This document shows, one piece after another, positions 1-28,648 of a stretch of 28,648 nt of DNA (position 1 is the stretch's first letter; each line of letters starts with the position of its first letter). Below the pieces are notes generated by a model. The model was not told the origin of the DNA and made no database searches. It saw nothing but the letters and a program-made list of their open reading frames with translations. This DNA comes from a virus. The DNA is taken from positions 1 to 28,648 of IMG/VR virus record IMGVR_UViG_3300028025_001100. One strand, written 5' to 3'. Position numbers and translations under genes: made by a program.

Positions 1-2
1 AC

Positions 3-188
3 GAATTAGCTGGAGAATGGTCTAAACACACCCCACAATGCGAGGCATTGATGATGGCAGCAAAAGAGGTTGCGACATTTGAGCAAGAGGAAAAAGACCG
101 AATGGTTGACTTCGCATACAAATACGGGGACTTGACACTTCGCCAGATTTCAGATGCTTTTGATAATGAGTACAAAAACGAGAAATGA
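3..188 (+). CDS. Unknown protein, C-terminal part (5' end outside window)
   Basis: An open frame runs from the left edge to a TGA at 186-188 and gives about 61 residues rich in Glu, Lys and Ala. The last 25 residues contain LTLRQISDAF, which could be a helix-turn-helix piece, but too little is present to name a family. The stop overlaps the next start as ATGA (185-188), the coupling pattern used throughout this genome, which is the main reason for calling it real. There are no membrane segments. Function unknown. Confidence 0.6.
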   Translation, partial: ELAGEWSKHTPQCEALMMAAKEVATFEQEEKDRMVDFAYKYGDLTLRQISDAFDNEYKNEK

Positions 189-400
189 AAATAGACCATA
201 TCGCACACTTCTGGGCGGGGATGGCAATCCTTGCCGTTACGGGTAGTTGGCCGATTCTTATCGCAGCAGCATTCGCCAAAGAATTAAAGGGAATCCTATT
301 TGAGGGACGTAGGGATTACGACGATAGCATCTGGGACGTTGTGTACACTTTGGCGGGTGGTGTTGCTGCAATGGTAGGTAAACTATTCTTTGCCTTATGA
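185..400 (+). CDS. Small two-pass membrane protein, paralogue of the protein at 20582-20788
   Basis: This 71-aa protein has two hydrophobic segments (about residues 8-31 and 52-70) separated by a charged loop with KEL and DYDD. Its pattern D..HF..G....GS....AAA..KEL....DY.D...TL.GG recurs in the 68-aa protein at 20582-20788, so the two look like diverged copies. The spacing of His, KE and D residues recalls YfiM/DUF2279-type small membrane proteins, but that link is weak. The start is the ATG in an ATGA overlap with the gene before, and the stop overlaps the next start the same way. A holin-like or envelope role is possible but unproven. Confidence 0.75.
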   Translation: MKIDHIAHFWAGMAILAVTGSWPILIAAAFAKELKGILFEGRRDYDDSIWDVVYTLAGGVAAMVGKLFFAL

Positions 401-615
401 AAGCCGTATTGGAGTTCACGCTCCCCGACGAAGAAACAGAGTTTATGGAAGCCGCAAACGGAGGAATGTTTAAACACGTCCTTTGGCAGTTAGACCAAAA
501 CCTACGAGCTAACTTAAAATACGGGGAGCTTCCAGATGCACAGTACAAATGCTACGATACGATACGCAAAGATTTGCATTCTCTACTTAATGCCAATAAT
601 CTGACAATAGAATGA
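397..615 (+). CDS. Conserved phage protein of unknown function
   Basis: The 72-aa product is soluble and acidic, with an opening strand MKAVLEFTLPDEE followed by helical sequence with WQLDQNLRANLKYG. Short proteins opening this way are familiar from many tailed phages, usually annotated only as hypothetical; that recognition is from memory. It is coupled on both sides by ATGA overlaps (397-400 and 612-615), so it belongs to the same transcript as its neighbours. No catalytic motif or membrane segment is visible. Confidence 0.75.
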   Translation: MKAVLEFTLPDEETEFMEAANGGMFKHVLWQLDQNLRANLKYGELPDAQYKCYDTIRKDLHSLLNANNLTIE

Positions 616-827
616 AAGACCAATTTATGCGGATAGCAATGGCTCGGCTAAGAGGCGTCTATCCTTTCAAGCCACAACGCAGCGCAGTAGCGGCGAAGAT
701 GTGGGTTAGGTTTGTAGAGCGAAATAACACGGCAGAAAAGATTGCTTCTTGGCGTGAGGAAGAAGATGCCTTAAACCGCAGAATGAATATCGTTGGGCAG
801 AGTGGTAACAATGGAGACCACTACTAA
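612..827 (+). CDS. Small basic protein, unknown function
   Basis: The 71-aa product carries many Arg and Lys residues (for example RLRGVYPFKPQRSAVAAK) and has no membrane segment. I do not recognise the family. The start is the ATG of an ATGA overlap, and the end overlaps the start of the downstream HNH gene by 17 nt. Its charge suggests nucleic-acid contact, but this is inference only. Confidence 0.65.
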   Translation: MKDQFMRIAMARLRGVYPFKPQRSAVAAKMWVRFVERNNTAEKIASWREEEDALNRRMNIVGQSGNNGDHY

Positions 828-1485
828 GGTTTGCAGTAAGTGCAAGGTTGAGAAGTCGTGTGATGACTTCTCTCGAAATAAAACAACAAAAGACGGCCTG
901 CAGTATCACTGCAGAGAGTGTATCAAAAAATACAATAAAGAGAATGTTGATAAAATAAAGAGCCGTGATAAGAAATGGCGTCAAGAAAATTCTCATAAGA
1001 AAGCACAGTATGACAAAGAATGGCGGCAAAACAATGTTGAGAAAAGTAAACAGTATAGGAAAAAATGGAGTCAAGCAAATCCAGATAAGGTAAAAGAAAA
1101 GAATAAAAAACGCAGACAAATAAATGCTACATACTTTAAACAATATCAAGCTAACCGCAGAAAATCAGACCATATATTTAGGTTGATTTCTAATTTGCGT
1201 ACTCGTATTGGTTCATACTGCAGAGCAATCGGAGTAAACAAAACAATCAGAACAAAAGAAATGCTTGGCCTTAACTTAGCTGGCTTTAAGTCGTATATGG
1301 AATCAAAATTCCAAGAAGGTATGACTTGGGAGAATTATGGGCAATGGCACGTTGACCACATTAAACCACTTTCGTTAGCAACAATCGAGCAACAGGTAAT
1401 GGAATTAAACCACTACACCAACCTTCAACCTCTGTGGGCAGCCGATAATATAAAGAAGTCAAACAAGTATGAAAAACCACACTAA
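811..1485 (+). CDS. HNH homing-type endonuclease with N-terminal zinc finger and basic repeats
   Basis: The 224-aa protein has three parts. Residues 8-37 form a probable zinc finger (C8, C11, C34, C37). Residues about 54-117 are four imperfect 15-17-residue basic repeats built on K.W.Q.N..K...Y. Residues 170-220 hold the HNH nuclease core with WHVDHIKPLS and a later N..N..K region (NLQPLW, NIKKSNK). The ATG at 811 is preferred to the in-frame TTG at 793 because the zinc finger follows directly. The repeat section is visibly A-rich compared with its neighbours, which fits a mobile homing nuclease. It overlaps the next HNH gene by 17 nt. HNH assignment is firm; target unknown. Confidence 0.85.
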   Translation: METTTKVCSKCKVEKSCDDFSRNKTTKDGLQYHCRECIKKYNKENVDKIKSRDKKWRQENSHKKAQYDKEWRQNNVEKSKQYRKKWSQANPDKVKEKNKKRRQINATYFKQYQANRRKSDHIFRLISNLRTRIGSYCRAIGVNKTIRTKEMLGLNLAGFKSYMESKFQEGMTWENYGQWHVDHIKPLSLATIEQQVMELNHYTNLQPLWAADNIKKSNKYEKPH

Positions 1486-1723
1486 AGTCTATCTAAAAGC
1501 AATGGGGTTATCACCCGTTGAATTTATCCCTTGCGAGGTGTGCAACAGGCGAGCCGTTGACATTCACCATATCGAACCCCGTGGTATGGGCGGCAGTAAA
1601 CTTATGGATACCCCGGAGAACTTAATGGCGTTATGCCGGGAGTGCCATCACGAAGCCGACTTTGGCGTTGAACTATCCAAGGACTTCCTAAAAGCCGTCC
1701 ACCTAAAAAAGCTCAACAAATGA
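1469..1723 (+). CDS. Compact HNH endonuclease
   Basis: The 84-aa protein is almost entirely an HNH domain: a first CxxC at C22/C25, the catalytic pair in DIHHIEPRG (H33, H34), the Asn in ENLMALC (N51), and a second CxxC at C56/C59 followed by HH. The two CxxC pairs should bind a structural zinc. Small HNH proteins near terminase genes aid DNA packaging in some siphophages, but here three sugar/methyl genes intervene and a stand-alone homing nuclease is equally possible. The 3' end overlaps the glycosyltransferase start by 4 nt. Confidence 0.88.
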   Translation: MKNHTKVYLKAMGLSPVEFIPCEVCNRRAVDIHHIEPRGMGGSKLMDTPENLMALCRECHHEADFGVELSKDFLKAVHLKKLNK

Positions 1724-2250
1724 TTCATATTATCACCCCTTGCTCCCGCCCGGAGAACCTATCAACAATCAAACAAACCATACCGGAAGATTGCAGTTGG
1801 ACGGTGGTGGTTGACGAGAAAGCAACAGGCGAGTTCCCAAACGGAATAACCTACCTACGCCCAAACGCAGGGGGCAACTGGGGAAACGCACTTCGTAATA
1901 TAGGTATGGAGTTTATATTGGCGTTAAAGGCCAAAAGAGGCGATTACATATACTTTCTTGACGATGACAATATAATTCACCCGGATTGGTTTGAGGCCGT
2001 TAAAAACGAGTTCTACCCGCTTATTACCTGGGGGCAAGTATTTAAGAATGGCCACCCAAGATTGCACCCGACCAAAGAGCCAAGGGTAGGCACAATCGAT
2101 ACTGCCTCGTTTATGGTTCGGTGCGATGCTATTGGAGAAGTAAGATTCGGAACCGAATACGAAGCAGACGGTCTATTTGCTCAACAGATGGCAAAGTGGA
2201 ATGTAAACACGCTCGATGCCTATCTTTGTTACTACAATTATTTGCGATGA
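1720..2250 (+). CDS. GT-A fold glycosyltransferase (GT2-like)
   Basis: The 176-aa protein starts with a Rossmann-like strand (MIHIITPCSRPENL), has a metal/nucleotide-sugar DxD motif at residues 81-83 (YFLDDDN) and a candidate catalytic acid in EYEADGLF (E148/D150). Asn/Gly-rich sequence NAGGNWGNALRN (49-60) fits the nucleotide-binding region. It is shorter than typical bacterial GT2 enzymes but has the full catalytic core. It would move a sugar from a nucleotide donor to an unknown acceptor. It is joined by ATGA overlaps to a SAM methyltransferase and then a GT-B enzyme, so the three probably act in one pathway. Confidence 0.82.
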   Translation: MIHIITPCSRPENLSTIKQTIPEDCSWTVVVDEKATGEFPNGITYLRPNAGGNWGNALRNIGMEFILALKAKRGDYIYFLDDDNIIHPDWFEAVKNEFYPLITWGQVFKNGHPRLHPTKEPRVGTIDTASFMVRCDAIGEVRFGTEYEADGLFAQQMAKWNVNTLDAYLCYYNYLR

Positions 2251-2777
2251 AGCAAACCAACGAGATAGATGGGTGGTTCAATCACCAAAACGCTTACGAT
2301 TTCTTATTAGACAAAGTTCCCCCTGAGGGTACCTTCGTAGAGCTTGGGGCTTGGCTGGGTAAGTCCTCCTCGTATCTATGCGATAAAGCAACAGCCGATA
2401 AACAAATAGTAATTATTGATACGTGGGAAGGTTCACCAAACGAATTAACCACAACGCATAAACTGGCTACTGAGAAAGATATATACGAGCTGTTTGTAGA
2501 TAATATGGGCGAACGTAAATACAAAGCAATTAAAGCAACTTCTAAGGCCGCAGCACGTAAATTCAAAAAGGAATCATTAGACGTTGTGTTTATTGACCTA
2601 ACTCACACTTACCAAGCTGTAAAGGAAGATATTGCCTTATGGCTCCCAAAGGTTAAGAAGGGTGGCTATTTAGCAGGAGACGATTATCACGAAAACTGGC
2701 CGGGTGTTATCCAAGCTGTAAACGAGATGCTAAACGGATTCACCGTAATAGACGATGTTTTTATATTCCAAAAATGA
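2247..2777 (+). CDS. Class I SAM-dependent methyltransferase (Methyltransf_24-like)
   Basis: The 176-aa protein shows the class I fold: motif I VELGAWLGKSS (31-41) for SAM, an acidic ribose-binding IDTW (57-60), FIDLTHTYQAVKEDIALW (115-132) and the post-strand loop GGYLAGDDY (139-147). This pattern matches the family often found beside glycosyltransferases that contains sugar O-methyltransferases. The ATG at 2247 is chosen because it sits in an ATGA overlap and opens directly into the domain; a longer frame from 2121 would run 130 nt into the glycosyltransferase gene. Likely acceptor is a sugar, by context; a DNA methyltransferase is unlikely because no target-recognition domain or DPPY-type motif is present. 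Confidence 0.82.
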   Translation: MKQTNEIDGWFNHQNAYDFLLDKVPPEGTFVELGAWLGKSSSYLCDKATADKQIVIIDTWEGSPNELTTTHKLATEKDIYELFVDNMGERKYKAIKATSKAAARKFKKESLDVVFIDLTHTYQAVKEDIALWLPKVKKGGYLAGDDYHENWPGVIQAVNEMLNGFTVIDDVFIFQK

Positions 2778-3745
2778 AGATACTCTGCATTGGAGACCCG
2801 GATTCCGGGGTGGTGTACCACCGTATTTATAAGCCCTTCACTCTACTTAAGGAGAAAGGGCTTTTAGATTTCCAGATAATCAATTACAAGCATCCAATTC
2901 CAGAGGGAGACTGGGAAGGGGTTACGCACGTTATCTTTTCACGTGCCTTGCCGTTTACCGGAGAATCCTTTGCTAACTTCTTTGCTATCTGTAAAGCAAT
3001 GGGCAAAAAGGTAATTATTGATAACGACGATTGGTGGCACTTAGCGTTAGACCACCCAAGCAAACCAACATACGATAAAGCAAACCTATCTGGAAGGATT
3101 GTAAACTCTATGTACTTTGCGGACGAGGTATGGACTACCCAAAAGTACCTGGCTGATAAGATTAAGAAGGTAAATAGAAACGTACATATTATTCCAAACG
3201 GATTAGACCCTTCCGACCCGCAATGGCAAATCACCCGTAAAGAGGCAGACGAGGTACGGTTCGGTTACGTGGCTGGAATATCCCACCTCCCAGACCTTGT
3301 GAAAAACAAGATTGACCTTTCACCATATCAATCCTATGTTGCTGATATTGGTGGATACCCACAAGCTGCAAAAGCAAGATTCGCATTAGAAACACAACCA
3401 CCAAACGAATACGGAAAACTATACCAAGCGTTTGACGTTGCCCTGGCCCCACTTTTCCCAAGTGAGTTTAACCGATGCAAATCTAATTTGAAGATGGTAG
3501 AAGCAGGGTTCGCTGGTTGTGCGTTAATTGTAAGTGACGTTGCACCATACGCAAAACACCTAACACAAAAGAACTGTATAGCCGTAAAGCATAACGGGGA
3601 TTGGAACAAGGCAATTAAATACTTACACGAAAACCCAAACAAAGCTGGGGATATTGCCTTAGCCCTTCACGAGGATATGACCACCAATTTTAATATCCAC
3701 GACTTTAATGACTTGCGTTTGGAGCGTTTGCAGAAGTTGAGTTAA
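2774..3745 (+). CDS. GT-B fold glycosyltransferase (GT4-like)
   Basis: The 323-aa protein begins with a Rossmann strand (MKILCIGDPDSG, with YHR following), has the interdomain sequence HIIPNGLDPSD (138-148) typical of group 1 glycosyltransferases, and the donor-binding C-terminal region with LAPLFPSEFNRCKSNLKMVE (224-243), where group 1 enzymes carry their E-x7-E type motif. It is about 50 residues shorter than many GT4 enzymes, mostly in the N-terminal acceptor domain. It is the last gene of the coupled cassette and is followed by a 23-nt gap before the terminase genes. Virion, host-surface or DNA-base glycosylation are all possible. Confidence 0.85.
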   Translation: MKILCIGDPDSGVVYHRIYKPFTLLKEKGLLDFQIINYKHPIPEGDWEGVTHVIFSRALPFTGESFANFFAICKAMGKKVIIDNDDWWHLALDHPSKPTYDKANLSGRIVNSMYFADEVWTTQKYLADKIKKVNRNVHIIPNGLDPSDPQWQITRKEADEVRFGYVAGISHLPDLVKNKIDLSPYQSYVADIGGYPQAAKARFALETQPPNEYGKLYQAFDVALAPLFPSEFNRCKSNLKMVEAGFAGCALIVSDVAPYAKHLTQKNCIAVKHNGDWNKAIKYLHENPNKAGDIALALHEDMTTNFNIHDFNDLRLERLQKLS

Positions 3746-3768
3746 TTATTAAAGTAATAAAATGAAAT

Positions 3769-4077
3769 ATGCCTAAAGGAAATCCAAACCTTGTTAAGGG
3801 TGGCCCGCCTTTGAACCCCGCTGGGCGGCCAACAGGCGCACTCAACAAGTCAACGACCAAGATTCGGGAAGCATTCCAAAAGCTTATTGAGGATAACTTG
3901 GAGAATATGACTATCTGGCTTTCTGACGTAGCAGCAGAAGACCCAAAGGCAGCACTCGATATTCTTAACAAGATGGCAGAGTACACAACGCCAAAGCTCG
4001 CACGGGTAGAGAACTCACACGAAGTCAGCGAAGAATTAACTTCAATTAAGGTAGAGATTGTCCGTTCTGGAAATTAA
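3769..4077 (+). CDS. Terminase small subunit (putative)
   Basis: The 102-aa protein opens with the Gly/Pro-rich DNA-binding stretch KGNPNLVKGGPPLNPAGRPT followed by GALNKSTTKIREAF, the pattern of DUF5681-like/small terminase proteins. A helical region (35-75, ending DPKAALDILNKMAEY) follows, and the tail TPKLARVE is also typical. It lies directly upstream of the large subunit and overlaps it by 20 nt. It would recognise the phage DNA for packaging. It is shorter than classical TerS proteins, so a second DNA-binding factor cannot be excluded. Confidence 0.78.
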   Translation: MPKGNPNLVKGGPPLNPAGRPTGALNKSTTKIREAFQKLIEDNLENMTIWLSDVAAEDPKAALDILNKMAEYTTPKLARVENSHEVSEELTSIKVEIVRSGN

Positions 4078-5218
4078 GACAAGTGAGTTGTTTGAGCGCA
4101 ACTATACTGCGCCTACTCGTATTGTCGTAAACCAAGGCGGTAGCCGTTCGGGTAAAACCTATTCTATATTGCAGATGCTCGTTATCGTAGCAATGCAAGA
4201 ACGAGGTAAGGTTATATCTATTGTCCGTAAGTCGCTTCCGTCTCTTAAAATGACCGCTTACCGGGACTTTATGGAAATCGTAAAGGCGATGGAGTTGTAC
4301 GACGAAAAGCACCACAACAAATCAGACCTTACCTACACCCTAAACGGAAACCTATTTGAGTTCTTGTCCCTTGACCAACCACAAAAGAAACGTGGAGCGA
4401 GGCGTGATTACCTATTCTGCAACGAGGCAAACGAACTAACCTGGGAGGACTTCTTTCAGCTCTTGGTTCGTACTACCGGGAAGATATGGCTCGACTACAA
4501 CCCATCAGAATCCTTCCATTGGATTTATGACCGCTTGCTTACCCGTGACGATGTAACGTACATTCAATCCACTTACAAGGATAACCCGTTCCTTGATAAG
4601 AATATCGTTAACGAAATTGAACGGTTGCAATACACCGACGAAGACTATTGGCGTATCTATGGCCTCGGTGAGCGTGGAATGAGCCGGGCAACAATCTTTC
4701 AATTCGGAACGTCCGAAATACCACAAGAAGCAAAACTAATATCCTATGGACTTGACTTTGGTTATACCAATGACCCCAGCGCACTCGTGGCAGTGTACCA
4801 GCACGGCGAAAACCTTTACTTGGACGAGTTGCTCTACCGTACTGGGATGACAAACCGAGACCTGCACAACCACCTACAATCGTTAGGACTTGACAGGAGG
4901 GACGAAGTTTTTGCGGATAGTGCCGAACCAAAATCAATCGAGGAACTGCACCGATTCGGCTGGAACATTAAACCCACGGCCAAGGGGCAGGATTCTATTA
5001 ATGCGGGTATTGATATTCTCAAGCGGCATAAGATATTTGCCACCTCACGAAGCAGCAATCTAATTAAAGAATTACAGAACTACAAATGGGTCGAAGACAA
5101 AAACGGAAACCTGCTGAACAAGCCAATTAGTGCCTTTGACCACGCCCTTGATGCCGTGCGTTACGCTGTGTATAACAAACTTTCTAAACCTAACTACGGT
5201 AGGTATTCTATCCGTTGA
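4058..5218 (+). CDS. terL: Terminase large subunit (PBSX/Terminase_3 type)
   Basis: The 386-aa DNA-packaging motor has an ATPase domain with Walker A GGSRSGKT (27-34), a Walker B ending at catalytic E123 (YLFCNEAN), and a coupling motif YNPS (147-150). The C-terminal RNase H-like nuclease has D233 (LDFGYTNDP), D287 (FADSAEP) and FDHALDAVRY (360-369, D361/D365). Length is normal for the family. No ATG is available: TTG at 4058, preceded by AAGGTAGAG, gives MSVLEIKTSELFERN, which matches the usual family N terminus; the next TTG at 4088 would lose it. It packages DNA through the portal, encoded 11 kb downstream. Confidence 0.95.
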   Translation: MSVLEIKTSELFERNYTAPTRIVVNQGGSRSGKTYSILQMLVIVAMQERGKVISIVRKSLPSLKMTAYRDFMEIVKAMELYDEKHHNKSDLTYTLNGNLFEFLSLDQPQKKRGARRDYLFCNEANELTWEDFFQLLVRTTGKIWLDYNPSESFHWIYDRLLTRDDVTYIQSTYKDNPFLDKNIVNEIERLQYTDEDYWRIYGLGERGMSRATIFQFGTSEIPQEAKLISYGLDFGYTNDPSALVAVYQHGENLYLDELLYRTGMTNRDLHNHLQSLGLDRRDEVFADSAEPKSIEELHRFGWNIKPTAKGQDSINAGIDILKRHKIFATSRSSNLIKELQNYKWVEDKNGNLLNKPISAFDHALDAVRYAVYNKLSKPNYGRYSIR

Positions 5219-5229
5219 GTTATTTATCT

Positions 5230-5883
5230 ATGGAACTTAAATTAGTAGTACCAACCTCGTTAGACGAAATCACGCTCGAACAGTACCAGCGATTCGCTCG
5301 TATTGAGGGAGAGGGTGAGTTCAAGCAAATGAAGATGCTTGAAATCTTTTGCGGAGTTCCATTTTCAGAGCTGCCGAATGTCCGCTTGGTGGATGCGGTA
5401 AGTGTATTAGAACGGTTAGCAAAGACCCTATCCGAGAAGCCCGGATTAACTAAATTCTTTGAACTCAACGAAGTTAAATACGGATTTATTCCGGCACTTA
5501 ATGAAATTTCTTTGGGTGAGTTTGTAGACCTTGATTCCTACCTATCTGACTGGGCAACAATGCACCGTGCAATGGCGGTTCTGTACCGCCCGGTAGTTAA
5601 GGAGAAAGGCGAACGGTACGATATTGAGAAGTACGCAGCAACAGATGAGCGAGACGAAATAATGAAGCAGATGCCCGCCTCGGTAGTGCTTGGTGCGCTG
5701 GTTTTTTTTTGGCGTTTAGGGAACGTATTGGCAGCGCATACCCTTCGCTCTTTGGAGCAAGAGATGAAAACCCATATACAAGAGAAGCCCAGTTCGGGCA
5801 ACGATGGGGATGGTATCAATCAATCTATGCGCTTGCTCAAGGAGATGTCCTCAAATTTGGAGACGTTACTCAACTACCAATAA
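5230..5883 (+). CDS. Tail assembly chaperone-like protein, 0-frame product
   Basis: The 217-aa product opens MELKLVVPTSLDEITLEQYQ. The ATG at 5230 is preferred over TTG at 5215 because it begins exactly at this family-like N terminus. After a run of nine T at 5702-5710 the 0 frame continues for 58 residues, including GNDGDGINQSMRLLKEM, and stops at 5883. I recall similar N termini and GDGINQ tails in Bacteroidota phage proteins, so this frame looks genuinely coding to its end. An alternative -1 frame product is listed separately. The chaperone role is inferred from the frameshift arrangement; position directly after terL is unusual for such a gene. Confidence 0.72.
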   Translation: MELKLVVPTSLDEITLEQYQRFARIEGEGEFKQMKMLEIFCGVPFSELPNVRLVDAVSVLERLAKTLSEKPGLTKFFELNEVKYGFIPALNEISLGEFVDLDSYLSDWATMHRAMAVLYRPVVKEKGERYDIEKYAATDERDEIMKQMPASVVLGALVFFWRLGNVLAAHTLRSLEQEMKTHIQEKPSSGNDGDGINQSMRLLKEMSSNLETLLNYQ

Positions 5884-5954
5884 ACCAGGCATTGACGTAC
5901 ATAACCTTTGAGAAAGAGAAAAACGATGTTGAAATATCAATGATAAAAAAATGA
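5230..5954 (+). CDS. Tail assembly chaperone-like protein, predicted -1 frameshift product
   Basis: If ribosomes slip back one base on the T run at 5702-5710, the first 160 residues are joined to 81 residues from the -1 frame, giving about 241 aa. The -1 extension contains FGQRWGWYQSIYALAQGDV and FEKEKNDVE, sequence that looks like a conserved phage protein domain. The -1 frame stop (5952-5954) overlaps the next start as ATGA (5951), whereas the 0-frame stop would leave a 67-nt gap that is unusual here. Tail chaperones of many siphophages (lambda gpG/gpGT) are made by such a -1 shift. The -1 frame lacks an ATG near its start; only TTG 5709 is present. Confidence 0.7.
5702..5710 (+). promoter_or_regulatory. 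Slippery T9 run, predicted -1 frameshift site
   Basis: Nine consecutive T residues are read in the 0 frame as gTT TTT TTT Tgg. Slippage by one base at TTT TTT enters the open -1 frame at TTG (5709-5711). Both polymerase slippage and ribosomal frameshifting occur on such runs. No clear pseudoknot was identified downstream by eye. Confidence 0.65.
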
Positions 5955-6418
5955 GAAGTTTTTACCTTGCCACCGAAAAGATAAACGAATACCTATCCTC
6001 GCATCCACTTGTGAAGGTTGTAACCTTTGGGGATATATTCGACGTTGACTTAAATAAGCAAACGATATTCCCGCTTGCCCATATTATGGTTAATCAGGCA
6101 ACATTCGCAGACCACGTAATACGATTCAACGTATCGGTGTTGTGTATGGATATTGTAGACGAAACCAAGCAGGATATAAGAGACCAGAACGAGCCGTTCT
6201 TTGGCGTGGATAACCAACAGGATATTTTGAATACCACCCTTGCTATCTTAAACGGATTGCAATCCCAATTACGCCGGGGTACGTTGTACACGGAGAAATA
6301 CGAAATTGAGGGGGACGTAGTTTGTGAGCCGTTTACGGAACGCTTTGAAAGTTTGCTTACCGGATGGAACTTGACCTTTGACTTGATTGTACCGAACACG
6401 GAAATATCTATCTGCTAA
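5951..6418 (+). CDS. Tail terminator-like protein (putative)
   Basis: The 155-aa protein begins MRSFYLATEKINEYLSSHPL, followed by VTFGDIFDVDLNKQ and ends in a beta-rich segment (GWNLTFDLIVPNTE). A helix followed by mixed strands, this length and the place between the chaperone-like gene and an HK97 gp10-like gene suggest a tail terminator/tail completion protein that caps the tube. No diagnostic residue is known, so the call rests mainly on position and size. The start is the ATG of the ATGA overlap with the -1 frameshift product. Confidence 0.55.
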   Translation: MRSFYLATEKINEYLSSHPLVKVVTFGDIFDVDLNKQTIFPLAHIMVNQATFADHVIRFNVSVLCMDIVDETKQDIRDQNEPFFGVDNQQDILNTTLAILNGLQSQLRRGTLYTEKYEIEGDVVCEPFTERFESLLTGWNLTFDLIVPNTEISIC

Positions 6419-6958
6419 ATGAGCCGTCAAGAATTAGTAGAAGCAACGCTAACTAAGTTCGCCAAGCGGGTTATCCAGCAGGCGAGGAGTAACCTTACGA
6501 AGAAAAAAAAGAACTTCAACAAGGCGCTTTACAATTCTTTATCCTACAAATTAAAGGTTTCCAAAAACTCATTTTACCTAAACTTCTATATGGAGGATTA
6601 CGGTGCTTTTCAAGACGAGGGTGTTAAAGGTGCCGGGGGCACAAGAAAGTCAACAAGTAGTTTCAACAAACGAAATAACAAAGGGAAAATCTGGAAGCAG
6701 AAAGCGCCCAATAGCCGATTTAAGTTTAAGGAAGGTAAGAAACCATCCGTTAAGCACTTTAAGGCCTGGGCGCAATCCAAGGGACTTAACCCTTACGCAG
6801 TTCGGGAATCTGTATTCCGTCAAGGTATTTCACCTTCTAAATTCTTTACCACACCATTCCGAATGCAGTTCCAAAAGTTACCACCTGAGTTAATTAGTGC
6901 ATTCGGCCTTGGCCCAGATGACTTCCAACTCCTTTCAACAGACCCAAAGAATAGATAA
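6419..6958 (+). CDS. HK97 gp10-like neck/tail completion protein (putative)
   Basis: The 179-aa, strongly basic protein has a helical N terminus, then YMEDYGAFQDEGVKGAGG (57-74), the YGxFxxxG turn typical of HK97 gp10-like proteins, and a C-terminal SKFFTTPF segment. Lys-rich middle sequence (SFNKRNNKGKIWKQK) is unusual for the family. It starts directly after the previous stop and its own stop overlaps the next start as TAATG. A role at the head-tail junction or tail tube end is likely from family knowledge and context. Confidence 0.62.
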   Translation: MSRQELVEATLTKFAKRVIQQARSNLTKKKKNFNKALYNSLSYKLKVSKNSFYLNFYMEDYGAFQDEGVKGAGGTRKSTSSFNKRNNKGKIWKQKAPNSRFKFKEGKKPSVKHFKAWAQSKGLNPYAVRESVFRQGISPSKFFTTPFRMQFQKLPPELISAFGLGPDDFQLLSTDPKNR

Positions 6959-8208
6959 TGGGATTACCAATAGCCGCCTTTCCGACCTCGTTGCAATTTA
7001 CAAGGTCTCCGATTTTTATCACACTAACCAAAGGCACAGCCGTTAACGACGGCCTTGTTGACGCTACGCTTACGCTGCGTATTTTCCAAGGTAGCAGCGC
7101 ATCAAGCCCGACGGCGGACTACACGTTGTTTAAGACCTCGATTAGTGATGCGCCTATTGTGTTTGAAATCAGCGAATTAATACGTGAGAAAATTACAACC
7201 GTATTAAAGAACGACCCAATTAGCGACTGGGAGAACGCAACAACCGAGGACGTGTGGTGTAAGTTTACCTTGGCTTCTAACTACGTGAACGCAGGAACAC
7301 CCGCAAGCGGTGTAATCCAAAGCAATCAATCGTTCCTGTGTTCGGACGGCTGGTTGCCGTTTACAACGCAATCGGGAGGTATAGTTGCAGGGGCAGGGTT
7401 AATCACCAACCGAACCATTCAAGTAATGGAAGGATACGACCAATCGCTACCCGCCTTATACGATACCAACACCGACCTTAACGGCGTTCTGTACAACGTA
7501 AACGGAACCGACTATTTTTACGTGCTATCTGATGAATTAGGATTCGCAAACACAAGCACGCAGTCAACGCAAAAGATTATCTATATTCCCGCTGGCCCGA
7601 ATAGCGTAGATTCTTTCTTGGGTGTTGAACCAACAGAGGACTACACAATTTCCCTGATTAGCGATAGCGCAGCCGTCAACTACAAAGCACGGGTAGAAGC
7701 GGATGGTGGAACGTGTGAGGGATTTGCTTGCCTACGTGCGGCACTTGCGGAACTTGGCTACGAGGAAAACGCTACCGACTACAATTATGAGTTAGTATGC
7801 GAACCTAAATACACCCCAGTACGGGTTACGTTTATTAATCAATATGGAGTAAGCGATTACCTAACGTGCTTCAAGGTATCCACCCGAAGCGGTGGGTTCA
7901 CACGGGAAAGTTATATGCCGCAGTTGCCACGTCCCTACGACGTAACGCAGCAGTTGCAGTACCGTAACTTTGATGTCAACAGCCGAGAAACCATTACTGT
8001 TAATACCGGGTGGGTAGATGAGAATTACGACGATGTTATCCGTGAGTTGCTTATGAGCGAGAAGGTATCGCTTCTTTACGATGGGCAGGAGTTCACGGCT
8101 AACCCAACCGACGGAGGTGTTGAATACCTAAAAGAGATAAACGCTAAAATGATTAATTACACCTTGACGTTTGAAATCGCTTGGAACATTAGGAACAACA
8201 TTCGATGA
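6958..8208 (+). CDS. Tail structural protein, possibly tail tip/distal tail
   Basis: The 416-aa product is beta-rich, Thr/Asn-rich and has no membrane segment or enzyme motif. The middle contains RVEADGGTCEGFACLRAALAEL (split here as RVEADGGTC at about 244 and EGFACLRAAL after it), a motif that reappears in the 72-aa protein at 18724-18942. It lies between a neck-like gene and a 674-aa tail protein and upstream of the tape measure gene, so a virion tail role is likely. I do not recognise a named family. The 3' end overlaps the next start by 4 nt. Confidence 0.6.
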   Translation: MGLPIAAFPTSLQFTRSPIFITLTKGTAVNDGLVDATLTLRIFQGSSASSPTADYTLFKTSISDAPIVFEISELIREKITTVLKNDPISDWENATTEDVWCKFTLASNYVNAGTPASGVIQSNQSFLCSDGWLPFTTQSGGIVAGAGLITNRTIQVMEGYDQSLPALYDTNTDLNGVLYNVNGTDYFYVLSDELGFANTSTQSTQKIIYIPAGPNSVDSFLGVEPTEDYTISLISDSAAVNYKARVEADGGTCEGFACLRAALAELGYEENATDYNYELVCEPKYTPVRVTFINQYGVSDYLTCFKVSTRSGGFTRESYMPQLPRPYDVTQQLQYRNFDVNSRETITVNTGWVDENYDDVIRELLMSEKVSLLYDGQEFTANPTDGGVEYLKEINAKMINYTLTFEIAWNIRNNIR

Positions 8209-10229
8209 AAAATAAGGTAACGATATTTGTAGGAGACCAAGAGCTTGATATGTTCGGTGATGAGGATATCGTAATTAACCTATCCGTTCAAAACATTCAA
8301 GATATTTCCAAGGTCTTTACCGACTTCACCCAGGGGTTCAGCGTTCCGGCTTCGCCACGTAACAACGCAATCTTTGAGCATTACTACCGCACGGATATTG
8401 TTGGTGGTGCTGATTACCGATTGCGTGCCGAAGGGTATATTGAAATTAACGGCCTGGTATTCCGTTACGGGTCTATTGAGCTGGAAGGTGTACAGATGCG
8501 CCAAAACGCTCCCTACGCTTATGATATTACGTTCTACGGACTTCTGGTAAACCTTACGGACTTATTCGGTGATGATTATTTATACGACCTTGACTTATCA
8601 GCATTTAATCACACGTACGACCAAGAAACAATCTACTCAGGCCTAACGTCTTATGCTCTGGCTCCGGTAATTTACCCAATGATTACTCCGCAAGACGTTT
8701 GGTTCTATGAAAGCGATAGTACCAATAACGACCCCAACAATATTTACTGGCATAGTCAAAACCAAAACCACGGAGTTCAATACTACGACTTGAAACCCGC
8801 AATTACCATTAGCGCAATAATTGATGCGATTATGGCTAAGTACGGAATAAACCTTAGTATTTCAGGGGTTAACGCATACAACTTGTTGTTTATGTGGTGT
8901 CATCGGAATGTGGGGTATATGTATAAGGATATACCTACCGGTATGCCTTGGACAAAGTTACTCGCCCCGGATAACTATGCTGCGGTTACTGTTGATTGGT
9001 GGAATTACACCGATAGCACTTTTGAACCTCAAGGAGCAACTGGCTCTGGACAAGTATGGCAGTTTGTTGTTGACTTAGCTATGGGAGTTTATGCGGCTAA
9101 TTACAACGTAGGCATTTTTGTAGACGATGTGCTTGTTGCCCAACAAACTCACGATGCAAACGGGCAATGGACTTTCAACGACATATCCGTAACCAATGGT
9201 TCCTCTGTTTACGTAGCCATCCAACCATCAACAAACGAGACCATATCAATAGACGTACGAGAAATAATCGTATCACAGATGTACGGCCCGCAAGATATTT
9301 ATGCTGATGCCTGGAACGCCACTCCTCCGCAAAACATTGCGGGAATAGTTGATATGTCCTCTTTAATGCCAGAGCAGAAAGTTACCGACTTTCTTGCCTC
9401 GTTCTGCAAGATGTTTAATCTGGTAATTATTCCAATAACCAGCACTAACTTTCTATTGCAAACGCTTGATGATTGGTACGCTTCCGGTTCAGATGTTGAC
9501 TTATCCCAATACTTTGACATAACAGAAAACCAGGTAGAGCGTCCACAACTTTACAAACAGATTAAATTTCAATACAATGAGACTGGTGCAATTACCGGGG
9601 AGGAATATCGCTTAACTAACAATGTTGGTTATGGAGACCTACGCTCGGAGTTCGTGTTCGATACCGACGAGGAGCTTACGGTAGACCCGCAGTTTGACCA
9701 GATGCTATTTACTCGATTAACCGACCAAGACGGCGGAGCGTTAACTAACATTCTTGCCGGATATGCAATAACACGAGAACTGGAAACCTACCTTGGGCAG
9801 CCGTTTATATTTTACGCTAGAGAAACTTACTCCATCTCGGCTAATGTTATTTCGTTTCTTGACGCATCGTTAACGATTACGGGTCACGGAGCGGTTAGTA
9901 CAAATACCATTTGGTATGCCAACGCATCTTCAAACCTCACAAACGGAGCAACAACCTACTCCACAAACTACGGAGCTGATATAGACCCGTACCTATTGCA
10001 ATCAGTAAATAATTCACTATATAATGTATATTGGCAAGACTATATTACGGACTTGTACGACCCTTCCCGTAGATTGGTGCGTATTCCTGCTATATTGCCT
10101 TTGGGCAAGATTCTAAACTTCGACCTAAAAAACAAGTTACTTTGGAACGGGCAGAAGTGGGTAGTCAACAACGTGCAGATTAATCTTACCACGGGCAAAG
10201 CAGAGTTCGAGTTATTAAACAATGTATGA
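8205..10229 (+). CDS. Large tail tip/baseplate-like structural protein
   Basis: The 674-aa protein opens KNKVTIFVGDQELDMFGDED and contains VFTDFTQGFSVPASPRN (about 38-54), a start that I associate with large tail-tip proteins of Bacteroidota phages. The rest is Tyr/Asn/Thr-rich beta structure, with a less regular Trp-rich section near 250-340 (DWWNYTDST, VAIQPSTNE) that may be an inserted carbohydrate-binding-like domain. There is no signal peptide or membrane segment. Its place just before the tape measure gene fits a hub or tail-tip component. The exact role is unknown. Confidence 0.62.
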   Translation: MKNKVTIFVGDQELDMFGDEDIVINLSVQNIQDISKVFTDFTQGFSVPASPRNNAIFEHYYRTDIVGGADYRLRAEGYIEINGLVFRYGSIELEGVQMRQNAPYAYDITFYGLLVNLTDLFGDDYLYDLDLSAFNHTYDQETIYSGLTSYALAPVIYPMITPQDVWFYESDSTNNDPNNIYWHSQNQNHGVQYYDLKPAITISAIIDAIMAKYGINLSISGVNAYNLLFMWCHRNVGYMYKDIPTGMPWTKLLAPDNYAAVTVDWWNYTDSTFEPQGATGSGQVWQFVVDLAMGVYAANYNVGIFVDDVLVAQQTHDANGQWTFNDISVTNGSSVYVAIQPSTNETISIDVREIIVSQMYGPQDIYADAWNATPPQNIAGIVDMSSLMPEQKVTDFLASFCKMFNLVIIPITSTNFLLQTLDDWYASGSDVDLSQYFDITENQVERPQLYKQIKFQYNETGAITGEEYRLTNNVGYGDLRSEFVFDTDEELTVDPQFDQMLFTRLTDQDGGALTNILAGYAITRELETYLGQPFIFYARETYSISANVISFLDASLTITGHGAVSTNTIWYANASSNLTNGATTYSTNYGADIDPYLLQSVNNSLYNVYWQDYITDLYDPSRRLVRIPAILPLGKILNFDLKNKLLWNGQKWVVNNVQINLTTGKAEFELLNNV

Positions 10230-10375
10230 GGGAATCTTATTTGAGTTATTTGATTGCACTTCTAAATAGCGAGCATTACTTTGGCGTATCGCCGGAAGTG
10301 GATATTGCAAAGGGGATGTATAAGTTAGGGGCTAAAAACGCAAAGTATCGAAAATGGCGGTCGTTGAAACAGTAA
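10226..10375 (+). CDS. Small unknown protein overlapping the tape measure start
   Basis: A 49-aa frame, MRESYLSYLIALLNSEH to RKWRSLKQ, fills the 124-nt gap between the large tail protein and the tape measure gene. Its ATG lies in an ATGA overlap (10226-10229) and its end overlaps the tape measure start by 22 nt, the same packing as other genes here. It has a short hydrophobic helix (LSYLIALL) and a basic tail. Without it this stretch would be one of the few unexplained gaps in the structural region. Function unknown. Confidence 0.65.
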   Translation: MRESYLSYLIALLNSEHYFGVSPEVDIAKGMYKLGAKNAKYRKWRSLKQ

Positions 10376-12195
10376 AAATCGAGGGTGATGCTTCCGGGTT
10401 AGAAACAACCCTGGAGAAACTTAATGCTTCGGTAGACAAGTTAGCTGGCTCTATTGATAAGGTAAAAGCGGAATCCAAGCAGGGGTTTGATTCAATGGCC
10501 AAGGGCGTTAAGAACGTCGAGAAGCAAGCCGGTAAAACTACTGGTACAATTACAAAGCTCGCAAATACCATTAAGAGTTTAACGGTTGTAGCGGTTGTAG
10601 GCGATGTTATTATGGAGGTGTTTACTTCCAACCAAAAAGTAGTTGACCTTTTCAATATCGCAATCAATACCATTAAGGTTTTATTTAGCGACTTAATAGA
10701 GGTCGTGTTCCCTGCAATAGAAAAGGCACTTGATGCAATTTTCCAAGACCCAGTTAAGGCAATTAAGGAGTTTGGAACAATCATTAAGGATTACGTTATT
10801 AACTATTACAAGCAGTTGCTTAACGCAATGGGTGCACTGGGTAAGGCAACTCTTGCTTTCTTTACGGGGGACTTTAAGGGTGCGGCTAAACAGGCCAAGG
10901 AAGCGTTTAGCGAGGTTGTTGACGGTATTGTAGGCGTTGAGGAAGGTGGACTGGAAATTGTAGCCAAGGCCGCAGAGCGTGTAACCAAAAGAGTAAAGGA
11001 AGCAATCAAGGAAGGCGAGAAATTAAACGAAATGGAAAAGGCGGCTGCCCTTGCGGACGTTAACCGTCAAAAGATTCAATTAGAGCAACAGAGGTTAGCC
11101 GAAATACAACGCCAACAAAGGGATAATGAGTTTGCCTCCATTGAGGATAGGATTAAGGCCAACGAAAACTTGGGCAAGATTTTAGAAACTCAATACACGT
11201 TAGAAGCCGAGCAGATACAAAAGAAGATTGATTTTGCCCAAGCGCAAGAAAACATTAATAAGACCACGGAGAATACCGTAGCATTAGCGCAGGCCAACTT
11301 AGAACTTACCGACTTGCAAGAACGTCTGGAAGGGCAACGCTCCGAGCAGAAAATGAATTATATTTCCTTGCTCCGTGAGGAAAAGGATATTGAGCGTACC
11401 AATACGGAGGCGTATATCGCCCGGTTAGAAGCACAATTAAACCTTGATTCCGAATTGCTTAATTCAGAGCGTGAGCGTTTGAACGTCCAACTGCAAAACA
11501 TTGAAATCTTAAAGACGGCACGGCTTGCCGCTATTGAGGACGAGCTTGCAGCAACAACCTTGGGTACAGCACGTTACAACGAGCTGATTAACCAGCGTGC
11601 TGAAATTGAGCAGAACTCCGCTGCTGAAACGGCCAAGATTAAAAAAGACCTAAACCAAAAGGATATTGAAGACCGCAAAATGGTTAACGATGCCTATATG
11701 AATTTAGCGCAACAATCAATATCTGCTCTTACTTCTATTTCTGAATTGTTTGCAGGAGGTAACGAGGCACGTCAACGTAAGGCATTCCAACTTAATAAGG
11801 CGTTGCAAATTGCAGACGCTACTATGGCTACTTACACGGCGGTTGTAGGTGCGTTAGGCGCAAAGGGTGCCGATGGCTTATTACCATTCCCGGTACGGGT
11901 TGCCAACGCCGTAGCCGCCGGGGTTATTGGCGCAGCCAACGTAGCAAAGATTGCAGCTACAAAGTTTAGCGCATCCGAATCACCTACTCCAGATACGAGC
12001 GCACCGGATATGGGTTCCGCTGGGGCTTCTATGACCCCGCAGTTTAACGTAGTAGGCCAAGGTGGAGTAAACCAATTAGCCGCAAGTATTAACGGGCGCA
12101 ATCAGCAACCCATTCAAGCATACGTGGTAGCGGGTCAAGTTACAAACGCACAACAGTTGGCAAGACGCAGAGCAAGAACAGCAACATTCGGATAA
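10354..12195 (+). CDS. Tail tape measure protein
   Basis: The 613-aa protein has the classic make-up: N-terminal amphipathic helices (LEKLNASVDKLAGSIDKV), a hydrophobic segment near 68-90 (LTVVAVVGDVIMEVF), a long charged coiled coil at about 225-440 (QKIQLEQQRLAEIQRQQ and repeats), and a C-terminal Ala/Gly-rich hydrophobic segment (VRVANAVAAGVIGAANVAKI). It sets tail length and enters the cell envelope during injection. At about 0.15 nm per residue it predicts a tail of roughly 90 nm, short-to-medium for a siphovirus. It lies upstream of the capsid genes, the reverse of the usual order. Confidence 0.88.
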   Translation: MAVVETVKIEGDASGLETTLEKLNASVDKLAGSIDKVKAESKQGFDSMAKGVKNVEKQAGKTTGTITKLANTIKSLTVVAVVGDVIMEVFTSNQKVVDLFNIAINTIKVLFSDLIEVVFPAIEKALDAIFQDPVKAIKEFGTIIKDYVINYYKQLLNAMGALGKATLAFFTGDFKGAAKQAKEAFSEVVDGIVGVEEGGLEIVAKAAERVTKRVKEAIKEGEKLNEMEKAAALADVNRQKIQLEQQRLAEIQRQQRDNEFASIEDRIKANENLGKILETQYTLEAEQIQKKIDFAQAQENINKTTENTVALAQANLELTDLQERLEGQRSEQKMNYISLLREEKDIERTNTEAYIARLEAQLNLDSELLNSERERLNVQLQNIEILKTARLAAIEDELAATTLGTARYNELINQRAEIEQNSAAETAKIKKDLNQKDIEDRKMVNDAYMNLAQQSISALTSISELFAGGNEARQRKAFQLNKALQIADATMATYTAVVGALGAKGADGLLPFPVRVANAVAAGVIGAANVAKIAATKFSASESPTPDTSAPDMGSAGASMTPQFNVVGQGGVNQLAASINGRNQQPIQAYVVAGQVTNAQQLARRRARTATFG

Positions 12196-13283
12196 TGAAA
12201 AAAGTAATTGAACTTGTCCTTGAGGAAACCGAAGGACTAAACGGCATTAATGCAATTTCTATCGTTGAACACCCAGCGATTGAGGAGAACTTTATTACCC
12301 TTGCAAAAGAGTACGAGGTAGAGTTCAAAGCGCAGGACGAGGAGAAGCGTATCCTTATGGGCGCAGCCCTTATTCCAAACAAAACAATCTACCGCAACCA
12401 AGGCGGCGAGGAGTTTTACGTGTACTTTTCTAAGGATACGGTACGCCGTGCGTCGGAGTTATTTTTGATGCGTGGGTACCAAGGCAATACCACGTTAGAA
12501 CACGCTGCAGAATTAAGCGGTTTGTCGGTGGTAGAATCTTGGATTGTAGAAGACCCCAAAAAGGACAAGACGGCTATCTACGGAATGGAATTACCAGAAG
12601 GTACGTGGATGGTTTCAATGAAAGTCAACAACGACGATATCTGGAATAACTACGTTAAGACCGGACGAGTTAAGGGCTTTTCTATTGAGGGCTATTTCGT
12701 TGACAAGATGCAAATGGAATCCCACCTTGAAAGAATCGAGGAGGAGGAAGCAGAGTTTATGCTATCCAACATTATTGCCAAGATTAAAAAGGATGGCCGC
12801 TTAAAGAGCAAGAAGCGCATAGAAATGGAATCATACACCGACTACCCAGAAGCGGTACGCAATAATGCTAAAAAAGGAATCGAGCTAAACGAGAAAGGCG
12901 GAAATAAATGCGCCACGGCAGTAGGCAAGATTCGAGCGCAACAGCTCGCAGACGGACGGCCTATCAGCGTAGAGACCATTACCCGTATGTATTCGTACCT
13001 ATCAAGAGCCGAAGCATACTACGACGAAACAGATATGCAGGCGTGCGGTACTATATCGTTCCTATTGTGGGGCGGGTTAGCCGCCAAGCGTTGGGCAGAG
13101 GCCAAACTTAAAGAATTAGGTAAACTGAATCTTGCGGTTGGCGTTCCGCATTACACCGCAGACGGTAAACTCTACACGGGGCCAACGCACAAAGACGCAG
13201 AGGGCAATCTAATGACCGGAGCTACCCATACGGAAGATAGCGAATACCTATACCACAAGGAAGACCTAAAATCAAAGAAATGA
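12195..13283 (+). CDS. Prohead maturation protease, XkdF-like
   Basis: The 362-aa protein has an XkdF-type putative serine protease domain: opening VLEETEGLNGINAISIVEHP, then RILMGAALIPNKTIYR, a candidate catalytic His in TTLEHAAEL (H103) and Ser in VKGFSIEGYF (S163). The C-terminal half carries a second domain with YPEAVRNNAKKGIELNEKGG and TRMYSYLSRAEAYY, ending in a Thr/Gly/His-rich tail (YTADGKLYTGPTH). This would cleave scaffold and capsid protein during head maturation. It directly precedes scaffold-like and capsid genes. Catalytic residues are assigned by analogy only. Confidence 0.85.
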   Translation: MKKVIELVLEETEGLNGINAISIVEHPAIEENFITLAKEYEVEFKAQDEEKRILMGAALIPNKTIYRNQGGEEFYVYFSKDTVRRASELFLMRGYQGNTTLEHAAELSGLSVVESWIVEDPKKDKTAIYGMELPEGTWMVSMKVNNDDIWNNYVKTGRVKGFSIEGYFVDKMQMESHLERIEEEEAEFMLSNIIAKIKKDGRLKSKKRIEMESYTDYPEAVRNNAKKGIELNEKGGNKCATAVGKIRAQQLADGRPISVETITRMYSYLSRAEAYYDETDMQACGTISFLLWGGLAAKRWAEAKLKELGKLNLAVGVPHYTADGKLYTGPTHKDAEGNLMTGATHTEDSEYLYHKEDLKSKK

Positions 13284-13420
13284 AAAAGACCCCAAGCCGT
13301 TCCTCACCCAAAGGAGACAAGCGTGGCTGCTTGTGCAAGAATAACACCTATTCCAAGAAGTGCTGCGATGGTTCACTCCAGGCACAAGGCGTAGGAGTTA
13401 CCGTGAAGGTTCCGGTATAA
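13280..13420 (+). CDS. Small Cys-rich phage protein
   Basis: The 46-aa basic protein is MKKTPSRSSPKGDKR followed by GCLCKNNTYSKKCC with cysteines at 17, 19, 28 and 29, and a QGVGVTVKV ending. The G(C)LC...TYS..CC..QG motif is one I associate with short proteins in Bacteroidota phage structural clusters. The four cysteines could bind zinc. The ATG lies in an ATGA overlap with the protease stop. Its place between protease and scaffold suggests a head role, but function is unknown. Confidence 0.72.
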   Translation: MKKTPSRSSPKGDKRGCLCKNNTYSKKCCDGSLQAQGVGVTVKVPV

Positions 13421-13457
13421 AAATGTAACAATCAATAACTAATCAATTATTTCCCAT

Positions 13458-14015
13458 ATGAAAGCAACAGAAATTTTCCAGAAATTCTTTGCCGAGCTGT
13501 CCGCAGTTGAGACCTCCGGTGTTGAGTTGGCGCAAGCCAAGCTCGATAACGGCACCGTCTTGGAAGCTGAATCATTCGAGGCAGGCCAACCCATTTTCAT
13601 CGTATCTGAGGAGGATAGAATCGCAGTCCCAGTCGGTGAATATCAAATGGAAGATGGCCGCATCTTGGTTGTAGTTGAAGAAGGTGTTATCGGTGAAATC
13701 AAAGAAGCAGCAGCCGAAGCAGAAGAAGAAGCCCCGGAAGTAGAGGTCGAAGTTGAAGCAGCTGCCGAACCTACTATGGAGGACAAAATCAAGGAGGTAG
13801 TAATGCCTATCCTTGAGGAGATGCGTGCAGAAATGTCCGCAATAAAGGAGGAAATGGGAGCGTACAAAAAGAAGCAGGAAATGTCAAGCGATATGCCTGC
13901 TGCTATGCCCATCCGCCACAACCCAGAAGCAGCCCCCGCTCCTGCACGAGTGAACCTCGCACAGAACGCACCGGAATCTTCTATCGACCGAGTTCTCGCA
14001 CGTCTTAACAAATAA
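13458..14015 (+). CDS. Scaffold-like protein preceding the major capsid protein
   Basis: The 185-aa acidic protein has a beta-rich N terminus (1-75, GQPIFIVSEEDRIAVPVG), a long Glu/Ala run (EIKEAAAEAEEEAPEVEVEV), then a coiled coil with EEMRAEMSAIKEEMGAYKKK (about 121-140), and a Pro/Ala-rich linker before a C-terminal helix (SSIDRVLARLNK). Acidic low-complexity sequence, coiled coil and short C-terminal helix directly before the capsid gene are typical of scaffolding proteins removed by the maturation protease. The leader before ATG 13458 is A/T-rich with no clear promoter. Confidence 0.72.
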   Translation: MKATEIFQKFFAELSAVETSGVELAQAKLDNGTVLEAESFEAGQPIFIVSEEDRIAVPVGEYQMEDGRILVVVEEGVIGEIKEAAAEAEEEAPEVEVEVEAAAEPTMEDKIKEVVMPILEEMRAEMSAIKEEMGAYKKKQEMSSDMPAAMPIRHNPEAAPAPARVNLAQNAPESSIDRVLARLNK

Positions 14016-14027
14016 AATCAATAACAA

Positions 14028-14957
14028 ATGCCCACGACTACTTCAATTACCACAACGTATGCTGGCGAGTTTGCCGGTAAATACGTTGCCGCAGCTCTTT
14101 TGAGCGCACCTACCTTGGACAAAGGTCTCATTGAGATTATGCCCAACGTTTACTACAAATCCGTTATCCAAAAGGTTGGCACGGACGATATCTTGAAGGA
14201 CGCTACTTGCGACTTCGACCCTACGTCTACCGTTACCTTGACCGAGCGTGTTTTGACCTTGGAAGAGTTCCAAGTTAACTTGCAAATGTGCAAGAAAGAT
14301 TTTGAACAAACCTGGCAGGCCGTAGAGATGGGCTATTCTTCTTTCAAGAATGTACCCGCTTCTTTTACTGACTTTATCGTTGCTTACGCTGCTGAGAAAG
14401 TTGCCGCTCGTATCGAGCAAAACATTTGGGCAGGCGTTAACGCTTCTGCTGGCCAGTTCGCTGGTTTCCAAACTTTGTTTGCCGCTGACGGTGACGTTAT
14501 CGACGTAACTGCTACCACCGTAACTTCTGCTAACGTAATCGCAGAATTGGGTAAGGTTGTAGACGCTATCCCTTCTACTTTGTACGGCAAGCAGGACTTG
14601 ACTATCTACGTTCCTCAGAACGTCGCTAAGGCCTATGTACGTGCGTTGGGTGGCTTCGCTGCCGCTGGAGTAGGTGCTAACGGTGTTGACAACAAAGGTA
14701 CTATGTGGTACGGTTCTCAGGACTTGTACTTTGATGGTATCAAGGTTGCTCTTGCCGAAGGTTTGTCTTCTAACAAAATGGTAGCTGCACAGAAGTCTAA
14801 CTTGTTCTTTGGAACTGGCTTGTTGAGCGACAAGAACGAGGTTCGCCTGATTGATATGGCGGATATCGACGGAAGCCAAAACTTCCGCTTGATTATGCGT
14901 ATGTCCGCTGGTATCCAGTACGGAATCGGTAGCGACATCGTTTACTACGGAGCTTAA
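14028..14957 (+). CDS. Major capsid protein (HK97 fold expected)
   Basis: The 309-aa protein starts MPTTTSITTTYAGEFAGKYV and contains AAEKVAARIEQNIWAG (the spine-helix-like region, about 123-138) and an A-domain-like middle, ending GIQYGIGSDIVYYGA. It follows the protease and scaffold-like genes and precedes a strong terminator. Leucine is written mostly as TTG and Ala/Gly mostly as GCT/GGT, unlike the neighbours, which points to selection for high expression. The closely similar bias of the tail tube gene supports both as the most abundant virion proteins. Confidence 0.85.
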   Translation: MPTTTSITTTYAGEFAGKYVAAALLSAPTLDKGLIEIMPNVYYKSVIQKVGTDDILKDATCDFDPTSTVTLTERVLTLEEFQVNLQMCKKDFEQTWQAVEMGYSSFKNVPASFTDFIVAYAAEKVAARIEQNIWAGVNASAGQFAGFQTLFAADGDVIDVTATTVTSANVIAELGKVVDAIPSTLYGKQDLTIYVPQNVAKAYVRALGGFAAAGVGANGVDNKGTMWYGSQDLYFDGIKVALAEGLSSNKMVAAQKSNLFFGTGLLSDKNEVRLIDMADIDGSQNFRLIMRMSAGIQYGIGSDIVYYGA

Positions 14958-14977
14958 TCTTTCTTAAAAATCCTGAT

Positions 14978-15017
14978 AGGGGTGGTGGTGTAATGACGCC
15001 CCACCCCTTTCTTTTTT
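14978..15017 (+). terminator. Rho-independent terminator after the capsid gene
   Basis: The left arm AGGGGTGG pairs with CCACCCCT, with an inner GGTGT/ACGCC extension, loop AATG, and a CTTTCTTTTTT tail. It sits 20 nt after the capsid stop and should limit read-through into the tail tube gene. Confidence 0.85.
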
Positions 15018-15039
15018 AACTTACTAAATACAAATAAAA

Positions 15040-15573
15040 ATGGCTTGTGCATTATCCCTTGGCCGCATTGAACCCTGCAAAGACGTTGTAGGTGGTTTGA
15101 ATGCAGTTTACTTTTTGAACTACGCAAACTTGACGGTTACTTACGATGCAACCAACACGGATGCTATTGACGTTCTGGGAAGCGGATTGACCGCTTACAA
15201 ATACGACTTGAAAGGAACCTCCTCTTTTGAGCAGGCCGTAACCTCAAGCCGTGATAACGGAACCACGTTTTTCGACCAAACCTTGAACTTGACCTTGCAC
15301 AAATTGAGCAAGCAATCTAACAAGGAAATCAAATTGATGGCCTATGGACGTCCAATTGTAATCGTTGAAGACCGCAACAATAATTTCTTTGTTGCTGGTT
15401 TGGAACACGGTTGCGAAGTAACTGGAGGAACGATTGTAACGGGTGCTGCTATGGGCGATATGAGTGGTTACACTTTGACGCTTAACGGACAAGAGCAGGT
15501 TCCTGCTAACTTCTTGGACGGCACTTTGGCTGCTGCTGGAATTTCTACTATTGTTGTAGGTACAGATTTTTAA
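15040..15573 (+). CDS. Major tail tube protein (putative)
   Basis: The 177-aa protein begins MACALSLGRIEPCKDVVGGL and is beta-rich throughout (TLNLTLHKLSKQSNKEI, then GGTIVTGAAMGDMSGYTLTL, a signature I recall from tail tube proteins of Bacteroidota phages). It would polymerise around the tape measure protein to make the tail tube. Codon use resembles the capsid gene (TTG for Leu), which fits very high expression. It lies behind the capsid terminator; no TAnnTTTG element precedes it, so expression probably depends on read-through or an unrecognised promoter. Confidence 0.72.
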   Translation: MACALSLGRIEPCKDVVGGLNAVYFLNYANLTVTYDATNTDAIDVLGSGLTAYKYDLKGTSSFEQAVTSSRDNGTTFFDQTLNLTLHKLSKQSNKEIKLMAYGRPIVIVEDRNNNFFVAGLEHGCEVTGGTIVTGAAMGDMSGYTLTLNGQEQVPANFLDGTLAAAGISTIVVGTDF

Positions 15574-15583
15574 TATACCTTTG
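15551..15583 (+). promoter_or_regulatory. Bacteroidota-type promoter, predicted leaderless
   Basis: The -7 element TACCTTTG (15576-15583) matches TAnnTTTG exactly. Candidate -33 TTG triplets lie at 15551-15553 and 15554-15556, 22 or 19 nt upstream. The element ends only 4 nt (ACAA) before the ATG at 15588, so transcription would begin at or next to the start codon. Confidence 0.65.
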
Positions 15584-15587
15584 ACAA

Positions 15588-15980
15588 ATGGAAACAAAAC
15601 AAACTATTTACAATATCCTTGCGGCAAAGGCAGTAAAGGTTGAACTTGGCTTAGTTGAGGACTTGGCGAAGGGAGTCAAATTCATTCAAGACGGCCAGAA
15701 ACTTGAAACAATGTCAGCAAAAGCGATTGACAAATTTAGAGCTGCATCTGGCGAGGCAGCCAAAGTTCGTGAAAAGCTTGAGTTTGAATTGGCCAATCTT
15801 AAGTCTTATCAAAAATTTATTGACTCCGCAGTTGCAAAGGTTGATACAATGGCAAAAGACTTAGGCGTTGACCCGAATACAATACCAAACTACAAGGATG
15901 TTGTGTCAAATAATTATTTACGTGTTAACGTTGAGAACGTAACCGAAGCATTGCGTATGTTGCCAAAAGGTAAGGCGTAA
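15588..15980 (+). CDS. Helical protein of unknown function in a single-gene transcription unit
   Basis: The 130-aa product is Lys/Glu/Ala-rich and almost wholly helical (MSAKAIDKFRAASGEAAKV, then EKLEFELANLKSYQKFI), with a short C-terminal part containing LGVDPNTIPNYKDVV. I recall similar proteins beginning METKTIYN next to tail tube genes in Bacteroidota phages, but their function is unknown to me. It has its own promoter 4 nt upstream and a terminator 30 nt downstream, like a moron. A tail assembly helper or an early-expressed host-directed factor are both possible. Confidence 0.72.
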   Translation: METKQTIYNILAAKAVKVELGLVEDLAKGVKFIQDGQKLETMSAKAIDKFRAASGEAAKVREKLEFELANLKSYQKFIDSAVAKVDTMAKDLGVDPNTIPNYKDVVSNNYLRVNVENVTEALRMLPKGKA

Positions 15981-16010
15981 ATTTATTAAGTTAATTCTTG
16001 AATTTCAGAA

Positions 16011-16034
16011 AGGCCACCTTCGGGTGGCTTTTTT
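16011..16034 (+). terminator. Rho-independent terminator with TTCG loop
   Basis: GCCACC (16013-16018), loop TTCG, GGTGGC (16023-16028), then six T residues. It closes the single-gene unit 15588-15980 and separates it from the portal operon. Confidence 0.9.
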
Positions 16035-16077
16035 GTTTGTAAGAAAAACAAAACGTCCGACTTGAGTTAATTAGAGG

Positions 16078-16413
16078 ATGAACATTTTAACTACAAGCGC
16101 AACAGCGCAGAATTTACAAATCATTCCTCGCTCGTTTCCTGCTTCTGTATCGGCACGGTTAACGAATGAATCTACCAATACCACCCAGACGCAAACAATC
16201 GCACCTACAAGCGCAAACGGGTATATGACCTTGAATGCTGCTTGGACTTTGAAAGCGGCAAACTTTTACCTATTAGAGGTGTTTAGTGGCGTAAATTTGA
16301 TATACAGAGGCCGGGTATTCTGCACCGACCAAACCAATTTCGAGAAGTTCACCGTGAATGCCGGGGTGTACGACCAAGAAACCGCAGGAGATAATACGTT
16401 CGTAATTATATGA
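16078..16413 (+). CDS. Unknown protein upstream of the portal
   Basis: The 111-aa protein is beta-rich with little charge: MNILTTSATAQNLQIIPRSF, a middle of Thr/Ser strands, and YRGRVFCTDQTNFEKF near residue 76-90 before NTFVII. It has the look of a small virion beta-sandwich protein. An AGAGG stands directly before the ATG, too close for normal Shine-Dalgarno use. The stop overlaps the portal start as ATGA, so it is co-translated with the portal. Function unknown; a tail or neck component is a guess. Confidence 0.68.
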   Translation: MNILTTSATAQNLQIIPRSFPASVSARLTNESTNTTQTQTIAPTSANGYMTLNAAWTLKAANFYLLEVFSGVNLIYRGRVFCTDQTNFEKFTVNAGVYDQETAGDNTFVII

Positions 16414-18176
16414 GCAACATAAGATTTATGGCCTTAAATTCCTACGTTAAGCCGCAGGTAAAGGAGGTTAGTGGAAAGCAATGGATTGAGTACGGAGACG
16501 ATAACAATTATTTCCAATACTTAATCGACCGCTACAACGGAAGCCCTACCAATAACGCTATTATCAATGGCATTATTGATATGGTGTACGGCAAAGGCCT
16601 TGGAGCAACAGACGCATCCAGAAAGCCAGACGAGTACGCTATGATGATGGCCTTGTTTAGCAAGGAATGCGTTAAGCGTGTTTGCTCTGATTTTAAGATG
16701 ATGGGTAACGCAGCTATGCAGGTTATCTATAACCAAGACCATTCTAAAATCGTCAAGGTCGAGCATATTCCCGTTGAGACGCTACGTGCCGAACGTGCTA
16801 ACGAGAAGGGCGATATTCCCGCTTACTACTACGCAAAGAGCTGGGATGCCGTAAAGGCACGCAAGGAGGAACCAGTACGCATTGATGCGTTTGGAATGTC
16901 AAATAACGGAATTGAAATCCTTTACATTAAGCCCTACAAAGCAGGATATTATTACTACGCACCTACCGACTACCAAGGTTCGTTGCCGTATGCCGAGTTG
17001 GAAGAAGAAGTTGCCAATTACCATATTAACAATATCAAGAACGGCCTTGCGCCTTCGATGCTGGTTAACTTCAATAACGGAATCCCAACCGAAGAAGACC
17101 AGACGCTAATCGAGCGCAGGATTGCAGACAAGTTTTCTGGTAGCTCGAATGCTGGTCGGTTTATCTTGGCGTTTAACGACAACAAGGAACTCGCAGCAAC
17201 AATCGAACCCGTACAACTATCGGACGCAAGCGACCAGTACCAGTTCCTGTCTACGGAATGCACCCAAAAGATTATGGTAGGCCATAGGGTGACTTCTCCG
17301 ATGCTTTTAGGTATCAAAGACCAGTCAGGGTTAGGCAACAACGCAGACGAGCTTAAAACGGCTTCTATTCTGTTTGATAACATCGTTATCCGTCCTTTGC
17401 AGGAAATTATCTTGGATGCTATTGAGCAGGTGCTTTCGTTTAACCAAGCGTCTCTAAACATCTATTTCAAGACCTTGCAGCCGTTGGAGTTCAAGGAGGA
17501 AATCGTTGCTCCTACGGACATTGTAGAGGAATCGACAGGAATCGAGGATAGCAGCTTTAGTCTGTCTTCTGACGCTACCGATGCCCAGCTTGACGAGGTA
17601 TTCGACCGCCTTGCCGAGTTTGGTGAGGACGAGGACTTGGAGAACTGGGACTTGGTAGACGAGCGGCCCGTTGACTATGAGCAAGAGGCGTATTTAGATT
17701 CACTGCTGAAATTAGCCAAAACAGGAGACGCATTCCCAAATGCCAAAAGCGAGCAGGACGGAGTAAGCAAGGATGGACGTAAGTACAAGATTCGTTATGC
17801 CTACGCTCCCAATTCCGCAAAGAGCAACAGCCGAGACTTCTGCAAAAAAATGGTAGCTGCTAAAAAGGTCTATCGCAAGGAGGACATCGAGCGGATGGGC
17901 AAGCAGGAGGTTAATGCTGGATTTGGCCCTCGTGGTGCTGCTAACTACGACATCTGGTTGTACAAAGGAGGCGCACGTTGCCACCACTTCTGGATGCGTA
18001 AGACCTACTTGGCAAAGGCCGAAGGCGTAACGCCAGACGCTAAAAACCCGAATGCTGACATTTCGGTTAACCAAGCCCGCAAAGCAGGAGTCGACCTACC
18101 AAAGAACGACAAGAAGGTTGCTACCCGCCCTGTCGATATGCCAAACGAAGGATTCCTTCCAAAATCTAAAAAGTAA
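16410..18176 (+). CDS. Portal protein with extra C-terminal Cys/His domain
   Basis: The 588-aa protein has a portal domain in residues 1-360: YGDDNNYFQYLIDRYNGSPT (28-47), NAIINGIIDMVYGKG (49-63), and the stem/crown region with KIMVGHRVTSPMLLGI (287-302). After an acidic linker (370-430) comes a separate domain of about 150 residues containing DFCKKMVAAKKVYRKEDI (476-493), GFGPRGAANYDIWLYKGG (504-521) and CHHFWMRKTY (524-533). I recall this domain from other Bacteroidota phage structural proteins, function unknown. The portal is the DNA channel at the capsid vertex and partner of the terminase. It lies after capsid and tail tube genes instead of before them. Confidence 0.87.
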   Translation: MSNIRFMALNSYVKPQVKEVSGKQWIEYGDDNNYFQYLIDRYNGSPTNNAIINGIIDMVYGKGLGATDASRKPDEYAMMMALFSKECVKRVCSDFKMMGNAAMQVIYNQDHSKIVKVEHIPVETLRAERANEKGDIPAYYYAKSWDAVKARKEEPVRIDAFGMSNNGIEILYIKPYKAGYYYYAPTDYQGSLPYAELEEEVANYHINNIKNGLAPSMLVNFNNGIPTEEDQTLIERRIADKFSGSSNAGRFILAFNDNKELAATIEPVQLSDASDQYQFLSTECTQKIMVGHRVTSPMLLGIKDQSGLGNNADELKTASILFDNIVIRPLQEIILDAIEQVLSFNQASLNIYFKTLQPLEFKEEIVAPTDIVEESTGIEDSSFSLSSDATDAQLDEVFDRLAEFGEDEDLENWDLVDERPVDYEQEAYLDSLLKLAKTGDAFPNAKSEQDGVSKDGRKYKIRYAYAPNSAKSNSRDFCKKMVAAKKVYRKEDIERMGKQEVNAGFGPRGAANYDIWLYKGGARCHHFWMRKTYLAKAEGVTPDAKNPNADISVNQARKAGVDLPKNDKKVATRPVDMPNEGFLPKSKK

Positions 18177-18676
18177 TGCCAACTGCGCTTTTTATCAAAC
18201 GAGAAGATATTGTACGAAATACGGCAATTTCGGGAAACGTAGATACGGACAAGTTTCTGCAATTCATTAAGATTGCCCAACAGATTCACGTCCAGAACTA
18301 CACGGGAACCAAGCTGTACGACAAGATTTCAAACGAAATCCTAAACGACACCTTGGCTGGCGACTACTTGGCTTTGGTGGTGGACTACATACAGCCGATG
18401 CTAATTCACTTCGCAATGACCGAGTACCTGCCATTCGCAGCGTACACCGTTGCCAACGGAGGGGTATTTAAGCACATAAGCGAGAACTCAACAAACGCAG
18501 AAAAAATTGAAATCGACTATTTAGTTGAGAAGGAGCGGACGATAGCACAATACTACGCACAACGCTTTATCGACTATATGGCCTTCCATTCAACCGAATT
18601 TCCCGAATACAATGAAAACGTCAACGAGGACATCTACCCAGACCGAGACAACCGAGCGTCTTCGTGGGTCTTATAA
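18176..18676 (+). CDS. Head-tail connector (adaptor) protein (putative)
   Basis: The 166-aa, mostly helical protein has FIKREDIVRNTAISGNVD near the start, KFLQFIKIAQQIHVQNYTGT (26-45), then LALVVDYIQPMLIHFAMTEY and a C-terminal RFIDYM helix. This pattern (helices with a central aromatic stretch, about 160 aa, directly behind the portal) fits the adaptor proteins that join portal and tail. The start overlaps the portal stop by 1 nt. Assignment rests on helical pattern, size and position. Confidence 0.65.
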   Translation: MPTALFIKREDIVRNTAISGNVDTDKFLQFIKIAQQIHVQNYTGTKLYDKISNEILNDTLAGDYLALVVDYIQPMLIHFAMTEYLPFAAYTVANGGVFKHISENSTNAEKIEIDYLVEKERTIAQYYAQRFIDYMAFHSTEFPEYNENVNEDIYPDRDNRASSWVL

Positions 18677-18734
18677 GCCGAAACAGGAGAATATAAATAA
18701 ACTACGCAGTTACTTAAGTAAAGATGGGAAATAA
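18612..18734 (+). CDS. Possible 40-aa basic protein overlapping the connector end
   Basis: An ATG frame inside the connector gene continues past its stop and covers the 47-nt gap to the next gene. The product begins with a Thr-rich stretch (MKTSTRTSTQTETTERLRGS) and continues with YKPKQENINKLRSYLSKDGK. The second half, which falls in otherwise empty DNA, reads like a real basic helix. It overlaps the next gene by 11 nt. Gap-filling and overlap fit local practice, but no homologue is known to me and it may be chance. Confidence 0.4.
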   Translation: MKTSTRTSTQTETTERLRGSYKPKQENINKLRSYLSKDGK

Positions 18735-18942
18735 CATCGGATGGGGGCAGGTCTACTGCTCGACTGAATGGGGAGACGAGGACTACAACACCCGCAGCTT
18801 GGGCTTCGATGGTGTGCCTGCGTGCTTTAATAACGCCTATACCTATGCAGAGGCATACGAGGTTCGTGTGCTTGCGGATAGCGGTAGAGTTGAGGGCTTT
18901 GAGTGTTTGGAGAATGCAATAGACGAATTAAACTTTAACTGA
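18724..18942 (+). CDS. Small protein sharing a motif with the 416-aa tail protein
   Basis: The 72-aa protein begins MGNNIGWGQVYCSTEWGD and ends VRVLADSGRVEGFECLENAI. This last part matches the motif RVxADxGxxEGFxCLxxAxxEL in the tail protein at 6958-8208. I have seen such a motif in several Bacteroidota phage virion proteins, often near fibres. Its position just before the fibre gene suggests a fibre attachment or collar role. Two cysteines (C12, C34) and C59 are present. The stop abuts the fibre start with a 1-nt overlap. Confidence 0.68.
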   Translation: MGNNIGWGQVYCSTEWGDEDYNTRSLGFDGVPACFNNAYTYAEAYEVRVLADSGRVEGFECLENAIDELNFN

Positions 18943-20585
18943 TGAGTTCATTTTATGACGATGCTTCGCTTGTTGTTATACCAAGCGGCTACAAGACAAG
19001 CAAGATTTACGCAGAGAAGCCGACTGATGGCTCGGGCGATTTGACTTTTACCCGTGCTTCAAGTGCTACCCGTATTGCGCCAAACGGCCTAATTGAGGAA
19101 GTGCGGACTAACCTTATTCTGCAAAGCAATACGTTTAGCACTACTTGGGTTAACTCCGACTCAAATGAGACAAGTGGACAAGCGGGCTACGATGGAACAA
19201 ACAATGCGTGGCGATTAACAACAACACTTTCTGGAGGGTTTATATTTCAAGGTGTTGCCATAGGCGGAATTACCACTTTTTCGATTTACGCAAAGGCAGG
19301 AACTCAAAACGGGATTATTCTTTATTCCGTACACGTGGCGCAGGGTATTAATTTTAACTTATCAACTGGAGTAGTAGGGGCTGCGTTTGTTGCTGCACCT
19401 TTAGGTTCACGAATTGAATCAATAGGGAATGGATGGTATCGTTGTAGCATTACGGTTTCTTCTTCGTCTACAAATAATTTTCGGATTTATGTATCGGATG
19501 GTTCAAATCCTTCACTTGGAAATGTTTTAATTCAAAACTCACAAGTTGAGGCGGGCGACATTGCAACAAACTACATACCCACCACCACCGCAGCCGTATC
19601 AGTTGGGCCAGTGAGCAACGTACCCCGTCTTGACTACACAAATAGCAGTTGTCCTCGCCTGTTGCTGGAACCACAGCGGACTAACCTTATTACATTCAGC
19701 GAGCAATTTGATAATGCGGACTGGTTCAAAGGAAACAGCACGGTAACGGCAAATAATACTATTTCACCCAGCGGTTACCAAGATGCGGACAGAGTTGTAT
19801 TTAGCGCAATCGCAAACGCAAACATTCAAAGAGCTTCGGCCACAGCTACAACAGTTGGCACGCAGTACACTATTTCGTTTTACGCCCGTGCAGACGCAGC
19901 GGTAAATAACGTGAAGCTTTCAAGTGTTGGCGTAGATACCGACCTTGCTATTACTACGACTTGGCAGCGTTTTACAAGGACAGTTACCGCAAACGCCACT
20001 ACCACTGCCTCCACGCTTGTAGTGCGCAATGGTGTTGCCACAACTATCTACCTATGGGGTTTCCAATTTGAAGCAGGAAGCTACGCCACCTCTTACATTC
20101 CAACGCTTTCCGCAAGTGTTACCCGTGTGGCCGATGCTGCCTCAAAGACGGGTATCAGCTCGCTAATTGGGCAGACGGAGGGGACTGTTTTTGCTGAAAT
20201 TTACCCCGAAGAATTTGTTAACGGCTCTTATATTTCAATTAGCGATGGAGCCAATAGTGCTAACCGTATTATTTTTGGATTTGAGGTCGGGTCTATTGAT
20301 TCTGGAACCTTGCGAGTTTTTGGGGCTACGGGATTAACTGGTAGCGGAACATATAACAGAGGGCAAAGAATTAAGGTAGCAATCGGCTACAAAAGTGGAA
20401 GCTCCGTGCTTTACGTTAACGGCAACTTGGTAAACACAAGCACCAGTACTTTTACTGTAACTTTAACACGCTTCGGATTTGATTCGCTATCTGGCTCGCA
20501 GCCCTTTGTAGGTAGATGCTCGCAAGCCCTCCTATTTAAGACCCGTTTAACAAACGCCCAACTGGCAGAGTTGACCACGTTATGA
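18942..20585 (+). CDS. Tail fibre/receptor-binding protein with LamG-like C terminus
   Basis: The 547-aa protein opens ASLVVIPSGYKTSKIYAEKP followed by GDLTFTRASSATRI. It then has two similar beta-sandwich repeats, about 56-222 (TNLILQSNTFS to QVEAGDIATNYIPTTT) and 247-397 (TNLITFSEQFD to QFEAGSYATSYIPTLS), which look like carbohydrate-binding modules. Residues 405-547 resemble a LamG/concanavalin domain (GTVFAEIYPEEF, VLYVNGNLV, FVGRCSQALLFKTRLTNAQ). It probably binds host surface glycans. The internal duplication is clear. The exact fibre position is inferred from location between structural and lysis genes. Confidence 0.8.
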   Translation: MSSFYDDASLVVIPSGYKTSKIYAEKPTDGSGDLTFTRASSATRIAPNGLIEEVRTNLILQSNTFSTTWVNSDSNETSGQAGYDGTNNAWRLTTTLSGGFIFQGVAIGGITTFSIYAKAGTQNGIILYSVHVAQGINFNLSTGVVGAAFVAAPLGSRIESIGNGWYRCSITVSSSSTNNFRIYVSDGSNPSLGNVLIQNSQVEAGDIATNYIPTTTAAVSVGPVSNVPRLDYTNSSCPRLLLEPQRTNLITFSEQFDNADWFKGNSTVTANNTISPSGYQDADRVVFSAIANANIQRASATATTVGTQYTISFYARADAAVNNVKLSSVGVDTDLAITTTWQRFTRTVTANATTTASTLVVRNGVATTIYLWGFQFEAGSYATSYIPTLSASVTRVADAASKTGISSLIGQTEGTVFAEIYPEEFVNGSYISISDGANSANRIIFGFEVGSIDSGTLRVFGATGLTGSGTYNRGQRIKVAIGYKSGSSVLYVNGNLVNTSTSTFTVTLTRFGFDSLSGSQPFVGRCSQALLFKTRLTNAQLAELTTL

Positions 20586-20788
20586 GTTCTTGGACTTCAT
20601 TCGATAAGGTACTGCACTTCGTAGGGGGTGCAATACTTTATCTTTTGTCGGGTAGTATGCTGGTCGTGCTTGTCGCAGCAGCAGGCAAGGAATTAATAGA
20701 CGAGATACGCTACGGAGGATTTGACTACAAGGATTTGATTGCAACACTATTAGGCGGATTATTTATTTATTTGATATGGAATTTTTGA
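20582..20788 (+). CDS. Small two-pass membrane protein, holin candidate
   Basis: The 68-aa protein has hydrophobic segments at about 10-34 (VLHFVGGAILYLLSGSMLVV) and 52-67 (LIATLLGGLFIYLIWN) separated by a charged KELIDEIRYGGFDYKD loop. It is a diverged copy of the protein at 185-400. Its position at the start of the lysis region and its size make it one of three holin candidates, but the His and KE...D pattern also recalls YfiM-like proteins with other roles. The start overlaps the fibre stop as ATGA. Confidence 0.7.
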   Translation: MSSWTSFDKVLHFVGGAILYLLSGSMLVVLVAAAGKELIDEIRYGGFDYKDLIATLLGGLFIYLIWNF

Positions 20789-21156
20789 AGTACGAGTTTG
20801 CTGACTGGGCAACAGCCAAAAAAGCAATAGAAACAACAACCACCTCGTTGTATGGCATTACGGAAACAACGTGGAATACAGAGCTTGTAGTGGCCGTAGT
20901 TGAGTTGGGGCATATCTGCACCCAATGGGAAACAAACGAGCAAGGAGAGCAGGTCTGCGTGGCCGAGAATCCCAACTATGCCGTTGACATCTTATGGCAA
21001 AACGAGCCGCTTGCCGCCTATGCTGATTCGGTTGTGTGGCCTGCGCCTTGCGGCATTCACATCTTTGCAGGATGGGAGGAAGTTTACGCTTCTGAATACT
21101 GCGCTGCCAACCCAGATGCCGCCTATTGCCAACCCCCAGCACCGATTGAGGAATGA
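20776..21156 (+). CDS. Unknown acidic protein between fibre and lysis genes
   Basis: The 126-aa acidic protein begins MEFLKYEFADWATAKKAI and has a Trp/Ala-rich second half (VDILWQNEPLAAYADSVVWP, GIHIFAGWEEVY), then a Cys-containing Pro-rich tail. It has no membrane segment. Proteins like this (short, WF-rich, after a fibre) are common in such phages, and one possibility is a fibre chaperone or capping protein. The start overlaps the membrane protein by 13 nt; the stop is coupled to the next gene as ATGA. Confidence 0.68.
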   Translation: MEFLKYEFADWATAKKAIETTTTSLYGITETTWNTELVVAVVELGHICTQWETNEQGEQVCVAENPNYAVDILWQNEPLAAYADSVVWPAPCGIHIFAGWEEVYASEYCAANPDAAYCQPPAPIEE

Positions 21157-21314
21157 AAAACGATAGCACGGGCGCAGTAGCGACAAGTTGGTCTTTGGCC
21201 GTTGGAGGACTAACCATTGCCGAGGTACACCAGATTGCAGGAATGGTAGTAATGCTAACCTCCTTCGTTTACACCTTATGGCGTTGGAGTCGGGATATTA
21301 AGAATGATAGATAG
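21153..21314 (+). CDS. Small single-pass membrane protein, holin candidate
   Basis: The 53-aa frame has the start ATGA-overlapping the gene before and the stop overlapping the next gene by 11 nt. One hydrophobic helix (about 28-44, IAGMVVMLTSFVYTLW) is preceded by a weakly hydrophobic segment (SWSLAVGGLTIAEV) and followed by a basic end (RWSRDIKNDR). Short proteins with this charge layout next to an endolysin are often holins. It could be one half of a two-component holin with the 80-aa protein that follows. Confidence 0.68.
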   Translation: MKNDSTGAVATSWSLAVGGLTIAEVHQIAGMVVMLTSFVYTLWRWSRDIKNDR

Positions 21315-21546
21315 AATTTTTAGAAACCCAAAGACAACCGTTATAGGGCTTATCTTTATTTCGTTTGGAGGAATACTCGTTTGGTACGAGAAAGCGTCTC
21401 TAACGGAGTTTAGTGCGTTCCTGATGGGTGGATTTGCATTAATGATGAGCAGAGATGGCGAAGCAGCAGGAAACGAAGTTCCAAAAGAAGTCAAAACCAA
21501 AACTCGGAAGACACACCAAAAGCCCGAACAAAGGGGTGACGAGTAA
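21304..21546 (+). CDS. Small two-pass membrane protein, holin-like
   Basis: The 80-aa protein has two hydrophobic segments, about 10-27 (TTVIGLIFISFGGILVWY) and 34-48 (LTEFSAFLMGGFALM), then a hydrophilic, Lys/Glu-rich tail that would lie in the cytoplasm. This is the layout of many small holins and it is the last membrane gene before the M15 endolysin. Its C-terminal 31 codons overlap a second frame that encodes a basic protein (21455-21571). Holin function is likely but the neighbouring small membrane proteins are rivals. Confidence 0.65.
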   Translation: MIDRIFRNPKTTVIGLIFISFGGILVWYEKASLTEFSAFLMGGFALMMSRDGEAAGNEVPKEVKTKTRKTHQKPEQRGDE

Positions 21547-21571
21547 GAAGTACAGAGGGCAGGGAAGATAA
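21455..21571 (+). CDS. Conserved-looking 38-aa basic protein nested in the holin-like gene
   Basis: A second frame from ATG 21455 to TAA 21569-21571 reads MAKQQETKFQ then KKSKPKLGRHTKSPNK and ends KKYRGQGR. The LGRHTK...YRGQGR pattern is one I recall as a short, repeated phage protein in Bacteroidota phage lysis regions. It overlaps the 3' end of the holin-like gene by 92 nt in another frame. It is 37 % Lys/Arg/His, so it probably binds nucleic acid or membrane lipids. It is too short to be listed by most gene finders. Confidence 0.68.
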   Translation: MAKQQETKFQKKSKPKLGRHTKSPNKGVTSKKYRGQGR

Positions 21572-21665
21572 AGTCCCGCATAAGGGACAACTTGCCGCCA
21601 AAAGGTGCCATATAAGACACGTTAACTCGGAACCAGTTAGAGTTACTGCATAAAATTTATCAAAA
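21572..21665 (+). other. Non-coding 94 bp before the endolysin
   Basis: The stretch holds a short hairpin GTCCC-GCATAA-GGGAC (21573-21588) without a T run, then an A/T-rich leader (ATAAAATTTATCAAAA) before the endolysin ATG. No TAnnTTTG element is seen. A 23-codon open frame continuous with the holin-like gene past its stop (ending PPKGAI) has no start codon. Confidence 0.45.
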
Positions 21666-22094
21666 ATGAAGCTATCTGAAAATTTCAGTTTGAGCGAGTT
21701 TACCGAGACCTCAACAGGTTTACCGAACAAGCCAAGCCAAGAAGCGATAACCAATTTGAAATACTTGGCGCAATACGTCCTGCAACCAGCACGTGACAAG
21801 TTTGGGCCTATTGAAGTCACCAGCGGCTACCGCTCCGAGAAGGTGAATGCGGCTGTTGGTGGTTCAGCAACAAGCGACCACCTAAAAGGAAAGGCCGCGG
21901 ACATTCAATGCGAGGATATGGCCTCTGTATTTGCGTTTATACGCAAGCAGACGCATTTTAAGCAACTCATTTGGGAGTTTGGTACAGACAAGCAACCAGC
22001 GTGGATTCACGTAAGCTATGACGTTAACAACAACAAAGGAGAAGTATTAAAAGCAATAAAGAAAAATGGGAAAACCAAATATATCCAACTTTGA
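21666..22094 (+). CDS. Endolysin, peptidase M15 family
   Basis: The 142-aa protein has the M15 zinc-peptidase motifs: VTSGYRSEKVN (51-61), SDHLKGKAADI (70-80, zinc ligands H72 and D79) and PAWIHVSY (111-118, third ligand H115), with E104 in LIWEFG as candidate catalytic acid. Length is typical for M15_3-type phage lysins. It cuts peptidoglycan stem peptides from the periplasm at the end of infection. It has no signal peptide, so it needs a holin. The 3' end overlaps a TTG in the spanin gene. Confidence 0.92.
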   Translation: MKLSENFSLSEFTETSTGLPNKPSQEAITNLKYLAQYVLQPARDKFGPIEVTSGYRSEKVNAAVGGSATSDHLKGKAADIQCEDMASVFAFIRKQTHFKQLIWEFGTDKQPAWIHVSYDVNNNKGEVLKAIKKNGKTKYIQL

Positions 22095-22105
22095 AAGCTG
22101 GCTTA

Positions 22106-22516
22106 ATGAACTCGAAGACGTACCCGCACCCCCTGCTTGCTCTATTGATAATCCTGATTGTGAGTCTTGCTCTGGGTAGTTGTTCTGCCGAATGGCACTT
22201 GCGTCAAGCCGTAAAGAAAGGAGCAAACGTCTGGCAAACGAAGTTTGATACCACTATTGTAACTAAAGAGCGAAACCTTTGGGATACGCTCACGCTAAAA
22301 GATATTGACACTGTAGTTGTCCACAAGGATAACATACGCCTAAAAATTGTTAGGAACTTTGATACGGTGCGTGTTAAAGCAACGTGCTTACCAGACACCG
22401 TGCAGGTGACTAAATACATAAAGACCTCTGTAACGGCTCCTAAAAGCCAGAATTACGAAAAGTACCTGATGCTGTTTGCAGTTGGTATGCTGCTAATAGT
22501 GTTATTAAGGCGATAG
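22106..22516 (+). CDS. Unimolecular spanin (u-spanin) candidate
   Basis: The 136-aa product combines a lipoprotein signal (hydrophobic 10-24, lipobox LGSC with C26) and a C-terminal membrane segment (120-134, LMLFAVGMLLIVLL, then RR). Between them is a beta-rich periplasmic section with repeated TVxV patterns. A lipid-anchored N terminus plus inner-membrane C terminus in one protein is the u-spanin layout (as in phage T1 gp11), which fuses inner and outer membranes at lysis. It lies right after the endolysin. An alternative TTG start at 22091 overlaps the endolysin stop (TTGA); ATG 22106 is preferred. Confidence 0.75.
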   Translation: MNSKTYPHPLLALLIILIVSLALGSCSAEWHLRQAVKKGANVWQTKFDTTIVTKERNLWDTLTLKDIDTVVVHKDNIRLKIVRNFDTVRVKATCLPDTVQVTKYIKTSVTAPKSQNYEKYLMLFAVGMLLIVLLRR

Positions 22517-22525
22517 AGGTACTTT

Positions 22526-22603
22526 ATTTGCGTTCTAACGCACTTTCTACCAAAATTGGTACATTGATATACCTTGACTAATAAAGTGCGTCTAAACGCA
22601 AAT
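22526..22603 (+). repeat. Large imperfect inverted repeat, possibly terminator of the lysis operon
   Basis: ATTTGCGTT-CTA-ACGCACTTT (22526-22546) pairs with AAAGTGCGT-CTA-AACGCAAAT (22583-22603), leaving one 3-nt internal mismatch and a 36-nt loop. Each arm can also fold alone (GCGTTCTAACGC; GCGTCTAAACGC), and the loop contains TACCAAAATTGGTA. The right arm is followed by T-rich DNA, so it may end lysis transcripts. Confidence 0.65.
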
Positions 22604-22621
22604 TTTATTTTATTTTTAATT

Positions 22622-22709
22622 TTAACTAAGTTACTTAACTAAGTTAGTTAGTTATTTAAGTTATATAGTTATTTAGTTAGTTAAATAGTTAGTTAACTTA
22701 ACTAAGTAG
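22622..22709 (+). repeat. Iteron-like tandem dyads TTAACTAAGTTA in GTTA-rich DNA
   Basis: Two perfect 12-bp copies (22622-22633 and 22635-22646) lie in tandem with a 13-nt period, and a partial copy (10 of 12) is at 22698-22709. Each contains the odd-centred palindrome TAACT-A-AGTTA. Between them are about ten further GTTA units. Tandem dyads like this are typical binding sites for a replication initiator or a repressor. Confidence 0.75.
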
Positions 22710-22724
22710 TAAAAAATAAGCATT

Positions 22725-22738
22725 GGGCGCATACGCCC
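22725..22738 (+). repeat. GC hairpin GGGCG-CATA-CGCCC
   Basis: A 5-bp GC stem with a CATA loop stands in otherwise AT-rich DNA. No T run follows on the + strand, so it is not a standard + strand terminator; A-rich sequence on its left would make a weak terminator for the - strand. Confidence 0.6.
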
Positions 22739-22770
22739 GACAAGTGTTAATAACTTTTTAGTTATTTACA

Positions 22771-22804
22771 TTGGTTAGACCTATCGTTTTGTTTTTTAGG
22801 TTTG
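22771..22804 (+). promoter_or_regulatory. Bacteroidota-type promoter for the replication module, predicted leaderless
   Basis: The -7 element TAGGTTTG (22797-22804) matches TAnnTTTG exactly, with TTG (22771-22773) 23 nt upstream. CAAT separates it from the ATG at 22809, the same 4-nt gap as at 15583 and 24479. Confidence 0.68.
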
Positions 22805-22808
22805 CAAT

Positions 22809-22997
22809 ATGGCAACAGAACGAAACGACCGACGCAAGAAACATCTTGCAATGGAATTAAAACAAATTCCTAATGACTACACCAACGCATTCCTTAACCA
22901 CTTCGGATTCTGCGACTACCCCAGAAGCGAAAACGAATCCTCAGCCCTCAGAAAATACAACACCTGGGAGCAAGGAAGGAAAAACTTTAATAAATGA
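22809..22997 (+). CDS. Small unknown protein, first gene of the replication module
   Basis: The 62-aa protein begins MATERNDRRKKHLAMELKQI and is charged, with no membrane segment; the middle contains NAFLNHFGFCDYP. I do not recognise it. It is the first gene behind the promoter at 22797-22804 and is therefore likely early and strongly made. Its stop overlaps the next start by 4 nt. Early small basic proteins often act on host or phage regulators, but nothing here proves that. Confidence 0.65.
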   Translation: MATERNDRRKKHLAMELKQIPNDYTNAFLNHFGFCDYPRSENESSALRKYNTWEQGRKNFNK

Positions 22998-23308
22998 GCA
23001 CCAAGGATTCCATCAAATCTTCTTGTATTGGGACGCCTGAATACTACATTGGTAAGTTCAAGGGGATAGAGGCGTTTGACGTGGTACAGGACTTTGCCCA
23101 CAACAATTACAATTTGGGTGTAGCAATCGCCTACCTACTTCGTGCCGGAAAGAAAGACGGCAACCCAGCGGAGCAAGATATTAATAAAGCAATTATCCAC
23201 TTACAACGTGAACTCCAACAACTTAAAGACTATGCCGTATTACAACAATCCAGAAGTCAAGAGGCAGATAGATTTGATTCTATTGGAGGTTGCGAATCTT
23301 TTCGCTAA
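22994..23308 (+). CDS. DUF3310-like protein
   Basis: The 104-aa protein has the DUF3310 pattern: PEYYIGKFKGIEAFDVV (14-30), YNLGVAIAYLLRAGKKDGN (39-57) and DINKAIIHLQRELQQL (62-77), the last forming the paired helices that end the domain. DUF3310 proteins are common beside phage DNA replication genes (often called nucleotide-kinase-like), and their activity is uncertain. The last 27 residues lie outside the usual domain and overlap the next gene. It is co-translated with the preceding gene by a 4-nt overlap. Confidence 0.78.
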   Translation: MSTKDSIKSSCIGTPEYYIGKFKGIEAFDVVQDFAHNNYNLGVAIAYLLRAGKKDGNPAEQDINKAIIHLQRELQQLKDYAVLQQSRSQEADRFDSIGGCESFR

Positions 23309-23417
23309 TTGTGATGCCCAAGGCCGTGCCTACGCCAAAGCCCAGGAGCAAATTCTCCTTAAAGAAGTCCATAAACTCGACCCCGCCTTTGCCGCCCGTT
23401 GCGGATATAGAGATTAA
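23232..23417 (+). CDS. Small helical protein overlapping both neighbours
   Basis: The 61-aa frame MPYYNNPEVKRQIDLILLEV and on through KAQEQILLKEVHKLDP lies in a different frame from the DUF3310-like gene (77-nt overlap) and the RusA-like gene. Residues 8-50 form an amphipathic helix pattern with Lys/Glu faces that random sequence seldom gives. Start ATG 23232 is the only good one. Function unknown. The large overlaps lower confidence; if RusA starts at TTG 23389 the overlap with it shrinks to 29 nt. Confidence 0.5.
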   Translation: MPYYNNPEVKRQIDLILLEVANLFANCDAQGRAYAKAQEQILLKEVHKLDPAFAARCGYRD

Positions 23418-23763
23418 GGTTGTACTTTCCAAGGTACCGTCCCTTAATCAGTTCTACGCTTCTAAGCATTGGATAGTACGCAAGAAGGCCAAGGATAAAT
23501 TCACCGAGGAGGTTCTTGCTCAATTAGCAACATACGACAAAACAAGATTCCATAGCATTACGGCTACGCTACGCCATAACTACGGGTACGATAACGATAA
23601 CTGTATTATGGCCATCAAGTTTGCCCTGGATGCGTTACGCAAGTGGGGAGGTATACAAGACGATAATACTAACTTTGTAACTAAGGTTACTATTAGCCGA
23701 GATTACGAAATAGAAAAAAACACCGGGCAAGTAATTTTTTTTGGCAAAGGTGTTGTATGTTAA
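23314..23763 (+). CDS. RusA-like Holliday junction resolvase
   Basis: The domain starts near residue 31 (IEIKVVLSK, then VPSLNQFYASKHW, N45) and has the catalytic acid cluster of the RusA family: YDNDN (D93, D95), D106 in FALDALRKWG and IQDDNTNF (D116/D117). RusA cuts four-way DNA junctions, clearing replication and recombination intermediates before packaging. The start is uncertain: ATG 23314 gives 149 aa with a low-complexity head, whereas TTG 23389 gives 124 aa, nearer the usual RusA length, and less overlap with the gene before. A promoter follows the stop. Confidence 0.8.
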   Translation: MPKAVPTPKPRSKFSLKKSINSTPPLPPVADIEIKVVLSKVPSLNQFYASKHWIVRKKAKDKFTEEVLAQLATYDKTRFHSITATLRHNYGYDNDNCIMAIKFALDALRKWGGIQDDNTNFVTKVTISRDYEIEKNTGQVIFFGKGVVC

Positions 23764-23781
23764 TTTTTTTGCGTATGTTTG
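23753..23781 (+). promoter_or_regulatory. Bacteroidota-type promoter
   Basis: TATGTTTG (23774-23781) matches TAnnTTTG exactly, with TTG (23753-23755) 18 nt upstream. The next ATG is at 23809, giving a leader of about 20 nt (CTAACACC...), unlike the leaderless group. Confidence 0.68.
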
Positions 23782-23808
23782 TCCAGTCTAACACCTAAAA
23801 CTATTCCA

Positions 23809-23970
23809 ATGGACTACGGAACAAGAACGAACTGGTCGCAAGAGTCGGCACAACAAATGGTAGAGTTTCTACAACATCGAGTCGAGGCGATGGCATCACG
23901 GATGGAATTTCTCGAAGCAGAAAACGAAGTATTAAAAAGAACCCTCTTAAACGAATTACACAATGCCTAA
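23809..23970 (+). CDS. Small coiled-coil protein
   Basis: The 53-aa protein MDYGTRTNWSQESAQQM continues into a leucine-zipper-like helix (VEFLQHRVEAMASRMEFLEA, then ENEVLKRTLLNELHNA) with leucines at roughly heptad spacing. The ATG 23809 is preferred to a TTG at 23779 that falls inside the promoter region. It is the first gene behind the promoter at 23774-23781 and overlaps the next gene by 8 nt. Likely a dimerising regulator or accessory factor of the ssDNA-binding-like protein, by inference. Confidence 0.68.
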   Translation: MDYGTRTNWSQESAQQMVEFLQHRVEAMASRMEFLEAENEVLKRTLLNELHNA

Positions 23971-24391
23971 AATTACAAGCATCACCCCCAACGGCCAATG
24001 GCAAGAGTTCTACAAGTTAGAGCTGCGTTTTGATAACGGAGACTTTGGAACCGCATTTGCTAAGAGCGAGAACCCTTCCTACAAAGTAGGCGATGAGGTC
24101 GAGTACACCAAGAACGAAAAAGGAACCGTTAAGATTCAACGTGGAGACCGCCCAGCTTGGACACCTTCAGCACCGAAGGCAAACGATGACCGTTCAATTT
24201 CTATTATTCGCCAAGTTGCGTTAAAGTCAGCCGTTGAAATGTCAGCAGCTTATGTATCGCAAGGTTCTACAATCCCAGTAGAGAAAATTTTTGAGTTGGC
24301 AGAGAAGTTTAACGCTTGGATGTCCGGCACGCACGGAGCCACGCACCAAGAACACTTTGCTGCTCGTGTAGAAGAAACCAGTCCATTTTAG
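23963..24391 (+). CDS. ssDNA-binding-like protein (OB-fold expected)
   Basis: The 142-aa protein has a strand-rich N terminus (ITSITPNGQWQEFYKLELRF, then DNGDFGTAFAKSE and SYKVGDEVEYTKNEKGTVKI, 1-60) typical of an OB-fold binding domain, a Pro/Ala linker (62-75), and a C-terminal helical segment with ISIIRQVALKSAVEM and IFELAEKFNAWM. I recall similar phage proteins beside helicases, probably acting as single-stranded DNA-binding or annealing factors. It lies just before the helicase, closed by a terminator. Function is by analogy. Confidence 0.68.
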   Translation: MPKITSITPNGQWQEFYKLELRFDNGDFGTAFAKSENPSYKVGDEVEYTKNEKGTVKIQRGDRPAWTPSAPKANDDRSISIIRQVALKSAVEMSAAYVSQGSTIPVEKIFELAEKFNAWMSGTHGATHQEHFAARVEETSPF

Positions 24392-24415
24392 GTGTTTCAT
24401 TAAGCGACTGGTTCT

Positions 24416-24441
24416 GCCCCTCTCCGGAGGGGCTTTTTTTT
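24416..24441 (+). terminator. Rho-independent terminator after the ssDNA-binding-like gene
   Basis: GCCCCTC (24416-24422), loop TCCG, GAGGGGC (24427-24433) and eight T residues. It is followed 30 nt later by the helicase promoter, so it divides the replication region into two units. Confidence 0.93.
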
Positions 24442-24453
24442 GCCTAAAGTTTT

Positions 24454-24479
24454 TTGTATTGATTTTTTGTTTACGTTTG
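24454..24479 (+). promoter_or_regulatory. Bacteroidota-type promoter, predicted leaderless
   Basis: TACGTTTG (24472-24479) matches TAnnTTTG exactly; a TTG lies 15 nt upstream (24454-24456). TCAA separates it from the ATG at 24484. The upstream GTATTG plus T-rich spacer (24456-24471) aligns without gaps with the promoter at 27845-27873. Confidence 0.68.
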
Positions 24480-24483
24480 TCAA

Positions 24484-25422
24484 ATGAAACACCCTGACTT
24501 AATTTCTAACGATAAAGTACTGCCGTTCCTTGAAAGAGCAAGAGGCGGTAAATACTATGACACGGGCAAGCTCGGCCACCCAACAATAGACGAGTTCCTA
24601 CGATTTAAGGACGGTGAGTTTGTAGTTGTAACTGGCCACGCCAACGTGGGTAAAACGCATACGCTTATTTATTTAATGCTTATGCAAACAATGAATTTTG
24701 AGAAAAAGTGGTTGGTATATTCCTCCGAGAACGAGGTACACTCGTTGAAGCGTAAACTTATTGAGTTCCTTTCCTGCGAGCCAATACAAAACGTAACGGA
24801 GGCAAAGATGTACCGCCACCTTGATTACATTGACGAGCATTTTCGTTTCATTGATAGCAACAATCTATACAACGCATTCGACCTCCTTCGCATTATGGAG
24901 GAAATACACGAGGAATGGCAGTACACCGGATGCCTAATTGACCCTTACAATTCGCTTGTAACAGACCAAAGAAAACTTGGCAAATCCGGGATGCACGAAT
25001 ACCATTACGAGGTAGCTTCTGCCGTAAGAATCTTCGCCCACAAGAACTCAATTACAACAATCGTAAATACCCACCCGGTTACGGAGGCAATGCGTAGAAC
25101 GCACCCAAACGGCCACCCTTACGCCGGATTGCCTACGCCGCCAATGACTTCCGATATTGAAGGAGGAGGCAAGTGGGGCAACCGTGCCGATTCGGTAGTA
25201 ATTATTCACCGTTACGCCCAGCACTTAACGGACTGGGTGTTTACTGAAATACACTGCCGAAAAACAAAGGAAATGGAAACTGGGGGCAGACCTACCCCTT
25301 TATCCGACCCTATCCGGATTCGCTCTATGAAGGGCAATGTCGGGTTTACCCATAATAACCTTAACTTGCTGGACGTTCAAGCACCTATTCAAACAATAAT
25401 TTATAGCGATGACCCATTTTAG
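24484..25422 (+). CDS. DnaB/RecA-like replicative helicase or ATPase
   Basis: The 312-aa protein is a RecA-fold ATPase: Walker A GHANVGKTH (51-59), Walker B GCLIDPYN (149-156, D153), a later NTHPVTEAMR (sensor-like) and a C-terminal HCRKTKEMETGGRP segment that fits the arginine-finger/loop region of DnaB-like helicases. It lacks the N-terminal domain of bacterial DnaB and has no primase domain, so it resembles the helicase half of phage gp4-type proteins. It would unwind the fork. It is the first gene of its operon and is followed by an overlap with a coiled-coil gene. Confidence 0.8.
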   Translation: MKHPDLISNDKVLPFLERARGGKYYDTGKLGHPTIDEFLRFKDGEFVVVTGHANVGKTHTLIYLMLMQTMNFEKKWLVYSSENEVHSLKRKLIEFLSCEPIQNVTEAKMYRHLDYIDEHFRFIDSNNLYNAFDLLRIMEEIHEEWQYTGCLIDPYNSLVTDQRKLGKSGMHEYHYEVASAVRIFAHKNSITTIVNTHPVTEAMRRTHPNGHPYAGLPTPPMTSDIEGGGKWGNRADSVVIIHRYAQHLTDWVFTEIHCRKTKEMETGGRPTPLSDPIRIRSMKGNVGFTHNNLNLLDVQAPIQTIIYSDDPF

Positions 25423-25726
25423 TCAAGATTCCTGGGAGATTTATGTACGGGATAGAATCTTACGGATTAGCGACGTAACCCGTTGGTTAAATGAAATGGC
25501 CTTGGCCAACCCGAAAGAGCCGCAAATTGTAGATAATATGCTATCCGTGTGGCGTGCTACGCAAATGCTTGACGAAATGGTAGATATGAAACGCCACCTT
25601 GACAAGCGGATTGGAGAAGCCCGGCTGGAGAACGCCCGATTGCTTATTCAGAACCGGGAAAGGTTAATTGAAATTGATGCCCTAAAAAAAGAGCTGGAAC
25701 AAATTAAAGAAAACTTAGAGCTATGA
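25409..25726 (+). CDS. Coiled-coil protein next to the helicase
   Basis: The 105-aa protein has an N-terminal helical part (VRDRILRISDVTRWLNEMAL) and a long C-terminal coiled coil (62-103, DKRIGEARLENARLLIQ, then LIEIDALKKELEQIKEN). It overlaps the helicase end by 14 nt and is coupled onward by 4 nt. Helicase loader or structural adaptor roles are possible, but no specific family was recognised. No membrane segment or metal-binding motif. Confidence 0.68.
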   Translation: MTHFSQDSWEIYVRDRILRISDVTRWLNEMALANPKEPQIVDNMLSVWRATQMLDEMVDMKRHLDKRIGEARLENARLLIQNRERLIEIDALKKELEQIKENLEL

Positions 25727-25935
25727 CTATCCCCATTCCTTTTGCAGTAAATGAAGTGTTTGCTATTAACGCCAAAAAGTTTTTAGTATTGGACTATTGG
25801 AGACCCGTAAGCTGGAACCAATGGGATGCGTGGTATTTAATCGAGGACGAGCGAGGAAAGGCGTATGAGGTTCCCTACTTTCATATCCTTATCCAAAAAG
25901 AAAGAGGGAACGCTCAATATATCGGCACCCGATGA
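25723..25935 (+). CDS. Unknown small Trp-rich protein
   Basis: The 70-aa product is beta-rich with several aromatic residues (LVLDYWRPVSWNQWDAWYLI) and looks like a small barrel similar to SH3-like or KOW-like domains. It starts in a 4-nt overlap with the coiled-coil gene and ends in a 4-nt overlap with the DnaA-like gene. Function unknown. Confidence 0.65.
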   Translation: MTIPIPFAVNEVFAINAKKFLVLDYWRPVSWNQWDAWYLIEDERGKAYEVPYFHILIQKERGNAQYIGTR

Positions 25936-26324
25936 CCTACAATAAATTTTGCCAAAATATCGGTTATACCGATAACGGCGCAAGGGACTGGAGTAATGTA
26001 AAAGTCCGAGCAGCATACGTCCAAGCATTCCGACCCTTCTTTACATTAAACGAACTGGGCAGGCAAATGGGCAAGACGCACGCAACGATTATCCATTACG
26101 AAAAGATTGTTTTCCCAAAAGACCCGCTGTACGCCTCCTCGCTAAAAATAGCAAACGAAATGCGAGGCACGCTACCGGAGCCAGTGCAAGAAAAGAAGAA
26201 AAGAATAGTTACAAGTGTTCTTAATTATGATTATTTACTTGAGCAGAATGGCAAGTTAGTTAACCAAGTGAAAGAGCTTGAATCTAAGTTGGCAACGCTT
26301 AAAGAATTTATTAATGGGATTTAG
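25932..26324 (+). CDS. Protein with a DnaA domain IV-like helix-turn-helix
   Basis: The 130-aa protein carries LNELGRQMGKTHATIIHYEK at 39-58, which matches the DNA-binding signature of DnaA domain IV (an IGR.FG..H.TV.HA-type helix-turn-helix), with the THATIIHYE part as recognition helix. A helix (83-130) with a coiled-coil pattern (LLEQNGKLVNQVKELE) follows. There is no ATPase domain. It may recognise phage origin repeats, perhaps those at 22622-22709, with the helicase encoded in the same operon. A transcription-regulator role is also possible. Confidence 0.72.
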   Translation: MTYNKFCQNIGYTDNGARDWSNVKVRAAYVQAFRPFFTLNELGRQMGKTHATIIHYEKIVFPKDPLYASSLKIANEMRGTLPEPVQEKKKRIVTSVLNYDYLLEQNGKLVNQVKELESKLATLKEFINGI

Positions 26325-26466
26325 CGTTAACTTTTATCCGTTGTACGGGTTTCTTTTAGGAGCTAACTGGAGCAAGACGGAATACGAGGATTGCGACGTA
26401 CATACGTTGGAGTTTTGCCTTGGTGTTATCTTGGTCGAATTATTATGGGAATCCTACCCCGATTAG
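26314..26466 (+). CDS. Small membrane-like protein
   Basis: The 50-aa frame MGFSVNFYPLYGFLLGANWS continues to TLEFCLGVILVELLWESYPD. It has two hydrophobic stretches (5-18 and 33-46) around a charged centre. I recall small phage proteins of this shape in Bacteroidota phages. ATG 26314 is used because it overlaps the preceding gene by just 11 nt; an upstream in-frame TTG at 26278 would overlap more. It overlaps the sigma-like gene by 22 nt. Function unknown. Confidence 0.6.
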   Translation: MGFSVNFYPLYGFLLGANWSKTEYEDCDVHTLEFCLGVILVELLWESYPD

Positions 26467-26981
26467 CAAAGCGGCACGACGATTGGCTGCGTATGGCGAG
26501 GTCGTTCGGTCTTGACCGGGACGATGCTCACGACCTTGTGCAAGATATGTACCTACGGTTGCACCAGTACGTTGACAACCCAGAGAAGCTCGAATACGGA
26601 GACGACGATGTTAACACGTTTTTCGTTTATATTACCCTGCGGAATATGTACCTACGGGAAATGACTAACCGAGCAAGAATCAAATTCGTATCAATAGAAG
26701 AGTTCGACGATAAGGAGGAAATTTACAATATCGAGTCCGACCAGGCATTAACCGTACTTCTGGAAGCTGTTAAAGGCGAGGTATCTAAATGGGATTGGTA
26801 CGATAATAAACTGTTTACTATTTACCACGATGGGGACGTATCACTGCGTAAACTATCGGAGGCAACAAAGATTTCACTTCGTTCAATTTACAATACTTTG
26901 AAAAATGGCAGAGACCGAATTAAAACCAGCTGCGACAACGAGTACCAAACGTGGGCGGAAGCCAAAGGGATTAGGGGATAG
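26445..26981 (+). CDS. Sigma-70/ECF-like factor
   Basis: The 178-aa protein has an ECF-like region 2 (DDWLRMARSFGLDRDDAHDL, then VQDMYLRLHQYV, 12-44) followed by NTFFVYITLRNMYL (57-70) and a region 4-like helix-turn-helix near the end (LRKLSEATKISLRSIYNTLK, 134-153). It would steer host RNA polymerase to phage promoters. ATG 26445 is preferred to the TTG/other starts upstream (frame opens at 26391) because region 2 follows directly. The linker between regions is acidic and short. It overlaps the next gene by 77 nt, an unusually large overlap. Confidence 0.72.
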   Translation: MGILPRLAKRHDDWLRMARSFGLDRDDAHDLVQDMYLRLHQYVDNPEKLEYGDDDVNTFFVYITLRNMYLREMTNRARIKFVSIEEFDDKEEIYNIESDQALTVLLEAVKGEVSKWDWYDNKLFTIYHDGDVSLRKLSEATKISLRSIYNTLKNGRDRIKTSCDNEYQTWAEAKGIRG

Positions 26982-27327
26982 AATTGAGCAGATAACCGAA
27001 GCCACGGGAATCAAGGCGGTAGTCGATTGGTTTGCCGAGGCAACCGGGGTTGACTGCGGCTGCGAAGCACGTAAAGAAAAATTAAACCGGTTGTTTCCGA
27101 GCAAGAATCCTAAATGCCTGGAGGAGCCGGAATACAAATGGCTTAATGAATTTTACAAGGAATACAAAAACACCTTGTCCGGCGACCAAAGCAAAGAAAT
27201 AGCAACAATCCACGCACGGGTATTTAACCACCAATACCACGTGCCTTGCGGATGCAACCCGAAACTATGGAAGCAATGGGTGGAGGAGTTACGCTCTGTT
27301 TATACTGCCTATGAATCAGTCGGGTAA
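26905..27327 (+). CDS. AT-hook protein with conserved CGC motifs
   Basis: The 140-aa protein has an AT-hook-like KRGRKPKG (15-22), then GDRIEQITEATGIKAVVDWF (25-44), ATGVDCGCEARKEKLNRLF (46-64, C51/C53) and a second HVPCGCNPKLWKQW (112-125). The DCGC.aRKEKLN stretch is a pattern I recall from Bacteroidota phage proteins. Cysteines 51, 53, 71, 115, 117 and H103/H109/H112 could bind zinc. A DNA-binding regulator of unknown target is likely. Start ATG 26905 lies within the sigma-like gene (77-nt overlap). Confidence 0.7.
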   Translation: MAETELKPAATTSTKRGRKPKGLGDRIEQITEATGIKAVVDWFAEATGVDCGCEARKEKLNRLFPSKNPKCLEEPEYKWLNEFYKEYKNTLSGDQSKEIATIHARVFNHQYHVPCGCNPKLWKQWVEELRSVYTAYESVG

Positions 27328-27805
27328 GTACGGCGAGTCCCTCTGGAAGTCGTTCCTTGAAAACCGGGGATACGATGTTGAAGAGGCACCACCCCGCAAG
27401 TTCTACGATTGGGACTTAAAGGCCACCAAGCGGGAACCTGACCCGGAGACGAGCTTCCAACCGACCTATACCTTTGAGGTTAAGTACGACGAAAAGGCGT
27501 ACTACTGGGCGAGCAAGAGGGGAACCCCGAACAACCCTAACCTTTATATAGAATACCGCAACAGTGCAAAAAAGGAGGATTCTGGTATTATGGCCAGCCG
27601 TTCAGACTTCTACGTTTATATTGTCAAGGACGTTGAGAATGTTGCGTATATATTCCGAACTGCAAAGCTACTTGAACACCTGCTGAATGCTAACTACAAA
27701 TCCGTAGGCAATAGCGCAACGGGAGACGATAACGCAGAGGGATGGATACCTCCGCTATCAATCCTGATAAGGACAAAATCCTTTATTAAGAAAATAACAT
27801 TGTAA
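27311..27805 (+). CDS. PD-(D/E)XK-like nuclease (putative)
   Basis: The 164-aa protein fits a restriction-endonuclease-like fold: a first helix with E9 (KYGESLWKSFLENRGYDVEE), then YDWDLKA with D35, and a strand TYTFEVKYD carrying the E56-x-K58 pair. The SGIMASRSDFYVYIV segment resembles the following strand-helix unit of this fold. Phage relatives include resolvases and repair exonucleases; substrate is unknown. It is the last gene before a terminator and overlaps the AT-hook gene by 17 nt. Confidence 0.68.
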   Translation: MNQSGKYGESLWKSFLENRGYDVEEAPPRKFYDWDLKATKREPDPETSFQPTYTFEVKYDEKAYYWASKRGTPNNPNLYIEYRNSAKKEDSGIMASRSDFYVYIVKDVENVAYIFRTAKLLEHLLNANYKSVGNSATGDDNAEGWIPPLSILIRTKSFIKKITL

Positions 27806-27810
27806 GAAAG

Positions 27811-27834
27811 TAGAGCTTCGGCTCTATTTTTTTT
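27811..27834 (+). terminator. Rho-independent terminator with TTCG loop
   Basis: TAGAGC (27811-27816), loop TTCG, GCTCTA (27821-27826), then eight T residues. It ends the helicase-nuclease operon; a new promoter starts about 10 nt later. Confidence 0.9.
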
Positions 27835-27844
27835 GTCCTAATGT

Positions 27845-27873
27845 TTGGTGTATTGTTTTTTTTTATATGTTTG
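27845..27873 (+). promoter_or_regulatory. Bacteroidota-type promoter
   Basis: TATGTTTG (27866-27873) matches TAnnTTTG exactly, with TTG (27845-27847) 18 nt upstream. A 16-nt leader (TTGAAACAAAACACCT) leads to the ATG at 27890, so unlike the leaderless group it has an A-rich leader. Confidence 0.72.
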
Positions 27874-27889
27874 TTGAAACAAAACACCT

Positions 27890-28018
27890 ATGAAAAACAA
27901 ACTCCAAGACCTCATTATTAACATAACCGTTCCGCTTGCGTGGATGGCTATTGTTACGGCATTTTTCTTTTGTGCAATTCTGCTTCCGCAGATTTTTATC
28001 TATGCGGTATGCAAGTAA
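27890..28018 (+). CDS. Small single-pass membrane protein
   Basis: The 42-aa frame begins MKNKLQDLIINITVPLAW and continues with MAIVTAFFFCAILLPQIF before a short IYAVCK tail. One long hydrophobic helix (about 14-40) with a positively charged N terminus indicates an inner-membrane protein. It is the first gene after the promoter at 27866-27873, so probably expressed early. Single-helix phage proteins of this size often modify host membrane functions (superinfection exclusion, for example), but nothing here identifies one. Confidence 0.65.
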   Translation: MKNKLQDLIINITVPLAWMAIVTAFFFCAILLPQIFIYAVCK

Positions 28019-28311
28019 CATACATTGACCTTGTAGAATCTGCGGCAGACCAGGGAGTAGGCCCAGAGGATAACTTCGATACGATAATCGCTTTTTACGA
28101 AGCGTTTGCTGCTTGGGCAGGATTCAAGAACGTAGAAGAATTTTACGACTGGCGGTTAGAACTGGACGGCGATTACGAGCAAGGCCCCGACGGGCTTGCG
28201 TTCTATGGCGGCTTTATTCAAGAGCCAAGAGAAATACAATTCCCAGAAGGTTTTAGTCTTGCGCCTTTGTACTTGCGTGCGGAATCCCAATGCGAATACC
28301 TTGCGTGGTAA
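28009..28311 (+). CDS. Unknown acidic protein
   Basis: The 100-aa protein begins MQVTYIDLVESAADQGVGPE and is rich in Asp/Glu and aromatic residues (IIAFYEAFAAWAGFKNVEEF). There is no membrane segment or known motif. Strong acidity could fit an inhibitor of a DNA-binding protein (DNA mimicry), but that is speculation. ATG 28009 overlaps the membrane protein by 10 nt and is preferred to an earlier in-frame ATG at 27940 that would overlap by 79 nt. Confidence 0.68.
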   Translation: MQVTYIDLVESAADQGVGPEDNFDTIIAFYEAFAAWAGFKNVEEFYDWRLELDGDYEQGPDGLAFYGGFIQEPREIQFPEGFSLAPLYLRAESQCEYLAW

Positions 28312-28336
28312 ATTTTAACTATCTAAACTTTTAATT

Positions 28337-28525
28337 ATGACAACAGTAGAATATATGTACTTGCTTGTAAAGCAGTACGGGAGCGACATTCCACAAGAAG
28401 AAATGGACAAGGCAATTAATTTCGAGTCTATGCGTATGGATATTGCCTTTAACAATGGCAGTGTGGCAGCACACGACCGACTGATTAATCTTTACTCTCA
28501 CATTTCCCTATCAAATATGCTATGA
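28337..28525 (+). CDS. Unknown small protein
   Basis: The 62-aa protein, MTTVEYMYLLVKQYGSDIPQ to ending SHISLSNML, is helical with a central EEMDKAINFESMRMDI stretch. The A/T-rich leader (AACTTTTAATT) before the ATG is typical of Bacteroidota. It is coupled to the next gene by an ATGA overlap. Function unknown. Confidence 0.65.
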   Translation: MTTVEYMYLLVKQYGSDIPQEEMDKAINFESMRMDIAFNNGSVAAHDRLINLYSHISLSNML

Positions 28526-28648
28526 AAATAATTGAACTATTAGACGGTAGCACCTGGGATAGGGCTACCATTTTAGAGAAGATGCAGGAGGATTCGTTTT
28601 ACTACGGCCACCTTGCTAAACACGCCTTATCCTCGTCCGCTTGTAAGC
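28522..28648 (+). CDS. N-terminal part of a probable PD-(D/E)XK exonuclease (3' end outside window)
   Basis: The first 42 residues read MKIIELLDGSTWDRATILEK, then MQEDSFYYGHLAKHALSSSA and CK. The YYGxLxKxALSSSxxK pattern is the N-terminal signature I associate with RecB-type/Cas4-like phage exonucleases of the PD-(D/E)XK superfamily. The catalytic part lies beyond the window edge, so this remains an inference from the N terminus only. Start is the ATG of the ATGA overlap. Confidence 0.5.
   Translation, partial: MKIIELLDGSTWDRATILEKMQEDSFYYGHLAKHALSSSACK

Follow-up and report, generated by a model that had tools for sequence, protein, structure and literature searches.

In a genome packed as tightly as that of this uncultured phage, what is the one long stretch without a gene there to do? 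The window (by which we mean the whole stretch of DNA that was analyzed, the 28,648-base virus record IMGVR_UViG_3300028025_001100 of IMG/VR) carries all of its nonoverlapping ORFs of at least 120 aa on one strand, and only at 22517–22808 does its plus strand run for at least 150 bp without an ORF of 45 aa. Could so short a gap close the late genes, open the early ones and also be the place where replication begins? Reading the sequence, we think that it is a compact late/early control locus and most likely also the replication origin, one of the DNA unwinding element (DUE) type fused to early-gene control, and we would put the probability of this reading at about 0.5.

Gene order sets the scene: terminase and structural genes, an M15 endolysin, a small ORF, the gap and then the early block, made of a 62-aa ORF, DUF3310, a RusA-like resolvase, a helicase, a DnaA-domain-IV–like protein and a sigma-like protein. 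The initial annotation had called the gap the only long noncoding region and had placed it between late and replication genes, and it was right on both counts: this is the longest gap, with the M15 endolysin and small ORF on one side and the DUF3310, RusA and helicase genes on the other.

21666–22094, plus strand: M15 endolysin, the lysis gene 5' of the gap
22091–22516, plus strand: small membrane-type ORF between the M15 endolysin and the gap
22517–22808, plus strand: noncoding control region from the lysis genes to the first early gene, 292 bp
22809–22997, plus strand: first early ORF, 62 aa, with a conserved start codon
24484–25422, plus strand: DnaB-like replicative helicase (PHROG primase/helicase, 8e-39)

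Elsewhere in the window, glycosyltransferase- and methyltransferase-like ORFs can be made out by eye at 1720–3745, just 5' of the terminase genes, and a strong intrinsic-terminator–like hairpin, GCCCCTCTCCGGAGGGGC, followed by eight T, stands at 24416–24433, directly before the helicase gene.

What do the relatives keep? With the DUF3310 and helicase proteins we collected 113 loci, which hold 55 distinct intergenic sequences and fall by helicase identity into clades A (93–100%), B (about 75%) and C (about 70%); seven near-complete genomes were used for the tract census and stability comparison described below. Because a 127-nt end overlap makes the clade C record G014 circular, its genome is about 31.0 kb. 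The gap lies in the identical position in all relatives that cover the region. Named relatives are distant: Nonlabens phage P12024L shares about 34% identity in one late protein, and Bacteroides and Parabacteroides phages have a terminase up to about 42% identical; from these distant relatives, the host of the window's phage is likely to be one of the Bacteroidota.

The feature that carries our argument lies in the middle of the gap.

22622–22709, no strand assigned: tract of GTTA/TAAC/AAGT/ACTT words, candidate DUE; one per genome, least stable, vocabulary kept

An 80-bp stretch of it packs in 44 4-mers of this vocabulary, where the window's next best place has 17 and its mean is 3.8. Exactly one such tract, 49–93 bp long and always at the lysis/early-gene boundary, was found in each of the seven near-complete genomes, and a wider scan found it in further clade C loci. 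Nearest-neighbor energies rank it as the least stable 100 bp of six of these genomes; in the remaining one it comes second, 0.2 kcal/mol behind. The AT-rich unwinding element seen by the initial annotation thus holds up as the least-stable DNA at one fixed place per genome. Its sequence, meanwhile, is scrambled. In the clade A alignment, 24% of tract columns are gapped vs. 0% in both flanks, whose mean identities are 88% and 93%. The words AAGT/ACTT, TAAG/CTTA, AGTT/AACT and GTTA/TAAC are nevertheless enriched over composition shuffles in all three clades, and spacings of 4, 8, 12 and 16 between G or C residues are favored in clade A, whereas 6 and 10 are avoided. Place and vocabulary persist down to relatives whose helicase is about 70% identical. 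Place, low stability and words have thus been kept, and selection has acted on the content of the tract rather than on its exact sequence. As one large hairpin, the tract fails: z-scores range from +0.5 to −8.3, with the window (−0.6) and many relatives close to zero. An exact 20-mer of the tract, GTTAGTTAACTTAACTAAGT, occurs among bacterial genomes in one Bacillota MAG contig only (L127; positions 188 and 3853), which holds it together with two similar word-rich stretches.

Might the tract instead be an array of iterons, as first proposed? The repeats themselves are just as the initial annotation described them: TTAACTAAGTTA stands at 22622–22633 and again at 22635–22646, with a 13-nt period and a 10/12 copy at 22698–22709, and the odd palindrome TAACTNAGTTA lies inside both perfect copies. 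An exact repeat as long as this 12-mer turns up in 2.4% of dinucleotide shuffles of 22526–22738 and in 13.6% of shuffles of the tract alone. Under an order-3 Markov model of the tract, 81% of random sequences repeat a stretch of that length or longer, so that the "iterons" simply follow from the low-complexity GTTA vocabulary. Two copies occur in only 3 of the 55 distinct intergenic sequences (the window, L002 and L016), and the pair is found in only three IMG/VR contigs besides the window. We have, therefore, rejected an iteron-type origin: the repeats are kept neither in number nor in sequence, and word content leads one to expect them.

A better candidate for a binding site lies farther right, within a block of 99–100 nt that clades A and B share between tract end and start codon.

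22725–22738, no strand assigned: GC hairpin GGGCG-CATA-CGCCC, GGGCGCATACGCCC, seen in the sequence and the alignment
22745–22770, no strand assigned: inverted repeat with DnaA-box–like arms, TGTTAATAAC (22745–22754) and GTTATTTACA (22761–22770)

The GC hairpin, which the initial annotation had also noted, is paired in 87% of cells; part of clade B has GGAGG-CATA-CCTCC in its place, with two pairs changed on both sides and few independent changes. The inverted repeat, outside the interval first reported (22526–22738), has the consensus TGTNNAWAAC/GTTWTNNACA in clades A and B, and its invariant and variable positions are largely symmetric. Each arm contains a 9-mer one mismatch, at one specified position, from the DnaA box TTWTNCACA; the region has no exact box. 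TGTNNAWAAC occurs three to four times per clade A or B genome, two of them at the inverted repeat, a count that is descriptive only, because the pattern was defined after the alignment was seen. No such dyad lies near the tract in the clade C genomes G014 and G015. We regard this inverted repeat as a better candidate site for a binding protein than the 12-mers.

What protein might bind there? The initial annotation had spoken of a DnaA-like protein, and there is one in the early block, in the form of a DnaA domain IV fold to which homologues and structural matches both point.

25932–26324, plus strand: DnaA-domain-IV–like DNA-binding protein, 130 aa, ending in a coiled coil and lacking an ATPase domain

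Pfam Bac_DnaA_C matches 19 of 26 homologues (best 1.3e-11), with the window's own protein reaching only E 0.17. Its structural model (pLDDT 85) found no Foldseek match at E ≤ 0.001; the DnaA matches emerged in a second-look alignment, where the best three, 1j1v, 3pvp and 8btg, are all DnaA, with Z of 8.0, 7.8 and 6.6 against 5.0 and less for unrelated rows. The model consists of a helix–turn–helix (HTH) domain and a coiled coil only, and the AAA+ ATPase domain III is absent; as modeled, this is not a full DnaA but an ATPase-less domain IV DNA-binding fold. Literature searches turned up nothing directly relevant to a phage protein of this kind. Among relatives, we saw no covariation between the type of tract and this protein (Mantel r = 0.01, p = 0.38), in a test of little power: clade A proteins hardly vary in the recognition motif K-x-HATIIHY. 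Values of 0.2–0.3 for some neighboring genes are plain linkage. As a separate matter, alleles of this gene differ by a mean distance of 0.23 in clade A, vs. 0.03 for the helicase, as if by a recombination swap or diversifying selection.

The left side of the gap would belong to the late genes.

22526–22603, plus strand: 21-nt arms (22526–22546 and 22583–22603), candidate late terminator with the T-rich run
22603–22621, plus strand: T-rich run after the second hairpin, seen in the sequence and kept in clades A and B

The imperfect inverted repeat with 21-bp arms that had been described here survives in part: the arms are present and 86% complementary, and they are mostly two separate small hairpins, TGCGTTCTAACGCA and TGCGTCTAAACGCA (22529–22542 and 22587–22600). 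Because RNAalifold predicted no pairs in the left part of the gap over 23 sequences, we infer the late-terminator role rather than read it from a consensus RNA structure; Rfam and tRNA searches gave no match. In some members of clades A and C, an inserted opposite-strand ORF of 120–132 aa separates the terminator-like hairpins from the tract (L008:3892-4254 and L113:5833-6231, both minus strand; similar in L014, L023 and L103); it looks, to the eye, like a small endonuclease of HNH type, and Pfam gave no match.

How might such a locus work? Late transcription would end at the small hairpins and the T-rich run behind them. The tract would serve as the DUE, where the strands open, and host DnaA or the phage's domain-IV-only protein could bind the inverted repeat about 35 bp 3' of it. 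A bound DnaA-type protein would trigger strand opening in the tract, where the phage helicase would be loaded; firing of the adjacent early promoter would then couple early expression to replication.

For an origin we count one least-stable tract per genome at a fixed boundary, its content kept and its sequence scrambled, together with the conserved DnaA-box–like inverted repeat and the presence of a DnaA-domain-IV protein and a DnaB-like helicase in the early block. Bacterial and plasmid origins, moreover, usually have a DUE of short repeated words beside initiator sites (PMC10797057). Against it we count the missing exact DnaA box, the missing dyad in G014 and G015, the lack of covariation and the lack of a skew turn: the turning-point check suggested with the initial annotation was run, and neither GC skew nor third-position skew shows a turn, a test of little force where a phage codes on one strand only. 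Of the origin first proposed, the unwinding-type element, the boundary and the DnaA-fold protein stand; the iterons and the skew turn are unsupported, and so is covariation of the tract with the DnaA-like protein. A more specific version, in which word vocabulary alone makes the unwinding element and a minimal initiator (a DnaA DNA-binding domain plus coiled coil) opens it, strikes us as doubtful, and literature searches turned up nothing directly relevant to such an origin in Bacteroidota phages.

Because the same anatomy fits an early-promoter control region, we infer an origin and claim no more. It is quite possible, if the less probable case, that the region controls transcription only and that replication starts elsewhere. 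The hairpins would then end the late operon, the tract would act either as an upstream activating element or as an array of operator words of low affinity, and at the early promoter a phage regulator, for which the DnaA-domain-IV protein is a possible candidate, would use the inverted repeat as its operator. The site's place at the late/early switch of a phage with all genes on one strand speaks for this, as does the nearly fixed 99-nt distance from tract end to ATG, which suits promoter architecture. So does a conserved element at the first early ATG.

22797–22804, plus strand: TAGGTTTG, candidate −7 promoter element (TAnnTTTG), kept in clades A and B

It is the sole TANNTTTGC on the window's plus strand and stands just before the conserved ATG. 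The Bacteroidota promoter consensus has TAnnTTTG at −7 (PMC7366714), and we looked for this together with TTTG near −33; TAGGTTTG has a TTG 23 nt upstream (chance expectation 0.63), with an implied start at the ATG. In clade C, a promoter-like TTGACATACGCAAGTACCTATGTATAGATTATGC (TTGACA...TATAGATTATG) comes right after the tract. A full match to the consensus, TTTG-18 nt-TATGTTTG, also stands at 27844–27873, 5' of the ORF at 27940. What transcription control leaves unexplained is why the tract should be the genome's least stable DNA and why its sequence, site number and order should vary freely, since operator arrays normally keep their sites.

Could the tract have no function at all, being slippage-prone, low-complexity DNA in the sole gap of a tightly packed genome? 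The nearest tracts do differ by indels of 1–9 nt, most often 1 or 4, and the vocabulary does drift, clade A using TTAG repeats where clade C has AAGT/CAAG words. One would, however, expect some lineages of so compact a phage to have shed a repeat that was neutral. Every relative covering the region has this one, once, in a fixed place and at much the same length, whereas the named relatives and other phages scanned have no such tract; we consider a functionless tract improbable. That the region is a packaging (pac) site, which differing record starts among relatives and the one circular record would fit through single-site headful packaging, is very improbable, as a pac site is usually found within or close to the small terminase gene and the terminase genes here are about 10 kb away.

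Why should one care which of these it is? As an early-gene control region only, the locus would be of ordinary interest. As an origin, it would offer some 50 natural scrambled versions of one unwinding element, with which one could ask what counts—ease of melting, word content or exact sequence—and it would point to a DnaA-derived, ATPase-less phage protein as initiator or regulator.

How, then, does the locus compare with systems already known? Nonlabens phage P12024L likewise places early genes that include DUF3310 after its lysis genes, and most of its genome is coded on one strand; it differs in its low identity to our phage and in having the GTTA-word tract nowhere. The origins of phage lambda and of iteron plasmids also place an initiator-site region and an AT-rich element near early genes, but the window's region has no conserved iterons. 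The DUE of Vibrio cholerae ori2 consists of repeated G/AATCA words thought to be read by the initiator RctB (PMC10797057), and it is thus, like our tract, built of repeated short words, although the words are different and the phage array is scrambled among relatives. Set against bacterial oriC, with its DnaA boxes, DUE and DnaA-trio, the phage region has no exact DnaA box, uses 4-nt rather than 3-nt words and is accompanied by a DnaA-like protein without the ATPase domain; what the two have in common is an easily melted, AT-rich element of short words beside DnaA-box–like sites (PMC10797057).
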